Of a DNA stretch of 64,000 bases, positions 1 through 64,000 are shown in pieces. The DNA is taken from assembly GCA_003562475.1 (NCBI GenBank), contig PWUU01000048.1, forward strand, positions 52,206-116,205, in the 5' to 3' direction. How positions within the stretch are numbered: position 1 is the first letter of the stretch; the number at the start of each line of letters is the position of its first letter. The position numbers and the translations under genes are program-made. A model generated the notes under the pieces. That model was given only the letters and a program-made list of their open reading frames with translations, was not told where the DNA came from and searched no databases. This stretch comes from Dehalococcoidia bacterium (GTDB lineage: Bacteria > Chloroflexota > Dehalococcoidia > GIF9 > AB-539-J10).

Positions 1-35
1 CCGGCCAGAATCCCCTTGACCAGGTCGGGAGTCAC
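1..35 (-). CDS. meaB: MeaB-like GTPase, N-terminus only (cut by window edge)
   Basis: Reading leftward, a GTG at position 35 overlaps the TGA of the B12-binding subunit (GTGA overlap) and opens a frame reading [12 protein letters not shown] before the window ends. MeaB/ArgK-type P-loop GTPases, which load or protect adenosylcobalamin on methylmalonyl-CoA mutase, begin with a similar LV-x-G-ILAG motif, and meaB commonly follows the mutase genes. Only 11 complete codons are visible, so the assignment rests on this short motif and on operon context. Confidence 0.55.
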
Positions 36-460
36 GGTTCGGTCACCTCGCGCCTGTGCGCAGGCCTGACGTTGTCTTCGGTCCACTTCCATATCTCATC
101 GAGAGAAGTCCCGGGCAGGAACACCTCCTTGATTCCCACTTCCTTGAGGCGGGGGATATCCTCTTCCGGGATGATTCCACCGCCAACCACCGTAATATCA
201 CCGGCGCCTCTCTCCCTTAATTGCCTGACCACCTCGCTGAAGAGAAACATGTGAGCACCGGAAAGGCAGCTCAAGCCAACCAGGTCGACATCTTCCTGGA
301 TGGCGGCATTGACTATCTGTTCCGGCGTTTGATGCACACCGGTGTAGACCACTTCATAGCCGGCATCCCGGAAGCCCCGGGCTATCACCTTTACCCCACG
401 GTCATGTCCGTCCAACCCCGGTTTGGCAACGAGCACTCTCAGCCTGGTTCTTGGACTCAT
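32..460 (-). CDS. Methylmalonyl-CoA mutase, cobalamin-binding small subunit
   Basis: A 142-aa stand-alone B12-binding domain. Residues 8-30 hold the signature [10 protein letters not shown] (DxHxxG), whose His is the lower axial cobalt ligand in base-off cobalamin enzymes. The later GLSCLSGAH and VGGGIIP segments fit the Rossmann-like B12 fold. It lies about 50 bp downstream of the catalytic subunit and overlaps the following meaB start by 4 nt. The three genes together form a split mutase operon that interconverts methylmalonyl-CoA and succinyl-CoA in the cytoplasm (propionate or branched-chain carbon routes). Length matches other stand-alone B12 subunits. Confidence 0.93.
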
Positions 461-508
461 TTCTCACTGCTCCCGCATACTACAGCTTATCTTCCCGCCT
501 GTGGCCGC

Positions 509-2185
509 CTAGTAAAAGCCCGGATCCTGATAGACCCCGAAAACGTCACGGTAGACATCACAGATCTCCTGCTCCGTGGCATAGGCTTTGACGGCCTCGA
601 GCACGTAGGGCATCACGTTCTCACTGCTCTTACAGGCTCGACGGACACCGTCAAGCGTTTGTACAACCTTCCGATTGTCCCTGGTCCGCTTCACCTCGTT
701 CAAGCGCTTGATCTGCTCTTCTTCAAGTGTTTCGTCTATCTTGAGTATCTCAATCGGTGCCTTTTCCTCTGACAGATACTTGTTGACCCCCACCAGTGTC
801 TTCGCCCCGGTATCCAGCTGCCGCTGGTAATGGTAGGCGGCCTCGGCGATCTCAATCTGGGGAAATCCCTGCTCAATCGCGACCATCATGCCGCCCATCT
901 TGTCTATCTTCTCAATATACTCGCAGGCTTTTTCTTCCATCTCACTGGTCAAAGCCTCGACGAAGTAGGACCCGGCCAGCGGGTCGACAGTATTAATCAC
1001 CCCGGTCTCATCAGCAATGATCTGCTGGGTGCGAAGCGCAACCGTAACCGCCTGATCAGAGGGTAGCGCCAGGGTCTCATCGTAGGAGTTCGTGTGAAGC
1101 GACTGCGTTCCGCCCAGGGCCGCTGCCAGCGCCTGAGTGGCTACCCGGACAGTATTGTTCAGTGGTTGCTGTGCAGTAAGCGAGACACCCGCTGTCTGCG
1201 TATGGAACCTCATCCACCAGGACCGCGGGTTCTTCGCCTTGAACCGGTCTCTCATTATCCTCGCCCATATCCTTCGGGCCGCCCGGAACTTGGCTATCTC
1301 CTCGAAGAAATCGATATGAGAGTCGAAGAAGAATGAAAGCCGGGGAGCAAAGGCATCGACTTCCAGGCTGGTGTGGTCGAGGACATCCTGCACATAGGCA
1401 ATGCCATCAGCCAGCGTAAAGGCCAGCTCCTGGACCGCCGTCGCGCCCGCCTCCCGCATGTGGTAGCCACTGATGCTGACCATATTCCACCGGGGGACAT
1501 GCTTCGTACCGAACTCGATGGTGTCGCGGACAATCCTGACCGATGGCTCAAGCGGGCACATGAAGGTCTTCTGGGCAATGAACTCCTTGAGCATGTCATT
1601 CTGAATAGTGCCGCCCACCCTGTCCCAGCTCACTCCCTGTTTGTCGGCCAGCGCCAGGTTCATCGCCCAGGTAATGCTGGCCGGGGGATTGATGGTATGG
1701 GACACGGTCACCTCACCCAGGGGGATCCTGTCCATGAGGACTTCGAAGTCGGCCAGGGTATCAATAGCCACGCCACACTTGCCAATCTCAGCGCGGGCGC
1801 GGGGTGAATCGCTGTCATATCCCATCAGGGTAGGATAATCATAGGCAATGCTCAAACCGGTCTCACCGTGCCTCAACAACTGATGATACCGGCGGTTGGT
1901 GTCCTCGGCGCCGCCAAAGCCGGAGAACATCCGAAAGGTCCACAGCCGGCCACGATACATATCCGGCTGGCACCCCCGCGTGAAGGGGTAAGATCCGGGA
2001 TAGCCGATCTTCTCCTCGTAGTCCAGGTCTTTGATGTCCTGAGGGGTATATACAGGGTTGATTTCCAGGTCAGAGACTGTGGAAAAACGCTTTCCTTCTT
2101 CAGCACTGCCGGGGTCCCCTTTAACCTTCTCCCTCCACTCCACCATCCCATCCCGCACCTGCTTTAGCGTCTTCTCGTCGAACAT
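509..2185 (-). CDS. Methylmalonyl-CoA mutase, catalytic large subunit
   Basis: 558 aa, the usual length for a mutase subunit carrying only the CoA-binding TIM barrel. Visible family motifs are YPFTRG then [10 protein letters not shown] (substrate Tyr), [17 protein letters not shown] (Arg that binds the methylmalonyl carboxylate), [13 protein letters not shown] (catalytic His), APRLSFFF and TQSLHTNS. Tyr and Arg at these positions favour methylmalonyl-CoA over isobutyryl-CoA as substrate, since isobutyryl-CoA mutases carry Phe and Gln there. The C-terminus lacks the B12 domain, which is supplied by the next gene. The ATG is preceded by GGAGGG. First gene of the leftward operon. Confidence 0.95.
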
Positions 2186-2400
2186 GCTTCCCTCCGCGGT
2201 CGAACCTCAAGAGCTACACCGGCAATCTATGGTCTGGTAGAGTGGTGCTCGTGTGGTGACAATGGCGTTCCTGGCCAAGCGGATTGTACCCGAAGTGAGT
2301 CATGTCCCGTCAATCTGCCGTGACGGCCCCGACGCAGACTGCCATGGATGAGAATGGCGCTGCGACTCATGGCCGGGTAGAGTCACAGGAGACAAACATT

Positions 2401-3213
2401 GTGACAATGAGACTCCCGGAGCGCGTGTACGGTGTCGACTTCAGTGGCGGGAAGAACGCCGGAGACAGGATATCGATCGCCATTGGCACCACCACAGGCG
2501 ATGTCCTGGAGATCATCGATTGTCGTCGGGCAAGAGATCTGCTGGGGGTTGCTGAGAGAGACCGGTGCCTGCGCACACTCCGCGACTTCGTCGCCACGCA
2601 GACATCCTGTGCCTTCGGCTTTGACTTCCCCTTCGGTCTCCCCTACAACGTCGTTCAGGCGGATAGCTGGGAGGAATTCGTCCTGTCCTTCAGCCATCGT
2701 TACCCGTCTCCCGAGCAGTTCAGGGAGGCCTGCTGGATAGCTGCCGGCAATCGCGAAGAGAGGCGACTGACCGACAGGGAGAGCAAGACGCCGTTCTCCC
2801 CGTACAACCGGCGGCTCTTTCGACAAACCTACTACGGCATCCGTGATGTCCTTGCTCCGCTGGTGAGGGACCATCTCGCATCGGTCCTGCCGATGCAGTC
2901 TGCATCGTCGGACGGTCCGTGGCTCCTTGAGATCTGTCCCGCGTCGACGCTGAAGCGAATGGGACTGCCCCAGAGCTATAAGGGGAACGGCGGGGTCGTG
3001 GACAGGAGAGGGATCCGCGCTTTCATCCTTGATGAACTCGAGAAGGCCGGCCTGGCCATCCAGTCCGCAGAACTACGGTCAGCGATCCTGCGTGACAGGA
3101 ATGGCGATGCGCTCGACAGCGTCGTCGCCGCCTTCGCCACCTTCCGCGCGGTCTGCAGCGCGGCACCCGGCCTCACGCGGGAACACCTTCTTGAGGGTTA
3201 TGTCTATCTCTAG
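2401..3213 (+). CDS. DUF429-like predicted nuclease
   Basis: The protein opens with VYGVDFSGGKNAGDR, a glycine-rich strand resembling the RNase H-like fold start of DUF429 proteins. It contains FGFDFPFGLP and ends with GDALDSVVAAFATFRA, the acidic, alanine-rich tail typical of that fold. No function is established. The ORF track begins at 2302, but AGGAG at 2387-2391 sits 9 nt before the in-frame GTG at 2401 and the upstream residues look like non-conserved filler, so I prefer 2401 (270 aa). It stands alone, divergent from the mutase operon. Confidence 0.7.
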   Translation: MTMRLPERVYGVDFSGGKNAGDRISIAIGTTTGDVLEIIDCRRARDLLGVAERDRCLRTLRDFVATQTSCAFGFDFPFGLPYNVVQADSWEEFVLSFSHRYPSPEQFREACWIAAGNREERRLTDRESKTPFSPYNRRLFRQTYYGIRDVLAPLVRDHLASVLPMQSASSDGPWLLEICPASTLKRMGLPQSYKGNGGVVDRRGIRAFILDELEKAGLAIQSAELRSAILRDRNGDALDSVVAAFATFRAVCSAAPGLTREHLLEGYVYL

Positions 3214-3361
3214 GTGCAGAGTGGGGTAACGGCAACCGTGCTACCGCATGCTGTCGCGGCCGTGCAACTGGAGAAGCGTCGCGGTCAGTAAACGCAGATT
3301 ATTCTCATGCGACTATTTGGATGGTACAATTGAAGGAGGTATGGAGGGACAGACCGCATAG

Positions 3362-3637
3362 ATGACGCTCCCCGTCCAGAGAGACATCGGTGATGCGCCA
3401 TATCAGTTAGTCCACCGGACTGCGTCCGCGCTGATCCTGGCGGAAAGGTTCCGCGCTCCCGTCGCGGTCATGCTAGTCCATTCATTCAGCCCTGACAACG
3501 AATGGTTCGACGTATTCGCGAGCTTTGCTAGAGTAATGGGTGCCGATGCACGGCCAAACCAACTGGCAGAGGCAAGACATGTTCGGCATACACTCCTATT
3601 CCTCGGTTGGGCGAGAGATACAGATGCCGGACACTGA
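3362..3637 (+). pseudogene. C-terminal fragment of a DUF6946-like protein
   Basis: The 91-aa frame reads PYQLVHRTASALI, AERFRAP and VMLVHSFS, then ends LLFLGWARD. These motifs are the C-terminal half of a family of about 200 aa of unknown function (possibly nuclease-like) as I recall it. The N-terminal half is missing: an in-frame TAG lies directly before the ATG and the 150 bp upstream hold no matching sequence. AAGGAGG sits about 30 nt upstream of the ATG, too far to help it. I read this as a truncated remnant. Family identity is from memory and moderate. Confidence 0.45.
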
Positions 3638-3923
3638 AGCCCAGTGGTCGTGGAAACCGGACGATACGGGGCTGGGGAGGCATCCTCCGTTTTCGGGGAC
3701 GCCATACCTGATTGAGCAGGCAACCGTCGTACTAGCACATACGCGAAGCCCGGCGCCGGAACCTCGCTTGTCACCATTGGCACTGTGCCCCGATGGCGGA
3801 CAGGGCCCGCCATCCTCAATTCATTTCACTTCCGGAATCGGCGAGAGGGAGGCTCTCCGACCCTCAGTGTCGCGGTGAGGGCTTTGGCGAGAGATGCGCG
3901 AATGTCCCGGAATCAGGACCGGG
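3638..3923. other. Gap with no recognisable gene
   Basis: About 290 bp between the DUF6946-like fragment and the PP-loop ATPase. The frames overlapping it have no recognisable motif and I see no terminator or promoter of quality. Confidence 0.4.
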
Positions 3924-4595
3924 TCAGGAACGGGGTATCAGGTCGCAGAAGACGAAGCGGTTATCACAGCAGACGCTCACCCCAGGTACGCACGATAGCC
4001 CTTCCCGAAATATCGGGCCATCATACACGAACGTGTGGAATTCCCCGTTCTCACCGGAGGGGTCAACGCCGGGTGGCAATTCCGACAGAAACCGCTCGTC
4101 GAAGGGTCGCCCCACGAATCCCCTGTCAAGTACGGATGAATCAACACACGTAACGACAGCCTTGAAGCCCAGGGCTATGAATGTACGGGCAAGCTCTGCA
4201 GTGTCTCTTCCCCACAGGGGGAAGGCGGCCGTCATTCCCATTCTCGAAAGATTCTCCTCCCGATGTCTTCTTACTTCTTCCAGCACGACGTCTCCAAATG
4301 CTACGAGGCGAACGCCCGCCTGCACGTATCTTTGGAGAGTCTCCCGCATTCTCGCTTCGTACTCTTCGTTAGAGGCACTCTTTGAGATAGGCACCTCTTC
4401 AAGGCAATAACCCAGCGACTCTGCCTGTTGCTGGAGCAACGTTCGCCGCACACCATGCATGCTGATTCGATCATAGTCTTTCGTCACCGTCGTCAGCAGG
4501 GCCAATATCCGAAAATTTCCGGCCTTCCGAAGCTCGTAGAGGGCCAGCGCACTGTCCTTGCCGCCACTCCAGGTGAAGAGAACCTTCTCCGTCAT
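3924..4595 (-). CDS. PP-loop ATPase, diphthine--ammonia ligase-like (DUF71 type)
   Basis: The N-terminus carries the PP-loop SGGKDSALALYEL that binds ATP in N-type ATP pyrophosphatases. GVRLVAFGDVVLEEVRRHRE and GFKAVVTCVDSS, then the late GENGEFHTFVYDGP motif, match the MJ0570/Dph6-like family (about 220 aa). In eukaryotes and archaea such enzymes amidate diphthine; bacterial members have unknown substrates. The track starts at a GTG (4616), but the ATG at 4595 has GGAGAG nine nt upstream and directly precedes TEKVLFTWSGGKDS, so I shorten the gene to 223 aa. It stands alone. Confidence 0.85.
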   Translation of the reverse strand: MTEKVLFTWSGGKDSALALYELRKAGNFRILALLTTVTKDYDRISMHGVRRTLLQQQAESLGYCLEEVPISKSASNEEYEARMRETLQRYVQAGVRLVAFGDVVLEEVRRHREENLSRMGMTAAFPLWGRDTAELARTFIALGFKAVVTCVDSSVLDRGFVGRPFDERFLSELPPGVDPSGENGEFHTFVYDGPIFREGLSCVPGVSVCCDNRFVFCDLIPRS

Positions 4596-5037
4596 TTCAA
4601 TGCGCTCTCCGTTCACTAGCCGACATCACTAGAGTATCTCACGAAAAGAGTGACGTGAGCGGAACACCTCCAACTGTAGCGTTCGATTGATCCCCGCCCG
4701 CGCGACGGATACCACATGCGGCATCTTCACGGCATCACGCACCCCGCAATTGCAGGGCCGAGTAGCAACCGCCCGCTACGGAGAAGCGTAACAGCATCGT
4801 GCACCTGGTATTCAACGCCGAGACGGGAGACAACGGCGTGCAGACGCAGAGATCCGCGCCCTGTAATGACCACGTCCACCCTGACGGGCACGAGGCATCG
4901 TCGTGCCCCTCCCGGCGGACAATCCCCACCCCAGTTGCGTGAAGGTTTGAAACCCAACGCTGCGGCGCACTGCCAGGCCCCACATGCGACAGGCAAATAT
5001 GAACTGAATGCGAGCCCGGAAGGAGAGAATCGTCGAC
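4596..5037. other. Gap with no recognisable gene
   Basis: Several overlapping ORFs cross this stretch on both strands, none with a recognisable motif or a good ribosome site. I see no tRNA, terminator or repeat in it. Confidence 0.4.
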
Positions 5038-5112
5038 GTGAATGGAATGACTACCGTAGGGACCAAAAAGAAGTGCCCCAGATGTCCTCGCAGCTTGTAC
5101 TCACGCGACCAC
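5038..5112 (+). pseudogene. Truncated small zinc-ribbon protein
   Basis: Downstream of GGAGAG, an in-frame GTG/ATG pair opens MTTVGTKKKCPRCPRSLYSRD. Small zinc ribbons of environmental bacteria share a KKCPRC-x-x-x-L-Y-x-x-RD start followed by a second CxxC. Here the second cysteine pair never appears: the reading runs at once into the 3' end of the small-RNA element at 5113. I infer a gene cut off at that boundary. Very short and uncertain. Confidence 0.3.
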
Positions 5113-5217
5113 CCCCAAGTTCTCCTGTCTTCCTTGTCCCTCAACTTGTGGTCTTGGGAGTCGAATGACACTACCCCTCAGGAATCAAGCCCTTTCTTGC
5201 TGCTCAGTGACCTGGGG
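5113..5217 (-). ncRNA. Structured RNA element, copy D (short, degenerate)
   Basis: Read on the minus strand, it begins GCCCCAGGTCAC, identical over 12 nt to copy C at 60.6 kb. It continues with an AAAGG block and TTCGACTCC, then AAGACCACA-AGTTGAGGGACAAGG, which aligns with copy C over about 40 nt. It closes with CTTGGGG, able to pair with the 5' CCCCAGG (one G-U). It is about 40 nt shorter than the other copies because the segment between the core hairpin and the 3' arm is missing, and no U-run follows. Its promoter geometry is retained. Probably a decayed or truncated family member. Confidence 0.45.
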
Positions 5218-5225
5218 CAAATAGT

Positions 5226-5255
5226 AAGATAGCCTATGGCGATAGGGGCTGTCAA
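5226..5255 (-). promoter_or_regulatory. Sigma-A type promoter of RNA copy D
   Basis: On the minus strand TTGACA (5255-5250), an 18-nt spacer and TATCTT (5231-5226), then 8 nt to the CCCC that starts the element. The 8-nt distance is the same in all four copies. Confidence 0.5.
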
Positions 5256-5422
5256 GGACGTTTCACTCGTGGAGAGACAGATCGAATGCGATTATCTCTG
5301 GTTTTCCGCCCGTGCGCCGTCCGGTGCGGCGGAGTCCAGGTACGCACACAGAAATGCCATGCCACAACCGCCACGAGGCGCAACAGGCGACGGCCACGAG
5401 TCAATCGGGAACGACTGAACGG

Positions 5423-5818
5423 TCACTGACTCTTGCGATTGACAAGCAACTGCACGACGCCACCGGCGACTCCCCACAGGACAACCGAGACCAGACCGTA
5501 CACCTGGGGGACTCTCAGCAACCACGGTATCGTATAGTGCGCCTGCGGCGAGGAGGGGTCACCGAGCAGCCTGATCGACACATCGTACGCGAGGTCGCCA
5601 AGTACCACCCCCGGCAGGTTCACCAGGATTACCGAGTCGTTGGGCCAGAGCCGTATCGCCAGCACTCCGGCGACCAGTCCAGCGCAAAGACAACTCGCGA
5701 GTATCCTCGTCCGGGAGAGCATCGCAAACCACCCCAGCAGCTTGGCAACGACAGCGGCGAGCAGCGTGTATACCAGCTGGGGCACCACGACCGCAATGAG
5801 CATGCCCGACGTATTCAT
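5423..5818 (-). CDS. Small membrane protein, function unknown
   Basis: 131 aa with hydrophobic segments at about residues 5-25, 38-58, 62-80 and 105-125, predicting four membrane passes and a short basic tail (LLVNRKSQ). A weak ribosome site (CAGGA) precedes the ATG. I do not recognise a family. It is transcribed away from the neighbouring flavoprotein gene and lies 170 bp downstream of the copy D promoter, on the same strand but upstream of it in coordinate, so it is not read from that promoter. Confidence 0.6.
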   Translation of the reverse strand: MNTSGMLIAVVVPQLVYTLLAAVVAKLLGWFAMLSRTRILASCLCAGLVAGVLAIRLWPNDSVILVNLPGVVLGDLAYDVSIRLLGDPSSPQAHYTIPWLLRVPQVYGLVSVVLWGVAGGVVQLLVNRKSQ

Positions 5819-5913
5819 AGTCCTGAAAGCATTCTATCCGGTTTCACGCAGGGGATGGAATGCGATAGCATGATGATGTCCACCATCACTGCGTGACAAG
5901 GAAGGCCAACCCG

Positions 5914-6516
5914 ATGAGAGTATCCGTGATACTTGCCCACCCGTCCGCCTCCAGCTTCAATCATGCCATAGCCGCTGTCGCCATTCGGGCGCTGCGCGGG
6001 AACGGGCACGAGGTCCGCTTCCACGATCTGTATGAAGAGGAATTCGATCCCTTGCTGCGGGCCGGGGAAATCCCCCCGGATGCGACGTTGACCGCCGAGA
6101 TTGCGAGGCACTGCGAGGAGATCGCAGAAGCCGATAGCATCATCGTCGTCCACCCGAACTGGTGGGGACAGCCGCCTGCCATCCTGAAGGGCTGGATCGA
6201 CAGAGTCATTCGCCCTGGTGTGGCGTACGAGTTCCTGGAAGGCGATGGAGGAGAAGGTATACCCCACGGACTCCTGAATGCGAAGACGGCTATCGTCTTC
6301 AATACATCCAATACGGAGCCTGAACGGGAGAAGCGAGTCTTCGGCGATCCCCTTGAGACCCTGTGGAAAAACTGCATCTTCGGGCTGTGCGGCGTCGACA
6401 GCTTCTATCGCAGGACATTCAGCATCGTCATCGTCAGTTCCGAGGTTCAGCGAAAGGAGTGGCTCGCCGAGGTTTGGCAGACCATTGATGAGCGGTTTCC
6501 GAAAGCGAACATCTGA
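5914..6516 (+). CDS. NAD(P)H:quinone oxidoreductase family flavoprotein (NQO1/KefF-like)
   Basis: Flavodoxin-like fold: RVSVILAHPSASSFNHAIAA is the phosphate-binding start, DLYEEEFDP a typical follow-on, and VVHPNWWGQPPAILKGWIDRV the signature of the NQO1/MdaB/KefF group, which transfers a hydride pair from NAD(P)H to quinones. YEFLEGDGGEG and LNAKTAIVFNTSNTE complete the FMN site. The ATG at 5914 follows AAGGAAGG by 8 nt, whereas the track start (GTG 5893) lacks one, so I use 5914 (200 aa). Cytoplasmic, single gene. Confidence 0.85.
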   Translation: MRVSVILAHPSASSFNHAIAAVAIRALRGNGHEVRFHDLYEEEFDPLLRAGEIPPDATLTAEIARHCEEIAEADSIIVVHPNWWGQPPAILKGWIDRVIRPGVAYEFLEGDGGEGIPHGLLNAKTAIVFNTSNTEPEREKRVFGDPLETLWKNCIFGLCGVDSFYRRTFSIVIVSSEVQRKEWLAEVWQTIDERFPKANI

Positions 6517-6581
6517 GGAGCACGACGGCCGGACGGGTCCACGTCGTGCGTTGCCGCCCACCAGCAGGTCGGTCAACTCCT

Positions 6582-7511
6582 TCAACAGACGCAGACTTCC
6601 AGATCGAAGGACGCCAGCATATCCCTGATCGAGCTGATCTTACTCACACCCTCTTCGTCCGAAGCTAACGCCTTACAGGTGTCCAGGGCATAGCTTCGAG
6701 ACAGACGAAAGTACTTGTCCCTGCCCAACTGGTGGAAGGGCATAAGGTCGACTTCCTTCACACTTCTCAAGCTTGCTACAAACTCGCACGTCTTCCGAAT
6801 GTTGTCCGCATCAAGGTTGAATCCCGGAATCAACGGCAACCTGATCACAATGGGGACTCCGCTCCTGCAGAGCTCTACTGCATTGCTCAAGATCAACTCG
6901 TTGGAAACGCCTGTTCGATCCCTGTGCTTCACAGGATCCATGTGTTTGATATCCAGAAGCACCGAGTCCAGGTAGGGGATCACTCTTTCGAAGCAGTCCC
7001 ACGGAGCGTGTCCACAGGTCTCTAGGACTGCACTGATGTGCGAATCGTAGCTTCGCCTGAGTAGTTCGTGAGCAAACTCAAGTTGATGGAGAGGTTCGCC
7101 ACCGGATAGCGTCAGGCCGCCATCAGATACAGTGTGAAAGCATCTGTCCTTGTCGACCTCTCCCAGGATATCTTCAACTGTGACGACCTTGCCAGCATAA
7201 ACCAGCGCTTCGCTCACGCAGCCTTCTACGCATCTCCCACATTCGTTGCACAGCTTCCTATCGATCTTGAATCCGCTCTCCACTTCCAGATCAGGATTGA
7301 CGGCCTTCGGCCGGCATGCCTCCACACAAGCGCCACATCTAACGCATCGCGAGCGATAGAACTCAATCTCTATGTGCGGGCTCTGGCATTCAGGATTACA
7401 GCACCAGTCGCATACGAGCGGACACCCTTTCAGGAATACAAGTGTTCGTATGCCTGTGCCGTCGTGAAGCGAGTAAGGCTGGATGTGAGTGATGGTTCCG
7501 CGTGTCTTCAT
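6582..7511 (-). CDS. Glycyl-radical enzyme activating protein (radical SAM)
   Basis: Radical SAM activase of the PflA family. The SAM cluster motif is CPLVCDWC (Cx3Cx2C) within KGCPLVCDWCCNPE. Two ferredoxin-type cluster motifs follow (CVRCGACVEACRP and CNECGRCVEGCV), a layout found in activases of non-PFL glycyl-radical enzymes. LTLSGGEPLHQ is the SAM-binding GGE motif. The track begins at a TTG; the ATG at 7511 heads MKTRGTITHIQPYSLHDG, the conserved N-terminus, so I choose it (309 aa). It lies 120 bp downstream of the glycyl-radical enzyme, its evident substrate, on the same strand. Confidence 0.93.
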   Translation of the reverse strand: MKTRGTITHIQPYSLHDGTGIRTLVFLKGCPLVCDWCCNPECQSPHIEIEFYRSRCVRCGACVEACRPKAVNPDLEVESGFKIDRKLCNECGRCVEGCVSEALVYAGKVVTVEDILGEVDKDRCFHTVSDGGLTLSGGEPLHQLEFAHELLRRSYDSHISAVLETCGHAPWDCFERVIPYLDSVLLDIKHMDPVKHRDRTGVSNELILSNAVELCRSGVPIVIRLPLIPGFNLDADNIRKTCEFVASLRSVKEVDLMPFHQLGRDKYFRLSRSYALDTCKALASDEEGVSKISSIRDMLASFDLEVCVC

Positions 7512-7631
7512 CTTGACCTGAACTCCCGCGGACAGTCCCGGAAGACTCAAGGAGTCTTCAATGGCGCAATTTCCGGCAAGCCAAACCCGACAGTGAAGCG
7601 TGAATCCCGCCCGCCCCGAGTCTCCATCAGA

Positions 7632-10205
7632 CTAGAAGTGGTGTTCAGTTCTGCTGATAATGGTGTCCTGAACTTCTTTGTCCAACTCGACAAAGATCGC
7701 ACTATATCCGCCAGTTCTTACCACAAGGTCTTTGTACTCATCCGGATGTTTCTGCGCCTCCTTTAACGCATCAGTGTCCATAACAGTGTACTGGACCGTC
7801 TGTCCCCTCATGAGTACGTAGGCCCTGACCAGGTCAGCCCACTTGCTCAACTCCCTTTCGCCGGACACAGCGGCTGTGGTGAAGCGACAGTTGAACAGTA
7901 TGCCGTTGGTAGCTCTCCAGGTGTCGAGCTTTGCTGCCGACTTATGCAGCCTGGTGGGACCTTCCAGGTCTGCACCCGCTGACGGGTCTATCGCGGAAGA
8001 CAAGGGCTCTCCTATGCCTCTCCCCTCCGGTGTTGCCCAGGTGTCATAACCCATGTACACATAGTTGGTCAGTGAGAAGAACCCGCCAACGAAGTTGCCG
8101 CCATGAGGTGTCCTGTGTCTTTCGTACGCATCCATCCAGGCGTTGGAGAGTCTCACCGCCCACTTGTCAGCATAGTCATCATCGTTGCCATATTTGGGTG
8201 CCTTGCGACATCTTTCCCTGATGTGTTCGTAGCCCACCCAATTGTTGTCCATTGCCTCTACGAGTTCATCCCAGGTGATCTCTTTCCTGTCATAGACCAG
8301 ATACTCGATTGCCGCCAGCGAGTCAGCACCGGTGCTCAACCCCACACCTATTGCCCCGGTCCAGTTGTATTTGCACCCCCCATCCATGTAGTCCACGCCC
8401 TTATGCCTCGGGCCGGGGTGCAGCAGGTCCAGTACCGGCACAGGATGCCAGGTCTTCCATGCCCAGTCCATCAGGTTGTTGTAGATGCAATTCAAGCGCA
8501 CAGTGTGGTCGATTTGTTTCTTGACGGCAGCGAAGAAGTCTTCCATGGTCTTGAAGTCCCCGGGGTTGCCGGTCTCCACTCCGGCCCGGTCTCCACTTTT
8601 CTTCTCTATGCCGTTGTATATTGCCAGGTGCACCAACTTAGCCAGATTGAAGTACCCTGCGTTCGCCCGCGGGTTTGTATCTACGCCACTGGTATTGGGA
8701 TCGGTCGCATTCTCCTGGCAACCGAGGTCAGCGTAGTTTCTGGCCTCAGCAAGAGACACTCCCCGATTCATCAGCGACGGCACAATGGCCTCGTCGTTGA
8801 CTATATGTGGAATGCCGGTACTGAGACGCAGTACCTCAAGGACGGCTTTGAGGATGTCGTTTGGGGTGTTCTTGTGAACCCTGAAGGAGATGCCCGGATC
8901 ATTCAGGTGAACGTGAGCGTGAGCCTCCAGCACCATGTACGACAATTCGTTCGTGGCATCCTGACCATGCTCATCCATGCCGGAAATGGCCATCTTGTCA
9001 TTGGTGCTGAAGCTGGGGACTCTTCTTGCCCTGTGGTATTCCTGCAGGTACTTTCTCTCCCTGATCTTAATGAAGAGACACTCCAGCAGGAATTGTGCCA
9101 ATTGCCTGGAGGTCTTCCCACTCTCCAGGTCTCTCCTGAGGTACGGATACATGTACTGGTCGAACCTGCCGGCAGAATGCGAATCGCCACCATCACACAG
9201 GTGAATCGCATTGTGGAGGAAATGCCAGCACTGCACCGCTTCCCACCAGGAATCAGCGGGATACTCGGGCACCCTGCGGCACACCCGCGACATGTCCTGC
9301 AGTTCTGCCCTCCGCTTCTGACTCGTCTCTCCGGCGGCCATTTCGGCGGCTAAGTCAGCACAGCGATTCGCGTAGATAATGATGGCGTCGGCGGCTATGA
9401 GCATACCCCTGTAGACGTTTAGCCTGTCGAGTTCAGCATGAGATGAAACATCGGAGCCATCAATTCTCTCCATTTCAGCCCGAATCTCTTCTTTGAGCTC
9501 CTTCAGGCCCTTCCTCAGAACAGTCGCGTAGTCAGCGATTGTATGGGACACGCCAAAGCCGATGAGCGGATGGGACATCTTGCCCGGGAAGTGTCCGTTG
9601 TGGAAGCCTACATAGGGGAAATTCTCGTCCAATTGCTTTTGTATGATGGCAGGGTGACAGATATCTCGCCAGTACGGGATGATCTCCTCTTTAAGAGCTT
9701 TGTAGTCGTTTTCATCCACCACCCAGGCTTCAACTCCCCTGACTCTGAGAGCGTCCAGCTCGCTCATGTGCTCGCCAACTTCCTCAACGAACACCGACCT
9801 TTCCAGCCAGGTGCTCATGAACTCCGGCTCGACTTCTGTCCCCAGCAGGTAAGCACTGGGATCACCCATCAAGAGCTGGTATTCATCGCAGATTAGTGGG
9901 ATGAATTGACAGATGTGTTTCAGCCCCTTCGCCTTCCTGATGATTGGGGGCTCGCCTTCAGTCTGCTGATAACTCTCCGTCAGTAGTTTCCCGCGCCAGA
10001 TTGAGAGATAGCCTCTCTTTCCGTCCGGCCTTTCGAGCAGCATTTCCCTCAGCGTCTGAATGCGCTGCTCCTCTTCGTCATCTCCCTTCAGAATCATCCG
10101 GTCAAAGATCGAACCCCGCCACATCTTGCCGTAACTCCTGGAACGTTCCCACCATGGAATGACTCTGTCAGCGTTCTTCTGCTTCGCGCCAACACTGCCG
10201 GCCAT
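7632..10205 (-). CDS. Glycyl-radical enzyme, unassigned subclass (GCQEN active site)
   Basis: 857 aa from an ATG preceded by GAGGGAGG; the track's TTG start adds five residues. The C-terminal glycyl-radical motif VVRTGGYSAIF..QDTIISRTEHHF is intact, with the radical Gly at about residue 833. The catalytic Cys lies in YADLGCQENATDP at about residue 496, and the Glu two residues later matches the C-x-E pair of lyases and decarboxylases (4-hydroxyphenylacetate and indoleacetate decarboxylase, diol dehydratases, CutC) rather than the CC pair of pyruvate formate-lyase. Gln in the x position is unusual to me. No small decarboxylase subunit, microcompartment or aldehyde dehydrogenase gene lies near, so the substrate cannot be inferred. 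Confidence 0.92.
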   Translation of the reverse strand: MAGSVGAKQKNADRVIPWWERSRSYGKMWRGSIFDRMILKGDDEEEQRIQTLREMLLERPDGKRGYLSIWRGKLLTESYQQTEGEPPIIRKAKGLKHICQFIPLICDEYQLLMGDPSAYLLGTEVEPEFMSTWLERSVFVEEVGEHMSELDALRVRGVEAWVVDENDYKALKEEIIPYWRDICHPAIIQKQLDENFPYVGFHNGHFPGKMSHPLIGFGVSHTIADYATVLRKGLKELKEEIRAEMERIDGSDVSSHAELDRLNVYRGMLIAADAIIIYANRCADLAAEMAAGETSQKRRAELQDMSRVCRRVPEYPADSWWEAVQCWHFLHNAIHLCDGGDSHSAGRFDQYMYPYLRRDLESGKTSRQLAQFLLECLFIKIRERKYLQEYHRARRVPSFSTNDKMAISGMDEHGQDATNELSYMVLEAHAHVHLNDPGISFRVHKNTPNDILKAVLEVLRLSTGIPHIVNDEAIVPSLMNRGVSLAEARNYADLGCQENATDPNTSGVDTNPRANAGYFNLAKLVHLAIYNGIEKKSGDRAGVETGNPGDFKTMEDFFAAVKKQIDHTVRLNCIYNNLMDWAWKTWHPVPVLDLLHPGPRHKGVDYMDGGCKYNWTGAIGVGLSTGADSLAAIEYLVYDRKEITWDELVEAMDNNWVGYEHIRERCRKAPKYGNDDDYADKWAVRLSNAWMDAYERHRTPHGGNFVGGFFSLTNYVYMGYDTWATPEGRGIGEPLSSAIDPSAGADLEGPTRLHKSAAKLDTWRATNGILFNCRFTTAAVSGERELSKWADLVRAYVLMRGQTVQYTVMDTDALKEAQKHPDEYKDLVVRTGGYSAIFVELDKEVQDTIISRTEHHF

Positions 10206-10248
10206 GCGGACCTCCCTCAATACTGCTCATCACAGTTGACGTGTGGCT

Positions 10249-10277
10249 ACGCTAGCATCGCGTCTGACCGCTGTCAA
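10249..10277 (-). promoter_or_regulatory. Sigma-A type promoter of the glycyl-radical operon
   Basis: On the minus strand TTGACA (10277-10272), exactly 17 nt, then TAGCGT (10254-10249). The predicted start lies about 35 nt before the glycyl-radical enzyme ATG. A GTTGAC/GTCAAC inverted pair (about 10235-10240 and 10273-10278) overlaps the promoter and could be an operator. Confidence 0.55.
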
Positions 10278-10521
10278 CGTGGAGCGGATTCCGGCCACAC
10301 CATGCGTATCTCTGCCCGAAGCGAGACTGACGGCTTGACCGGTTGCAGGCCGGAGTCCCCCGGGTGACAGGGTGGAGATCACCACCTCGCACGCACCAGG
10401 GCAGTATGGTTTGGAACCGTCCCCTACCAGCAGATGGTCCACACAAGGTCAGTCGCACATCAATTGCACCACGGCAACCCTGGTTATGCACAGGCACATC
10501 CGGCTGCGCTAGAACGCGGCG
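10278..10521. other. Gap with no recognisable gene
   Basis: Together with the promoter region this is a 316-bp space between the glycyl-radical enzyme start and the end of the gloB-like gene. No gene, tRNA or clear terminator seen. Confidence 0.4.
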
Positions 10522-11259
10522 TCAGAACCGGTCCTTTCTACGACGTATCTCTGCGAACACCTCGACGTCACCGGCTCCTTCCATGCCAACGACGCGCTTC
10601 ATCGCGGGCTCACCGGAACGCAGGAAGGGATTGGTTTCACGCTCCGCGGCAATTGTTGATGGCACCGTGACGCTCCCGTCGGCGGCCAGGGCACGCGCCT
10701 CTTCGAGTCGCGTCCTTACCGCCTGGTTCGCAGGTTCCAGTGTCACTGCGAACTCGTAGTTCTCGAGCATGTAGTCGTGGCCACAGAACACACGCGTCTG
10801 CTGAGGCAGCGCCGCCAGCTTCTGCAGTGAGGCCCACATCGCCTCCGGGGAGCGGGTAAACAGTCGACCGCATCCGCCACAGAACAGCGTATCTCCGGTG
10901 AAGACATCGCCAGGCTGCCCGTCAGTTGCCGGCAGATAGAGGCAGACGGAGTCTGCGGAATGACCGGGGGTTCTCAGCACGGTGAACGCAAACGGACCTA
11001 TCGCCAGGGCTGTGTCCCCGGTCGACGCCTCGGGCAACAGCACTTTGCAGCCGGTGCGATGGGCCAGCTCCTCGTTGCCACCGGTATGATCGAAATGGCC
11101 GTGCGTACAGACTGCCGCGAGCAGCCGGGCGCCCGAGACGCCAAGTGCTCGTAGTACGGGAGAAGCCTCACCCGGGTCTATGACCACCGCCTCATTCTTC
11201 GACTCCACCAGGTACGTGTAGTTGTCCGCGAGCGTGCCAAGCGTCATCACCGTGTGCAT
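10522..11259 (-). CDS. gloB: Hydroxyacylglutathione hydrolase-like MBL-fold hydrolase (glyoxalase II family)
   Basis: 245 aa. THGHFDHTGG is the metal-binding HxHxDH motif, followed by LRTPGHSADSV, FTGDTLFCGGCGRLF (bridging Asp) and FCGHDYMLENYEFA. The C-terminal TNPFLRSGEPAMKR is characteristic of glyoxalase II, which hydrolyses S-D-lactoylglutathione. Whether this organism makes glutathione is unknown, so another thioester may be the substrate. AAGGAG lies 11 nt before the ATG. It is last in a leftward run behind the M20 peptidase and GNAT genes. Confidence 0.85.
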   Translation of the reverse strand: MHTVMTLGTLADNYTYLVESKNEAVVIDPGEASPVLRALGVSGARLLAAVCTHGHFDHTGGNEELAHRTGCKVLLPEASTGDTALAIGPFAFTVLRTPGHSADSVCLYLPATDGQPGDVFTGDTLFCGGCGRLFTRSPEAMWASLQKLAALPQQTRVFCGHDYMLENYEFAVTLEPANQAVRTRLEEARALAADGSVTVPSTIAAERETNPFLRSGEPAMKRVVGMEGAGDVEVFAEIRRRKDRF

Positions 11260-11297
11260 GCGTCTCTCGTCTCCTTGCTGGTCGTTCCGCCGGCGGA

Positions 11298-12407
11298 TCA
11301 GGCTACCGAGCGTCCGATATTCAGATACAGATCGGCTGCTGCCACAACATCAGAGAATAAGACTCCCTCGTCCTGGCTGTGGGCCAGGTCGAGCCGCCCG
11401 GGCCCGAGAACGATGGGGTCGATGCCCGCCGCCCACAGGACGTTGCCATCGGAGTGACTCCGGAACTGCTGCGGGTTCCATTCGCGTGCCATCGATTCGT
11501 ACACCTTCCTCAGTCGTTTCACGAACGCACGGTCGGGCGATATCTCGTAGCCGGCGTACGTGTCCTCGAACCGCATGTAGAGGTCGAGCGACGATAGGCC
11601 CACTGCATCCGGGCCGACTATGTTCTCGAGGTCGGCCTTGAGCGAATCAACTCGCATGTCCGGGGGCAGATGGAAGTCGAGCCACGCCTCGCACAGGTCC
11701 GGTACCACAAAGCCCGACGGAAGTCCGGAGAGCTCACGAATGTTGTAGACGAGGCGCGACCCTTCGGACGTCGCAAAATCCGTAACGTGGAGCAGGAGCC
11801 GCAGCATCGCCTCGATGGCATTGTGCCCAACCTCAGGCACGGCTGAGTGCGCCCTCTTACCTCTCGCCCTCAGGAACACCTCCAGATAGCCGTAGTGGCC
11901 GAGGCATGGCGCGAGGCCGGTAGGCTCCCCCACGATGGCCCAGGGGAAGTGGTACTCGTCCACGAGCGTGTGCGCTCCGGCGCTGTCTTCCTCCTCGTCC
12001 ACCACGAGCGCGAGGGCCACCGGCGGCACGCGGCCTCCAGCGTTGCACAACACGGTGAACGCCTCAACCATGGCGGCGCAACCCGATTTCATATCCACCG
12101 TGCCCAGGCCGCGCACCTCGCCGTCGAGCACCTCAAAACCGTAGTCATCCAGGTCGTACGCAGCTACGGTGTCGACGTGCCCGACCAGGCACAGCTCAAT
12201 CTCCTCCTGTCCTGCGGGAATGGCGACCAGATTGCAGCGCTGTTCATCGACCTCCTGCAGGCGCACCGGCACACCATGCGAACGGAGGTGTTCGGCCACG
12301 AAGGAGATGACCTCCTCCTCCTTGCCGGAGGGGCTGTAGATGTTGACCATATGTTCCAGAAGGCTGCGCAGCCTCTCGTGGTTCACACCGCTGTCATGGT
12401 GCGGCAT
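11298..12407 (-). CDS. M20-family zinc peptidase/deacylase (ArgE/DapE/LysK-like)
   Basis: The metal-site motifs are GHVDTV, GLGTVDMKSG, VDEEEDSAGA and GEPTGL, in the order of M20 dipeptidases and deacylases, followed by a dimerisation domain beginning GYLEVFLRARGKRAHSA and a closing HSQDEGV. Size (369 aa) and the SPSGKEEEV start resemble LysW-lysine/ornithine hydrolases and ArgE, but no lysine or arginine genes are near, so the substrate is open. The track's 426-aa form reads back through the preceding gene; GGAGGG sits 5 nt before the ATG at 12407, which overlaps the GNAT gene's end by 14 nt. Confidence 0.82.
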   Translation of the reverse strand: MPHHDSGVNHERLRSLLEHMVNIYSPSGKEEEVISFVAEHLRSHGVPVRLQEVDEQRCNLVAIPAGQEEIELCLVGHVDTVAAYDLDDYGFEVLDGEVRGLGTVDMKSGCAAMVEAFTVLCNAGGRVPPVALALVVDEEEDSAGAHTLVDEYHFPWAIVGEPTGLAPCLGHYGYLEVFLRARGKRAHSAVPEVGHNAIEAMLRLLLHVTDFATSEGSRLVYNIRELSGLPSGFVVPDLCEAWLDFHLPPDMRVDSLKADLENIVGPDAVGLSSLDLYMRFEDTYAGYEISPDRAFVKRLRKVYESMAREWNPQQFRSHSDGNVLWAAGIDPIVLGPGRLDLAHSQDEGVLFSDVVAAADLYLNIGRSVA

Positions 12408-13011
12408 CCAATCCCTCCTCATCGGTGGACAACTCTGTCGTCGAGAGCGGGGCCAGTCGCGAGCCGCGGCGGGTGGTGTGTCTCGACGTACCGGCACGAG
12501 CCTTGCGCTCGGATGCCTCCTCCCTGCTGTCTTCGCGGCGCAGCGTCTTCGTGAACCAGATGTGCTTTCCAGTGGCACTGAAGCCCAGCCGGTTGAAGAA
12601 GCCGATAGCGTTCTCGTTTTCGACGACCGTGTCCGCGATGATCATACGCACACCCTCCTCCCTGAACCGCTCCTCAAGGCGCCGGTACAACCGCATGCCG
12701 AGGTGTGTGTGCTGGAATCCGTCAGCCACGCCGATCCATTCGAGATACCCGTAGCGCTTCCAGGCGGTCCCTTCCTTTTCAACGGTCGTTGCCAGCACGA
12801 AGCCCACTACACGATCATCCACCTCCGCCACGAGGCAGAACTCGGGGTCAGAGGTGAACAAACCTGTCACCTCATAGGGATCCCAGGTGCGGTACAGGAT
12901 GGGATACTCCTGGCTGGTGAACAGGCTCTCGCCCAGCCGGTAGACCTCGCTGAGATCATCTATCTCCATCTGTCGTACTGTTACTTCGATTCGCCTGCCA
13001 CGACTGCGCAT
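12394..13011 (-). CDS. GNAT-family N-acetyltransferase
   Basis: 205 aa. The N-terminal 150 residues form a GNAT domain: VRQMEIDDLSEVYRLGE at the start, YGYLEWIGVADGFQHTHLGMRLYRRL as the acetyl-CoA motif A, and VVENENAIGFFNRLGF as motif B. The C-terminal 50 residues are basic, low complexity and probably disordered. GGAGGAGG lies 7 nt before the ATG. The end overlaps the M20 peptidase start, suggesting co-translation. Acceptor unknown. Confidence 0.82.
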   Translation of the reverse strand: MRSRGRRIEVTVRQMEIDDLSEVYRLGESLFTSQEYPILYRTWDPYEVTGLFTSDPEFCLVAEVDDRVVGFVLATTVEKEGTAWKRYGYLEWIGVADGFQHTHLGMRLYRRLEERFREEGVRMIIADTVVENENAIGFFNRLGFSATGKHIWFTKTLRREDSREEASERKARAGTSRHTTRRGSRLAPLSTTELSTDEEGLDAAP

Positions 13012-13260
13012 ACGTCAACCTCCTCCCCTGTTCCCGGGCATACCCGTGATTGGATACGTCCTTCTTAACGCACCTGCGAGTATACAATATGGACCACTGC
13101 GTGTCCGAGTCGGCGCGGGGCCACGCGCGCGCGGTTTTGACCGGCCAATTCACCCGGGCTATACTGCGCAACACGAACCACCTGGTGGGTGGCGCCAGAG
13201 ACATGCCGGCGGCACAGCCGGGACAACTTACAGGCGGCTTCAGAAGAGAGGAGGTGACAG

Positions 13261-13713
13261 GTGTACGAGAAGATTCTGGTGAGTCTGGACGGTTCAAAGG
13301 AATCCGAATGCATACTGGACCACGTGCGCATGCTGGCGAAGAGCTGCAGCATACCAAAGGTGGTGCTGCTGCGAGTTGTCGAACCGTACTCCCCCAGCCT
13401 GGCTAACTACGTAGGCGACAGCACGGCGCGCGAGATAGGGGAGAAGGAACACCGCACGGCGGAAGAGTACCTGTCGTACGTAGCCGACATCCTGCGGCCA
13501 CATTGCGGCGGAGTTGAGACCATGGTGGTGGAAGGCCACCCGGCCTACGAGATAGTCGAATATGCCAGCCGCAATGGCGTCGACCTGATCGCGATGAGCA
13601 CGCATGGAAAATCCGGCATCACGCGTTGGGCAGTGGGATCGGTCACGCGGCACGTAATGGATCACTGGGCGGGACTGTTGTTGACCATACCTCCGGCGGG
13701 ATGCCGTCCCTGA
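13261..13713 (+). CDS. Universal stress protein (UspA family)
   Basis: 150 aa starting with a GTG behind GAGGAGG. MYEKILVSLDGSKESE is the ATP-pocket strand, and DLIAMSTHGKSGITRWAVGSVTRHV carries the G-2x-G-9x-G-(S/T) nucleotide motif of ATP-binding Usp proteins. Its TGA overlaps the next ATG (TGATG), so it is coupled to the following flavodoxin gene. Confidence 0.92.
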   Translation: MYEKILVSLDGSKESECILDHVRMLAKSCSIPKVVLLRVVEPYSPSLANYVGDSTAREIGEKEHRTAEEYLSYVADILRPHCGGVETMVVEGHPAYEIVEYASRNGVDLIAMSTHGKSGITRWAVGSVTRHVMDHWAGLLLTIPPAGCRP

Positions 13714-14195
13714 TGGCAGCGATCGACTGCGTCATCGTATGTACCTCGGTGCACCACGGCAACACGCGCAAAATCGCCGAGGCCATGGCCTCGATCCTGG
13801 GCGGACGCGTACTCGAACCAGGAGATGAAGCGCACGAGGCGATATGCAACGCCGACGTCGCGGGTTTCGGATCTGGCATCTTCTTCGGCTCGCACCACAG
13901 GCAACTGCTCGAGTTCGCACGATCCCTCAGTCCGGGGCAGGGCGGCGCTACGTTCGTGTTCTCCACCAGCGGAACAGGCTACCGGACGCCGCGATTGATT
14001 GGACTGGACTACCACCGCGAGTTACGCCGTATTCTCCAGCGCAAAGACTACACTATCGTGGGAGAATTCGACTGCAAGGGATTCGACACGTTCGGACCGT
14101 GGGGTAAGCTGGGAGGTATAGCGAAGGGACATCCGGACGAGACCGACCTCGACAATGCGAGGGCCTTTGCCCGTGCGCTCATTCGCGCTGCGTGA
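13713..14195 (+). CDS. Flavodoxin-domain protein
   Basis: 160 aa. CVIVCTSVHHGNTRKIAEAMA is the FMN phosphate loop in the form seen in flavodoxin-domain proteins of anaerobes; GSGIFFGSHHRQLLEFA and FSTSGTGYRTP are the other FMN loops. The track start (13626) lies inside the stress-protein gene; the ATG at 13713 overlapping its TGA is the likely start, with ATG 13701 as an alternative. Likely a cytoplasmic electron carrier or a menaquinone/heme-associated flavodoxin; partner not evident. Confidence 0.82.
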   Translation: MAAIDCVIVCTSVHHGNTRKIAEAMASILGGRVLEPGDEAHEAICNADVAGFGSGIFFGSHHRQLLEFARSLSPGQGGATFVFSTSGTGYRTPRLIGLDYHRELRRILQRKDYTIVGEFDCKGFDTFGPWGKLGGIAKGHPDETDLDNARAFARALIRAA

Positions 14196-14242
14196 GTACG
14201 GCTGAAGGCGACTTTCGCGACGAGAGAGATGGGCCTCCCGAC

Positions 14243-14752
14243 CTAACCGGTCGCCTTGAGTCGGCTCACAAATGCCTCGATGAGACGAGGACACGCCTCC
14301 GTGCGCACGTCGGTCGACTTCACTGCGATCGTCGCCAACGGCTCCTTGCCGACGAGCTTTCGCATCTGCCCGAAGACACGCATCCTGGAAGGGTCTCCGG
14401 CGGTACAGAAGAACGCCACTCGCGGCAGAGTCTTCCTGTGGCGGCGGAGGTAACTGCGTACTGCGGGGGTCAGCGAGCCGGCCCACACGGGAGTGCCGAC
14501 CACCACCAGGTCGTACAACCCGGGGTCCCTGAGCGTCCTGGCTATTGCCGAGCTCGTGCCGAAGACAGCGGCCAACACCGCCTTCGCGAATGCACCGATG
14601 CCTGCTTCCAGCTTCTTGCCATCAACCAGCAGCGGCGGTCTGGACTTCACCTCCTCGACGACATCGAACTCCGCATCCATTGCCTGCGCGATGTACTCGC
14701 CGACCAGCATGGTGGTACCGGTGTTCGAATAGCAGACAACAAGTATCTTCAC
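14243..14752 (-). CDS. Flavodoxin family protein
   Basis: 169 aa from a GTG with AGGAGG 7 nt upstream; the track's 215-aa version adds an implausible Cys-rich lead. KILVVCYSNTGTTMLVGEYIA is the FMN phosphate-binding loop, DLVVVGTPVWAGSLTP the second loop and FFCTAGDP the third. The SxTGTT-type loop resembles long-chain flavodoxins and flavodoxin/NO-synthase domains. Convergent with the upstream flavodoxin, divergent from the ArsC-like gene. Confidence 0.85.
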   Translation of the reverse strand: MKILVVCYSNTGTTMLVGEYIAQAMDAEFDVVEEVKSRPPLLVDGKKLEAGIGAFAKAVLAAVFGTSSAIARTLRDPGLYDLVVVGTPVWAGSLTPAVRSYLRRHRKTLPRVAFFCTAGDPSRMRVFGQMRKLVGKEPLATIAVKSTDVRTEACPRLIEAFVSRLKATG

Positions 14753-14947
14753 TTTCGCCCCTCCTGAGCGCCCTGCCGCTGCACCGGCGCAGTGGCAGCA
14801 GGGCCGAATAGTAGCGCAATGCACTTCGCGGTGAAAGAGTTGGGCGACACATAATCGCGATTTCCCACAATGCTTCTCGCTCAGTCTCACAGTGTCAACA
14901 GAAGAGCGCTGTTTGTCTTCTGAGCCGCGTCACTGCATAATCCTTGA

Positions 14948-15412
14948 ATGGACAAGATAAGAGTACTCTTTCTCTGTAACCGCAACTCGGCAAGGAGCCA
15001 GATGGCTGAAGGGCTCTTACGCCACATGGCAGGGGATAGATACGAGGCGCACAGCGCCGGTCTTGAGCCTGGCCAGGTTCATCCTCTGGCAGTGAAGACA
15101 ATGGCAGAGGTCGGAATAGACATAACCGGTCAACGCTCGAAGAGCCTGCAGGAGTACACGGGCAAGATGCACTTCTCCTTCCTCATAGCTGTCTGCAGCG
15201 AAGCCGACAACAGATGCCCATCCACTTTCCCTGGCGTGGGCACACGTATCGCGTGGGACATTTCCGATCCTGTGGCCGGCCTGGACCTGGAAGAGGAGGA
15301 GCTTGCCAGGTTTCGTAATGCAAGAGACGATATCACGGCCCGGCTGACTGCGTGGCTTGCAACTCAGGGGGAATACGACACCATACATGGTTCCGCGGCA
15401 CACCGGCTATGA
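14948..15412 (+). CDS. arsC: Low-molecular-weight phosphatase / arsenate reductase (thioredoxin-type ArsC family)
   Basis: 154 aa. The P-loop is CNRNSARS (CX5R) at residue 10, with AEGLLRHMAG and EAHSAGLEPG, then HPLAVKTMAEVGIDITGQRSKSL, the arrangement of thioredoxin-coupled arsenate reductases. C-terminal SDPVAGL supplies the general-acid Asp. CSEADNRCP provides two further cysteines in the place of the redox cascade. No ars operon genes adjoin, so a general tyrosine-phosphatase role is possible. Confidence 0.88.
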   Translation: MDKIRVLFLCNRNSARSQMAEGLLRHMAGDRYEAHSAGLEPGQVHPLAVKTMAEVGIDITGQRSKSLQEYTGKMHFSFLIAVCSEADNRCPSTFPGVGTRIAWDISDPVAGLDLEEEELARFRNARDDITARLTAWLATQGEYDTIHGSAAHRL

Positions 15413-15443
15413 GTCACAACACGCAGCCACATCCCAACAGCAA

Positions 15444-15472
15444 TTGACAGTCGCATGGCCAATTACTACATT
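15444..15472 (+). promoter_or_regulatory. Sigma-A type promoter of the desulforedoxin gene
   Basis: TTGACA (15444-15449), 17 nt, TACATT (15467-15472). The start would fall about 14 nt before the ATG, giving a very short leader that contains the AGGAGG ribosome site. Confidence 0.5.
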
Positions 15473-15492
15473 GACAACAGGAGGTGGTAGCT

Positions 15493-15615
15493 ATGGCAGT
15501 AGAGAAAGCCGGCGAACACTACAGGTGCAACGTGTGCGGCAACGAGGTGACCGTTACCGTGGCAGGCGGTGGAACGCTCGTCTGCTGCGGCGAGGACATG
15601 GAGCTGCTCACCTAG
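15493..15615 (+). CDS. Desulforedoxin-like protein (absent from the ORF track)
   Basis: A 40-aa frame, [17 protein letters not shown] onward, with the CxxC then CC ([10 protein letters not shown]) iron ligands of desulforedoxin and of the desulfoferrodoxin N-terminal domain, which hold one Fe(SCys)4 centre. It ends at LLT, so the superoxide-reductase domain of desulfoferrodoxin is absent. A strong AGGAGG lies before the ATG and a good promoter upstream. Such small rubredoxin-type proteins act as electron carriers in oxygen defence of anaerobes. It lies just before a ferritin-like gene. Confidence 0.85.
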
Positions 15616-15727
15616 CCACACATGCCCATGTCAGCTGAGGTGCCTGCCGGCAGCGTTCACGACCGGTGCCGGCACGGTGCAGCAGGGAACAGGTGGGCGT
15701 AACCAACGACAGAAAGGAGGTAACAGG

Positions 15728-16036
15728 ATGCCAGATTTTGGAACCCCTTTTGCCGGATTAGCACACAGCCGCAAGGTGACCCATGAGGAGTTGATTCGAG
15801 CCATTCGCTTCTCGGTAGCCGCAGAGTACGAAGCGATTCAGCTGTATATGCAACTGGCCGAGTCGACCGACAACAAGCTCGCGATCAATGTGCTGAAGGA
15901 CATCGCCGATGAGGAGCGCGTGCACGCGGGCGAGTTCCTGAGGCTTCTCCGCGAACTCGATCCGGACGAGCAGAGTTTCTACGATGAAGGGGCCGAGGAG
16001 GTGGAGGAGGAGATCGAGGAGCTTGGCGGCAAGTAG
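15728..16036 (+). CDS. Rubrerythrin/ferritin-like protein, half-size (102 aa)
   Basis: Start chosen at the ATG behind AAAGGAGG; the track start at 15569 lies inside the previous gene. Helix motifs EYEAIQLYMQLAE and DEERVHAGEF supply ExxY and ExxH di-iron ligands, but there is only one two-helix hairpin instead of a four-helix bundle, so a dimer must build the iron site, as in encapsulated ferritins and other half-ferritins. The tail GAEEVEEEIEELGGK is strongly acidic. No encapsulin gene is in the window. Probable role: iron handling or peroxide defence with the desulforedoxin. Confidence 0.75.
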   Translation: MPDFGTPFAGLAHSRKVTHEELIRAIRFSVAAEYEAIQLYMQLAESTDNKLAINVLKDIADEERVHAGEFLRLLRELDPDEQSFYDEGAEEVEEEIEELGGK

Positions 16037-16187
16037 CTCTCCACGCTAGGCCACTTTCTGCGCGGGAGTGTCGCCATCAGGAGAGCGATACTATCGAGAA
16101 GAAGTCCACTCGCCGGCTCCGCAGGCGTCCAATCCCCGTGGCACGACGATTTCCCCCGGGGCAACACCAGGCCGGGCCGGATGATCG

Positions 16188-17351
16188 CTACGTACCGAAT
16201 TCTCCGCCCGCTGGCACCTGTGGAGTATCCCAGAAGCTGCTCAGGTCATGGTAGCGGTACGGTCGCCCTGACAGTGCATCCTCGTCGAAATCGACACCAA
16301 GACCGGGCCCGGAGGGCAACTCAATGCACTCATCCACCAGCGCCGGGAACGGCTCCTTCAGAATCTCCTTGTAGAACGGTGGATCTACCGCGAAGAACTC
16401 ATGAATGGTGAAGTTCGGCGCACACGCCTCGACATGGAGGTTGGCGGCCGCCATCACGGGGCCCCCGGCGCTGTGTGGGCTGAAGCCAACGTAGTACGCA
16501 TGCGCCATCTCACCTATCTTCTTCATCTCCGAGATGCCGCCCGCGTGGCACGGATCGGGGTTGATGGCATCACAGGCACGCTTCTCAAAGTAGTCGCGGA
16601 AGCACCACCGGGTGACGACACGTTCACCCGTGAGAATGACAATATCAGTCGCCGCATTGACCGCTGCCAGATCTTCGACAGCGGCATCGGTGGGCAATGG
16701 CTCCTCGAACCAGGCAGGGTTGTATTCTCGCATCGCATGCGCGAAGCGTATGGCTCCCTTAGTAGTGAGCCGTGAATGGCAGTCGATCATCAGTTGCACG
16801 TCATCACCGACGGCCTTGCGTACCTGCGCCACATTGTCAAGGACCTTCCGTATGTCGTCTTCGGTAGAGGTGAACACATCGCAGCCCCAGAACGGGTCCC
16901 ACTTCAGTGCCCTGGCGCCGCGCTCTTTGACCTCGCGCTCCGCCAGCCAGATGTAGTCGTCCGTAGTCCTGGCAGGGAACCACCAGCCGTTGTGATACAC
17001 AGACATGCGGTCACGAACAGGGCCACCCAGCAGCCGGTACACCGGCACACCCAGGCTCTTCCCCAGGATGTCCCACAGCGCAATATCGAGTGCGCTCATC
17101 GCGCTGGTTATGATGAAGCTCGGTCGCCAGTAGGCGTTACGAAACATGGTGGACCAGTGTCGCTCGATGTCTCTGGGATCCTTGCCCACGAGATACTCGC
17201 CGAGGTTATGGATGCAGGCCTCCACATCCTTTTCGTGCGCTTGCGTGGTTCCTTCACCCCAACCATAGATACCCTCATCCGTCTCCACCTTAACCAGAAG
17301 CCAGTTCCAGGTGGGCCGGTAGATGTACGTCTTGACTCCTGTAACCTTCAT
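16188..17351 (-). CDS. Mandelate racemase/muconate lactonizing (enolase) superfamily dehydratase
   Basis: 387 aa. N-terminal capping domain with YGWGEGTT and SALDIALWDILGKSLGVPVY, then a barrel with ALKWDPF (catalytic Lys region), LMIDCHSR (metal Asp and His), WFEEPLP (metal Glu), TGERVVT (metal Glu) and FSPHSAGGP (catalytic His). This pattern resembles D-galactonate and related sugar-acid dehydratases, which remove water to give 2-keto-3-deoxy acids. GGAGGG precedes the ATG at 17351. It follows porB by about 50 bp on the same strand, so a 2-keto acid made here could feed the oxidoreductase route; that link is inference. Confidence 0.85.
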   Translation of the reverse strand: MKVTGVKTYIYRPTWNWLLVKVETDEGIYGWGEGTTQAHEKDVEACIHNLGEYLVGKDPRDIERHWSTMFRNAYWRPSFIITSAMSALDIALWDILGKSLGVPVYRLLGGPVRDRMSVYHNGWWFPARTTDDYIWLAEREVKERGARALKWDPFWGCDVFTSTEDDIRKVLDNVAQVRKAVGDDVQLMIDCHSRLTTKGAIRFAHAMREYNPAWFEEPLPTDAAVEDLAAVNAATDIVILTGERVVTRWCFRDYFEKRACDAINPDPCHAGGISEMKKIGEMAHAYYVGFSPHSAGGPVMAAANLHVEACAPNFTIHEFFAVDPPFYKEILKEPFPALVDECIELPSGPGLGVDFDEDALSGRPYRYHDLSSFWDTPQVPAGGEFGT

Positions 17352-17401
17352 CACATCCCTCCTCGGTCACGTGCTCCTGCGACCCTCTCACACGGCCGGC
17401 A

Positions 17402-18319
17402 CTAGGCGATACCACACTCGACCTGCTTGCGGAACCGGTCCCACGATGCGTCCAGATCGCCCTGGATCCGAGCAAGCGCCTCATCGTTCCGGCGCGGCTT
17501 AAACAGGCCGGCGAATCGACCCTGCAGCTTCAGGTAATCCTCGAGAGGCTTCGGTTCCGATTTCTTCTCGAGTATGGACTTGCTCTTGAGGTTGAACGTG
17601 AGCTGCCCATTCTCGTACTCGTAGAGCGCCCACGCGCCTGTCTCCACGGCCAGACGACCCATCTCAACCGTCTTGTCCATCGGGAATCGCCAGCCGGGCG
17701 GGCACGGAGCGAGTATCTCGATGTACTTCGGCCCCTTGATGGACATCGCCTTGCGCACTTTCTGGAACAGATCCTCAGGGTAGCTCGGAACTGCGGTCGC
17801 CATATAGGGGACTCTATGCGCACGCATGATCGCCGGCAGGTCCTTCTTGGCCTCTGTCTTGCCGGCCCAGGTAGTCGTGGTCCAGGCCGCATACGGTGTG
17901 GCGCCACTCCTCTGGATTCCGGTATTGGAGTACATCTCGTTGTTGTAACAGATATAGATGAAGTTCGTATTCCTCTCCACCGCGCCTGAGAGCGCCTGAA
18001 TGCCGATATCGTAAGTGCCGCCGTCACCGGCCCACACCACCACATTGGTATCGCCTTTGCCCTGGCGTTTGAGACCGGCAGCAATGCCCGAAGCGCCCGC
18101 TGCGGCCGCCTCGAAGGCGATGCTCATCACCGGAATGTCAAAGACCGTGTTCGGATAAGCACCGAGGCAGACCACGGCGCAGCAGGCGGGGATCGTGAAC
18201 ACGGTGTTCCTGCCCAGGGCCTTCATGGCTATACGGAGCGCAAGGCTGCTGGGACAACCCGGGCATCCGGTATTTCCCGCTTCAATTAGTTCTTCATTTG
18301 GCAGGCTCTTGATTGCCAT
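17402..18319 (-). CDS. porB: Pyruvate/2-oxoacid:ferredoxin oxidoreductase, beta subunit
   Basis: 305 aa. GCPGCPSSLALR holds two of the cluster cysteines. WAGDGGTYDIGIQALSGAVERN is the TPP/Mg motif (GDG..N) and CYNNEMYSNTGIQRSGATP is typical of pyruvate-type beta subunits. The later APCPPGW is also conserved. Last subunit of the leftward porGDAB operon, 12 bp after porA. The complex oxidatively decarboxylates pyruvate (or a related 2-oxoacid) to acyl-CoA, reducing ferredoxin. Confidence 0.92.
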   Translation of the reverse strand: MAIKSLPNEELIEAGNTGCPGCPSSLALRIAMKALGRNTVFTIPACCAVVCLGAYPNTVFDIPVMSIAFEAAAAGASGIAAGLKRQGKGDTNVVVWAGDGGTYDIGIQALSGAVERNTNFIYICYNNEMYSNTGIQRSGATPYAAWTTTTWAGKTEAKKDLPAIMRAHRVPYMATAVPSYPEDLFQKVRKAMSIKGPKYIEILAPCPPGWRFPMDKTVEMGRLAVETGAWALYEYENGQLTFNLKSKSILEKKSEPKPLEDYLKLQGRFAGLFKPRRNDEALARIQGDLDASWDRFRKQVECGIA

Positions 18320-18330
18320 TCATTACCCCC

Positions 18331-19482
18331 TCAGTCCTTGATCCCCCACCATTCCACATCCAGCGACTCGCCGCTCACGACCTTCTTCACCATGTCACAC
18401 ATGTCGTGAAAGGTCACGTCTCTGCCACCAAGGCCGGCAATGAAGCCGGACACAGGCGAGTCGGCGTGGCCGTACAGCGATGACTTCAGCTCGACATACA
18501 GCGTGCCTCCGGCACCGGGGGAGACGTTACGGTCAATCACGATGAACCTCCGTCCCGGTGCAATCCGGCGGAACTCATCGTCAGGGAACGGTCTGAACAT
18601 TCTCACGCGCAGAAGCCCTACCTTGAACCCCTGCTTTCGCAGTTCGCGAACCGCGACGCGTGCCTCAGCGCCAAAGGCGCCCATAGCCACAATCACACAC
18701 TCGGCGTCGTCGCACTGCATTTCTTCAACGAGGGCGCCATGATCCACACCGAACCGTTCTCGCCATTCACGACATACCTCGGGCCAGTGCGCCCTGGCGC
18801 GAAGAAGCCCTTCATGCAGGTTCTTGCGCATTCCGCCGTACTCTGCCTGAGGCAGCATATTCGCAAAGGTCACGGGGTCCTCAGGATCGATTCTCCACAG
18901 GGGCTTCCACAGTGGCAGGAACGCATCTATCTCTGACTGCTCCGGCACGTCCACGGGCATGGAGGTATGCGACAGCACGAACGCATCGAAATTGACCATG
19001 ACCGGCACCTGCACGTCCTCCATCTCAGCAAGACGATACGCCTGAATAATCGAGTCGAATATCTCCTGACCGTCAGAGCAATACAGCTGAATCCAGCCGG
19101 TGTCGCGCTGCGACAGCGAATCGCTCTGATCAGCCCAGATGTTCCATCCTGGACCGAGCGCACGGTTGACATTAACCATGATGATCGGCAGCCTGGACAT
19201 TGCTGCCCAGTGGAGCATCTCGTGCATCAGCGCAAGTCCATGTGCGGATGTAGCGGTGAATGTCCTCACGCCGGTGGCGGCGGCGCCGATGACAGCGGTC
19301 ATGGCGCTGTGCTCACTTTCCACACGCATGTACTCTGCGTCGAGCTCGCCCGACTCAACCATGTCTGCAGTCTTCTCGACGATTACTGTCTGCGGTGTGA
19401 TGGGATACGCGGCGATGAACTCCGGCCGCGCCATCTGCGCGGCCTTCGCCGCGATGCGGTCACCGGTGTCAATCATAATCAT
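18331..19482 (-). CDS. porA: Pyruvate/2-oxoacid:ferredoxin oxidoreductase, alpha subunit
   Basis: 383 aa from the ATG at 19482, which overlaps the porD stop as ATGA and follows GAGGGG. FIAAYPITPQTVIVE and EYMRVESEHSAMTAVIGAAATGVRTFTATSAHGL are hallmark alpha-subunit motifs, as is NVNRALGPGWNIW. The C-terminal half carries the RVRMFRPFPDDE transketolase-C motif. The track start at 19527 would read back into porD. Confidence 0.93.
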   Translation of the reverse strand: MIMIDTGDRIAAKAAQMARPEFIAAYPITPQTVIVEKTADMVESGELDAEYMRVESEHSAMTAVIGAAATGVRTFTATSAHGLALMHEMLHWAAMSRLPIIMVNVNRALGPGWNIWADQSDSLSQRDTGWIQLYCSDGQEIFDSIIQAYRLAEMEDVQVPVMVNFDAFVLSHTSMPVDVPEQSEIDAFLPLWKPLWRIDPEDPVTFANMLPQAEYGGMRKNLHEGLLRARAHWPEVCREWRERFGVDHGALVEEMQCDDAECVIVAMGAFGAEARVAVRELRKQGFKVGLLRVRMFRPFPDDEFRRIAPGRRFIVIDRNVSPGAGGTLYVELKSSLYGHADSPVSGFIAGLGGRDVTFHDMCDMVKKVVSGESLDVEWWGIKD

Positions 19483-19748
19483 TGATCCAGCCCCTCCCTC
19501 GTCATGGAAATGGCCGACGTCGGGCACTCGTTGGCGCAGATACCGCAGCCTTTGCAGTAGTCGTAGTCAATTGAGATCGAGTCGTCATCGGCCCGTTTAA
19601 TGCATGCGTCCGGACACGATATCCAGCAACGCAGGCACTTGCTGCACTTGGAGAGATCCAGCGTTGGTCGAAAGTCCCGCCACGACCCTGTCTTTCCCAT
19701 CGCCCCGGCGACGGGCCGCGAGATAGTGGTCTTTGGCTTGTAGGTCAC
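19479..19748 (-). CDS. porD: 2-oxoacid:ferredoxin oxidoreductase, delta (2x[4Fe-4S] ferredoxin) subunit
   Basis: 89 aa from a GTG that overlaps the porG stop (GTGA) with GGAGG just upstream; the longer track form is unlikely. Two cluster motifs, CSKCLRCWISCPDACI and CKGCGICANECPTSAI, each Cx2Cx2Cx3CP, make it the electron-output ferredoxin subunit. Confidence 0.92.
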   Translation of the reverse strand: MTYKPKTTISRPVAGAMGKTGSWRDFRPTLDLSKCSKCLRCWISCPDACIKRADDDSISIDYDYCKGCGICANECPTSAISMTREGLDQ

Positions 19749-20305
19749 CAGTTCACCTCCGTCTGCTCGTACGCCTCCCGGGCCGCAAGTGCGTTTCGTT
19801 CTCCCGGTTCGCCCTTCCATTGATCCTTAATGGCACTTTCAATCGCCCCGATCGAGACCAGTTCGGTCACGCGAGGGATCGCACCGAGTATGGGCGTGTT
19901 GATGATAGGTATGCCTCCCACCATGAGCTTGTGCTTGATTGCGATAGCGGCAGCATCGACAGTAGCAACCCTGAACTCCTTTGAGAAATCGAAGTCGGCG
20001 GGCTTGCCGGTCGTATTAAGTATGAGAACACTCTCAGCCTTGAGTCCATCAGTCACATTCACGAGCTGCAACAGACCAGGGTCGACCACGACAACGATGT
20101 CGGGATTGTATATCTGGCTTCTAAGATCAACGTCGGTTCCGGATATGCGAGCAAAGGCTTTCACAGGCGCCCCACGGCGCTCCGAACCAAAGAGCGGAAA
20201 GGCCTGGACTCCTCTGTAGCCATCCTTCAGCGCTGCCGCAACCAGAAGGTTTGCGGCCGTAACCGCACCCTGTCCCCCCCTTCCGTGAAACAGGATTTCA
20301 AGCAT
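19745..20305 (-). CDS. porG: 2-oxoacid:ferredoxin oxidoreductase, gamma subunit
   Basis: 186 aa. FHGRGGQGAVTAANLLVAAAL is the gamma-subunit signature, followed by AFPLFGSERRGAPVKAF and the NTPILGAIPRVT segment. First gene of porG-porD-porA-porB, the order found in archaea and Thermotoga. AAGGAGG lies 8-9 nt before the ATG. Confidence 0.93.
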   Translation of the reverse strand: MLEILFHGRGGQGAVTAANLLVAAALKDGYRGVQAFPLFGSERRGAPVKAFARISGTDVDLRSQIYNPDIVVVVDPGLLQLVNVTDGLKAESVLILNTTGKPADFDFSKEFRVATVDAAAIAIKHKLMVGGIPIINTPILGAIPRVTELVSIGAIESAIKDQWKGEPGERNALAAREAYEQTEVNW

Positions 20306-20391
20306 GCTCTAATGCCTCCTTCGGGACAACGCACCCATATGCCCTCATGCACGTCACCGCAGCGGGACACGCAAGGGACCCGGTCCGCGGC

Positions 20392-20440
20392 AAAAAAGGG
20401 GGGCATGTCGTATGACATGCCCCCGCCAGTTTCACTGGCG
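20392..20440 (-). terminator. Intrinsic terminator with tandem hairpin (minus strand)
   Basis: A perfect 11-bp stem (20399-20409 with 20414-20424, 4-nt loop) is followed on the minus strand by six U (20397-20392). A second hairpin, CGCCAGT-TTC-ACTGGCG (20424-20440), directly precedes it. It would end minus-strand transcription from the cupin gene or a leader between cupin and porG. The 175 nt between the cupin stop and this site could form a long leader, making attenuation of porGDAB conceivable. Confidence 0.7.
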
Positions 20441-20599
20441 TATGTACACCACAATAACCACGCGTACGTCCCTCATTCGGCCCGCCTCGACGGAAGGATA
20501 CTCCGGTTCTGTACCTCAAGGCAAGTCATTCGTCTGACACCACCCTCTCCCAAGGTGTGGGGCCGTACTGCCCGCTCGCATCCGGTAGGTTGAAGGGCG

Positions 20600-20935
20600 T
20601 CAGGACCTGATCATCACCAGCATCATCTTAAAGGCAGTCGTTGCATACAACGCGTGGGGTTGGTTCGCGGGCATAATAACCATCTCACCGGATCCCAGGC
20701 GAACGTCGCTGCCGGAGATAGTCACCTGCGCTTCGCCGTCAAAGACGTAGACAAGCGCATCATAAGGTGCCGTGTGCTCGCTCAAGCCCTGTCCCCTGTC
20801 GAAAGCGAACAGAGTGACAGTGCCGACCTTCCGATCGACCATCGTCCTGCTGACAACGGCGCCCTGCTGATACGCGACCAAATCGGTCAGCTTCACGGCC
20901 CGGCCCTTGAGATCCTGTTGCTCCTCGTGTTCCAC
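20600..20935 (-). CDS. Small cupin-domain protein
   Basis: 111 aa from a GTG with AAGGAG 7 nt upstream; the track start adds a Cys-rich lead with no support. A single cupin barrel: LSEHTAPYDALVYVFDGEAQVTISG is cupin motif 1 (H..x..E) and LGSGEMVIMPANQPHALYA motif 2. Such proteins often bind a metal; function unknown. It shares strand with porGDAB but is separated by the strong terminator. Confidence 0.8.
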   Translation of the reverse strand: MEHEEQQDLKGRAVKLTDLVAYQQGAVVSRTMVDRKVGTVTLFAFDRGQGLSEHTAPYDALVYVFDGEAQVTISGSDVRLGSGEMVIMPANQPHALYATTAFKMMLVMIRS

Positions 20936-21188
20936 GACACCACTCCTTGCGTCGGTTGATTCTGTCGCTGGCCCGTTACCCCGCTGGCACTTCGGACAGT
21001 GACAACATACTACCGCAACTTCCTGCCCTGCGGCCAAAGCACTCTGGAGACGCCTGCCGGCACTCCCGAACCGTTTCACACCGGGAGGGGACATCCCGCC
21101 GCCAGGTTGGTCGAGCCACCTGCACAGTGCTACAATTCACGTTGGCGCCAGGGCGCCTGCAGACCTACCGTCGCCACTTCCAATAACC

Positions 21189-22292
21189 ATGGAGAAGAAA
21201 GACTACTACGAGATTCTGGGCGTCGCACGAATTGCCGACGATGCCTCGATCAAACGATCGTACCGCACACTGGCAATGCGCTATCACCCCGACCGTAATC
21301 CTGGTGATGGCGAGTGTGTCGCGAGAATGAAGGAGATCAATGAGGCATATGCAGTCCTGTGCGACTCCGAGAAGCGACGACTATACGACATATACGGTCA
21401 TGAAGGCCTCTCCGGTTACAGCCAGACAGACATCTTCGGTAGTGTCGATTTCTCGACTCTATTCCGCGAGTTCGGGCTGAGCGGCTTCGGGTTCGGAAAC
21501 GGAATACTTGACAACCTGTTCGGTCGGAGCCGTACCGCGACGAGAGAACGCCGTCGGGCTACTAACCTGCGTTACAACCTTGAGCTAACACTTGAGGAGG
21601 CAGCCTCTGGAGTGGAGCAGGTGCTCGAGATCCCGCACCATCGCACCTGTACCTCCTGTCGTGGCAGCGGTGCGAAAGAAGGAGCCATCAATACCTGTGA
21701 GCAATGCCACGGTACCGGACAGATGGTGCGGGAACACCGCTCGGGCATCGGAGTGTTCCGACAAATAAGCATGTGCAGCACCTGTCACGGCAACGGTCGA
21801 GTGGTTACTGAGAAGTGTTCGCTCTGCGACGGAAAAGGTATCCTCGAGGAGGTCCGCGAGGTCGCCGTCGCCATTCCGGCAGGAGTCGACACCGGCCATA
21901 CGATAAGGCTGTCGGGTGAGGGTCAGCCCGGAGATGGTGATATCGCTCGAGGCGACCTCTACGTGGTAGTCAGCGTGGCGAAGCATCCGGTATTCGAGCG
22001 CCATGGCGACGACCTCTACATGGAGCAGGACATCGGTATCGCGGAGGCTGCGCTCGGCGCATCGCTGCAGGTGCCCAGCCTCAATGGCGAGTGCACGCTG
22101 GAAGTGCCCGAAGGCACACAGACGGGATCCCTTCTCCGGCTCAGGGGAAAGGGAATGCCGCGACCCGGCAGCAGGCACAAAGGCGACCTCTATGTGGTCG
22201 CTCGTGTCGCCGTTCCTACGCACCTGACGCGGCAACAACGAGAGCTACTGCACGAGTTTCGCCGTCTCGAGAGAGAGGAGAGTAACACATGA
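21189..22292 (+). CDS. dnaJ: Chaperone DnaJ
   Basis: 367 aa. J-domain at residues 4-70 with the HPD motif in MRYHPDRNPG, then a Gly/Phe region (FGLSGFGFGNG). The Cys-rich domain has all four CxxCxGxG repeats (CTSCRGSG, CEQCHGTG, CSTCHGNG, CSLCDGKG) binding two zinc ions. The C-terminal substrate-binding domains follow. It stimulates DnaK ATPase in protein folding. No dnaK or grpE is adjacent; instead its stop overlaps the next gene by ATGA. Slightly short for type I DnaJ because the Gly/Phe linker is brief. Confidence 0.95.
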   Translation: MEKKDYYEILGVARIADDASIKRSYRTLAMRYHPDRNPGDGECVARMKEINEAYAVLCDSEKRRLYDIYGHEGLSGYSQTDIFGSVDFSTLFREFGLSGFGFGNGILDNLFGRSRTATRERRRATNLRYNLELTLEEAASGVEQVLEIPHHRTCTSCRGSGAKEGAINTCEQCHGTGQMVREHRSGIGVFRQISMCSTCHGNGRVVTEKCSLCDGKGILEEVREVAVAIPAGVDTGHTIRLSGEGQPGDGDIARGDLYVVVSVAKHPVFERHGDDLYMEQDIGIAEAALGASLQVPSLNGECTLEVPEGTQTGSLLRLRGKGMPRPGSRHKGDLYVVARVAVPTHLTRQQRELLHEFRRLEREESNT

Positions 22293-23230
22293 CCCACGAC
22301 CTTGCACTATCGACGATGTCGGCCCGCGGCCGCTACACCGACCTCCTGGAGTTCTCCCGCGATGCCCAGAGATGGGGATACAGCGCCATCGAGGCGAACG
22401 CCTACGTCACGTCGCACGAGATGCTGGAGCGCCTCGCCGCCGGGCCACTGCCGCTATCCAGCCTGCACAATCCTGTCCCAAATATACGCTCGTTGAGTGG
22501 CATATCGTCGTACGACCTCAATCTCTGCTCTCTCGATGACGCCGAACACGAGGAGGCAGTCGGTCTCGCACGGGAAACCATCGAGCAGGCTGCCCGGCTG
22601 GGCGCACGGGCCGTGGTGGTGCACTTCGGTCATGTTCCCATCGGAAAGGAGATGCAGCGGCAGCTGCATGACCTGTGGCATGAGTGCAGGACGGAGTCGG
22701 CCGAGTACGTAGAGGTGCAGAGACGCATACCAGAGCTTCGTGCCCGGTTCGCCGCCAGACCCCTCGAACGTGCGATGGAGACGCTCTATGAACTTGAAGG
22801 GCTTTCACGAGACCGGGGCGTCCTCCTCGGCATCGAGACGCGGCACAATCTTCACGAGATACCAAACGTCGATGAGATGGAGGCGATGCTTCGCGCCGCC
22901 GACCCGGCAGTCGTGGGCTACTGGCACGATACGGGCCACGCTGCTACCCACGAGCAACTCGGTTTCACCACACAGGAGGAGTGGCTGCGACGCCACTCAC
23001 ACCGGATGAACGGCATTCACCTGCATGATATCAACAGCGACCGCGACCATCAGTGCCCCGGGACAGGCCGCCTCGACTGGGACCTCGTACGCCGACATAC
23101 GCCACCTTCGGCAATACGAGTGTGCGAGGTTGGAGAGTGGAATACGCTCGAATGCCTCCGGGCCTGTCCCGAGTTCCTGACACAAGTGGGAATTATCTCG
23201 CCGGTCGGCGTCGATAGTACGGTCAGGTGA
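22289..23230 (+). CDS. Sugar phosphate isomerase/epimerase-like TIM-barrel protein
   Basis: 313 aa. AP-endonuclease-2/xylose-isomerase-like barrel: YSAIEANAYV, RAVVVHFGHVPIG, GVLLGIETRHNLHEIPN, VGYWHDTGHA and GIHLHDIN give the metal-binding Glu/His/Asp set of the family. It overlaps dnaJ by 4 nt and is probably translated with it, which is an unusual partnership. Substrate unknown. Confidence 0.82.
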   Translation: MTHDLALSTMSARGRYTDLLEFSRDAQRWGYSAIEANAYVTSHEMLERLAAGPLPLSSLHNPVPNIRSLSGISSYDLNLCSLDDAEHEEAVGLARETIEQAARLGARAVVVHFGHVPIGKEMQRQLHDLWHECRTESAEYVEVQRRIPELRARFAARPLERAMETLYELEGLSRDRGVLLGIETRHNLHEIPNVDEMEAMLRAADPAVVGYWHDTGHAATHEQLGFTTQEEWLRRHSHRMNGIHLHDINSDRDHQCPGTGRLDWDLVRRHTPPSAIRVCEVGEWNTLECLRACPEFLTQVGIISPVGVDSTVR

Positions 23231-23287
23231 TTCAACAGGACGGAGTCCTGCCACTCAACAGTCGTCCCTCTCCTGTCCGCAGCAGCC

Positions 23288-23563
23288 TCATTCTCTACTG
23301 GACACAGGCGTCAACAGAGGGCTCCCTGTAACCACGCACTCAAATATGCCATCGACCGGGCCTACTCGCACTCGCTGCCACTCCTGGTCTTCTTCCTCCG
23401 CGTAGACGGCCACCTTGAAGAGAAGAAGAACGCCATCCACGAGCATCATCGGAAGTGGTCGCACCCGGCAGACCATCGCGTGCCTGATCTCAAACACAGG
23501 ATCGGGCAACGTCAGCGACACGCGAGCCCGCCTCACCAACGAGCTCATCAACTTGATCAGCAC
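23288..23563 (-). CDS. Uncertain small ORF or gene remnant
   Basis: The frame reads VLIKLMSSLVRRARVSLTLP onward and stays open for about 20 further codons upstream of the GTG. Its composition looks protein-like and it lies about 60 bp downstream of the coiled-coil gene on the same strand, but there is no convincing ribosome site and I recognise no family. It may be a degraded gene. The plus-strand frames here look worse. Confidence 0.28.
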   Translation of the reverse strand: MLIKLMSSLVRRARVSLTLPDPVFEIRHAMVCRVRPLPMMLVDGVLLLFKVAVYAEEEDQEWQRVRVGPVDGIFECVVTGSPLLTPVSSRE

Positions 23564-23621
23564 CCGGGCGAGATAGTGCTGGAGCGCGCGATACCCAGAG
23601 CTATTCCACGTGCACCGTCAC

Positions 23622-24638
23622 CTACACACTTGAAAGGTTGGCTACCGCCTCCTTTGCTGCCTCACGAGCACCTGCTTCTGCGGCAAGCCCGAGATATCGC
23701 TTGAAATCGATGAACTTGCCAACTCCGTCAATGACTGCATCGGGGACCTTGGAATCGCCAAGCACGAACGTGTGCATTTCGATGCCCATGCGCTTCCGGA
23801 TGCTCTCGAAGTCTATGCTGGTTTCAAGCCCTGCACCAGCGGCCTTCAATCTCTCGTGATCGCCGGACAATGCCGCGTTGCGTTCCTCCAGATCGGCATG
23901 AGCTTTCCTGAGCTCATCGAGCCGCCGCGCGTACTCGTCGCACTCGGCAATAAGACCGGCCTTCTCCTGCTCGAGCACCGCAATTCGTTTGCCACGCTCA
24001 TCGATCTGTGAGCGAAGGTCATCAGCCGCCTGCCGGTGCTCCTCCCTGAGCGCATTGAGCTCTCCTTCGTACCGCGCAAAGGCGCCTGTCTTCTCTTTCT
24101 GCAATCCGGCAATGTGATCCTCGTATCTCTGCACGATGTCGTTCTTCTCCTGGTTCAGGACGACCGTCTGCAACTTGAGGTGTTCGACGTCGGAAAGCTT
24201 GCCGACGACCTCCTCATAGTTTGTCTTCAATTCTTCGTAATCACTGCCCACCACATCCGCCACCTTCTGCGCGAGAGCATCGTAGTTCGCCCGCTCTCTA
24301 TCGCGCTGGCTCTCTACCTCGCCAATCTGCTCCTGCATCTGATCAAGTTCCCTGGTGTACTGCTGATGCAGGGCGCTGTACGTCATGAGAGCGGTGACTT
24401 TGGCCACCGACTCCGCGCGACCCTTGATGTCAAATGGCCCGAAGACGCGGTCAGTGGCACGATCAACACCGCTCAGGCTGGTCCTGTACTCTCTGAGAAC
24501 CTTCTCTACCACAGGATCCAGTCCCAGCTGTGCATAGAGCCTCTCTGCCATCCTCTGCTGCCGCAAGTCCATGGACAACAGGCTGATCTCCTCGGCTTTC
24601 ACAATCTGGGTATGCTCAAGGCTGTTCTTCTCTTCCAT
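23622..24638 (-). CDS. Long coiled-coil protein, function unknown
   Basis: 338 aa. Residues about 85-275 are a near-continuous coiled coil rich in Glu, Gln, Lys and Arg (for example QEKNDIVQRYEDHI, ERGKRIAVLEQEKAGL). A non-coil N-terminus (LYAQLGLDPVVEKVLREY) and a C-terminus (IDFESIRKRMGIEMHTFVLGD) flank it. No signal peptide or membrane segment, so a cytoplasmic structural or scaffolding role is plausible. AAAGGAG precedes the ATG. I know no named family. Single gene. Confidence 0.75.
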   Translation of the reverse strand: MEEKNSLEHTQIVKAEEISLLSMDLRQQRMAERLYAQLGLDPVVEKVLREYRTSLSGVDRATDRVFGPFDIKGRAESVAKVTALMTYSALHQQYTRELDQMQEQIGEVESQRDRERANYDALAQKVADVVGSDYEELKTNYEEVVGKLSDVEHLKLQTVVLNQEKNDIVQRYEDHIAGLQKEKTGAFARYEGELNALREEHRQAADDLRSQIDERGKRIAVLEQEKAGLIAECDEYARRLDELRKAHADLEERNAALSGDHERLKAAGAGLETSIDFESIRKRMGIEMHTFVLGDSKVPDAVIDGVGKFIDFKRYLGLAAEAGAREAAKEAVANLSSV

Positions 24639-24792
24639 ACGAGAGCTCCTTTCTCACCTGTACAATCGTATAACGTCCTGCAGTGAAAAGAGTTTGTCCC
24701 CACACAGGCGCACGTGCACCACCATATCACGACAAGCGTAGCGCCAGGTCAAGTGGCAGGCCAGGTACCGAGACCTGTCAGGCCAGGGGTCA

Positions 24793-25050
24793 CTACTGAA
24801 GTGAGGCTACAGCGTCGCAGAGGTCCGGATGCTCCGCGAGAAGCTCCTCTAATGAAAGATCGCGACCATCGGACAGGAACGCGCGGGTACCCGCCTCATC
24901 CAGCACAATGACACCGAGAGCTTCCCGACACATGACTACCATGAGACGATGCGAATCCAGCATCCGTCGTCCCAACGTCCACGCTATGGGAATCAACTCA
25001 CGGTCGCCTATTCTCACCGCAGGCTCGAGCTCTACTCTCTTTTCTTCCAT
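24793..25050 (-). CDS. Small protein downstream of YtfJ/DUF2953 genes
   Basis: 85 aa from the ATG at 25050 (MEEKRVELEPAVRIGDREL); the longer track frame runs through the preceding gene. It overlaps the DUF2953 gene end by 19 nt, so is probably translationally coupled. GDRELIPIAWTLGRRM and LGVIVLDEAGTRAFL recall the 'usable signal plus function-value' layout of YtfJ-type proteins, perhaps a distant small relative. No known function. Confidence 0.6.
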   Translation of the reverse strand: MEEKRVELEPAVRIGDRELIPIAWTLGRRMLDSHRLMVVMCREALGVIVLDEAGTRAFLSDGRDLSLEELLAEHPDLCDAVASLQ

Positions 25051-25679
25051 CGCGTACGTATCACCAGAACAATAGCCCTCAGGGCAGACTGAGCGAACAC
25101 GAAACGGACCAAGGGCGATACTGTGCAGATGGGGCGCAGGCGAACTGCGAGCACAGCCTCGCCATCGAGCAGCGCCTCGCCGTCGAACGCAGGCATCAGC
25201 CGGAAGGAGTAGGACGAACACAGGTCGGCTATCATGGCTGCCTGGGATGCAGCACCAACGAAGAGGGCGGTATCGGCGGGGTCGTCAAGGTCCACCCGAA
25301 AGTCCACACGCAGCAGCCGCACCTTGATGCAGCGCGTCAGCCGGACCACCATGCGCACAACGTTGCACAACAGGCCCGGGATATGGAGGAGGTCCCACAC
25401 AAGGCGACCTGCCTCAACCGCTGCCTCCCCTTTACCCTCTTTCTTCGGCCCGGCGGATGGCCTCTTCTCTTCCTTCTTCCTGGCCGCAGGCGCCTCCAAT
25501 GGCCTGCGCGCACCGACCCTGGTATGGAAAGCTTTTTGCACCCGCCCGAACAACCACACCAGCCGGATGTGTACGGACGGCCTCCCGTGGACCGCTACCC
25601 GCACGTCGAGGTCCACCGGGACAGACAGTAGCAGGGCTGTCAGCGCAGCCAGAACACCCAGCGCAGCGACAACCCACAC
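25032..25679 (-). CDS. DUF2953-domain membrane protein (YtfI-like)
   Basis: 215 aa. One N-terminal membrane helix (MWVVAALGVLAALTALLLSV), then a Lys/Glu-rich linker and a C-terminal domain with LLRVDFRVDLDDPADTALFVGAASQA, the DUF2953 signature. In Bacillota this gene (ytfI) sits beside ytfJ/gerW, as it does here with a 6-bp gap. Role unknown. Confidence 0.82.
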   Translation of the reverse strand: MWVVAALGVLAALTALLLSVPVDLDVRVAVHGRPSVHIRLVWLFGRVQKAFHTRVGARRPLEAPAARKKEEKRPSAGPKKEGKGEAAVEAGRLVWDLLHIPGLLCNVVRMVVRLTRCIKVRLLRVDFRVDLDDPADTALFVGAASQAAMIADLCSSYSFRLMPAFDGEALLDGEAVLAVRLRPICTVSPLVRFVFAQSALRAIVLVIRTRWKKRE

Positions 25680-25685
25680 CGGGTG

Positions 25686-26072
25686 CTATCCTTCGCTCGA
25701 CTCGGCAGCTTTCTTGCCGCGAACAGTGTCCCGCACTCTGGGAAGTGCCTCGGCCAGCTTCTCAGCCATCTGGGCAAGGCTGCCCTTCATCGGCTCGATC
25801 CTGACGCCGGTCTTGTCAATGATGAGCACGGCCACCGGCTTCACGCCGCCGGCGCCGCCCGTGCCTGCAGCCTCTCCTTCGCCCTCGCCCTTGGCTTTCT
25901 CACCACCCTTGCCGCCACCTCCAGCAGTCCCAAACCAGAACCCTGCACTGCGAAGGGGTACGATAGTGGTATCGCCTATGGTGATAGGTTCTCCCATCAC
26001 CGTCTTGCTGCTGAGCATCTTCTCGACCTCATCAGCGGTAGACCTCAACAGTTTCTCGACATCATCAAGCAT
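25686..26072 (-). CDS. ytfJ: GerW/YtfJ-family protein
   Basis: 128 aa. GEPITIGDTTIVPLRSAGFWFGTAGG, a Gly/Lys/Glu-rich spacer, then GVKPVAVLIIDKTGVRIEP are the YtfJ signature. In Bacillus GerW/YtfJ is a spore protein, but homologues are common in non-spore-formers, where the role is unknown. First gene of a three-gene leftward unit with DUF2953 and the 85-aa protein. Confidence 0.87.
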   Translation of the reverse strand: MLDDVEKLLRSTADEVEKMLSSKTVMGEPITIGDTTIVPLRSAGFWFGTAGGGGKGGEKAKGEGEGEAAGTGGAGGVKPVAVLIIDKTGVRIEPMKGSLAQMAEKLAEALPRVRDTVRGKKAAESSEG

Positions 26073-26205
26073 GTCCGTTCCTCCTCATCCCTGTGTTCCG
26101 GCATATTCACTGGCTGCCGTCACCCTATTAGCATAAGGATACGACCGTGCAAGGCGCTGCGCAAGTGGGGCGCAAACCAGCACACATGCCTTATTCTCCC
26201 AGCGT

Positions 26206-26881
26206 CTACCGAAAACTCACGGTATTGCCGTGCTGCCCCCAGCCACCATCGATCCTGATGTACTCCCCGGTGATGAAATCGGCTGCGTCACTCGCAAGAA
26301 ATGCGGCAACTCCCAGGAAATCCTCAGGCTGTCCCCAACGTCCCAGCGGCGTACGCCCGTCGACGAACTCGCCCAGACCGGGCATATCTCGACGCGCCGA
26401 GACCGTGAGGGGCGTGTCAATCCAGCCGGGAAGAATGCAATTCACATTGATACGGTCACGTGCCCACGCGAGCGCCAGGGAGTACGTTAAGGAGAGAATA
26501 CCCATCTTGCTGCAGGCATATGGGACGGCTTTGCCGAGACCAAAAAGCGAGGTCATCGAGCCGATGTTGATTATCTTCCCCTTCCCCTGCCGCTTCATCG
26601 CGGGATACACAGCCTGGCAGCAGAGAAACGCGCCCTTACACCTTCGCTATCCCGCCATCGATGCTGGCCTTGTCGCCGACGTCCATCGAAAGGCCCGAAA
26701 CGCTCACGCCGAAACGCGATCGGAGGTCCTCGACAGCCGCGGCCGTTTTCGCCTCGTCCCGTCCCGCCACCACGATAGCGCTACCCTTCATTGCCAGACC
26801 GCCGGCAATTCCCTTGCCGATTCCACCGTTCCCTCCGGTCACCAGAGAGATCTTGCCTTCGAGACTAAATGGGTCCTTCAT
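26206..26881 (-). pseudogene. Short-chain dehydrogenase/reductase disrupted by internal deletion
   Basis: The N-terminal piece (from ATG 26881, GGGAG upstream) has the Rossmann motif TGGNGGIGKGIA but stops at GGIAKV-TAA. About 5 codons later, in another frame, AFLCCQAVYPAM resumes and continues through the YxxxK catalytic pair (VPYACSKMG), VNCILPGWIDTP and the GEYIRIDGGWG C-terminus. An intact SDR has about 35-40 more residues between these points, including the NNAG motif, which is absent. The gene is therefore broken by deletion plus frame change. The track shows it as two ORFs. Confidence 0.85.
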
Positions 26882-27021
26882 TTCTCCATCTCCCTCTTCC
26901 TTTCGCGAATCGGGTTCCGGACTACGCCATGCTCGTACCGGTAATAGCGACGCATTGTACGTCGCCGGCGTCGCCGGCAACCAGCAGCAGTTCGCCTGCA
27001 CCAGCAAGGCGTGTTCCACAA

Positions 27022-27050
27022 TTGGACCGGGGAAAGCATTTGTGTAACAT
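27022..27050 (+). promoter_or_regulatory. Promoter of the DUF5684-like gene
   Basis: TTGGAC (27022-27027), 17 nt, TAACAT (27045-27050), with the start codon 27 nt downstream and AGGAGG between. Confidence 0.45.
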
Positions 27051-27077
27051 ACATCGAAACACTCGAGGAGGTGCCCG

Positions 27078-27449
27078 ATGGATCCTTTTGACTACGTCCT
27101 TCCGTGGAATGTGTTCGCAATCCTGTTCACCGGAATATGGAGCGTCGTATCCATAGCTGTGTACGTGTGGATAGCGCTCTGTCTCCACATCATAGCCAGG
27201 AAGACGAACACGCCAAACCCGTGGCTCGCCTGGATCCCCATCGCCAACGTAATCCTTGCATGCCAGATAGCCGGCAAGCCATGGTGGTGGGTGTTCCTGT
27301 TCCTCATTCCGATCGTGAACCTCGTCCTCGCTATCGTGGTCATGTGGAAGATATGTGAGGCACGCAACAAGCCAGGGTGGCTCGCCATCCTCATGATCAT
27401 CCCTATTGCAAACCTGATCATCTTCGGCATCCTCGCCTTCGTTGACTAG
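27078..27449 (+). CDS. DUF5684-like small membrane protein
   Basis: 123 aa, four predicted membrane helices. NPWLAWIPIANVILACQIAGKPWWW and NKPGWLAILMIIPIANLIIFGILAF are the repeated 'P-W-x-x-I-P-I-x-N' segments typical of DUF5684 proteins. GAGGAGG lies 6 nt before the ATG. It has its own promoter and terminator, so is monocistronic. Function unknown. Confidence 0.8.
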   Translation: MDPFDYVLPWNVFAILFTGIWSVVSIAVYVWIALCLHIIARKTNTPNPWLAWIPIANVILACQIAGKPWWWVFLFLIPIVNLVLAIVVMWKICEARNKPGWLAILMIIPIANLIIFGILAFVD

Positions 27450-27461
27450 AATTGACATTAA

Positions 27462-27495
27462 GGAAGAGCGCGGTAGTGACCGCGCTCTTCCTTTT
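27462..27495 (+). terminator. Strong intrinsic terminator
   Basis: A perfect 13-bp stem (27462-27474 with 27479-27491, loop AGTG) followed by TTTT, 13 nt after the DUF5684-like stop. Flanking A and T residues could extend it and allow action in both directions. Confidence 0.9.
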
Positions 27496-27626
27496 CCATT
27501 TCCGCACTGATTGTCACGCCCTGGCCCTGACCTCGTATTGCGACTGGAGCCACGTTGCTGTATCGTGAGTGCGGAGGAGGCCGCCGTGCCGCCTCTCGGA
27601 AGGGCTATCGACACCCAGAGGAACAC

Positions 27627-28832
27627 ATGTACACCATGAAGATAGGTCGCATCATATGTGCAGCGCTGATAGCCATCCTCGCCGTCGCAATTACGACAAC
27701 GCCGGTTCATGGTGCGGATGTGCGGGCAGGCGACACGGTGTCGCTGAGCGAAGACGAGCAGGTGTACGGCGACCTGTATCTCGCCGGCAGGGTGATCTCG
27801 AGCAGCGCCACTGTGATAGGCGACATCTTTGCGGCGGGCGAAACCCTGAAGATAGCCGGCAGCGTCGATGGCGGCCTGACGGCAGCAGGGCAAACCATCG
27901 TCGTCGATGGCGTGATAACACGAGGCGCCCGCCTCGCCGGTTCGAGTGTTGATGTGGCGGGGCACGTGGAGCGCGACCTGCTGGTGGGGAGCGGCGTGTT
28001 CACACTCGAACCGGAGGCCAGCATCGGCCAGGACCTGTTGTTCGGAGCAGGGACCGTCGTGTTGAGAGGAGAGGTCGGTGGCAACGTACGGGGCGGAGCA
28101 GAGGAACTCATAATTGAGGGAACCGTGACCGGCAACGTAGATGTGGAGGTCGGTACGCTCGTTATCGGGCCTGGCGCGAATGTGGGCGGCGATCTGACGT
28201 ATTCGAGCCGGACCGAGGCCGACATTCCGGCGGACACGGTCCAGGGGAGCATCAGCTACTCACCGCGTATCGATGACCGAATACGTAGCAGCTTATTCGG
28301 TGGTCTCGAGGCACTGGCGCCCCTCGCTGTCCTGGCCAGCATCTTATGGAAGGTGGCGTGGTACCTCATGACGCTAGTCGTTGGTATCGTCCTCATACTG
28401 CTTGCGCCGCGCCGCATGGCCGGGGCGGCGACGGCTCTGCGAACGGACACAGGACCGGTGGCGGGGTGGGGGGCCATCGCGCTGTTCGTCACACCGCTCG
28501 CTGCCATCCTCGTCTGCCTCACCATAATCGGCCTGCCGCTCGGCATCATAGCGCTCCTACTGTGGGGAATCCTTCTCTACCTCTCCCAACTGCCGGTCAG
28601 CCTGTTCATCGGCCAGCTCATCCTTGGCCATCAGAAGCCGCTCGCAAGCAAGGGGTTCATGATAGGTTCGCTGGCGCTCGGCCTGCTGATCCTCACGCTG
28701 CTGCGCTCAATCCCTCTGCTGGGCTTCCTCGTCTGGCTCGCCATCGCACTGTTCGGACTGGGCGCTTTCGTCACAGGAGAGCGACAGCTGTTGCAATCGC
28801 GTCGAAACAGCAGTGGCGTCTCAAGTTCTTGA
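27627..28832 (+). CDS. Secreted/membrane protein with bactofilin-like repeats and C-terminal membrane domain
   Basis: 401 aa from ATG 27627 (AGAGGA upstream). A signal peptide (residues about 5-28, ending VHGAD) is followed by a beta-helical, polymer-forming region of short repeats (GDLYLAGRVISSSATVIGDIFAAG, then GGNVRGGAEELIIEGTVTGNVDVEVG) as in bactofilin-like proteins. From about residue 225, four to five membrane helices lie before a basic tail. Probably an extracytoplasmic beta-solenoid anchored in the membrane; function unknown. Confidence 0.75.
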   Translation: MYTMKIGRIICAALIAILAVAITTTPVHGADVRAGDTVSLSEDEQVYGDLYLAGRVISSSATVIGDIFAAGETLKIAGSVDGGLTAAGQTIVVDGVITRGARLAGSSVDVAGHVERDLLVGSGVFTLEPEASIGQDLLFGAGTVVLRGEVGGNVRGGAEELIIEGTVTGNVDVEVGTLVIGPGANVGGDLTYSSRTEADIPADTVQGSISYSPRIDDRIRSSLFGGLEALAPLAVLASILWKVAWYLMTLVVGIVLILLAPRRMAGAATALRTDTGPVAGWGAIALFVTPLAAILVCLTIIGLPLGIIALLLWGILLYLSQLPVSLFIGQLILGHQKPLASKGFMIGSLALGLLILTLLRSIPLLGFLVWLAIALFGLGAFVTGERQLLQSRRNSSGVSSS

Positions 28833-28837
28833 GACAC

Positions 28838-29614
28838 CTATGCTCCCATTGTGGCCGGTCGGCGACAGACGAAGAACTCGTACCCATACCACGCCGCATA
28901 CTTCGTGTGGATAGCCATCTCCAGGTCACAGTCGTCGAACATGGCGATTGCGTCCGGTGACCCCTTGTACTTCTGCCGCAGGGCGGGCAGCGTCTGACGC
29001 ATCGGCGTGTAGTAGTCGTCCCACCAGGCGCGGTCAGGCAGATGGAAGTGGCCGAAAAGCTCGTAGCCGGAGCCGGTGATGAGTCTCACGTTGTCAGCCA
29101 CCGACTTCATGTCCGGATAGCCCGTCTTGAAGAACTCTCGTGCCTCACCAGGAGGATCATCACGGAACCAGCACAGCTCGCTCGCTGCGAGGAAGCCGCC
29201 CGGCTTCAACAGTGGCCGACACGTCTTGAGCGCGTTCTCGAAGCCCATGATGTAGAGCGCGCCCTCTGACCAGATGAGGTCGAAGGTCTCTGCCTCGAAA
29301 TCCATCTCCATCATGGACTGCTTCGTCGTGGATACGCGGCCGGCAAGTCCACGCTCGACTATCTGCTCCGAGAGACGGTTCAGCGCCCAGTCGAATACGT
29401 CCAGGGCGACGATGTACCCATCCGTCAGCCTGGCTAGCTCAAGGGTCTGTGCTCCCGTACCACACCCGACGTCGAGGACCAGCGGCCGTTCCGGCAGCGA
29501 TCCAAGCATGGAGAATGCTCTGCGCGTACAGTCGGCGCTGCCCGGTCCCTGTCGGGGCAAGGCGCCGTACAGATCAGCCATGATGGTGTGAGTCCGGTGC
29601 ATGTCCACATCCAT
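28838..29614 (-). CDS. Class I SAM-dependent methyltransferase
   Basis: 258 aa from ATG 29614 with GGAGG 7 nt upstream. VLDVGCGTGAQTLELA is SAM motif I, IVALDVFD motif II, FDLIWSEGALYIMG the motif IV region and LKPGGFLAASEL motif V. The tail FVCRRP closes the fold. Substrate unknown. Convergent with the bactofilin-like gene, 5 bp apart. Confidence 0.87.
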   Translation of the reverse strand: MDVDMHRTHTIMADLYGALPRQGPGSADCTRRAFSMLGSLPERPLVLDVGCGTGAQTLELARLTDGYIVALDVFDWALNRLSEQIVERGLAGRVSTTKQSMMEMDFEAETFDLIWSEGALYIMGFENALKTCRPLLKPGGFLAASELCWFRDDPPGEAREFFKTGYPDMKSVADNVRLITGSGYELFGHFHLPDRAWWDDYYTPMRQTLPALRQKYKGSPDAIAMFDDCDLEMAIHTKYAAWYGYEFFVCRRPATMGA

Positions 29615-29756
29615 TCCTTTGCCTCCACGTCTAATCCGAGCATTATACATCTCCACTCGTGTGTGGACACCGTCTGGCCTCTACACTACAATGACCCGAC
29701 ACGACACACACGCTTGCGGATGAGGCAACTCGACCGTAGCCACAAGGAGGCACTCA

Positions 29757-31115
29757 GTGAAAGAAGTACGCGGCCGCGTACTCTATATCGACCCGTTCTC
29801 GGGCATTGCGGGGGACATGTTCCTCGGGCTCCTTCTCGACCTCGGGATCGATCAGGATGCGCTCGTAGAGGAACTCGAACGCCTGGGCTTGCGCTTCGAT
29901 CTTTCGGTCAGCCAGGTCAACAAGAACGGTATCGCGGCCATAAGCACGAAAGTGACGCTACCCAGCGGTCCCGACGCTGATGAGGAAGAGCACGTACACT
30001 GCGATAGCTGTGGCTGTGGCGAGGAACATGGGCACGGTCACATGGAGCACCACGATCGCCCCCACCCTCACAAGCATCACCACGAGCACCCCGCATCTGA
30101 AGAAACAGACGAGGAGGCCCTGCCCCACGGGGACCGCATGAAGGTCGATGAGATTCTGGACATTCTCGACCGGGCCACCGAGCCAACGCGGTCGAAAGCC
30201 AGGGACATGTTCCTGGCACTGGTCGAAGCCGAGGCACAGGTGCACGGCACCACCATAGACTCGGTACACCTGCACGAGACAGGTGCCATCGACGCCATAG
30301 TAGAGATTGTGAGCGCCGTCAAGGGGCTGGAACTCCTGGGGGTTGACCGCGTGGTCTGCGGACTGGTGAATACGGGCACAGGCTTCGCCAAGATGGCACA
30401 CGGCACGTACCCGGTGCCTGCCCCCGCGACCGCCGAGTTGCTCAAGGGCATTCCCATCCACATGAACTCGTTCGCCGAAACGCGGAAGGAGCTGGTCACG
30501 CCGACGGGTGCGCTCATTCTGAGTCACCTTGTGGACGAGTTCGCCCCCATCAGCATGAACGTGGAACAGGTGGGCTACGGCGCGGGCAAGAGGGACACGG
30601 CGGTGCCCAATGTGCTTCGAGGGTTCCTCGGATACTCCGGATCTGCCGGGGGCCCCAGACAGCTCGTACTGCTCGAGAGCAATATCGATGACATGATCCC
30701 GGAGCTTTACGGCAACCTGCTGGACGTTCTATACCAGAACGGCGCGCTGGACGTCTTCCTCACCGCCGTCCAGATGAAGAAGAACCGGCCGGGGACCAGA
30801 ATATCCGTACTCGGAGAAGCACACAGCAAGGAGTTGCTGGTACAGACACTCATGAGAGAGAGCACGACGCTCGGGGTGCGCATCACCTATCCCGAGCGTT
30901 ACGAGGCCGAACGGCGACTTGTTGAAGTCGACAGCGAGATCGGCCCGGCGCAGGTCAAGCTGGGCAGCTACAGAGGAGAGACGGTGAATATCTCGCCCGA
31001 ATACGAGTCATGCCGCCGCCTCAGCGAACAGACAGGGATGCCTCTAAAGCAGGTCTACGCCATAGTGCTCGAAGCGGCCCATATGCAGCACGCGACATCC
31101 GAGGAGAACGAGTAA
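29757..31115 (+). CDS. larC: Nickel pincer cofactor biosynthesis protein LarC
   Basis: 452 aa in one unbroken frame (in some lactobacilli larC needs a frameshift). GTG start behind AAGGAGG. YIDPFSGIAGDMFLGLLLDLG is the family start, followed by HLHETGAIDAIVEI, HGTYPVPAPATAELL, TPTGALIL and the C-terminal NIDDMIPELYGNLLD domain. A His-rich insert at about residues 80-110 (GHGHMEHHDRPHPHKHHHEH) may hold nickel. LarC inserts Ni in a CTP-dependent step to complete the pincer nucleotide cofactor. First gene of larC-larB-larE. Confidence 0.95.
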   Translation: MKEVRGRVLYIDPFSGIAGDMFLGLLLDLGIDQDALVEELERLGLRFDLSVSQVNKNGIAAISTKVTLPSGPDADEEEHVHCDSCGCGEEHGHGHMEHHDRPHPHKHHHEHPASEETDEEALPHGDRMKVDEILDILDRATEPTRSKARDMFLALVEAEAQVHGTTIDSVHLHETGAIDAIVEIVSAVKGLELLGVDRVVCGLVNTGTGFAKMAHGTYPVPAPATAELLKGIPIHMNSFAETRKELVTPTGALILSHLVDEFAPISMNVEQVGYGAGKRDTAVPNVLRGFLGYSGSAGGPRQLVLLESNIDDMIPELYGNLLDVLYQNGALDVFLTAVQMKKNRPGTRISVLGEAHSKELLVQTLMRESTTLGVRITYPERYEAERRLVEVDSEIGPAQVKLGSYRGETVNISPEYESCRRLSEQTGMPLKQVYAIVLEAAHMQHATSEENE

Positions 31116-31885
31116 TGGCAGAACGCAAGATGTTTGACGAGGTCCTTCACGCTTTCAGGCGCGGTGAGATCGATGAATCTGAGGCCGGCGCACGCATCCT
31201 GGAGATGTTCTACATGGGGCAGGAGCACTTCCTCCTCGATCTTGAGAGGGAGCAGCGTGTCGGGTTTCCCGAGGTGGTATACGCTGCAGGAAAATCGACG
31301 GCAGACCTGCTTGATATCGTAGCTCGTCTTCTCGAGGCGAAGGGCCGGGTATTCATCGCGAGTCTGAGTGCCGAGGCCGAAGGGATGCTGCACGAGACGT
31401 TTCACACACATGGAATCCGTGTCGGCGGCAGAGCGATGGTAATCGGCTCGAGCAGTGATGGACCGGAACAACCGGGCACGGTAGGTGTCATCACTGCGGG
31501 CACGTCGGACGTTCCGTTTGCACAGGAGTGCATCCTGCTGCTTGAAGAGTTGGGCGTTCGGGTCGTGGCGTCTTTCGATGCAGGAGTGGCCGGCATACAT
31601 CGGCCCGTCATGAGCATGCGGAAAATGCGTGATGCCAGTGTCCTCATAGTCTTTGCGGGTATGGAGGGCGCGCTTCCGACAATGCTCGCATCGCTCACTG
31701 ACCTGCCGGTAGTGGCAGTCCCTACCCCCGTAGGCTACGGGTTTGGCGGAGGAGGAGAGGCCGCCTTAAAGACAATGCTTCAAAGCTGTTCTCCAGGCAT
31801 AACAGTCGTCAACATCGGCAACTCCGTAGGAGCCGCTGCAGCGGCAATTCGCATACTGCGGGCCATCCGCAAGGTGGCAGGATGA
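31115..31885 (+). CDS. larB: Nickel pincer cofactor biosynthesis protein LarB
   Basis: 256 aa from the ATG that overlaps the larC stop by one base (TAATG); the track start lies inside larC. FHTHGIRVGGRAM.., GVITAGTSDVPFAQEC, ASFDAGVAGIHRPV and VPTPVGYGFGGGGEAAL are LarB (PurE-like) motifs. LarB carboxylates and cleaves nicotinic acid adenine dinucleotide to start cofactor synthesis. Confidence 0.95.
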   Translation: MAERKMFDEVLHAFRRGEIDESEAGARILEMFYMGQEHFLLDLEREQRVGFPEVVYAAGKSTADLLDIVARLLEAKGRVFIASLSAEAEGMLHETFHTHGIRVGGRAMVIGSSSDGPEQPGTVGVITAGTSDVPFAQECILLLEELGVRVVASFDAGVAGIHRPVMSMRKMRDASVLIVFAGMEGALPTMLASLTDLPVVAVPTPVGYGFGGGGEAALKTMLQSCSPGITVVNIGNSVGAAAAAIRILRAIRKVAG

Positions 31886-32673
31886 GCCGGATCGACGACC
31901 TTCGACGTGCCGTTGCGGCACAGGGCAAGCTTCTGGTGCTGTTTTCCGGTGGTCTTGACAGTTCGCTGCTGGCGAAACTGGCATTCGATGTGCTCGGCAC
32001 GAATGCAGAGGCGCTGACCATAGAGTCGACGGTTGTGCCACGCAGCGAAGCGGCCGTGGCGCGTTCGCTCGCTGCAGAAATAGGTATCCGCCTTCACACG
32101 CTACGGCTCAACGAACTGGAGCAACAGCATTTCAGGGCAAATCCCCCGGATCGCTGCTACCACTGCAGGAAAGTTCGGGACGCCGCAGCCTGGCGCTGGG
32201 CCGGAGAGCACGGCTTCTCTACAATTGCCGACGGCTTGAGCTATTCTGATCTGTCGGACTACCGACCAGGGCTCAAGGCAGCAGACGAGGATCACATCTG
32301 GCACCCCTTTATCGAGTTTGGCATCACCAAGAACGAGATACGGGCCCTCTCAAGGGAACTGGGGCTCAAAGGATGGGACCGGCCCAGCATGGCGTGTCTG
32401 GCGTCACGCTTTCCCCACGGATTCGAGGTCACGCCCACGCGGGTCGAGCGGGTCGACGGTGCAGAGGAGTTCCTCAGGGCGCTTGGTTTCGCAAGAGTGC
32501 GGGTTCGGCACTTCCCGCACAACCTGGCAGTGGTGGAGGTCGACGACCCCACCCGGGCAATCCAGGTGCGCGACCGTATTGCCTCGCGGCTGCGTGAGCT
32601 GGGGTTCTCGTTCGTGTCCCTGGACCTTGAGGATTTCGCCAGCGGCAAGATGAACCGAACTGCAGGCGCATAG
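31882..32673 (+). CDS. larE: Sulfur-insertase LarE
   Basis: 263 aa; overlaps larB by ATGA. PP-loop FSGGLDSSLLAK at the N-terminus, PDRCYHCRK in the middle, and SMACLASRFPHG at about residue 170. Only this one Cys (about 172) lies in the sulfur-donor region, as in the self-sacrificing Lactobacillus enzyme (Cys176), rather than the three-Cys cluster arrangement of [4Fe-4S] LarE types; that reading is from memory of the family. It thiolates the two carboxylates of the pincer precursor. Confidence 0.94.
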   Translation: MSRIDDLRRAVAAQGKLLVLFSGGLDSSLLAKLAFDVLGTNAEALTIESTVVPRSEAAVARSLAAEIGIRLHTLRLNELEQQHFRANPPDRCYHCRKVRDAAAWRWAGEHGFSTIADGLSYSDLSDYRPGLKAADEDHIWHPFIEFGITKNEIRALSRELGLKGWDRPSMACLASRFPHGFEVTPTRVERVDGAEEFLRALGFARVRVRHFPHNLAVVEVDDPTRAIQVRDRIASRLRELGFSFVSLDLEDFASGKMNRTAGA

Positions 32674-32870
32674 CAGCCAGCCATCCGACCCATCGCGCAT
32701 CGCCTGTCCTCACCACACAAAATATGCCATGCGGGAGATGTCAGACTACGGCAGGCTATCAAATTCGATACGCACACAATGCCGGAGAATCCGACATTGA
32801 ATCGCGACCAATTGAATAACCAACCACCGTATTTCACCGTTATACACTGAGAGAGTGAGAGAGGAGCCGC
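32674..32870. other. Gap with no recognisable gene
   Basis: About 200 bp, more AT-rich than its surroundings, between larE and the protease gene. No tRNA or strong terminator seen; a promoter for the downstream operon is likely but I cannot place it securely. Confidence 0.35.
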
Positions 32871-33704
32871 ATGATCGTCGACCAGTCGCTCAGCTTCTTT
32901 GTCAACTGGTTCGCAAACCCCAGTTTCCTCGCAATGGGACTGGCCATTCTCTTAGGCCTGTTCTGGTACGCGCTCTATCTGCCGCCACTGCGCGGCTACA
33001 GCTTCCTCTGGGCCGTGGCCGTAGCGTCCGCACTACTCACCCTGCTGGCGATCGTCATCATCCAGATGCCACTCCAGGCACTCGCTGGCATGCTCCTGGG
33101 ACGAGCCTTCGAGCCAACCACGATCGCCAGGTGGCTCTACATCCTCGGGCTGCCCCAAATACTCCTCAGCGGATTCGTCCAAGAGGCTGCCAAGCTGGTA
33201 CCCATCATCTACATCTGGCACCGGGCCGAGCGTTATCTTGACGCGAAGGTCGGCCTGATAGTCGGCGCTACCGCAGGCCTGGGATTTGGGATCTTCGAGG
33301 CGATGTGGGGATTGAACCAGGTGTTTGCCGCCGGCTGGACATGGTCGACGGTCGAGGCTGCCGGGTTCTCCGGGCTGATACCTGTCTGGGAGCGGTTCTT
33401 TGTTATCGGTGGCCATGTAGCCTTCTCAGCGCTCGCGGGTTATGGCCTCGCACGGGAGAGAGGGAGGATCTTCTACCTCATCGCTGCGGGCTTGCACAGC
33501 CTGATGAACTACACCATCGTGCTGCTTCACGCAGAGCTTATCTCGATCACCACGGTTGAGATACTCGTCGCCCTGATAGCCGTGGGGGCCTCTGCCTGGA
33601 TCCTCTATCTCCGCCATGCGGGAGAGAGGGCGCCATGGGCCGGCGGCGGCTACCGCAAGCGACTGCACCTCGGCAAGGAGCCGAAGGAATACGTGAATAA
33701 GTAG
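32871..33704 (+). CDS. PrsW/YhfC-like intramembrane protease family protein
   Basis: 277 aa with seven to eight predicted membrane helices. FVQEAAKLVPIIYIW (E-x3-K), FGIFEAMWGLNQ, GGHVAFSALAGYGLA and AAGLHSLMNYTIVL carry the conserved Glu and His residues of the CPBP/PrsW/YhfC glutamic intramembrane protease group. The C-terminus is basic and cytosolic. It heads a rightward run with trmO, a methyltransferase and DUF6512. Natural target unknown. Confidence 0.78.
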   Translation: MIVDQSLSFFVNWFANPSFLAMGLAILLGLFWYALYLPPLRGYSFLWAVAVASALLTLLAIVIIQMPLQALAGMLLGRAFEPTTIARWLYILGLPQILLSGFVQEAAKLVPIIYIWHRAERYLDAKVGLIVGATAGLGFGIFEAMWGLNQVFAAGWTWSTVEAAGFSGLIPVWERFFVIGGHVAFSALAGYGLARERGRIFYLIAAGLHSLMNYTIVLLHAELISITTVEILVALIAVGASAWILYLRHAGERAPWAGGGYRKRLHLGKEPKEYVNK

Positions 33705-33722
33705 CCGGAGGCTGTCATAGAG

Positions 33723-34178
33723 ATGGACGAGATCAGGTACACGCCGATCGGGGTCGTGCGCTCACCCTTTCTGCCCGATCACTACTCAACGGGCAGGCGC
33801 ATCGAACCGAAGGACACCGTGAGCACCATCGAGGTATTCCCCGAGTACATGGACGGCCTGCGTGATATCGAGGGATTCTCCCACATTGTACTGCTCTGCC
33901 ACCTGCACCTCACCCGCGAATATGCACTGGTGGTACAGCCGCGTTCCGACACGGTGACCCATGGGGTGTTTGCCACACGATCGCCGAGGCGACCGAACCC
34001 CATCAGCCTCTCAGTGGTGAGGCTCAACGAGGTAGACGGCAATTTCCTCCATGTAGCCGACCTCGATCTAGTCGATGGCACGCCTGTGCTCGACATCAAG
34101 CCCTACTTCCCGGCGACGCCTGACGATGAACAGGTGAGAACAGGCTGGATGCAAGCCAGGAGACAGCAGGAGCAATGA
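33723..34178 (+). CDS. trmO: tRNA (N6-threonylcarbamoyladenosine37-N6)-methyltransferase TrmO
   Basis: 151 aa. TPIGVVRSPF, IEGFSHIVLLCHLH, GVFATRSPRRPNPISLSVVRL and GTPVLDIKPYFP are the TsaA/TrmO signature, a beta-barrel SAM methyltransferase acting on t6A37 of tRNA-Thr. Compact form without the extra C-terminal domain of E. coli TrmO. Its stop overlaps the next gene by ATGA. Confidence 0.92.
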   Translation: MDEIRYTPIGVVRSPFLPDHYSTGRRIEPKDTVSTIEVFPEYMDGLRDIEGFSHIVLLCHLHLTREYALVVQPRSDTVTHGVFATRSPRRPNPISLSVVRLNEVDGNFLHVADLDLVDGTPVLDIKPYFPATPDDEQVRTGWMQARRQQEQ

Positions 34179-34720
34179 GGATGTCACACGGGTCTTCCGT
34201 CAACGGCCTCAAGGTAATGGCCTTTAGCTACCATGTCCGCGATGCACTCACGTCCCGACGGCCGTATCTGGAGGAAGCCGGCGTGCTCGCTGGCATGACG
34301 GTGCTCGATTTCGGTTGCGGACCGGGAAGCTACGCGGTGCTTGTGGCTGGCATGCTTGGCGCGACGGGCCGCGTCTACGCGCTTGATGCGAATTCCTCTG
34401 CCCCGGAGATGAAAAGACGTCGCGCGGCAAGGAAGAGGCTGAGACACATGCAGACGATCCTGTCCGAATGTAGCACGGACCTTCCGCACCAGAGTGTCGA
34501 TGTCGCCCTCCTGTACCATAGATTCCACGATCCCGAGGATGCCACGGGAGTGCCCAACGAGCTACACAGGGTGCTGAAGGCGTCTGGAGTCCTCCCGGCA
34601 CACGATCACCATTTGGAACGGAAGCGACTACAAGTGGCTGTTAAGGCAAGCGGTCTGTTCCGATTGACGCACACGGGCGCGCTGACGCTTACGTTTGCGC
34701 CCGAAAGGAAAGGGAGATGA
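34175..34720 (+). CDS. Class I SAM-dependent methyltransferase
   Basis: 181 aa. VLDFGCGPGSYAVLVAG is SAM motif I and GRVYALDANSSAPE motif II; the C-terminal part is shorter and less regular than in relatives (LKASGVLPAHDHH replaces the usual KPGG motif). Overlaps trmO by 4 nt and DUF6512 by 4 nt (ATGA both), so translated as one unit. Substrate unknown. Confidence 0.8.
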   Translation: MRMSHGSSVNGLKVMAFSYHVRDALTSRRPYLEEAGVLAGMTVLDFGCGPGSYAVLVAGMLGATGRVYALDANSSAPEMKRRRAARKRLRHMQTILSECSTDLPHQSVDVALLYHRFHDPEDATGVPNELHRVLKASGVLPAHDHHLERKRLQVAVKASGLFRLTHTGALTLTFAPERKGR

Positions 34721-35271
34721 GACCAGGAGTTGATGTCGATAGTCGTTCAGCCGCCGCGTGGGAAGGGGTGGGGGTACTCTTCATCCTCGGCATGGGATCC
34801 CTGCTGCACTTCTTGTTCGCCTGGAGCGGTAATTCACCACTCGCCGCCCCATTCGCAGCGGTTAACGAGAGCGTATGGGAACACCTCAAGATGGCGTTCT
34901 GGCCGGCCGTCGCCTGGGCACTGCTCGAGCGCCGTCCCCTGAGAAGCAGAATCAACAACTTTGCCCTCGCCAAGGCCACAGGGATCATCCTGATGCCGCT
35001 ACTCATTATGGGGCTCTTCTATGGCTACACCGCCATACTCGGAGAGAACGTGCTGTTCCTGGACATTACAACGTTTGTGGTCGCCGTGTGTGCCGGCCAG
35101 TACGTAAGCTACAAACTACTGACCGGTGATGAGCGAAGCCCGGCTCTCAATCGCATCGCGCCGCTGGTAGTAGTGGTGGTGGGAGTGCTTTTCGTCGTGT
35201 TCACGTTTTCACCTCCCGAGACGGCGCTGTTTCGCGACTCGCTGACAGGTGGATACGGCATACCGGGCTGA
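34717..35271 (+). CDS. DUF6512-like membrane protein
   Basis: 184 aa, about six membrane helices. The segment AAVNESVWEHLKMAFWPAV is the family's conserved motif, and GLFYGYTAILGENVLFLDI resembles the helix pair that follows it. Last gene of the overlapping trmO-methyltransferase-DUF6512 unit. Function unknown. Confidence 0.75.
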   Translation: MRPGVDVDSRSAAAWEGVGVLFILGMGSLLHFLFAWSGNSPLAAPFAAVNESVWEHLKMAFWPAVAWALLERRPLRSRINNFALAKATGIILMPLLIMGLFYGYTAILGENVLFLDITTFVVAVCAGQYVSYKLLTGDERSPALNRIAPLVVVVVGVLFVVFTFSPPETALFRDSLTGGYGIPG

Positions 35272-35308
35272 ACAACATCACCGCTCGTTGTCGGTAGTGG
35301 CGCCCGAT

Positions 35309-35337
35309 TTGACACCTGTGCGACACGGGCCTACGCT
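35309..35337 (+). promoter_or_regulatory. Orphan sigma-A-like promoter
   Basis: TTGACA (35309-35314), 17 nt, TACGCT (35332-35337) in the gap between two convergent genes. No CDS starts downstream on this strand. It could drive an unrecognised small RNA or an antisense transcript of the next gene, or be chance. Confidence 0.3.
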
Positions 35338-35519
35338 TCCAGCCACGGAGGTGCGTCCCGTGGAGTAGGTCAATTTCGGATTGCTCGACAAGGCCACCGC
35401 CTTCAGACTGCACTTCGCGCTGTGGCCCCCGTTCACACTGCTTGCCGTCACTCACATGGCGACCACTTCTGGCCACGCAGGCACCGGTCAACTGACTCAG
35501 GCCCGGATGATCGGAACGA

Positions 35520-37256
35520 CTAGGTGGACGTGCGAAGCCACTCGCCGAGGGGCCAGACCTGAGGTTTGATGCCCTTGGTCGAGGCGAACTCCAGCACATC
35601 ATTGTCAGCGATAAGCCGCACTATGCCGGGCTCAACCTTCAGCGCAATCTGGACTTCCGGCCGCCTCTCCAGGAGTATGTTGGCCAGCAGTATCGCCTTC
35701 TCGACGCCATCGCCACGGCCATAGTTCCATACCTCGTCCGGCTGAGCCAGCCGACCTTCCTCATCATAAATCGATTGGTCCGGCATCTCCGAGACCAACC
35801 CGATAACCTCCGCATACGATAGGTCGCGCATCTCCTCAAGCGATACCGGATTCCGCTCGAGTGCTGCGACGAGAAACGGCCAGGGATCGGTTCGATTGAG
35901 GTCACGATAAGAATAGAATGCGAGGTCCACTACTGGATGGCGAGATCTCAATTCCTCGAGTCGATTGAGCAGTTGCTCTCGACTCATGTCGGGCCGTAGG
36001 CCAAGAGGCTCTCCTTCTTTGACGAACCTCTTCTCTGCGGGATCAGGGAGACGCGGGTCTACGTGACAGAAGGCGGCCAGTGCATCGATAGCAATTCCCG
36101 CGCGCTCGCAACCCTGCCCGAGGACATCCTTCAAACGCTGCCGATCCTCGGGCTTATCGCAGTCTATCTGACTCTCCCGAATGAAGACCTCAAAATCGTT
36201 CAGCACCAGCCTTTCGGGTAATGGTGCTGTCTGATACTCCTCTTCATCGATGTCGTCAAGGAGCTTCGCACGGGTCGAGTCATTCAGCCTGAAGGGACTC
36301 CCATGCTCATACGAGAAGGCACGCTCGGCAGCAATATAGTGGTCGGTTCCATGAACCGGCCAGCGTACCTGGAAGCAGCTCTGTGTCTCCCTGTGGTGTC
36401 GCAGGAAATTGACCAGTATCTCCTCGGTAATCGGGGTCTTCAGAAAGGCGCGAATCCGCTCAGAGAACCGCCTGTACGCGCCAGGGTCTATCGTTGCCTC
36501 CTCATGCACAGCGTGGATGTAGCCTGTATCATGTGCGACGATGGTCACGCGCTCATTCTCCAGAGCGCGGCGCGCCTGAGCAGACAGCGCCGTGCCGTTG
36601 AACCACATTGCCTTTGTCAGAAGCCGGCGGTTGTTCGTGAGGATGCCCTCACCGATATCGATATAGTTCTGGGAATGCAGGGGCGTAGCCATCAGGTAGA
36701 TGTCCTCCAGAGGGATACGAGCCACGATGAAAAGCGCCGCCGCGTACAAGGCCGCGAGAGATACACACTCACCAGCACCACTGGCATACGCCGGTTTGAA
36801 CTCGAAGGCATCCATTGCTTCGACAGTCTCCGTCTTCCAGTACGGAATCACATTCCCTTCGTACTTATCCAAGCCGAAATGGGTGCGTATGTCGATGCTG
36901 AAGTAGTACTTATCCCCTTCGTAGCCAAAGAGCGCATTTGACTGGGCCAGAGTATCCTCGTCGATGAAATCGCGAAAGCGCTCCAGTTCCTTGTCTTTCG
37001 TCGTCAATCCCCACGTATCCAGGTCGAGATTGAAGACGTAGTGATCCATGATGAACTGCTTGAGTCTATTGATACGCCGGTAGGGTTTTGCTCTCTCTAT
37101 CCTGTCGAACCAGGGATCCTCGCGCCAGCGCCAGATACGCGGAGACATCAGGTTCGCAAGGAGGAGGCTGTACATGAGTTGAGGGAATATGAACACCTCC
37201 ATATCCGACAGCGTAACTGCAGATGACCGTAGTTCCAGTTCTCTTGACCGCGCCAT
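35520..37256 (-). CDS. Large uncharacterised protein with transglutaminase-like core
   Basis: 578 aa from ATG 37256 (GGAGAG upstream; the track's extra ten residues are unlikely). Residues about 155-200 read GAGECVSLAALYAAALFIV..ATPLHSQNYIDIG: a Cys at the start of a helix, a His about 35 residues later and an Asp four residues beyond, the catalytic order of transglutaminase-like cysteine peptidases. The rest has no motif I know. No signal peptide, so cytoplasmic. RNA copy A lies about 210 nt upstream on the same strand, ending in a U-run before this gene. Monocistronic. Confidence 0.72.
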   Translation of the reverse strand: MARSRELELRSSAVTLSDMEVFIFPQLMYSLLLANLMSPRIWRWREDPWFDRIERAKPYRRINRLKQFIMDHYVFNLDLDTWGLTTKDKELERFRDFIDEDTLAQSNALFGYEGDKYYFSIDIRTHFGLDKYEGNVIPYWKTETVEAMDAFEFKPAYASGAGECVSLAALYAAALFIVARIPLEDIYLMATPLHSQNYIDIGEGILTNNRRLLTKAMWFNGTALSAQARRALENERVTIVAHDTGYIHAVHEEATIDPGAYRRFSERIRAFLKTPITEEILVNFLRHHRETQSCFQVRWPVHGTDHYIAAERAFSYEHGSPFRLNDSTRAKLLDDIDEEEYQTAPLPERLVLNDFEVFIRESQIDCDKPEDRQRLKDVLGQGCERAGIAIDALAAFCHVDPRLPDPAEKRFVKEGEPLGLRPDMSREQLLNRLEELRSRHPVVDLAFYSYRDLNRTDPWPFLVAALERNPVSLEEMRDLSYAEVIGLVSEMPDQSIYDEEGRLAQPDEVWNYGRGDGVEKAILLANILLERRPEVQIALKVEPGIVRLIADNDVLEFASTKGIKPQVWPLGEWLRTST

Positions 37257-37464
37257 ACACTCTCCGTATCGAAGTTGCCGTGCCACACGAGACTATATGT
37301 GGCAGCGCGCGGCACGTCAACCAGGCTTGCGATCGCTCACCGGCCCCGCAGTCCCCGGCCGGTTCAGCGCATTGCCAGCCACGCGGGTTAGATTGCCAGC
37401 TGCGCGTCAGCGAGAAGCAACTCAGACGGGCCGGAACACACGAGACACCATGAGGCGAGGGCAG

Positions 37465-37622
37465 AAAAAGACCCCAAGTGGCCTCACTTTCCTCGGGATC
37501 TCGGCTTGGTTACCTCAGGCTTCAGGCCTTTCCTAATCCCTCGACGTGGAAGTCTCGGGACTCCTCACAGCCACCACCGTCCGGGTATCCAGCCCCTCTA
37601 TCCCTTGCGCGGTCACTTGGGG
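37465..37622 (-). ncRNA. Structured RNA element, copy A
   Basis: On the minus strand the RNA would start at CCCCAAGTG (37622-37614), which pairs perfectly over 9 bp with CACTTGGGG (37480-37472). TCTTTTT follows directly. A block GGCTGGATACCCGG near the 5' side matches copy C (GGCCAGACAACCCGG) and copy B (GGCCAAGGACCCGG). The core GAGTCCCGAGACTTCCACGT matches copy C at 17 of 20 positions, and GTGAGGCCACTTGGGG matches the 3' ends of B and C. TCCC/GGGA flanking the core loop becomes GTCC/GGAC in C, a compensatory change. No ORF with support overlaps it. Confidence 0.6.
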
Positions 37623-37630
37623 CGCCCTGA

Positions 37631-37659
37631 ACGTTAGCAGCGGAGAGCAGACCTGTCAA
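37631..37659 (-). promoter_or_regulatory. Sigma-A type promoter of RNA copy A
   Basis: On the minus strand TTGACA (37659-37654), 17 nt, TAACGT (37636-37631), then 8 nt to the CCCC start. Same geometry as copies B and C. Confidence 0.6.
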
Positions 37660-37970
37660 GAGCCCGTTAGCTTTAGACAAGATGATCGCATGCGATTTTC
37701 CGGTATTTCCGGCAGGCCAGCACAAACGGTCTGATTTCAGCATCCTTGCACCAGGCGTTCACGTTCTGGAACAGTCGGATTCGCTGCGAATGCACATGAA
37801 CCGCTGTTGCATGCCCACGCGCGATGAGTGAAGAAAGACTGCGGGGCTTGCTTCGGCCAGTCGGAGACGCTACCGGCTTTGCAGAACAGTCCGGTTCATG
37901 CCATCATGGGAAACTGGTCTCGACCGTGAATCCTGGAGGCCGAGCCCTATCTCAAATGGAGGAGATTCTT
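37660..37970. other. Gap upstream of RNA copy A
   Basis: About 310 bp before the FMN reductase gene. Short frames occur on both strands but none with a recognisable motif. The promoter of the FMN reductase should lie here but is not obvious. Confidence 0.35.
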
Positions 37971-38540
37971 ATGAGAGCACTTGGTATCAGCGGGAGTCCG
38001 CGCAGAGAAGGCAACACCGAGTTCATCACGAATCACGCGCTCCGGGCGATTGCAGAGGAGGGCATCGAGACTGAACTCGTATCTCTGGCCGGACTGACCA
38101 TCGGGCACTGCACTGGCTGCTACGACTGTCAGAAGCAGCGCCGGTGCACCATCGACGATGACCTGGCGACGGTGTACGAGAAGATGGTGGCTGCTGACTG
38201 TATCATACTGGCAACGCCCGTGTACTTCAGCGCACCGACCTCCCTGGTGAAGGCGTTCATGGACCGTACGGGGATGGTGGCCCGCTCCTCCGACAAGGCA
38301 TTCAAGGGCAAAGTAGGAGGACCGCTGGTAGTGGGCAGGAGGGGCGGCCTCAATTCTACCTTCGCACAGATGAACTACTGGTTTCAGATACTCGAGTTCT
38401 ACATGACCGGCGCGAGCTATTGGAACATCGCGTTCGGGCGAAACAAGGGCGAGGTAGCGCAGGATCAGGAAGGACTCGATACCGCCTGGAGCTTTGGCAA
38501 GAACCTCGCGCACCTGATGAAGACAACACGTGCCAGGTGA
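37971..38540 (+). CDS. NADPH-dependent FMN reductase/flavodoxin family protein (iron-sulfur flavoprotein-like)
   Basis: 189 aa from ATG 37971 with GGAGGAGA upstream; the track adds 49 unlikely residues. RALGISGSPRREGNTEFI is the FMN-phosphate motif; TGCYDCQKQRRCTIDDD, a CxxC followed by C, is the cysteine-bearing loop of iron-sulfur flavoprotein relatives; LATPVYFSAPTSLVKAFMDRT is the flavin-ring loop. Likely a homo-oligomeric cytoplasmic redox enzyme. Single gene upstream of korDABG. Confidence 0.85.
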   Translation: MRALGISGSPRREGNTEFITNHALRAIAEEGIETELVSLAGLTIGHCTGCYDCQKQRRCTIDDDLATVYEKMVAADCIILATPVYFSAPTSLVKAFMDRTGMVARSSDKAFKGKVGGPLVVGRRGGLNSTFAQMNYWFQILEFYMTGASYWNIAFGRNKGEVAQDQEGLDTAWSFGKNLAHLMKTTRAR

Positions 38541-38860
38541 TGGGCGTCCCGATTGGCCGGAGTACAGGCAGGGGGACACGTTCAGGCTCACGCCAATGTG
38601 CTGAAGTGCACACAGCGGCCGTTCCTGGCAAACCGACCTGCGCGCGGGCATAGGTCTGGACGCCGAACGCTGCTCAATCCACGCCGGTCAGATGACGTCC
38701 TCTCATTCCCCGTGACGTGCCGGGTGCAGGCGGCCATTACACGAGACGTGGCCTCAGGAGATCACTGCCCCAATTCGTGTGAGCACGGTCCTAAGTCTAT
38801 GGACCGCGTTCCCTTTCGATGCTAGCATATGCCTGCTTGCGGACTATATGTGGTTCAATC
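38541..38860. other. Gap upstream of korD
   Basis: 320 bp with no supported ORF. A short palindrome ATGCTAGCAT lies at about 38820, 40 nt before korD, where an operator could sit. Confidence 0.35.
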
Positions 38861-39073
38861 ATGAACAGGGTCGATGTTTACAAGGGGTGGTGCAAGAAAT
38901 GTGGCATCTGCATTGCATTCTGTCCGCGGAAGGTCCTCTCGGCGGGAGAAGACGGTTTCCCCGTAGCAACGGACATCGAAGCCTGCACAGGTTGCCGCTG
39001 GTGCGAGCTCCGCTGCCCGGATTTCGCCATCGTAGTAACGCCAGATGAGCACGCAGAGGACACAAATGACTGA
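38861..39073 (+). CDS. korD: 2-oxoglutarate-type:ferredoxin oxidoreductase, ferredoxin (delta) subunit
   Basis: 70 aa from ATG 38861; no clear ribosome site. CKKCGICIAFCPRKVL and CTGCRWCELRCPDFAI are two [4Fe-4S] motifs, and the WCKKCGICIAFCP form is typical of the KorD subunit that opens korDABG operons. Its stop overlaps korA by 8 nt. Electron-output subunit. Confidence 0.9.
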   Translation: MNRVDVYKGWCKKCGICIAFCPRKVLSAGEDGFPVATDIEACTGCRWCELRCPDFAIVVTPDEHAEDTND

Positions 39074-40199
39074 GCGGACCCTGTTGCAGGGCAACGAGGC
39101 GTGTGTAAGAGGCGCGATAGCCGCCGGCTGTCGCTTCTACGCCGGCTATCCCATTACGCCGGCCACAGAGATCATGGAATTGATGTCCCGCGAGCTGCCC
39201 AGGGCCGGTGGCATATTCGTCCAGATGGAGGATGAGATCGCCAGTCTCGGCGCGACAATAGGTGCTTCGCTTGGAGGCATGAAGGCGATGACTGCCACAA
39301 GCGGCCCAGGATTCTCCCTTATGCAGGAACACGTGAGCTTCGCCACGATGGCCGAGGTCCCGTGCGTTGTGGTGAACGTGATGCGCGGAGGCCCCAGCAC
39401 CGGTCTACCAACGCGACCGGCACAGGGAGATGTCATGCAAGCACGGTGGGGTGCGCATGGCGACCATCCAATACTGGTGGTGGCGCCATCGTCGGCGTAC
39501 GAGTTCTTCGAGCTGACCGTGAAGGCTTTCAACCTCGCGGAGCGGTACCGCAGCCCGGTAATTGTCCTCGCAGACGAGGTGGTGGCCCATACGCGGGAGA
39601 CCGTTACGCTGCCACCGACAAAGGAACTGGAGATAGAGAACAGGGTTAGACCATCGGTTCCCCCGGAGTGGTACTCGCCATACCGCGACCCGGGTACGGG
39701 GATACCGCCGATGGCTGCGTTTGGCGAAGGGTACCGTTTTCACGTGACCGGACTGACGCACGACATCAACGGCTATCCCACCGAACGTCCGGATGAGACC
39801 GAAGAGTTGATGGCTCGACTGTTCAACAAGATATCGAAGGATTTCCATCTGCTGCAGTGGTACGACTCCTACTACGAGGAAGGCGCTGAGGTGACGGTTA
39901 TCGCCTACGGGGCCGTGGCTCGCTCGGCGCTGCGCGCAGTGCGGCAGGCCCGCGAGAAGGGATTGCCGGTGGGACTGCTGAAGCTCAAGATGATATGGCC
40001 ATTCATGCGCCGTACCGTCATGCGCTATCTGCAGTCGTCGCGCCGGGTCATTGTCGCCGAAATGAACATGGGTCAGCTTTCCCGCGAGGTCAAGCGCGTC
40101 AATCAAGGGACGTGCGAGATACGCACGCTCAACAGGATCGACGGACTGTTGATCACCCCGGATCAGATACTGACAGCGATAGGGGAGGCGCTGCCGTGA
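39066..40199 (+). CDS. korA: 2-oxoacid:ferredoxin oxidoreductase, alpha subunit
   Basis: 377 aa from ATG 39066, preceded by AGAGGA. LLQGNEACVRGAIAAGCRFYAGYPITPATEIME is the KorA start, followed by QMEDEIASLGATIGASLGGMKAMTATSGPGFSLM and GGPSTGLPTRPAQGD, diagnostic of 2-oxoglutarate-type alpha subunits. The C-terminal LKLKMIWPF motif closes the fold. The complex reversibly converts a 2-oxoacid (probably 2-oxoglutarate) to its CoA ester with ferredoxin reduction. Confidence 0.92.
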   Translation: MTERTLLQGNEACVRGAIAAGCRFYAGYPITPATEIMELMSRELPRAGGIFVQMEDEIASLGATIGASLGGMKAMTATSGPGFSLMQEHVSFATMAEVPCVVVNVMRGGPSTGLPTRPAQGDVMQARWGAHGDHPILVVAPSSAYEFFELTVKAFNLAERYRSPVIVLADEVVAHTRETVTLPPTKELEIENRVRPSVPPEWYSPYRDPGTGIPPMAAFGEGYRFHVTGLTHDINGYPTERPDETEELMARLFNKISKDFHLLQWYDSYYEEGAEVTVIAYGAVARSALRAVRQAREKGLPVGLLKLKMIWPFMRRTVMRYLQSSRRVIVAEMNMGQLSREVKRVNQGTCEIRTLNRIDGLLITPDQILTAIGEALP

Positions 40200-41020
40200 C
40201 GCGGGCCGGCCACCTTATTCACCGATACCTTCGATCATCGAAGCGTTTTCCACACGTGTGGTGCCCCGGCTGCGGCATTGGCATTCTTCTGGGAGCGCTG
40301 GTCAGGGCAATTGACAGCAACGGCTACGGAAAGGACGATATCGTCCTGATCTCCGGCATCGGTTGCTCGGGAAGGCTCCCTGTGTACCTCGACTTCAACA
40401 CGCTCCACACAACACATGGGAGGGCGCTTACCTTCGCGACTGGCATCAAGCTGGCGAAGCCCAATCTGAAGGTTATTGCCATCATGGGCGACGGAGATGC
40501 AGCTTCCATTGGTGGCAATCATCTCATTCATTCCGCACGGCGAAACATTGACATCACCGCCATCATAATCAATAACCAGATATACGGCATGACGGGCGGT
40601 CAGTCGTCTCCCACCACGCCGTTCGGCCTGCACACTGCGTCGTCACCATTCGGTCACCTTGAGCATCCATTTGATATCGCGCGACTCGTCGAGGCTGCGG
40701 GAGCACCATTCGTGGCGCGTTCCACTGTGTACCATGCACGACTACTCGAACAGATCATAGGAAAGGCAATTGCGAAGAGCGGCTTCTCTGTTGTTGAGGT
40801 CATGTCGCCGTGTGTCACTCACTTCGGTAAGTGGAGCGGGATGGGATCGGCGGTCCAGATGATGCAGTGGCAGAAGGACAACACGGTGACTGTAGAGGAG
40901 GCGTGCGAGATGACGTCCGAGGATCTGCGGGCCAGGGTGGTGACAGGCATACTGGTCGACATAGACAAACCCACATTTCACGAGGAGCATGCCCGCGTGT
41001 CGCGGGAGATGGCGCCATGA
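40196..41020 (+). CDS. korB: 2-oxoacid:ferredoxin oxidoreductase, beta subunit
   Basis: 274 aa from a GTG overlapping the korA stop (GTGA). FPHVWCPGCGIGILLGAL has the CxxC cluster ligands, GIGCSGR the third, and IMGDGDAASIGGNHLIHSARRNIDIT is the TPP motif. NNQIYGMTGGQSSPTTPFG is the standard KorB segment. Overlaps korG by ATGA. Confidence 0.93.
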   Translation: MTRAGHLIHRYLRSSKRFPHVWCPGCGIGILLGALVRAIDSNGYGKDDIVLISGIGCSGRLPVYLDFNTLHTTHGRALTFATGIKLAKPNLKVIAIMGDGDAASIGGNHLIHSARRNIDITAIIINNQIYGMTGGQSSPTTPFGLHTASSPFGHLEHPFDIARLVEAAGAPFVARSTVYHARLLEQIIGKAIAKSGFSVVEVMSPCVTHFGKWSGMGSAVQMMQWQKDNTVTVEEACEMTSEDLRARVVTGILVDIDKPTFHEEHARVSREMAP

Positions 41021-41595
41021 CGATGCGCTACGAAGTGCGACTGGCCGGTGCGGGAGGGCAGGGACTCGTCCTCGCCGGCATAGTGCTGGCAGAGGCTGCG
41101 CTGATAGAGGGACACATCGTCGTCCACTCACAGAACTACGGCCCCGAGGCGCGTGGCGGGAACTCGGTGTCGGAAGTAATTCTCGCAGATGAGGAGATCG
41201 ATTACCCGAGGGCTCTGGGCCTCGACGTGCTTGTCGCGCTCAACCAGCGCGCATGCAACGAGAACCTGCCGGACATGAAGGAAGAAGGACTCGTAATTGT
41301 CGACTCCGCGGCCGTGAAGAAGGTGCTATGGGGCAAGGTGCTGCGCGTACCGCTGCAGAGAGAGGCTGATCACACGTTCAAGGACACGCGGGTGGTCAAC
41401 ATGCTGGCGCTCGGCCTTCTGACGCCGTTCTGCCCGATGATGAGCGAGCCGTCAATGATCCAGGCGCTTACCAATCGACTCCCTGACAGGATTCTGGAAC
41501 ACAATATCGAGGCCTACCGGGCAGGAGTCGCCAGGGGGCGCGAACTCCGGCGAAGTACACACTTCCACGAACTGGAAGACGCGATAGAGGTGTAG
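41017..41595 (+). CDS. korG: 2-oxoacid:ferredoxin oxidoreductase, gamma subunit
   Basis: 192 aa. RLAGAGGQGLVLAGIVLAEAA then SQNYGPEARGGNSVSEVIL are the gamma-subunit signature of KorC/KorG. Ends the korDABG operon. The track's longer frame reads back into korB. Confidence 0.93.
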   Translation: MTMRYEVRLAGAGGQGLVLAGIVLAEAALIEGHIVVHSQNYGPEARGGNSVSEVILADEEIDYPRALGLDVLVALNQRACNENLPDMKEEGLVIVDSAAVKKVLWGKVLRVPLQREADHTFKDTRVVNMLALGLLTPFCPMMSEPSMIQALTNRLPDRILEHNIEAYRAGVARGRELRRSTHFHELEDAIEV

Positions 41596-41852
41596 CCGTT
41601 CCCGCTCTCCGGTACACCACGCATCCACCCCGGGATAGCCATCGTATCTGCGTTCATATGCTCTCGGCAACGCTGAAGGCGGCAGGAGCCGAGACCTAAC
41701 AGTGCCCAATGGTCAACACGTCGTGCGGTGCATGTGCACCAACGAGGGACAGCGGACTGAACTGTGGCCATCGTGAAGACCGGCACAGCCGATCGACGGA
41801 TACGGACCAACGGAGAACCCGGGCGCGTCTGAAGCAAGAAGAGGGATAATAG
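41596..41852. other. Gap after korG
   Basis: About 260 bp between korG and RNA copy B. No supported ORF. No strong intrinsic terminator for korDABG is visible here. Confidence 0.35.
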
Positions 41853-41998
41853 AAAACCCCAAGCGACCTTACTGTCGGGTTGGGGCCTCTCCCTGCAGGC
41901 TTCCGCCGCCCCTGGCCTCGCTCCATACATGCAACGAAACCATCTCGGCTGTTCTCTGCCGGGTCCTTGGCCTTTCCCCTGAGCTCGATTGCTTGGGG
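41853..41998 (-). ncRNA. Structured RNA element, copy B
   Basis: On the minus strand CCCCAAGC at the 5' end pairs with GCTTGGGG at the 3' end (9 bp counting the flanking A-U), followed by TTTTC. Blocks shared with the other copies are GGCCAAGGACCCGG, the CGTTG..ATG..GAGCGAGG core (compare CGTTGATGGACAACGAGG in C), GAAGCCTG (with A) and GTAAGGTCGCTTGGGG. The last, plus TTTTCTATTATCC, aligns with the end of C (TTTTCTGTTGTCC). It lies between convergent genes, so it is not a leader of either. Confidence 0.6.
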
Positions 41999-42006
41999 TA
42001 TCTTTT

Positions 42007-42035
42007 ACCTTACCGGACACTAACCTTCATGTCAA
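42007..42035 (-). promoter_or_regulatory. Sigma-A type promoter of RNA copy B
   Basis: On the minus strand TTGACA (42035-42030), 17 nt, TAAGGT (42012-42007), then 8 nt to the CCCC start. Confidence 0.6.
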
Positions 42036-42349
42036 GTTCCATTCCGGGTCTGTATGGACGACCTGAGATTCTGTGTCGCCGGACCGAGACACCATGAACC
42101 ACCAGCGTATCCTGTTTCGTTCCACTACCACACTGTCAGTCCTTGTGCCAAAGCATTCAATGAGACAGCTGCCCGAGCAACCAGCCCGCAATCCAGGGCA
42201 CCGCCTGGATGTGAATGATCGGCGCTAGATGCTCCCGGTGAGGTCACACCGAGTGAAACCCAGCGTATCTCCGGTTCTCGATATACTATATTGAGCGCCA
42301 GGAAGATACGCCGAATTCGTGGGGCCGGTAAATCCATACACGCGGTGGA
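42036..42349. other. Gap upstream of RNA copy B
   Basis: About 310 bp without a supported gene; it contains the 3' flank of the 110-aa minus-strand gene. Nothing recognised. Confidence 0.35.
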
Positions 42350-42682
42350 TTACCCCGTGTAGACCGTGCCCTCCCTCTCGATAACCCAGCGAGCAATTTC
42401 CATCGCGTCATTTGCGTCCCAGAACTTACCGCGATTCCCGGTGGGTTTTCCTTCCGCATTCTTGCCATCCTGGTACACAGTGAACTTCTTTCCCTCAGTG
42501 TTGCGAACAACGGTAATATACGGTTTGACATAGATCTCACCCAGCTTATAGGTGATCTCCTTGCCAGGCTCAATAGCATCCATCTGCTCGGCCATGAGAT
42601 CTCGAGGTGTGGTCTTCTTGGGCTTCTGCACTCCGCTCTCAGCAGTGGCGGTCGCACTACCCTTGTCTTTTTTCCAGAACAT
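42350..42682 (-). CDS. Hypothetical protein, 110 aa
   Basis: MFWKKDKGSATATAESG opens a basic, low-complexity start. From about residue 40 a compact domain follows, KEITYKLGEIYVKPYITVVRN then FTVYQDGKNAEG and GKFWDANDAMEIARWVIERE. GGAGGAAGACAC precedes the ATG. No family recognised; no membrane segment. It is the last gene of a leftward series and lies just below a 14-bp inverted repeat. Confidence 0.65.
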   Translation of the reverse strand: MFWKKDKGSATATAESGVQKPKKTTPRDLMAEQMDAIEPGKEITYKLGEIYVKPYITVVRNTEGKKFTVYQDGKNAEGKPTGNRGKFWDANDAMEIARWVIEREGTVYTG

Positions 42683-42713
42683 GTGTCTTCCTCCCTGGTT
42701 TATTCTTTGGGCA

Positions 42714-42766
42714 CACCAACCACCTGGCTGTTGGAGCGTGACTCTTCGCTGACCAGGTGGTTGGTG
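42714..42766. repeat. Perfect 14-bp inverted repeat with 25-nt loop
   Basis: CACCAACCACCTGG (42714-42727) and its exact complement (42753-42766) flank a 25-nt loop. It lies between the 18-aa ORF and the 110-aa gene on the minus strand, about 30 nt upstream of the latter's start codon. No U-run follows, so it is more likely an RNA stem controlling processing or translation than a terminator. Confidence 0.7.
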
Positions 42767-42788
42767 GCCCGACTGTCTACGTCATTGT

Positions 42789-42845
42789 CTACTTCTTCGT
42801 ACCGGGCTTTGGGCTAGGCTTTGCGGGCTGTCCTTTCTGAGCCAT
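42789..42845 (-). CDS. Possible 18-aa basic peptide
   Basis: ATG with GGAGG 6 nt upstream opens MAQKGQPAKPSPKPGTKK then TAG. It starts inside the C-terminal codons of the endonuclease III-like gene in another frame. The strong ribosome site and Pro/Lys-rich content are the only support; it could be chance. Confidence 0.35.
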   Translation of the reverse strand: MAQKGQPAKPSPKPGTKK

Positions 42846-43671
42846 GGCTCACCTCCTCGGGTCGTCGTTGCAGCAGGTTTCCGGTGCGACACAGGGTGGC
42901 TGTGGAATCCCCGGTAGAACACGGCTCAGGATGTCGACTGATACATAGCCGGTTCATGGGACAAGAGTTACATAGCCGCACCTGGCAGTAGCTCTCACCA
43001 AGTCTCACAAGCGCAGCTTCGAAATCTGCGTACGTTCTGCCTCCGTGGTCGGCACGATCCCAGAGGGACCGCAATTCATCCGCCCCCTCGGTTCTGCTGC
43101 AGGCGCCAAGAACACCAAGGGACCGGGCGGCACTTAAGGCAGCATCAGAGAGGCATGGACGTGCCTTGTCCCAGACTCCTCTCATCTCCCTGAGGAATAG
43201 GTCCACTGCTCCGCGCGGGACCGTGCGGCCGAGATGCCGCAAGCGTTGCACCAGGTCATCTCCATCCTCGGCAAAGAAGTGGAGCCGATTAATGTCGGCG
43301 TCGTAGTCGGTCACGAGCGACGCTGCACTGAGCTGCAGTGTCCCTGCCACGCGTCGAACATGGCTCCGCACACCGGCAGCAACGAGCAGCTCGACCAGCT
43401 TCTTCCATTCCACCGATTGGAGATGCCGCACATCCAACAGACCTGCAGCTTCCAGTTCACGAAAGGCTGAGAGGGCACTGCCCGTACTTGCCGGAGAGTC
43501 GAGGAGAACCGCCGCGACGAACCATTTGAAGGATTCGTCCGACTCCATGCCAGCGAGGTTTATACCCAGGAGCCTCGAATAAGACCCGCCCAGCCTGGTC
43601 ACGAGCACACTGCACACTGCATTTGCCTCTGCTTCGGTAAGCGGATCCGCAGTGAGAGGATTCTTAGTCAT
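42814..43671 (-). CDS. Divergent endonuclease III-like (HhH-GPD) protein with C-terminal iron-sulfur loop
   Basis: 285 aa. KWFVAAVLLDSPASTGSALSAF resembles the first helices of the HhH-GPD fold, and LRHLGRTVPRGAVDLFLREMRGVW the helix-hairpin-helix and following helix. CQVRLCNSCPMNRLC near residue 240 gives Cx4Cx2Cx5C, close to the Cx6Cx2Cx5C cluster loop of endonuclease III. The usual catalytic Lys/Asp block (LPGVGRKTA..VDTHV) is not recognisable, so glycosylase activity is uncertain. About 40 residues after the cluster look disordered. Overlaps the upstream membrane gene by 8 nt. Confidence 0.55.
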   Translation of the reverse strand: MTKNPLTADPLTEAEANAVCSVLVTRLGGSYSRLLGINLAGMESDESFKWFVAAVLLDSPASTGSALSAFRELEAAGLLDVRHLQSVEWKKLVELLVAAGVRSHVRRVAGTLQLSAASLVTDYDADINRLHFFAEDGDDLVQRLRHLGRTVPRGAVDLFLREMRGVWDKARPCLSDAALSAARSLGVLGACSRTEGADELRSLWDRADHGGRTYADFEAALVRLGESYCQVRLCNSCPMNRLCISRHPEPCSTGDSTATLCRTGNLLQRRPEEVSHGSERTARKA

Positions 43672-44092
43672 CGCCAGTCACCCCTGACTCAGGACTAACC
43701 GGAGTATCCGGGTATATATGTCGGGTGGCCTCTGCAACTGCACCACCGAGTCTCGATCTGTTGTACCGCACGATCTGTGGGCGCACTATCGCCGACAGCA
43801 AGTACACCGAGAGCCCTGCCAGCAGGGCCCAGGGCATTCCTATCCTCGGGAGAAGCACCATCGTCAGCAGAATGCAGCCCACAAACATGGGGAGACAGGC
43901 CAACACTCCTCTCGCGTAGGAGAGACCGGCCGGTACGCCCCCGTTCTGATAGAGGAGAACCATGTTTGTGATAAACAGTACCGGCAGGCTGGCCACAAAA
44001 GCAGCAGACATGCCATCGCCATGCTTGCCGATGTACGCAACCGCGCTCACGAGGATTCCGCCTACGATGAAATACAGCAGATACGGCCACAT
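43664..44092 (-). CDS. Small membrane protein (DUF3147/GlpM-like)
   Basis: 142 aa with four predicted helices: MWPYLLYFIVGGILVSAVAYI, MSAAFVASLPVLFITNMVLL, GVLACLPMFVGCILLTMVLL and WALLAGLSVYLLSAIV. This layout resembles the GlpM/DUF3147 family of unknown function. AGGAAGAGGG lies before the ATG. It overlaps the endonuclease-like gene and is divergent from the sensor kinase. Confidence 0.65.
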   Translation of the reverse strand: MWPYLLYFIVGGILVSAVAYIGKHGDGMSAAFVASLPVLFITNMVLLYQNGGVPAGLSYARGVLACLPMFVGCILLTMVLLPRIGMPWALLAGLSVYLLSAIVRPQIVRYNRSRLGGAVAEATRHIYPDTPVSPESGVTGDD

Positions 44093-44241
44093 GACGTTCC
44101 CTCTTCCTGTCTGGTACAGATCGGAAGTCTACGTGCCACTCTGTTAGAATTTCCTTTGTGCTGACACCCGGATTCACAAGAGTTCCCTTTGAACTCCATT
44201 AGAATGGAGGGGAGCGCAGGCGAGCGTGCCAGGCAAATACG

Positions 44242-45366
44242 ATGACGCAGAAAGCGAGTGAGAACGACGACGGCCCTACGGTGGCACGTATGAGCAAGCT
44301 GCGTTCGCCGCGACCTCCAGCCAGTGAGGTCATTGCACTGAGTGCCGATGGCATCATTGCACTGGACCGCGACCGCCGGATCTCTGTCTTCAACCCTGCA
44401 ATTGAACGATTGACCGGACTCAGCAGCACACAGGTGCTTGGCAAGACTTGCTCCAGCGTCCTCCGGGTAACGGATCAGCATGGTGATGCGCTCTGCAGCG
44501 GAACGTGCCCGGTATTGGACGGTGGGAGCAGAACCTTCGATACGGAGGGGTTCATCGACAACACTCACGGTCACAGGGTGGCGGTAGCCCTGCGCTACTC
44601 TGTCCGGTGCTCCGCTCGCGGCAAGCTAAATCGTGCGGTGATCAACGTACGGAAGGCAGACGGGCTGCACCAGACCGATTACATGCGTTCCATCCTGCTT
44701 CCCCTCGTATCGCACGAGCTTCAGACACCCATCTCCATCATCAAGGCATATGCAAGCACACTCGCACGTGTAGACGCGAACTGGAGCGACGAGATCGTGC
44801 GCGAGAAGCTCGTCGCGATAGAGGAAGAGAGCGACCGCCTGTCACGACTGGTGAGCCGCCTGCTCTACACTTCCCGACTGGAGGCGAGCTCGATCTCACT
44901 GAACCCGTTGTTGCTCGACCTGCCGCAGGAGACACAACGAGTAGCAAGGCGGTTGGCCGAACTGGACGAAATCCACGAGATTCTCGTGAACTTCCCCGCC
45001 GACTTTCCCCCGGTGATGGGAGATCCTGAGAAGATCTACGAGATCCTCGCGAATCTCATCGAGAATGCAATGAAGTTTTCACCCCGGGGAGGCACCATCA
45101 CGGTAGAGGGGTCGATCGCGGGAGGAGAGGTCCACATCACCGTAGGTGACCAGGGTATCGGGATACGCAGCAGCGAGCACGAGCGTGTCTTCGAACGCTT
45201 CTACAGGGTACACGAGCCCGACGTCGGAAATCTGCCAGGGACAGGGCTGGGGCTCCATATCTGCAGACTGCTCGTACATGCACACGGCGGCCGCATATGG
45301 GTCGAGAGCGAACCGGGTCGCGGTTCTCGTTTCACCTTCGCGCTTCCCATCGTCGGTGAGGAGTGA
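44242..45366 (+). CDS. Soluble PAS-domain sensor histidine kinase
   Basis: 374 aa, no membrane helix. PAS at about residues 27-140 ([23 protein letters not shown]), with C70, C85 and C89 in [16 protein letters not shown] that might bind a cofactor or sense redox. HisKA at about 150-215 has the phospho-acceptor His158 in [13 protein letters not shown]. HATPase at about 255-370 has [14 protein letters not shown] (N box), DQGIGI (G1), [10 protein letters not shown] (G2). Paired with the response regulator 20 bp downstream. Confidence 0.92.
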
Positions 45367-45385
45367 ACTGAATGGTGACACTAAC

Positions 45386-46108
45386 GTGAACAAACTGTCG
45401 TCGGGACGGCAAACCCGCACCGCACTCGTGGTCGATGATGAGCAACGGATCGCTGAGGCAGTCGCGATGAACCTGGAACTGGAAGAGTTCCAAGTATTCA
45501 CAGCCTCCGGAGGAGAAGAGGCGCTTCAGAAGGTCACGAAGGAGATGCCGGACATCATCATCCTGGATGTCATGATGCCCGAAATGGATGGGTTCGAGAC
45601 ACTGCGGCGCATCCGCGAAGTATCAACCACACCCGTCATCATGCTCACTGTGAAGGGGGACGAGGGTGACAAGGTACGCGGGCTCGATCTTGGCGCTGAC
45701 GACTATATGACCAAGCCATTCAGTCCGAAAGAGCTCGTGTCGAGAGTACGAGCCGTGCTGCGACGCGCGGAGATGCCAAGCCCGGTCCCGAAGACAGAGA
45801 TACGAGTGGACGAAAACCTCTCGATCGATTTCAATCGGCGCAAAGTCATCGTACGAGGAACCGAGGCACACCTGCGCCCAACTGAATTCAGGCTCCTCTA
45901 CCATCTCGTGAGTAACGCAGGCCAGGTATTGACACATGAGACACTCTTGCGACGAGTCTGGGGTTACGAATACCGGGATGAGGACCAGTATCTGTGGTTG
46001 TACATCACGTACCTCAGGCGGAAACTCGAAGAGGATCCCAAGCATCCCAGGTACATTATCGGCGAGCGCGGTATTGGCTACCGCTTCACGGAACTGGAAA
46101 AGAGATAG
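45386..46108 (+). CDS. OmpR-family response regulator
   Basis: 240 aa from a GTG at 45386; an earlier in-frame GTG near 45356 overlapping the kinase end is possible. Receiver domain: [12 protein letters not shown] (acidic pair), [13 protein letters not shown] (phospho-Asp), [11 protein letters not shown] and [13 protein letters not shown] (Lys). Winged helix at about 135-235 with [31 protein letters not shown]. Cognate to the upstream PAS kinase; target genes not evident. Confidence 0.93.
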
Positions 46109-46119
46109 GTCACTGCGCT

Positions 46120-46423
46120 GTCGCAGCAGCACTGAGCCCTCAGCCGCGTCGGGAACGACGCCGGCACACCGAAAGCAGTCGCCCAACCCTGCTTCCATCG
46201 GGAGGATGAGTGAATTCGATGCGCGTTCTGACCCCGAATCACACATCTCCCGCAGCATCGAGGCCACGACATCGTAGCCGACATACTGCGCGGCGACGCT
46301 GTCCGCCTCGTACTCGGACAACCGGTTGATGATTGCAGCGCCGAGGAGCAAGACGCCTCCGCCAGCCATCAGTTTCAGTACGACCGAAAGATGGACCGCC
46401 GGGCCGAGGGCAATGTCCGCCAG
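46120..46423 (-). pseudogene. Remnant of an M48 (HtpX-like) metallopeptidase
   Basis: Minus-strand frame reading [36 protein letters not shown]: the [10 protein letters not shown] segment is the third zinc ligand region (ExxxD) of M48 peptidases. The HExxH region is missing and the C-terminal part continues only after a frame change (AFGVPASFPTRLRAQ, compare the family's THPP-x-x-x-R-x-x). Truncated and frameshifted. Confidence 0.55.
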
Positions 46424-46431
46424 CGCGGCCG

Positions 46432-46697
46432 GCTAGCCGCCGGGACCGCCGAGACGTACCGCAGGTTGGGCGAGGTGGACTCGCTCGTCATCGATCCGCA
46501 TAAGCACGGACTGCAGCCCTACGGCTGTGGCTGAGTGCTATTCAGGGACCCCTCAGTCGGCGTGCTGTACAAGCACGATTCACCCTACAACTACTTCGGT
46601 TCACCCGAGCTACACCTGGGAGAGATAAGCCTTGAGTGCTCACGCGCTGGCGCATCAGCGGCAGCGCTATGGACGACACATCGATTGGTACCGATGA
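46432..46697 (+). pseudogene. Remnant of a group II PLP-dependent decarboxylase
   Basis: The plus frame gives [25 protein letters not shown], then TGA, then [21 protein letters not shown] and [26 protein letters not shown] contains the PLP lysine of the aspartate-aminotransferase-fold decarboxylases (glutamate, diaminobutyrate or tyrosine types). The N-terminal two thirds and the C-terminus are missing, and the TGA replaces a residue between G and V. It abuts the M48 remnant head to tail on the opposite strand. Confidence 0.7.
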
Positions 46698-46705
46698 TGC
46701 TCCGT

Positions 46706-46795
46706 TGCATACCCCCGCGCGACAGGACCAGCTGGTAGCCACATCATTGGTCTTGAGTGAAGGTTACTGCATACCCCCGCGCGACAGGACCAGCT
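46706..46795. repeat. Direct repeat pair, 28 bp with 34-nt spacer
   Basis: TGCATACCCCCGCGCGACAG..ACCAGCT (28 bp) occurs at 46706-46733 and again, identical, at 46768-46795. The 62-nt period resembles one CRISPR unit, but there are only two copies, no cas genes and little dyad symmetry. The minus strand of both copies encodes LVLSRGGMQ, so a duplicated scrap of a decayed gene is the simpler reading. Confidence 0.6.
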
Positions 46796-46961
46796 CCTCC
46801 GCATATTCATCGCGTGGCGCAGCTCCGGCGCTGAGCGCATCGAATACTTGGAGGGTCTCCAGGCCTGTCGCAGTCCAGAGAGCGGCACACACCGCTATCT
46901 TTGAACAGACGGTCACGCTAGAATTGCCGCAGGCGGTACTGACACGACAACGATCGAGGAC

Positions 46962-47891
46962 ATGAAGAAGCCTTACGCCAGCCTGGGGCTCGAGGCCGTC
47001 ATAGTGCCGGTATTCTACGCCATCGCCGTGTGGCTGTGGCGCTCCACCGGACATGTCTTCTACCTGTTCAACTTCATTTACATCGGCACCGCAATAGGTA
47101 TCGGCATGGTTCTCTCACGACGTTTGCCAGCCGAGAAGCAGCAGTGGTCGCGCAGAGTCACACAGCTCATGATCGGCATCTACATGCTGGGTTTCCTCGG
47201 ATTCATCCAGCGTGAGAACATGCAGATAGAGGGCTTCTGGTTCTACCTCTTCTCCGGATACTTCGCAGCTGCAGTACTGCACTATGCTATTGCCAAGATA
47301 GCCGGTCCATTGCTGTTCGGTCGTGCCTGGTGCGGCTGGGGGTGCTGGACGGCCATGATCCTCGATCTTCTACCATTCAGGACGGGGGCCACGAGGATCA
47401 AAGGACTGGGCTACATCCGCTACGGTCACTTCATGCTGAGTCTCAGTATTGTCCTGGCCACCTGGGTCATACTTGGCTACCGCCCGCTGTCGAGCGCCGG
47501 ACTCGCTGATCACGAGTTGTACTGGCTCGTCGCCGGCAATGCATTTTACTACGCCATCGGTACTGCACTCGCGTTCGGTCTAAGGGACAACCGGGCATTC
47601 TGCAAGTACCTCTGCCCCATTACCACGTTCCTCAAGATTGGCTCGCGCCTCGCACTGCTTAAGGTCAAGGGTAACCCCGTGAAGTGCAACGTATGCGGAG
47701 TGTGCGAGGAGGTGTGTCCGATGGATATCCGGATACGTGACTTCATCATCGCCGGTACCAGGGTGCTCTCGACCGAGTGCATCTTCTGCCAGAGTTGTGT
47801 TCGGGCCTGCCCTCAGGATGCACTTCGTGTAACCATTGGAATTGACGTCGGCGGATATGAGTTCCTTCACGAGGGTCCATGGAAACACTAG
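46962..47891 (+). CDS. Membrane-bound polyferredoxin, NapH/RnfA-like 4Fe-4S protein
   Basis: 309 aa, about five membrane helices. GRAWCGWGCWTAMILDLLPF and NRAFCKYLCPITTF are the cysteine motifs (CxxxC and CxxxCP) facing the membrane in NapH/NosR/CcoG relatives. The C-terminus holds two [4Fe-4S] motifs, CNVCGVCEEVCPMDI and CIFCQSCVRACPQDAL. It probably passes electrons between quinol and a cytoplasmic or external partner; none is adjacent. Confidence 0.87.
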   Translation: MKKPYASLGLEAVIVPVFYAIAVWLWRSTGHVFYLFNFIYIGTAIGIGMVLSRRLPAEKQQWSRRVTQLMIGIYMLGFLGFIQRENMQIEGFWFYLFSGYFAAAVLHYAIAKIAGPLLFGRAWCGWGCWTAMILDLLPFRTGATRIKGLGYIRYGHFMLSLSIVLATWVILGYRPLSSAGLADHELYWLVAGNAFYYAIGTALAFGLRDNRAFCKYLCPITTFLKIGSRLALLKVKGNPVKCNVCGVCEEVCPMDIRIRDFIIAGTRVLSTECIFCQSCVRACPQDALRVTIGIDVGGYEFLHEGPWKH

Positions 47892-48179
47892 AACCATGAC
47901 GTTCGCTGGCATAGATGCCGCCACTCATGAACGCCTCGGCGATAGAAACAAGAGCAAGGCCACCCAATGCTCGAACGCCTGGACTGCGCAAGGTCACAGA
48001 TTCGACGCGAACAGACTAGACGACTCGCGTTTGAACGAAACTGAGTAGCGCCGGATCGAGTCCCCAACCATGAAAGAGGTGATGCAGCAATTCCAGATAC
48101 CCGGCCGGATTACGCCGCACGTCAGAGGAACCTCGTGAGAGCGGACGACACCGGGCTTCAAGAAAGCGGGAGGAGATTG
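47892..48179. other. Gap with no recognisable gene
   Basis: About 290 bp between the NapH-like gene and the RibD-C reductase. Both strands carry short open frames with no motif. Nothing recognised. Confidence 0.35.
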
Positions 48180-48854
48180 CTACCGAGCGACTTCGTACCT
48201 GAGCCAGAGCATGTCCCCGTCGAGGCGCTCACAGTGGACCAGCCTGAGTGAGATTGCGCTATCTGCGAGTGCGTTGCCGGGGACATGGTAGAACGGGCGA
48301 GCGTTATCGTCCCCCGCAAGCAAGGGGGCAATAAGCAGGCTGATTTCGTCCACAAGTCCTACCTGGAGCAATACGCCGTTCAGCGTGCCGCCACTGTCAA
48401 CTCGCACTCCCTGAATCCCGAAACGACTTCCCAATTCTTCGAGTGCAGCGCTCATATCTACGCGTGATTCTCCAGCCACAATCCGATTGACGCCTGCCCT
48501 CTCGAGATACGCCACGTACTCGAGCGGTGTCGCCTTCGTGCAGAGGGCAACCCCTCCGCGCCAGTACGGCTGAGACATAAGCCGTCGCCATATCCGTACG
48601 CGACCACGACTGTCAGGAACAATCAGCAGCGGCCTTGAGTCGCCCGGCACGACCTCCAGCGGCTCTCCGTTATCAGCGTCAGGCGGCAGGTTATTAATTG
48701 CCTCTGCAACGAGGAGTGTCTCGCTGCCAGCGAGCGTTGCCTGCTCTTGAAAGCAGGCCGCGACGCCGTAGTACAAGCCCATGTCCACCATGCCGAAGGG
48801 CAACAGGCGAGAATCTACGCTCACCGCATTGTGAAGGACTACACGTGGACGCAT
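48180..48854 (-). CDS. RibD C-terminal/dihydrofolate reductase-like domain protein
   Basis: 224 aa from ATG 48854 with GAGGAGG upstream. RPRVVLHNAVSVDSRLLPF is the RibD-C start, AGSETLLVAEAI and the internal RPLLIVPDSRGRVR follow, and VRVDSGGTLNGVLLQVGLVDEISLLIAPLLAGD is the reductase signature (G-G-x-L-N). Riboflavin synthesis reductases share this fold, but no rib genes adjoin, so a related pyrimidine or pterin reductase is equally possible. Confidence 0.85.
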   Translation of the reverse strand: MRPRVVLHNAVSVDSRLLPFGMVDMGLYYGVAACFQEQATLAGSETLLVAEAINNLPPDADNGEPLEVVPGDSRPLLIVPDSRGRVRIWRRLMSQPYWRGGVALCTKATPLEYVAYLERAGVNRIVAGESRVDMSAALEELGSRFGIQGVRVDSGGTLNGVLLQVGLVDEISLLIAPLLAGDDNARPFYHVPGNALADSAISLRLVHCERLDGDMLWLRYEVAR

Positions 48855-48911
48855 TGAAGATCCTCCTCGCACTGACTCCAGTGTTCGGGCAAACCGGTGG
48901 TGGCCCGCAAG

Positions 48912-49424
48912 CTACTTGGCCGCACCGCCTCTGCAGAAGAGCCTCATCTTGCAGACCACACAGGATCTCCGCCTTCCCGGTCCCAGATTGTAGAAAGCCA
49001 CCGCGAGCAAGAGAGCCACCAGAACCAATAGCGTGGATGTCGCGTCCTGCAGGAGCAACACGGCAAGCGACACCAGTGGCACAAGGACCATTAAACCGTA
49101 CACGAAGGGCGCCAGCTTGAGCCCGGCACTCTCATTGTATTCCTCGGGGCTCCTGCGGCTGAACCAGACCGCGGCCAGCAAACCCCAGCCGATGCCACAG
49201 CGCTTGCCATAGTAGTGACACCGGGTACATATGAGCCTGCGCAGGACGCCGTACACCATCACTACGAAGAAGACGAGATAGGCAACGCCCAGGTACGGGC
49301 TGATGAGCCAGCAGGCGTACGTCCCGACAGCCAGGACTGCAGCGAACGTGAGGTTACTGAGAATCACATCGGGGACCGGGTACTCTTCAAGCCCGGCGTC
49401 ATACAATTGTGTCGACTTCTTCAT
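48912..49424 (-). CDS. Membrane protein with two cysteine motifs, function unknown
   Basis: 170 aa with four predicted helices (about 25-45, 46-65, 105-125, 128-148). CTRCHYYGKRCGIGWG lies between helices 2 and 3 and SCVVCKMRLFCRGGA at the C-terminus, so two metal-binding knuckles probably face the cytosol. The start overlaps the truncated lactonase gene by 26 nt. No family recognised. Confidence 0.7.
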   Translation of the reverse strand: MKKSTQLYDAGLEEYPVPDVILSNLTFAAVLAVGTYACWLISPYLGVAYLVFFVVMVYGVLRRLICTRCHYYGKRCGIGWGLLAAVWFSRRSPEEYNESAGLKLAPFVYGLMVLVPLVSLAVLLLQDATSTLLVLVALLLAVAFYNLGPGRRRSCVVCKMRLFCRGGAAK

Positions 49425-49854
49425 CTGCCGCCTCGCAAGAGAGGTTCACGCTCTCAGGCATAGCCATCTCACGTTCAGCACGTTGCGGGATGAACTCGGC
49501 ATTCGGGAGCAGCCGCATACCTCCCGCATGGTCGCTGTGGAGGTGAGAGAGAATCACGTAGCTGGCATAGTCAGGGCTGAAGCCGTTCTTTCCAAGCTGC
49601 TTCACGATGCGGTCGTCCGCCTTCACATCCGGGGTAAGTTGATCCTTAAGCGGGCCCCGGATTGTCTCCGGCCTCTTTATCGTTAGGGGATCCATGCCGG
49701 TATCGCAAAGGGCATTGCCGGCCGGGCGGGTCACGAGGAAGACCGGGACGGGAATGCGATACTCGCCTCCATCGGCTCTCGCCGCCATTGCACAGGTGGG
49801 ATCAAGCACAATGCTGCGAGGGTCAACAGTGTAGAGCTGCATTGCGGGTGTCAT
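49399..49854 (-). pseudogene. Truncated MBL-fold lactonase-like hydrolase
   Basis: 151 aa against a usual 250-280. The first half is good: LVTRPAGNALCDTGMDP, VKQLGKNGFSPDYASYVILSHLHSDHAGGM (HxHxDH) and NAEFIPQRAERE, like N-acyl-homoserine lactonase AttM/AiiB relatives. The C-terminal half with the third His and the bridging Asp is missing; the frame ends CEAADEEVDTIV at the next gene's start. Metal binding would be incomplete. The ATG overlaps the thioesterase stop (ATGA). Confidence 0.7.
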
Positions 49855-50330
49855 GCCGCTTTCTTCTCCCCCTGTCTCACGGGCGGCACGTTGCTGCCCT
49901 CAGAGGTGGGCACGAGGGTGCTGGTGACAGTGGCCAGCAGTCGACCGCTTGCATCACGAACATCGGTCCGTACCACCACGGTACGACGGCCCACGTGGAC
50001 CGGCACTGACTCGGCCACGAGCTTGCTGGTCTCCGAGTTGCGAATGAAGTTCACGTTAAGCTGTGCCGTGAGAGGAAAACGATCAGGTTCGAAGGTCTCG
50101 GGCGAAGCCTGCGTATGGAGGTTGGCAAGGGTAGTAGCCGTCGTATCAGCGAGCGTGAGCAGTGCGCCCGCGTGAAAGAGTCCCGTCAACTGGCTCAATT
50201 CAGGCCGGAACGGAATCTCTCCAATCACCAACTGCTTGCTGGCGGAGACGATCGTGAAGCCAATCAACTCCATCATGGTGCCTTTGAAGGCATCCTGCCA
50301 CTGCGAAACCATCTCCTGAGAAACGTTCAT
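49851..50330 (-). CDS. Hotdog-fold acyl-CoA thioesterase (PaaI family)
   Basis: 159 aa. ELIGFTIVSASKQLVIGEIPF, GLFHAGALLTLADTTATTLAN (the HaGa..LaD helix) and QLNVNFIRNSETSKLVAESVPVHVGRRTVVVRTDV are the PaaI/YigI hotdog pattern. The active-site Asp or Gln region is LADTTAT. It releases CoA from acyl or aryl thioesters in the cytoplasm. Coupled to the truncated lactonase gene. Confidence 0.85.
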   Translation of the reverse strand: MNVSQEMVSQWQDAFKGTMMELIGFTIVSASKQLVIGEIPFRPELSQLTGLFHAGALLTLADTTATTLANLHTQASPETFEPDRFPLTAQLNVNFIRNSETSKLVAESVPVHVGRRTVVVRTDVRDASGRLLATVTSTLVPTSEGSNVPPVRQGEKKAA

Positions 50331-50472
50331 GCCATCTATAGTATACGCCTGAGAACTGCGTGTACATCAACTATGGCCGGTGACGTTGTAACAGCCCTGG
50401 AGACACAGCCCATAGGGCTGACCATGCGGGGATGCAGGGCAAGGGCATGATCCATCGTGGCAGACAAGAGGT

Positions 50473-50565
50473 CGCCGTCGCCTCTGGGGGTACGGCCCAT
50501 AGCGACGGCGAGGGCACTCGGAGGAGGGAGTGCGTTGGGTTATGGCCTGATGCTATTCTACCCCC
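50473..50565. other. Long structured region with alternative pairings
   Basis: CGCCGTCGC (50473-50481) is the exact complement of GCGACGGCG (50502-50510). GGGGGTA (50486-50492), in the loop between them, pairs with TACCCCC (50559-50565), and GCACTC/GAGTGC (50514-50519 with 50528-50533) makes an inner hairpin. The pairings interlock, so a pseudoknot or switch between two folds is possible. It lies between divergent starts of the thioesterase and a small membrane protein, so either strand could be the leader. Confidence 0.45.
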
Positions 50566-50781
50566 GGCTGAACCCTCTGTCAACGTTCTGTACTCGCCCT
50601 TTTACATAAGTAAACATTGCTCTTTTCCGGCTGATATGTCGCATCATATGGGAATTGCCGATCCTCAAGGTGTACAATGGTCCACGGGACCGGCAGAGAG
50701 GGAGCTGACGCCACAACGCATCCACCAGTGGTGACAAGCGACAGTTGACCTCCTGGGGCGCAATCCGAGAACGAGAAAGGA

Positions 50782-50991
50782 GTGCCTGAGACGAATCTCA
50801 AGACGATAGCACGAGCGGGTGCTTTCTTTGGCTGCCTGCTCCTGATGTACGGAATCGGAACCGGCTTATGGCTCCAATCATTGGGTGAGGCTGCCGACCC
50901 GGCAGCGCTGCAACAGCATTCGATCGTCGGCATGATCGGCACCGGGCTCTGCACAGTCAGCCTGGTCATTCTGCTTCGACTAAAGGAGTAA
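50782..50991 (+). CDS. Small two-helix membrane protein
   Basis: 69 aa from a GTG immediately after AAAGGA (very close, so the true start is unsure). Helices at about 10-32 (AGAFFGCLLLMYGIGTGLWL) and 46-65 (SIVGMIGTGLCTVSLVILL). No family recognised. It precedes the alpha/beta hydrolase by 105 bp. Confidence 0.5.
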   Translation: MPETNLKTIARAGAFFGCLLLMYGIGTGLWLQSLGEAADPAALQQHSIVGMIGTGLCTVSLVILLRLKE

Positions 50992-51096
50992 GAACCGTGC
51001 CGCCTGCCAGCGGCCATGCACGTGTGCATTGATGAAACCGCCGTGTCCGGCACGCACCACAATACGTACTGTTACTGTTTCTTTAGGGAGCTCACT

Positions 51097-51951
51097 GTGG
51101 AAGACGCACGGCAAGGAACCGCCACTATAGACGGAGTCAACCTCTACTACGAGACTACTGGAGCAGGCGTGCCGGTCCTGCTCGTTTCGGGGTTGGGAGG
51201 CACCACCGAACTCTGGAACCGACAGGTCCCCGCACTGTCACCCCACCACCAGGTTATCCGCTTCGACAACAGGGGAGCGGGAAGGAGTGATGCTCCCCCG
51301 GGACCCTACACCATGAAGCAAATGGCATCGGAGGCAGTGCAGCTTCTCGATGCCCTGGACATCTGGTCCGCACACATCGTGGGCTCGGCGATGGGAGGCA
51401 TGATCGCTCAGGAGGTAGCCATTCAGTATCCGGACAAGGCGCTCAGCCTCACTCTCATCGCCACGCAGTGTGGGGGTACGCACGCGTTCGGCGCTGCTGC
51501 CGAAAACGCCGCTGCACTTGAGGAGCTGGCTACACGGGAAATGGACCCGCTGGAGCGAGCCAGTGCCTGGGTGCCCTACCTGTTGAGCCAGGACTTCATA
51601 CAGGCCAATCCGACCCTGGTGAAAGAGTACATACAGGTGATTTCTCGTCACCCGCCAACCACAGATGGCCTGCGCGCGCAGTGGACGGCGCTGATGGGTT
51701 ACGACTCGTGGGAACGCCTGCCCTACATTACGGCTCCGACGCTCATACTCCAGGGTGACCACGATGTGCTCGTGCCGATGGAGAATGCCGATGTTCTTGG
51801 TGTTCGTATAACCGGTTCCCGCGTCGTCGTAATCCCCGGAGCCGGACACAGCCTGACCTTTGAGGCCGCGGATGCTGTCAACAAACTGCTTCTCGAGTTC
51901 TTCGCGGAGAACGATGACGCCACATCCGAGCTCGCACCCGAGAACGAATAG
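51097..51951 (+). CDS. Alpha/beta-fold hydrolase
   Basis: 284 aa from a GTG with GGGAG 6 nt upstream; the track start is too early. LLVSGLGGTTELWNRQVPAL is the oxyanion region, RFDNRGAGRSDAP the family signature, HIVGSAMGGMIAQEVA the nucleophile elbow (Ser in GSAMG), LQGDHDVLVPMENA the Asp region and GAGHSLTFE the His. Similar to enol-lactone hydrolases and non-haem haloperoxidase-like esterases. Substrate unknown. Confidence 0.87.
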   Translation: MEDARQGTATIDGVNLYYETTGAGVPVLLVSGLGGTTELWNRQVPALSPHHQVIRFDNRGAGRSDAPPGPYTMKQMASEAVQLLDALDIWSAHIVGSAMGGMIAQEVAIQYPDKALSLTLIATQCGGTHAFGAAAENAAALEELATREMDPLERASAWVPYLLSQDFIQANPTLVKEYIQVISRHPPTTDGLRAQWTALMGYDSWERLPYITAPTLILQGDHDVLVPMENADVLGVRITGSRVVVIPGAGHSLTFEAADAVNKLLLEFFAENDDATSELAPENE

Positions 51952-52339
51952 CTCACCACTGGCATTGCTTCTACTGGCAGTGAGCACACGGTGCACATCG
52001 GCGGAGCAACGCGTGCGTGTCCTGCTTCCGGATGCCATACCGGCCCTGGGCCGGGCATCCTCGTATCCATGCAAGACACCCATCCTCGATATCTACTAGC
52101 CGGGAAACACCCGCGATTCCGTCGCCGGAATCGCATACAGGATGCGTCATGATCCAGTTGTGTGAGTTCCCGCTTGTTGAGCCATCAACCTCACCAGGGC
52201 TTCTGCGCACATGCTGCAGTCGCTCACCACGGCCAGGCCCGACAAGGTGACGAAAGGATCGCTCTGTGCTTCACTATACGGGTTCCTTCATCAGGTCTAC
52301 GACTGCACCACCATCTGGCGGTGCACGAGTCAGCGCAAC
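51952..52339. other. Gap with hairpins, no gene
   Basis: 390 bp before the transporter. It holds a perfect 9-bp hairpin, GCGATTCCG-TCGC-CGGAATCGC (52113-52134), without a U-run, and no supported ORF. Confidence 0.45.
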
Positions 52340-53632
52340 ATGAGTGGCATCATGACAGAGAAGCGTCCGTTTTTTTACGGGTGGGTGATTCTGATCATCG
52401 GGTTCATCACCATAGTGGGAGGTTTCATCTGCCGCAACACGTTCTCAGTCTTCTATCCGGCGATAGTGAACGAATTCGGCTGGACGCGCGGCAACACCGC
52501 CCTCATCTTCTCCATCAACATTCTGTTCTACGGCCTGTTCGCCCCAATCGCGGGAGCGATGGCCGACCGTTTTCGACCCCGCTACGTCCTCGCCGCCGGG
52601 GCCATCCTGATGGGAATCGGGATGGCCGGGTGCAGCCTGGCCACGGAGAGATGGCAGTTCTTCCTGCTCTATGGCGTCGTGGCCGCCATCGGCCTCAGCA
52701 TGGCTGGCTGGGCTCCGGTTGCAACACTCCTCGCAAACTGGTTCGTACGCAAGAGAGCACTGGTATTCGGCATCCTCGGGGCAGGCTTTGGCCTGAGTCT
52801 CATCTCAGCGTCCGGGGCACAGTACGTCATATCTTCATTCGGATGGCAGACCGCATACGTCGTCATCGGCCTATTCATCGTCCTCCTCATCGCCCCGGTC
52901 TCAATCATCTTCGTGCGTCGCACCCCTGCGGATAGAAGTCTACACCCGGACGGGATGACCGCAGAGGAGGCGGAAACAGAGTTGGCGCGCATCTCCGAGT
53001 ACCGCGCTGCCAGCGAGTGGCGCAAGAAAGACTGGTCGCTTTGGAGCGCCATCCGCACCCGGCAATTCTGGTTGCTCCTGCTCATCTGGCTGTGCTCCCT
53101 GGGAGTTGTCGAGCAGCTCGCCGTCTCGCACCAGGTCTATTTCTACCTGGATGCAGGCTACACACCAATGGCATCTGCGACCTTCTACAGCATCTTTGGC
53201 ATCTGTTTTGCCATCGGCAACCTGATCGGGGCCTTCTCGGATCGCACCGGCCGCGAGCGTTTCTTCATCCCGGCAAGCCTCATCTCCGCCATATTCATCG
53301 CGCTCTACTTCGTCATGAGAGACACCACAACGCCCTGGCTGCCGCCACTCATAGCCGTGGGTTTCGGCACCAGCTTTGGAACGATACCATGCGTTCTCAA
53401 TGCGACGCTGGCGGACCTATTCCATGGCAAACACTATGGCAAGATCGCGGGCAGTATGCTTGTTGGCTTCGCAGGCGGTGGAATGCTCAGTCCTTGGCTG
53501 GCCGGCTACCTGCACGACATCACCGGACACTATTTCCCCACCTACGTCATACTCGTCGCAGCTATGGTCGCTTCAGCCGTCATGATGTGGTTCGTTGCCC
53601 CGAGGAAACTCAATCCTATTCGACAGTACTAG
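52340..53632 (+). CDS. MFS transporter (monocarboxylate/oxalate-formate antiporter-like)
   Basis: 430 aa from ATG 52340 or 52352; neither has a strong ribosome site. Twelve helices, beginning YGWVILIIGFITIVGGFICRNTFSVFYPAIVNEFGWTRG, which is typical of OFA/MCT-type MFS carriers. The ADRFRPR loop between helices 2 and 3 and a cytosolic central loop of about 50 residues fit the fold. Likely carries an organic anion across the cytoplasmic membrane. Not in an operon with an obvious catabolic gene. Confidence 0.87.
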   Translation: MSGIMTEKRPFFYGWVILIIGFITIVGGFICRNTFSVFYPAIVNEFGWTRGNTALIFSINILFYGLFAPIAGAMADRFRPRYVLAAGAILMGIGMAGCSLATERWQFFLLYGVVAAIGLSMAGWAPVATLLANWFVRKRALVFGILGAGFGLSLISASGAQYVISSFGWQTAYVVIGLFIVLLIAPVSIIFVRRTPADRSLHPDGMTAEEAETELARISEYRAASEWRKKDWSLWSAIRTRQFWLLLLIWLCSLGVVEQLAVSHQVYFYLDAGYTPMASATFYSIFGICFAIGNLIGAFSDRTGRERFFIPASLISAIFIALYFVMRDTTTPWLPPLIAVGFGTSFGTIPCVLNATLADLFHGKHYGKIAGSMLVGFAGGGMLSPWLAGYLHDITGHYFPTYVILVAAMVASAVMMWFVAPRKLNPIRQY

Positions 53633-53749
53633 CACCGCGGCACACTTGCCCGTAGCACAACACCGTGCGCGGTTCGATCTCCTCCCGAGTACTATTGCGC
53701 CCAGGGCCGCTTTGCCCTCCCCGCACGAACAAGTTAGACTGGAAGCCTG

Positions 53750-54346
53750 ATGTCTTCCAGAGAATTGAGAGAGCTCACTATCTCGGCGCTTGTTCTCGCG
53801 CTGGCGTTCGGCATCGCCCTGTCCGGTGGGATGTATGCCCTGGCTGAACCACTTCGCCTGGCTGGCATCTCGCTCATGGCCCTTGTCGGAGTCTCCACCG
53901 GATTCGTGCTCCATGAACTGGGACACCGCTACTCCGCAAGGCGACTCGGCTGTATCGCCGAGTACGCCATGTGGCCCCGAGGCCTCCTGATGGCACTGGT
54001 CGTCTCCCTTTTTGGCTTCGTTTTCGCCGCCCCGGGTGCCGTGGTCATCCGCGAGAGGGAAGATGCGAGCCGCAAGGTGCTCACAAAGGAGATTGGCGGT
54101 GTAATTGCACTCTCCGGGCCGGTGTTGAACATCGCTCTTGCGACTGTCTTTCTACTGCTGAACAGCACACATCCGCTGCTGCTCTTCTGGCTCGCGGCAA
54201 GGATCAACGCATGGCTGGCCGTCTTCAATCTCATTCCGTTCGGCCCGCTGGACGGCGCAAAAGTCTTCGCCTGGAACAGGCCGGCCTGGCTGGCAGCCCT
54301 GGTTGTCGCGATTGTGCTGTTCGCCGCGCAGTACTGGATGATGTAG
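53750..54346 (+). CDS. Site-2 protease (M50) family membrane metalloprotease
   Basis: 198 aa with five to six helices. VLHELGHRYSARRLG holds the HExxH zinc motif, and FNLIPFGPLDGAKVF the NxxPxxxLDG motif with the third ligand Asp. Compact S2P-like form without PDZ or CBS domain. GGAAG precedes the ATG. Natural substrate unknown; monocistronic. Confidence 0.9.
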   Translation: MSSRELRELTISALVLALAFGIALSGGMYALAEPLRLAGISLMALVGVSTGFVLHELGHRYSARRLGCIAEYAMWPRGLLMALVVSLFGFVFAAPGAVVIREREDASRKVLTKEIGGVIALSGPVLNIALATVFLLLNSTHPLLLFWLAARINAWLAVFNLIPFGPLDGAKVFAWNRPAWLAALVVAIVLFAAQYWMM

Positions 54347-54515
54347 CGTGCCACCATCGGAGGACACGGATCAGCCACCGGGAATACGCGCTGTCACGGC
54401 GGCGGGCATTCCCGTTGTGAAGTTGAAGCAACTCTGTTAACGCCGGTTGCCATTGTCCGCGACACCCCTAACGTTCTACAGTATTCCCAGTCAATTTGCC
54501 GGGGAGGAACATGGT

Positions 54516-54833
54516 ATGAGAAGCCACGCCACTACAAGAGGCCTCGAAAGAGCCACACACCGTGCACTGTACTACTCGATGGGAATTCTCCCCGAGGAAC
54601 TCGACAAGCCACTCGTGGCCATCGTCAATCCGCAGAACGAGACCATGCCCGGACACATTCACCTCGACATCCCTGCAGGCAGGCTGATGCTGGAGGTCAA
54701 CGATGCGGAGCTTGCCCGACGGCGGGAGACATGGACCAGACCGCCCAGCAAAGCGGTACCGGGCAGCTATCTGGAAAGGTACTCGAAGCTGGTAACATCG
54801 GCAATGACGGGCGCAGTCTTCAGCAGAGAGTAG
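54516..54833 (+). pseudogene. ilvD: Dihydroxy-acid dehydratase (IlvD) reduced to its two ends
   Basis: 105 aa in one frame behind GGGGAGGA. Residues 1-50 (RSHATTRGLERATHRALYYS, VAIVNPQNETMPGHIHLD) are the IlvD N-terminus. From about residue 52, GRLMLEVNDAELARRR, then YLERYSKLVTSAMTGAV, is the extreme C-terminus. About 440 central residues with the iron-sulfur cysteines are gone, joined in frame. The product cannot make branched-chain 2-oxoacids. Confidence 0.92.
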
Positions 54834-54876
54834 ACTGGCACAAGGTACGTATCTTCGCGACAAGGAGGAACAACCT

Positions 54877-55548
54877 ATGGAGATAACGTGGCTGGGACAT
54901 GCGGCTTTCCGACTCAAGGGAGGCGGTAAGACGCTCTATATTGATCCGGTCGAGATGGCGTACTGCGGAGTGAGGACAAAGCACGTATTCGAGGGGCTGG
55001 AGCCAGCGGACATCATCCTGCTGACGCATGACCACACAGACCACTGCAACCCCGGGTCTCTCCAGCCTCTGCGAACGCCGTCCACCATCACTGTCGGGCC
55101 TGAGAGTTGCCGCGAGAAGCTCGGGACACTTGTTCACGTACTCAATCCTGGCGATTCTACAAGCGTCGGCACTGTCGCAATTCGAGCGGTGTATGCCTAC
55201 AACATCAAACGCGAACGGGCGCCGGGCTCTCCATTTCATCCTCGAGGTAGCGGGGTCGGCTATTTGCTGACTATTGATGGTCGCACTGTGTATCACGCCG
55301 GCGACACCGAGCCTGTACCAGAGATGGACGGTCTCGGTCCGGTGGATGTTGCGCTCCTCCCCGTTGACGGACACTATACAATGTCGCCCGAGGAGGCGAT
55401 GCAGTGCGCTGCCACAGTCAAGGCGACGACGGTTGTCCCGATGCACTTCTTCGAGACCCCCCTGGAAAGGGTGCTCGCGGCCGCGACGGCATATCCGGGG
55501 ATCAACGTTCAGGCGCTGGACATAGGCGAAATCTGGGACATGCAGTAG
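54877..55548 (+). CDS. UPF0173-type MBL-fold metal-dependent hydrolase
   Basis: 223 aa. MEITWLGHAAFRL is the UlaG/UPF0173 start, TLYIDPVEM follows, LLTHDHTDHCNPGSL is the HxHxDH metal motif, VYHAGDTEPVPEM the bridging Asp, and VVPMHF the last His. AAGGAGG lies 8-9 nt before the ATG. Substrate unknown. It lies 260 bp before the glycosyltransferase. Confidence 0.87.
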   Translation: MEITWLGHAAFRLKGGGKTLYIDPVEMAYCGVRTKHVFEGLEPADIILLTHDHTDHCNPGSLQPLRTPSTITVGPESCREKLGTLVHVLNPGDSTSVGTVAIRAVYAYNIKRERAPGSPFHPRGSGVGYLLTIDGRTVYHAGDTEPVPEMDGLGPVDVALLPVDGHYTMSPEEAMQCAATVKATTVVPMHFFETPLERVLAAATAYPGINVQALDIGEIWDMQ

Positions 55549-55805
55549 CCCGTCAAGACCTCACCAGCACGCATGAACTCCGCTGCGGGACAATGCCGGA
55601 CAGGTCTACCCGAAAATCCTGTTGTGCGCTCAATATCATGTTTGAAACGGGCACTGTGTCCCCTATAATTACCCTGCAGGTGTCTGGTCTGTCCGCGGAC
55701 ACCGAGGAGGTGATGGGGGGACATGGGGGCGAGTCTCTACTGCCCCGGGCGGCGGGAGGCGTCTTTTCTTCACAACGACCATATTTCTACACTATCGGAC
55801 AGAAC
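55549..55805. other. Gap upstream of the glycosyltransferase
   Basis: 257 bp. GAGGAGG at about 55705 is followed by an in-frame ATG (55713) that would extend the glycosyltransferase by 31 residues with no recognised motif; the alternative start is not excluded. Confidence 0.35.
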
Positions 55806-57245
55806 ATGGATTACAGCCCCATGAAACCTGAACAGATGCGCGGCGATAACACGGTATTCGTTCTCCTATCGTTTGAGGGGCCGGACCTCTACGCTCTGGC
55901 GGGCGGCCTCGGTGTGCGCATCGCACAGCTCGCACGTACGCTGGCAGCCAAGGACTTCGCCACCCACTTGTTCTTCATTGGTGATCCGCACCTCAAGGGA
56001 GAAGAGACGGCCGAGCAAGGTCGACTCATCCTGCACCGATGGTGCCAGTGGATAAGCCACTACTATCCCAATGGGGTGTATCAGGGTGAATACGAGAAGC
56101 ACGAGGATTTCAGTCGCTCAATTCCTCCATGGATCATCGAGCACATTGTGCGGCCGGCAGTTGCCGAGGGGAAGCTTGTCGCCGTCCTCGCTGAGGAATG
56201 GCACACCGCGGAGGCAGCCTGCCGGCTGAGCGAACAACTCAAGGCGGCAGGCCTGAGAGATGAAGTCGGCATCTTCTGGAACGCAAACAACACGTTCGGA
56301 TTCGAGCATATTGACTGGGACCGACTTAAGCGCGAGACCACTATAACCGCCGTCAGCCGCTACATGAAACACATCATGCGCGACATGGAAGTCCCTACGC
56401 TCGTCATACCAAACGGCATACCGGAGGATCTCCTGCAGCCCGTGAACGAAGAGGCGGCAGCCGAGGTGCGACAACGTCTTGCAGGAAACCCGCTCCTACT
56501 CAAGGTAGCTCGGTGGGACCCGGGCAAGGCGTGGATGCAGTCCATCGAGGGTGCGGCAAAGCTCAAGGCGAGCGGGAGGCGACCGGTGTTCCTCGCGAGA
56601 GGCGGCATGGAGAGCTACGGCGGCGAAGTGCTCAAGAGGGCAGTGTCGCTGGGACTCACCGTGAAGGATGTGACCGCAGACGGCGAGAGCGTCGATGAAC
56701 GACTGGCAGCCATCATGGCCGCTGGCAACGCCGATATCCTGAACATCCGCTTCCACTGCCAGCATGAGTTGCTGCGTACGCTATATCACGCGTGCGACGC
56801 AGTGCTGGCGAACAGCACCCACGAACCCTTTGGCCTTGTAGGGCTCGAAGTGATGGCCTCAGGAGGCGTGGTGTTTACCGGTGGTACCGGAGAGGACTAT
56901 GCGCAGCACTTCTTCAACAGTATTGTGCTTGATACCAACGATGCCGACGAAATTGCCGGCTACCTGGATTTTCTCGCTGTCCGCCCCGAAGTCGTGCAAC
57001 GCCTCAGGAAGGCCGGACAGGTAACCGCACGACAGTATACCTGGCCATTCGTTGTTGACGGACTCGTCGAGCGGCTGGAGAGCCGCGCCAGAGTACATGG
57101 CGCACTCGCGAGACCGTTCGAAGTTGTGGTTCATCGTGCCGAGGAGACGCTGGCGGAACCGTCTCCGCTTGATGCGATATCGCTTGGCGCGGCGGGCGCC
57201 TCGCCGGTCGTATATTCAGCCTCATACGAGAAGGACGCACCGTGA
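55806..57245 (+). CDS. Glycosyltransferase, glycogen synthase-like GT-B enzyme
   Basis: 479 aa from ATG 55806, with ATG 55713, 55821 or 55836 as alternatives. VFVLLSFEGPDLYALAGGLGVRIAQLARTLA is the GGLG acceptor/donor loop seen in glycogen synthases and related GT4/GT5 enzymes. FWNANNTFGFEHIDW, TLVIPNGIPEDLL, LLKVARWDPGKAW and NSTHEPFGLVGLEVMASGGVVFTGGTGEDYA (E-x7-E nucleotide-sugar site) follow. With GlgX and DUF5752 downstream it probably extends an alpha-glucan, though sucrose- or trehalose-type synthases share these motifs. Confidence 0.83.
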   Translation: MDYSPMKPEQMRGDNTVFVLLSFEGPDLYALAGGLGVRIAQLARTLAAKDFATHLFFIGDPHLKGEETAEQGRLILHRWCQWISHYYPNGVYQGEYEKHEDFSRSIPPWIIEHIVRPAVAEGKLVAVLAEEWHTAEAACRLSEQLKAAGLRDEVGIFWNANNTFGFEHIDWDRLKRETTITAVSRYMKHIMRDMEVPTLVIPNGIPEDLLQPVNEEAAAEVRQRLAGNPLLLKVARWDPGKAWMQSIEGAAKLKASGRRPVFLARGGMESYGGEVLKRAVSLGLTVKDVTADGESVDERLAAIMAAGNADILNIRFHCQHELLRTLYHACDAVLANSTHEPFGLVGLEVMASGGVVFTGGTGEDYAQHFFNSIVLDTNDADEIAGYLDFLAVRPEVVQRLRKAGQVTARQYTWPFVVDGLVERLESRARVHGALARPFEVVVHRAEETLAEPSPLDAISLGAAGASPVVYSASYEKDAP

Positions 57246-57365
57246 CGAGGACCACATCCGACGGATTGGTGAATGGCACGGTGACCCCACCAACTCCAGT
57301 CTGATGTCCGCCACATCACCCGCGTAAGACGAGCTTGAGAGGAAACGAGGCAAAGGAGTTACACC

Positions 57366-59501
57366 ATGCCAGCAAAGCTCATGCCGGGGAAGCCTTATCC
57401 TCTGGGCGCCACCTGGGACGGCGAGGGTACCAACTTCGCACTGTATAGCGAGAACGCGGAAAAGGTTGAACTCTGCCTCTACAACCCCGCCGATCCCACT
57501 GAAGAACAGGCGCGGTTCACCCTTAAGGAAGTGGCGGGCTACGTCTGGCACGGCTACGTCGAAGGAGTGAAGCCGGGAGACCTGTACGGCTACAGGGTAT
57601 ATGGTCAGTACCAGCCGGAATCCGGACTGCGCTTCAATCCATCAAAGCTGCTGATGGATCCCTACGCCAGGGCATTGAGCGGAGGGGTCAACTGGGATAC
57701 GGCCGTGTTCGGATACCGAAGAGATTCCGAAGAGGCAGACCTCAGTTTCGACGACAGAGACGATGCGGAAGGAGTGCCGAGGTGCGTCGTTATCGATCCA
57801 GAGTTCGACTGGGAAGGAGATCGCCATCCACGAACGCCCTGGCACCGAAGTGTCATCTACGAGACGCATGTGAAGGGGATTACGAAGGAGCTTGACGCGA
57901 TCCCCGAGGGACTGCGCGGCACCTATGCCGGTATGGCGTCGGAGCCGGTGATCAGGCACCTGTCTGATCTGGGCGTTACAGCGGTTGAGCTACTGCCAGT
58001 TCACGAGTTCGTCGATGAACACCACCTGATTCAGCGTGGTCTGAAGAACTACTGGGGATACAACACGCTGTCTTTCTTCGCACCGACAGTGCGCTATTCG
58101 AATTCGACGGATCATGGGCAGCAGGTGAGCGAGTTCAAGCAGATGGTCAAGGCGCTCCATGCGTCTGGTATTGAGGTCATACTCGACGTCGTCTACAACC
58201 ACACCTGCGAGGGTAACGAGCTTGGCCCCACACTGAGCTACCGCGGCATCGACAACCCAACGTACTACAGACTCGTTCCCGACAACCCGCGCTACTACAT
58301 GGACTATACCGGCACGGGAAACAGTCCTAACATGCGCCATCCACAGGTGCTCAAACTGATCATGGACAGCCTGAGGTACTGGGTGCAGGAGATGCACGTT
58401 GATGGCTTTCGCTTCGACCTGGCGGCAACCCTGGCGCGGGAGCTGCACGACGTCGACCGGCTGTCGGCCTTCTTCGACATCATCCACCAGGACCCCATCA
58501 TCTCAAGGGTCAAGCTCATCGCCGAGCCGTGGGACGTTGGGGAAGGAGGCTATCAAGTGGGCAACTTCCCGGTGCTGTGGACCGAATGGAACGGGGACTA
58601 CCGCGATACAGTCCGCCGTTTCTGGCGAGGCGATGACGGACACGTCGACCGTGTTGCCACACGTCTTTCCGGAAGCAGCGATCTGTACGAGGAGACCGGG
58701 CGCCGTCCCTATGCGAGCATCAATTTCGTCACAGCTCACGACGGCTTCACTCTCCGAGACCTCGTGAGCTACAACGAGAAGCACAACGAGGCCAACGGAG
58801 AGGAGAACCGGGATGGAGCAGATGAGAACATGTCGTGGAACTGCGGCGCCGAGGGACCGACAGATGACGAAGCTATCAACACACTGCGCGAACGCCAGGC
58901 GCGAAACCTGTTCGCGCTCCTTTTCCTCTCGCAGGGGGTCCCCATGGTACACGGGGGCGACGAGATCTGGCACACGAAACAGGGCAACAACAACACCTAC
59001 TGCCAGGATAACGAGCTCAGCTGGTACAACTGGTCGCTTGATGCAGCCGGAGAGAGGATGCTGGAGTTCGCTTCGAAGATGGCAGCGTTTCGACGCGACA
59101 ACCCTGTGCTGCGACGGCGTAAGTTTTTCCTCGGCAGGCGCATCCGGGGCACGGATATCAAGGACATCATGTGGCTCAGGGCAGACGGCCAGGAAATGAG
59201 TGAAGAGGATTGGGACTCCTCCTGGCTTCGTTGCATCGGGGTGCTGCTGAGCGGCCGGATGCCGGGCGAGATCAATGAACGAGGAGAGCCGGTGAAGGGC
59301 AATACGTTGCTCATCCTGCTCAATGCGTACCATGAAACCATCGAGTTCAAAGTTCCACAGGGCCTGGTCGACGGACGGTGGACCCTGGAGCTTGACACCC
59401 GCAGGGCATTCGTGGGCGACGACGAGCCGAAGGTCGCTGCCGACGAAGTGGTGCGGATTGGCGATCGCTCACTAATGGTGCTGTCGCTTCCACAGAACTA
59501 G
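57366..59501 (+). CDS. glgX: Glycogen debranching enzyme GlgX (isoamylase type)
   Basis: 711 aa, standard length. CBM48 at the N-terminus ([29 protein letters not shown]). GH13 barrel motifs are [28 protein letters not shown] (nucleophile Asp), [19 protein letters not shown] (acid/base Glu) and [26 protein letters not shown] (transition-state Asp). It hydrolyses alpha-1,6 branches of glycogen limit dextrin. AAAGGAG lies 8 nt before the ATG. Between the glycosyltransferase and DUF5752. Confidence 0.95.
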
Positions 59502-59612
59502 CTGCTGACCCATTGCAACACAGTCACAGTACAGCGCGTTGGACGCCATGCGAACCGGGATGGTTCTAATCTACGGAATCATGGAATAGTGTGAGGTCAG
59601 AGGAGGTATGAC

Positions 59613-59918
59613 ATGCCACGAATGCTTTCTGCCGAAGCCGAGAGGCTTCTCTCAAATGTCCCCGACCAGTTCACGTTCAGCTGTTGCGACGGCAGCGTGT
59701 TCTGGAACTTGCGCGACCTGGCTCGAGCGGTGAGCAGCATGGATCACAGGGTATTCTCCTATCACGTCAGCAGCGAGAAGAATGACTTCGCGAACTGGGT
59801 GTCTGACGTAATTGGTGATCATACGCTCGCCCGCGAGCTATGGAAGACCAAGAACTCCTCGACCACACTACGCCGCCTCACGGAGCGCATTGCATTCCTC
59901 GAATCACGCAGGAACTGA
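59613..59918 (+). CDS. DUF5752-family protein
   Basis: 101 aa. FTFSCCDGSVFWNLRDLARAVSSMDHRVFSYHVSSEKNDFANWVSDVIGD matches the DUF5752 pattern (a small helical domain often found beside carbohydrate genes). GAGGAGG precedes the ATG by 5 nt. Role unknown; its place after glgX suggests a glycan-related or regulatory one. Confidence 0.82.
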   Translation: MPRMLSAEAERLLSNVPDQFTFSCCDGSVFWNLRDLARAVSSMDHRVFSYHVSSEKNDFANWVSDVIGDHTLARELWKTKNSSTTLRRLTERIAFLESRRN

Positions 59919-60558
59919 GTAGAGCTGAGTGCAGACCCTGGAAAATGGCGTCTGTAAGGGCAGTCGTCACCTGACGCTGATGTACCACGCGGACATTGGC
60001 GAGGCCAGGAGCAACAGAAGACGGAAACTGTCGGCGACCATGCTCAAGATGGTGGTCATCTGCCTGGATGAAGGCACTGTGATGATGTCGGGGGTGGTGG
60101 CTGGCTTCACACGGGTTCAAGAGAGGAACGGACGACACGCTGCCGGAAAGATGCTTCACACTCCCGGGATGTGGAAAGTACCCTTCAGTCTCGGAGTGTG
60201 CCATAGAGAATGACGAGAAAATGATAAGCGAGTGTGATGAAGCGAGGGATGGGATCTAGATTCGGGAATTCAGGAATCTCGAGTTTGCCCATCCTCTTAC
60301 ACCCAATTCATACGCACTGCTTTCATGCTTTCGGATTTTCGGGTTTTCTGATTTGTGAGGTTTCATCGTGTCGGTCTGCGTACGCGTGGGTCCGAGCTTG
60401 TGGCCACATAAAGTGCGCGATTGTCACTGCAGATACTCTTCACCCTCCGGCACTTTTGGTATCACGTATGTCTCCAGGTCTATCCGGACATGTGTCGCGC
60501 CCAACTGTGCTGCATCGGTTTTCCCACACGATTCTTGTCCCCCGTGACCGGCATGTCC
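59919..60558. other. Long gap without a supported gene
   Basis: About 640 bp. Overlapping ORFs on both strands have no recognisable motif. From about 60230 the base composition becomes more AT-rich than in neighbouring genes. No tRNA or terminator recognised. Confidence 0.4.
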
Positions 60559-60587
60559 TTGACAGATCCATCATGGTCTGGCACGTT
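60559..60587 (+). promoter_or_regulatory. Sigma-A type promoter of RNA copy C
   Basis: TTGACA (60559-60564), 17 nt, then the -10 position CACGTT (60582-60587; the overlapping ACGTTA is no better), then 8 nt to CCCC. The -35 is perfect and its distance to the RNA start (32 nt) equals that in copies A and B; the -10 is weak. Confidence 0.45.
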
Positions 60588-60595
60588 AGGAGTTG

Positions 60596-60743
60596 CCCCA
60601 GGTCACCAGGCGGTCATAAAAGGCCAGACAACCCGGGGAGGGACGGTCTTTCGAGTCCTGAGACCTACACGTTGATGGACAACGAGGACAAGAGCACCCG
60701 GGGGACTGCGTCATAATGAGGCTGTGAGGTTGCCTGGGGTTTT
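60596..60743 (+). ncRNA. Structured RNA element, copy C
   Basis: CCCCAGG (60596-60602) pairs with CCTGGGG (60733-60739), followed by TTTTC. The core GAGTCCTGAGACCTACACGT is shared with copy A, and the longer stretch to GGACAACGAGGAC with copy D. CGTTG-ATGGA-CAACG can form a hairpin within it. The 3' end GTGAGGTTGCCTGGGGTTTTCTGTTGTCC parallels copy B. It is the only plus-strand copy and lies about 290 nt upstream of the molybdopterin gene. Confidence 0.6.
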
Positions 60744-61037
60744 CTGTTGTCCAAGGGTATCGGCTACGTTGGTTGCGAGCCTCTTCCATCCACTGTGCCC
60801 CCCGGCTATTGCAATACGCGCAGGCGACCTGAGAACAGGTCGCCAATCGCAAAGGCACCATTCAACTCTGCGACCTCCTGCAATGCAGATACGCGTGTGC
60901 ATGAACGCGGCCTGGCAGTGCTCAGAACCCGGGAGCTGCCCTGCGTCTACAATCTACAACGCGTGTGGAGCAGGGTGGTGGGTTAATGAACCTTGATAAT
61001 TGCCGGTCAGGAAGATAAAGTCTGATAACAAGAAGAG
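60744..61037. other. Gap between RNA copy C and the molybdopterin gene
   Basis: About 290 bp with no supported gene. The last 60 nt before the start codon are AT-rich and may hold the gene's promoter. Confidence 0.35.
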
Positions 61038-63182
61038 ATGGACAAGACAAACTCGCCGGGTTCTCAAAGCAGGATGGTGTCTACGAGTTGCTACTACGAC
61101 TGTGGTAGCCGTTGTATCGTGACGATCTTCGTTGACGACGGCAAGGTCACCAGAGTGAGCACCGATGACGGGCCAATGCCTGGCCTGAAAGCCTGCCCCC
61201 GGGGACTTGCCTGGAAAGAAGTGGTATATGCCGAGGATCGCCTCACACAGCCTCTGAAGAGGGTTGGCCCGCGCGGCAGCGGGAAGTTTGAGCCCGTTTC
61301 GTGGGAGGAGGCCCTGGATACGGTAGCCAGGGAGCTTCAGAGGGTTAAGGACCGGTACGGGGCGACAGCCGTTTTTCTCATGGACCACTACGGTTCCCTG
61401 AGCCCGCTGCACGGCGTTCAGAAAGCCGGCCGCCGCTTTTTCTCCCTCTTCGGCGGTTGCACGACCTGGTGGGGCAACTTTTCCCGCGAAGCGGCGACCT
61501 TTTCCTCCCTGGCAACTTTCGGAACCATCTCAACCGGGAACAGCCGGGACAATTTCCTCCATTCCAGGCTGATTATCCTGTGGGGCTGGAACCCGGTGGT
61601 TACTCGCTTCGGTCCAGACACCATGTACTATCTGTCACAGGCGAAGAAGGCCGGAGCGAGGATCATCTGCGTTGACCCGAGATATACCATCTCGGCCAAA
61701 GCCCTGGCCGAGCAATGGGTGCCCATAAAGCCGGGGACGGATGCCGCCCTGCTCATCGCCATGGCATACGTAATGATTGGCGAGGACCTTTGCAACCGGC
61801 TCTTCATAGAGACTTACACTGTGGGATTTGAGCAATTCAGTGATTACGTCCTGGGAAAAGAGGACGGGCTGCCCAAGACACCTGAGTGGGCGGAAGGCAT
61901 CACCGGCGTGCCCGCCAAGACCATAGAACGGCTGGCCCGGGACTACGCCACCATCCGACCTGCGGCGCTTTGTGCCAGCTGGGCACCGGGGAGAACCGCG
62001 TTCGGGGAGCAATACCACCGCGCGGCAAGCACGCTGGCGGCGATGACCGGCAATATAGGGGTTACGGGTGGCTACGCGTCTGGCGGTGTCGGCCGCCTGG
62101 CCATGGGCTACCTTGGCCAGACTCTGCCCGTACCGGAGAGACCGACGCCGCTGGTGCATGGCGCCAAGGTCTATGATGCCCTCCTTGGAGGACAGTCTGG
62201 AGGTTACCCCAGCGACATAAAGCTGCTCTACGTCGTGGGCTGCAATATGCTGAACCAGTTTCTGAATACCAACAAAGGAGTGGCTGCCCTGCAGGCGCCG
62301 GAGTTCATAGTCGTCCATGAGCTTTTTCTCACCCCCACCGCCCGCTACGCCGACATTATCCTCCCCGTCACCACGGCCTTGGAGCGCACGGATATCGGGC
62401 AGCCGTGGGGAGGAGGACCTTACTTCATCCACATGGACCGGGCGATAGAGCCATTGCCTCAGACGAAGTCGGATTTAGCCATATTCACGGAACTGGCCGC
62501 CCGGCTGGGCATAAGCGGCTACAGCGATAAGTCTGACGAGGAATGGCTGCGGGAGTTTGCCGCTGCCACCCCTGATCTTCCCGAATACGGGGTCTTCAAG
62601 CGCAAAGGGGTTCACTACATTCCGCTCGAACGCCCCCTGGTGGCCTTCCAGAGGCAGATCGAAGATCCCGCTCATCACCCCTTTCCCACACCCTCAGGCA
62701 AGATCGAGATATACAGCCAGACGCTGGCTGAGATGAACAATCCTCTCCTTCCTCCCATCCCCAGGTACATTGAAGCCTGGGAAGGCCCCGGTGACCCGGT
62801 CGCAGACAAGTATCCCATTCAACTGGTCAGCCCCCATTCCCATGCCAGAGTCAACTCCTCGCTATTCAATATCCCCCGTCTCAAGGCATTGGCCGATGAC
62901 GCCGTCTGGCTGAATCCAAGAGACGCACAGCCGCGAGGCATCGTTAGCGGCGACAGGGTCAAAGTGTTTAACGATCGCGGGCGGCTGCTGGCGACGGCCC
63001 GGGTGAACGAGAGTATCATGCCCGGAGTTGCCAGTTTGGATGCCGGTTCATGGCTTGCCCCGGATGCTCATGGCCTCGACCACGGAGGCTGCGTAAACGT
63101 GCTTACCAAAGATGAAGCATCTCCGGGAGGTTCCTACGCCCATAACAGCTGCCTGGTTCAGATTGAGAAAGCCAGTCAATAG
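61038..63182 (+). CDS. Molybdopterin-dependent oxidoreductase (DMSO reductase family)
   Basis: 714 aa. SCYYDCGSRCIV..LKACPRG gives the Cx3Cx3C-xn-C [4Fe-4S] site. SWEEALDTVARELQRVKDRYG follows. WWGNFSREAATFSS aligns with the segment giving the Mo ligand, suggesting Ser as in DmsA-type enzymes. IILWGWNPVVTRFGP, DPRYTISAKALAEQWVPIKPGTDAALL, MTGNIGVTGG and the C-terminal molydopterin-binding domain (VSPHSHARVNSSLFNIP, PGVASLDAGSWLAP) complete it. No Tat signal, no electron-transfer or membrane subunit beside it, so cytoplasmic and of unknown substrate. GTAAC-free, ordinary codon use. Confidence 0.9.
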   Translation: MDKTNSPGSQSRMVSTSCYYDCGSRCIVTIFVDDGKVTRVSTDDGPMPGLKACPRGLAWKEVVYAEDRLTQPLKRVGPRGSGKFEPVSWEEALDTVARELQRVKDRYGATAVFLMDHYGSLSPLHGVQKAGRRFFSLFGGCTTWWGNFSREAATFSSLATFGTISTGNSRDNFLHSRLIILWGWNPVVTRFGPDTMYYLSQAKKAGARIICVDPRYTISAKALAEQWVPIKPGTDAALLIAMAYVMIGEDLCNRLFIETYTVGFEQFSDYVLGKEDGLPKTPEWAEGITGVPAKTIERLARDYATIRPAALCASWAPGRTAFGEQYHRAASTLAAMTGNIGVTGGYASGGVGRLAMGYLGQTLPVPERPTPLVHGAKVYDALLGGQSGGYPSDIKLLYVVGCNMLNQFLNTNKGVAALQAPEFIVVHELFLTPTARYADIILPVTTALERTDIGQPWGGGPYFIHMDRAIEPLPQTKSDLAIFTELAARLGISGYSDKSDEEWLREFAAATPDLPEYGVFKRKGVHYIPLERPLVAFQRQIEDPAHHPFPTPSGKIEIYSQTLAEMNNPLLPPIPRYIEAWEGPGDPVADKYPIQLVSPHSHARVNSSLFNIPRLKALADDAVWLNPRDAQPRGIVSGDRVKVFNDRGRLLATARVNESIMPGVASLDAGSWLAPDAHGLDHGGCVNVLTKDEASPGGSYAHNSCLVQIEKASQ

Positions 63183-63788
63183 TTAGCCTCCGCCGCTTCC
63201 GCCGTCCGGAGTATATAATTCCAACAGCCCTATTTGTGTTCCATTATCGCTGACGGTCTACACAACTTCTACAAGGCGATAGACCTTGCAATCTGATTCA
63301 GACTACTTCCTCGTGTCACACGACAATCCAGCTGGTCTGCAGGTCAGCAGTGTGCTGGATGCAGCACAACGCTATCTGCTGATCGTAACTTGAAGGCACC
63401 TGGTGTGCTCGGTAGCCTCCCGTGTGTCCGTGACGACCTTCGACGGCTGGACGTTCGCCTGTACGGAATGGTCGCCATATGGTCATAGTCTCATCAAATC
63501 CCGGAAACCAGGCACACTAAGAGCTTTCCGGCCATCATTTGTTGGCGAATGCGAGTGCGCGACTGCCGGCAAGGCAGTAACGGTTGAAAAGTACTTAGCC
63601 CATTTAGTTCCTACTGGCCAATCTGTGACGGGACCCCTGGCGTTGATACTCGCCGGTAGCTTTGTTCCAGGTGTCAGCCAGCCAGAAATCAGGAGAGCCA
63701 GATGCCCGGTATTCGAAGACATACCCAGGTTGGTCCGGTTTGATCGTGCCCCTGCCCTCACGATAGGGGCTGGCTGAGTTATCGCGTG
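63183..63788. other. Long gap without a supported gene
   Basis: About 600 bp between the molybdopterin gene and the minus-strand partial gene. The 124-aa plus ORF and two minus ORFs here overlap each other and none shows a family motif or ribosome site. A TATATAAT-like stretch lies at about 63212. Confidence 0.4.
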
Positions 63789-64000
63789 TCATCTGTCCGG
63801 CACGGTAATCCAGATACCCATCTCCCCCGGTTCCAGGGCCATGCGTTGTACCCTCTCCACTGCATCTTCATACTGTGCGTCGAAGTTAGTCACGAGCAGA
63901 GAGAAGTCGATCAAGCACCGCTCCAGACTCTCCTGACTCTCGAACACAGCCACATGATGAAAATGCTCACCGGGTGCGACAACAAGCTGAGTGTGCTCGA
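63789..64000 (-). CDS. Unidentified protein, C-terminal 69 residues (cut by window edge, absent from ORF track)
   Basis: Reading leftward from position 63998 the frame is open for 69 codons to a TGA at 63791-63789: EHTQLVVAPGEHFHHVAVFES, then LERCLIDFSLLVTNFDAQYEDAVERVQRM, ending MGIWITVPDR. Composition is clearly protein-like while the other two frames on this strand contain stops. The track misses it because no start lies inside the window. Family not recognised. Confidence 0.6.
   Translation of the reverse strand, partial: EHTQLVVAPGEHFHHVAVFESQESLERCLIDFSLLVTNFDAQYEDAVERVQRMALEPGEMGIWITVPDR

Follow-up and report, generated by a model that had tools for sequence, protein, structure and literature searches.

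The window analysed here, a stretch of 64,000 nucleotides from a Dehalococcoidia draft genome, contains four intergenic elements (copies A to D; Table 1). On direct reading, all four contain the order of parts described in an earlier sequence-only reading of this DNA, namely a TTGACA box, a −10 hexamer, a C-rich start and, farther on, a complementary closing segment. The pattern TTGACA-N23..31-CCCCA-N112..142-TGGGG has exact matches in the window at copies A, B and C, and none in 100 dinucleotide shuffles of it. A family model limited to terminal-stem pairs (R2), built from 57 sequences among which are the window copies themselves, has four matches in the window, namely A, B, C and D, and no others. 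The elements lie where they were first placed, but copy D had been cut short at its 3′ end: it closes with CTGGGGCA, the last base of which is 5074, and CTTGGGGG near 5113 is internal. The internal blocks described as recurring (GAGTCCYGAGACYTMCACGT and others) are likewise common to A and C, less exact in D, and absent from B. The weak −10 hexamer of copy C lies 17 nt past TTGACA. No long open frame occurs inside the elements, in agreement with their initial description as non-coding.

Table 1 Positions of the four elements and their parts in the window
Feature	Position	Strand	Details
Copy A structured RNA core	37470..37624	−	155 nt; R2 107.5 bits
Copy A promoter	37631..37659	−	TTGACA 37659-37654, TAACGT 37636-37631; read directly, with family promoter statistics
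Copy A terminator U-run	37465..37471	−	T-rich run right behind closing stem; terminal stem is the hairpin
Copy B structured RNA core	41855..42000	−	146 nt; R2 85.7 bits
Copy B promoter	42007..42035	−	TTGACA 42035-42030, TAAGGT 42012-42007; read directly
Copy C structured RNA core	60594..60741	+	148 nt; R2 90.9 bits
Copy C promoter	60559..60587	+	TTGACA 60559-60564, weak −10 CACGTT 60582-60587; read directly
Copy D structured RNA core	5074..5219	−	146 nt; R2 87.2 bits; 3′ end moved from 5113
Copy D promoter	5226..5255	−	TTGACA 5255-5250, TATCTT 5231-5226; read directly

Just downstream of copy A and on the same strand, the window encodes a 588-aa protein with no Pfam match (35520-37286, −), which occupies the same place in five congeneric genomes, where orthologs of copy A precede it. 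A pyruvate formate-lyase-like glycyl radical enzyme and a radical-SAM gene are encoded close to copy D (6582-10220, −).

Structure and transcription signals

An alignment of ten copies, comprising the four in the window and six recovered by DNA similarity from the same genus and contig, yields a single rod. Across the whole rod, 19 of 39 pairs show double changes compared with 6.3 in column shuffles, and this signal is mostly lost once partners are slid by one base. For the terminal stem, the 57 sequences contain 54 double-change cells (20.6 in shuffles) with 94.3% of cells paired, against 22–46% when slid, and 40 divergent sequences contain 83 double-change cells (28.6 in shuffles); the shuffle controls behind these counts leave sequence relatedness in place, and the structures derive partly from the same sequences. 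Folding of single copies gave z-scores relative to shuffles of −2.9 (A), −4.6 (B) and −2.7 (C), with a minimum free energy of −68 kcal/mol for the rod of copy A, while copy D folds barely better than its shuffles (z −1.5). The case for structure is built on covariation and homology, without reliance on folding energy.

All four window elements are rod-shaped, with a covarying terminal stem of 13 bp that is followed by a 2-by-2 purine mismatch and then two pairs; each has a sigma-70-type promoter 5–8 nt ahead of the stem and a U-run behind it. This stem is near-invariant (UGYCCCAAGUAAYCRAGC...GYGAGGUUACUUGGGGCR), several of its positions being 98–100% conserved among 123 copies. Matches in other genera have both ends in common with a rod between them; the whole RNA ranges from 77 to 184 nt, and an unbranched rod is predicted for 107 of 119 RNAs. 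Outside the window's genus, RGUA opposite GAA recurs beside a short stem capped by a GNRA-like loop. Such RGUA/GAA internal-loop modules, which we take to resemble bulged-G (loop E) modules, occur in 44 of the 119 RNAs compared with 12 in shuffles. Just 4 of 34 copies from the window's genus contain the module, which therefore cannot be the whole function there.

Because the promoter was left out of all models, the signal upstream of the RNA is independent of the search. An exact TTGACA is present upstream of 111 of 141 distinct copies, and the promoter score averages 9.4 of 12, relative to 6.7 at random positions of the same DNA. In these 141 copies, the spacer between TTGACA and a −10-like hexamer is mostly 16–18 nt, the −10 mostly ends 5–8 nt ahead of the stem or core, and the first 10 nt past the stem include 6.5 T on average; members of the family thus nearly always have both a promoter and a terminator in sequence. 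From these signals we infer a stand-alone gene that is read from a sigma-70-type promoter of its own. Comparison across copies upholds the original proposal of stand-alone RNA genes with a conserved fold, predicted from covariation above both shuffled and slid controls, and speaks equally for its dismissal of a leader.

Distribution, paralogs and the hpt locus

The covariance-model search proposed in the sequence-only reading returned more copies in the same genome, in related genomes and in the phylum. The draft genome itself holds eight or nine copies, with nine matches to model R1, five of them on the window's contig (C57), and each of the seven genomes sampled from the genus has 2–8 R1 matches. 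Model R2 matches 60 of 393 genomes of the class Dehalococcoidia, among them 27 of the 29 examined in the family and 16 of the 20 order-mates, along with members of scattered families in the class, while R3 matches 45 of 400 genomes of the phylum Chloroflexota. Both R2 and R3 also match other families of the phylum beyond the class. Outside the family, most carriers hold a single copy. Two pattern matches sit in records titled Dehalococcoidia; the core pattern also occurs in a record titled as a Gammaproteobacteria MAG (L048, JAUIAI010000130.1:2837-2859; coverage 0.85), which is probably a misbinned Dehalococcoidia contig.

Searches against Rfam 15 at the gathering threshold gave no match in the window and none at the tested copies elsewhere, and relaxed thresholds gave nothing at the elements, as expected from the earlier statement that this is not a named family. 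Few stand-alone regulatory RNAs have been described for Chloroflexota, and no description of one of the present kind was found in the literature searched, which included few subscription papers. The rdhA motif of Dehalococcoides, a structured RNA candidate of the same class, is unlike the present RNA in being a riboswitch-type candidate upstream of reductive dehalogenase genes; its main text makes no mention of an hpt or phosphoribosyltransferase association (PMC11109978). As judged by these comparisons, a previously unnamed family of putative small structured RNAs, without an Rfam entry, is recurrent across Chloroflexota, and its members almost certainly represent a real small-RNA gene family.

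In the tree, an A-type paralog line is present in six genomes of the genus and a B-type line in all seven (7/7); further lines consist of a C/D group, a 77–79-nt type and one more. Copy D groups with loci L052 and L054, and copy C has a DNA match of 84% identity in genome G001. The A and B lines retain the same neighbouring genes from species to species. Since the paralog lines are kept between species, the occurrence of four copies in 64 kb reflects a local set of old paralogs.

Two unusual arrangements were also observed. In G003, three tandem A-like RNA genes lie about 400 nt apart, each with a promoter (C18:3192-4139; L059:2193-3140). G055 contains a pair of RNA copies, identical also in their promoters, that lie in opposite orientation 18 kb apart (C20:14498-14636 and 32771-32909), the result either of recent duplication or of the assembly.

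An hpt-type gene for a purine-salvage enzyme (GAF plus phosphoribosyltransferase) adjoins the RNA at 57 of 139 loci, usually in convergent orientation and often 2–20 nt away. Comparison of flanking proteins identified one large cluster, whose 42 members represent this gene on the opposite strand after the RNA, followed by a ribonucleotide reductase cluster of 18. The same neighbour is also seen at loci outside the class, and in G130, a genome of the class that consists of one 1.36-Mb contig, a weak 184-nt match lies at the hpt site (24.5 bits). In the window's genus the hpt site gave no RNA match, whether searched with filters off (four genomes) or at default filters (the others). With the hpt-type gene so often alongside (57 of 139 loci), the ancestral form seems to be one gene passed down vertically, which is also the simplest reading. 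In the window's genus, it looks as if the hpt-site copy was lost and the RNA multiplied elsewhere. The four window copies are, on this comparison, paralogs of an apparently ancient gene that elsewhere is single-copy beside hpt.

The hpt-type neighbour protein is itself unusual, with an unassigned middle segment between the GAF and phosphoribosyltransferase parts (L100 and other hpt loci), and its gene is followed in the window's genus by a second, tandem phosphoribosyltransferase gene (G000 C80:26031-27934). At another locus, a molybdenum/tungsten cofactor riboswitch (RF01055, 70.7 bits) lies about 2 kb away from a copy of the RNA (L101:911-1029, −).

Possible roles of the RNA

We favour, with moderate confidence, a combined reading in which these genes constitute a new Chloroflexota small-RNA family whose products act as a protein-bound ribonucleoprotein regulator or decoy; the regulator or decoy mechanism, taken by itself, is a tentative proposal. 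The ancestral state would be one gene of about 110–120 nt, convergent with the hpt-type gene, with a sigma-70-type promoter of its own and with the terminal stem and U-run as its terminator. The window's genus would have lost the hpt-site copy, with lines A, B, C/D and others persisting elsewhere. The terminal stem, in which both pairing and sequence are conserved, would serve as the handle for one common protein partner, as a helix conserved beyond the needs of pairing suggests that a protein reads it. Arms of variable length, often with RGUA/GAA modules outside the genus, would add binding sites, and the RNA would work within a ribonucleoprotein, as regulator or decoy, rather than by mRNA base-pairing, with the paralogs tuning this action. 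Such a ribonucleoprotein is favoured because variable arms with purine-rich structured loops seem better suited to binding protein than to pairing with mRNA.

A gene that has stayed at one site throughout a class, and that adjoins the same gene in further families of the phylum, probably has a basic role. Since almost none of the searched genomes has a canonical 6S RNA, the present RNA is an obvious candidate for a global regulator of transcription or translation. A more far-reaching version, in which it would be a phylum-wide Chloroflexota regulator in place of 6S, or an equivalent novel global ribonucleoprotein, whose modular arm can expand and whose paralog sets differ by lineage, is held with low confidence. 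The covariance models would allow the gene to be found in a culturable member.

Several known RNAs share parts of this design. Y RNAs of Ro ribonucleoproteins combine a conserved terminal stem, which is the protein handle, with a variable loop region. The present RNA has the same layout but differs in its protein context, and a Y RNA identity was rejected, Ro (TROVE) protein being found in none of 61 relatives with a positive control. The repeated modules outside the window's genus, some with GGA, would fit a multivalent decoy of the CsrB/RsmZ type, but they are internal loops, in contrast to the hairpin loops of Csr decoys; this identity was also rejected, with CsrA in none of the 61 relatives and controls positive. 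SRP RNA is similarly a small rod with purine-rich internal loops. It was rejected in turn, as the tested element loci gave no RF00169 match and a separate SRP RNA is encoded elsewhere in order-mates carrying the present RNA (G008, G010, G025 and G027-G030). RF00169 itself matched none of the seven genomes of the window's genus (G000-G006), compared with 8 of 10 other order-mates tested; the genus may have a diverged SRP RNA or one of a different type.

The foremost rival is that the RNA is a Chloroflexota counterpart of 6S RNA (RF00013), highly diverged or convergent, which would bind the RNA polymerase holoenzyme like an open promoter. We consider this unlikely, and retain it as a rival because canonical 6S is so rarely found, with RF00013 matching 1 of 100 relatives compared with 5 of 14 controls. 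The two RNAs share a stand-alone, broadly inherited gene with a strong sigma-70-type promoter of its own, a rod-like form and a closing stem formed by the ends, and most carriers beyond the family are single-copy; the position beside a purine gene presumably recalls 6S neighbourhoods as well. The conservation of the present RNA is however the reverse of that in 6S, with a near-invariant terminal stem and a variable middle where the 6S bubble would lie. Forms of 77–118 nt are short for 6S, some genera are multicopy with up to eight or nine copies per genome, and no RF00013 match was obtained at any tested copy, including at relaxed E-values in the window region and 22 further loci. The doubts about 6S voiced from the sequence are therefore shared here, on the missing match and the many copies. 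The largest internal loop is usually 4–7 nt per strand, but the bubble predicted for the genuine 6S control is small as well, and bubble size did not tell the two kinds of RNA apart. The sole canonical 6S among the 100 relatives (G090 C227:21772-21948; L080) is in a draft genome with 9% contamination that also holds two copies of the present RNA, a co-occurrence that counts against the 6S-like reading. By description, the RNA can also be likened to Ms1 of mycobacteria, in another phylum, which PMC4191392 describes as a stationary-phase sRNA that binds RNA polymerase core free of the primary sigma factor.

Trans-acting antisense sRNAs, whose paralogs would pair with different mRNA targets, are improbable. 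Families of sRNA genes typically have several paralogs that diverge in the middle and have a terminator-like stem in common, but in the predicted fold few long stretches stay single-stranded, the loops are purine-rich and mostly short, and no conserved unpaired seed is visible in the alignments.

It is highly improbable that the element is a non-autonomous repeat, mobile or palindromic (REP or MITE-like), that carries a promoter by chance. The dispersed copies in the window's genus, the tandem triplet in G003 and the identical inverted pair in G055 are features that such a repeat could produce. Against it, the site is conserved over class distance in many carriers, paralogs have diverged yet are retained between species, and hpt and its neighbours form the only large flank clusters. 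A shared mobile-element-like flank was not found at most copies, phage and plasmid collections gave no match, and among viral contigs the strict pattern had no match and the loose pattern no model match among the 80 matches listed. The search for further copies thus uncovered additional covarying members of the family, and neither a transposon nor a coding repeat of the kind that the sequence-only reading had named as grounds for abandoning it.

The least probable of the alternatives, a mere bidirectional terminator between convergent genes with no transcript of its own, would account for an element that adjoins the 3′ end of the convergent gene at the hpt site and ends in a strong hairpin, but nearly all copies retain an upstream promoter with fixed spacing, many lie at other sites, and the middle covaries.

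Follow-up and report, generated by a model that had tools for sequence, protein, structure and literature searches.

A putative rod-shaped non-coding RNA with its own promoter, present in several copies in a Dehalococcoidia genus and related to a wider Chloroflexota family

In a 64,000-nt stretch of a Dehalococcoidia bacterium (GenBank assembly GCA_003562475.1, contig PWUU01000048.1, positions 52,206 to 116,205 of the forward strand), hereafter the window, we characterized by computational analysis a locus, copy C, which very likely is a genuine gene for a small structured RNA. It is best explained as one paralogue of a Chloroflexota non-coding RNA family, with transcription being inferred in the absence of expression data. 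As an overall reading, to which we assign a probability of about 0.5, we propose a protein-binding, rod-shaped RNA which possesses its own promoter and has multiplied in the genus, where transcription, operator function, binding and partner are each inferred. The initial annotation had described the locus as a member of an RNA family with its own promoter, and this description is borne out by covariation, by a promoter that 83 of 87 members share at a constant spacing and by conservation throughout the order and beyond it. Judged by Rfam and the literature searched, the family is new; its mechanism is not established.

Copy C and its relatives

Copy C comprises about 155 nt, beginning with the conserved start TGCCCCAGGTCACC, and a T-rich run follows directly after CCTGGGG at 60740 (Table 1). 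The stretch noted initially, 60559–60743, corresponds to the region from the -35 box through the T-run past the closing stem (60740–60743). It lies in a gap of 1.12 kb between a 101-aa ORF with a weak DUF5752 match (end 59918) and a molybdopterin oxidoreductase gene (start 61038), and the tested ORFs inside this gap are without a Pfam domain, in agreement with the gene-free gap of 1.1 kb reported before. The search for further family sequence in the rest of the gap, which had been suggested as a check, was carried out with the two covariance models introduced below and returned none.

A one-sequence nhmmer search with copy C revealed three relatives in the window, at about 5.1 kb (E 5.5e-16), 37.5 kb (E 3.4e-5) and 41.9 kb (E 1.3e-3), all of them on the minus strand, so that copy C remains the sole plus-strand member, as had been claimed. 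The nearest of these is the 5-kb copy with 70.5% over 112 nt, including 14 identical nucleotides around the start, TTGCCCCAGGTCAC, and copy C is also recovered by similarity in the other search direction, starting from the 5-kb copy. The covariance model R1, built from copy C, the 5-kb copy and a third copy outside the window (C57:20121 of the same genome, G000), recovers the untrained 37-kb and 42-kb copies with E 1.6e-13 and E 3.9e-8, respectively, which excludes chance. The 42-kb copy is divergent in its interior and has the same closing helix. Copy C itself scores 169.3 bits with R1 and 89.9 bits with the broader model R2, and it was itself among the training sequences. Directly downstream of the 37-kb copy, a 588-aa protein is encoded (35520–37286, minus strand) for which no NCBIfam or Pfam match was obtained, and a homologous flank adjoins the matching RNA copy in five other genomes of the genus.

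Table 1. Positions of copy C, its promoter elements and the related copies in the window
Feature	Position	Strand	Remarks
Degenerate palindrome of ATCGNATNCGAT type, TTCCCACACGAT	60521..60532		copy C, centre -67; putative activator site
-35 box TTGACA	60559..60564	+	at least 5/6 positions kept, at the right distance, in 83/87 members
Extended -10, TGG + CACGTT	60579..60587	+	hexamer 60582-60587; TGnTAnnnT pattern in related members
Copy C, rod-shaped ncRNA body	60594..60750	+	5' end inferred from promoter, 3' end from U-rich tail
U-rich 3' end after closing helix, terminator-like	60740..60750	+	conserved in R1 and R2 alignments
Copy A (5 kb)	5064..5219	-	-35 at 5250-5255; palindrome 5281-5292; R1 154.5 bits
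Copy B (37 kb)	37460..37624	-	-35 at 37654-37659; perfect palindrome 37685-37696; R2 110.1 bits
Copy D (42 kb; lettering of this report)	41845..42000	-	-35 at 42030-42035; R2 79.8 bits

In total, the models indicate about nine copies in this genome, located on contigs C57 (20121, 57269, 89665, 94050, 112799), C16, C38 and C104, with a short one on C49. Genome copies were sought by models only; a 16-nt blastn match at C104:39559 was rejected as a family copy, as it lies in a different sequence context and has no model match. R1 matches all seven genomes of the window's genus among the 41 relatives searched, with weaker matches elsewhere, and the exact pattern GAGGTTACTTGGGGCNNTTTTT, searched across 84,980 species, occurs in 16 stretches, each of which carries a Dehalococcoidia or Chloroflexi/Chloroflexota label. 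Among 84 genomes of the order, 78 yielded members with R2; they represent 30 of 33 genera and have between one and nine copies apiece. Within the class sample, 72 of 294 genomes match at E ≤ 0.01. Of these, 48 belong to other orders and generally have a single copy; the number 48 is an upper figure, since some of the weakest and shortest matches, such as a 35-nt hairpin in G220, are probably due to chance. In the phylum sample, 33 of 350 genomes match, including a family of another class (f102). The training sequences of R2 come from near the window's order, so that absence elsewhere may reflect divergence.

The occurrence of several copies per genome, three of them in tandem in G003, could point to a mobile element or repeat that spreads through the genome. 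However, several copies reside at orthologous loci within the genus, the ancestral copy has a conserved gene order, and no family member was found in the viral, phage and plasmid collections searched, which renders this explanation extremely unlikely. The tandem copies (C18 at 3182, 3592 and 3979; locus L052) are spaced by about 400 nt and each have a promoter.

Promoter, upstream palindromes and predicted rod

The promoter of copy C shows a 17-nt spacer and 6 nt between the -10 hexamer and the conserved start. Upstream sequence is absent from both R1 and R2, and the same promoter is nevertheless found before the weakest R1 matches outside the genus, down to E of about 0.04; the -10 element follows TGnTAnnnT in most member groups. 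As an exception, the -35 element in two genomes of 1.36 and 1.52 Mb deviates from the TTGACA pattern. Transcription of copy C would accordingly depend on a promoter of the sigma-70 type whose -10 is extended. It had been suggested beforehand that the weak -10 box might need either an activator or an extended -10. Both halves of this suggestion find support, the latter in a TG one base upstream of the hexamer and the former in the degenerate palindrome at -67, but expression data are lacking.

Most copies of the genus carry the palindrome ATCGNATNCGAT with its centre between -65 and -68, where activator sites are typically found, and the palindrome near -66 probably serves as an activator site in the genus, its operator function being inferred. 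Three short copies display a related palindrome, GTCGTATRCGAC or a version with one mismatch, at about -22, between -35 and -10. From these positions we infer activation at -66 and repression at -22, and possibly a single regulator acts in two modes at both types of site. Palindrome sites also lie upstream of G000c49, G005c78 and G006c106. By coordinate comparison, 9 of the 13 exact ATCGCATRCGAT sites in the genus precede family members. A palindrome regulon extending beyond the RNAs was not apparent at loci L177, L182 and L183, which share no gene and hold no hidden RNA.

Copy C folds with -69.2 kcal/mol (z -2.55), and six copies of its own genome, folded separately, all close into the same rod. 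For the closing helix, compared over 31 diverse members, 94% of the cells are paired versus 89.2 ± 0.6, and 23 changes on both sides are observed versus 7.2 ± 2.3 in shuffles. Over the whole rod, compared in 12 close or subfamily members, 87.5% are paired, falling to 30–49% in slid controls, and 12 pairs carry changes on both sides versus 4.9 ± 1.4, a value reached in 0 of 500 shuffles. RNAalifold of the 12-member alignment pairs columns 54–56 with columns 97–100 in one of the helices. These predictions suggest that the transcript would form a long rod, in which a sequence-conserved closing helix of about 11–13 bp is followed by short helices with purine-rich internal loops between them, and that the closing helix together with the U-rich tail probably ends transcription. 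A purine-rich module, GUARGYNNNNRYYGRA, is present in 28 of the 62 non-genus members, versus 0.3 expected from the shuffled mean, and is absent from the genus copies; our interpretation is an internal loop with a bulged G (loop E-like) beside a short hairpin.

Since many genomes have the element directly at the 3' end of a convergent gene, it might be regarded as merely a bidirectional terminator or another DNA element between convergent genes. A conserved promoter precedes it, however, its interior helices covary, and the genus copies are not located at the gene in question, which encodes the HGPRT fusion discussed below. We consider this explanation very unlikely. A role as base-pairing regulatory sRNAs, in which paralogues with diverged interiors target different mRNAs, would account for the divergence of the interiors while ends and promoters are kept, as well as for the upstream sites differing between copies. 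Against it, the RNA is mostly paired in a covarying rod, and the conserved portion is the closing helix, which offers no exposed seed, so that this role appears unlikely. With few free bases available in the rod, protein binding is the most likely function rather than base-pairing to mRNA; it is inferred without binding data, and we favour it at somewhat better than even odds, bearing in mind that pairing of mRNAs with some unpaired stretches remains possible.

Relation to 6S RNA and other known RNAs

Rfam 15 contains no family matching the RNA at gathering score, and permissive searches gave nothing near a gathering score over the RNA, with otherwise chance-level or unrelated matches. SRP RNA (RF00169) was dismissed as a candidate, since it gives a separate match in 11 of 21 relatives, among them G010, G025 and G030, which also carry the family RNA elsewhere. 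RF00169 has matches in 11 of the 14 relatives outside the window's genus and in none of the genus genomes (G000 to G006), whose SRP RNA may be divergent. Two further observations concern individual loci. At L108:993-1153 (minus strand), a match to the HPnc0260 antisense RNA reaches 49.6 bits, below the gathering score of 59, and at L038:1-209 (G027:C71) an RNase P RNA (RF00010), truncated where the locus stops, lies about 1.3 kb from a family member. A search of the literature on known Dehalococcoides non-coding RNAs found nothing relevant, with subscription papers largely outside the search.

Among the known RNAs, 6S RNA (RF00013, SsrS) resembles the family most directly in being autonomous, of similar size and paired at its ends, and outside the window's family the RNA is mostly single-copy. 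The family could thus represent the 6S RNA that Dehalococcoidia seem to lack, or else a 6S/Ms1-like substitute; RNA polymerase would then be held by a rod that imitates open promoter DNA. In line with this, RF00013 has no match in the window, in 31 relatives or in the listed class members, yet it finds 6S RNA in 78 of 350 Chloroflexota genomes, and the ancestral RNA is single-copy, mostly 120–195 nt long and closed at its ends. Ms1, although longer at about 300 nt, is likewise a lineage-restricted structured RNA in a group where canonical 6S RNA is not found. As a lineage-specific RNA of Actinobacteria that binds RNA polymerase, it provides a precedent (PMC9130861). On the other hand, one genome (G507; 74% complete, 3% contamination) carries a canonical 6S RNA (68.7 bits) on one contig and, on another, a promoter-bearing member of the family. 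Furthermore, the folds predict short purine-rich internal loops and no large central bubble as in canonical Chloroflexota 6S RNA, although both are predictions only, and R2 misses the 6S genes in the tested loci, with best scores below 11 bits. The family RNA also lacks a match to the 6S covariance model and is multicopy in this lineage. Given the presence of both RNAs in G507 and the different fold, the RNA is not simply 6S RNA, and we regard an equivalent of it as doubtful. Two weak 6S-like matches were seen in f102 genomes (G414, G449).

The convergent HGPRT-fusion gene and the place of the family

At many loci across the class, the protein-binding rod RNA we propose adjoins a conserved gene, whose product contains GAF and phosphoribosyltransferase domains. 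The C-terminus passes TIGR01203 (HGPRTase) with 198.9 bits versus a cut-off of 150 and shows weaker NCBIfam matches to the RNA-binding relative PyrR; the middle part is labelled nuclease-like on weak grounds, namely a PDB match to an endonuclease I chain with E 0.05. Within the order, 54 genomes have the protein, and in 39 of these the RNA is convergent (tail-to-tail) at a distance of -3 to 185 nt, corresponding to 39 of 47 outside the window's genus versus 0 of 7 inside. The pairing is also seen in other orders and in another class, where three f102 loci have the nuclease-HGPRT half nearby. Probably, the ancestral RNA gene was arranged tail-to-tail with this GAF + nuclease-like + HGPRT gene, and in the window's genus the ancestral locus was left, with the copy lost or moved and the gene multiplied into several copies. 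With filters switched off, a search of the window's own genome for a diverged RNA copy next to the HGPRT fusion returned none. There, the GAF-HGPRT fusion is followed on the same strand by a second HGPRT-like gene (C80:26016-27937), and no family RNA adjoins.

Retention of a non-coding RNA gene beside its own RNA-binding protein is known for OLE-OapA and Y RNA-Ro60. The present arrangement resembles these in that an RNA gene is kept beside one particular protein gene and differs in the convergent fusion as the neighbour and in the absence of binding data. A resemblance to the PyrR/pyr-leader system arises from the phosphoribosyltransferase fold which, judging from the weak NCBIfam matches, PyrR and the neighbour share, whereas the family RNA does not precede a pyr operon as its leader, and the neighbour scores as an HGPRTase. 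The GAF + nuclease-like + HGPRT protein may be considered the first candidate partner, with RNA polymerase as the second, and neither is proven. Since the protein adjoins no copy in the window's genus, the link between RNA and protein may be mere inherited gene order. Only tentatively, and at odds well below even, do we extend the reading to an undescribed Chloroflexota non-coding RNA class that binds and controls, or is processed by, the adjoining fusion, coupling purine salvage to a dedicated RNA whose paralogues multiplied per lineage and are regulated differently.

The class Dehalococcoidia includes the organohalide-respiring Dehalococcoides. An undescribed RNA seems to run through a whole bacterial lineage, in nearly all genomes of the order and in parts of the class and phylum. 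Its role may lie in replacing 6S RNA or in serving the adjoining HGPRT fusion, and the family displays the transition from a single-copy RNA gene to a set of paralogues whose upstream sites are new.
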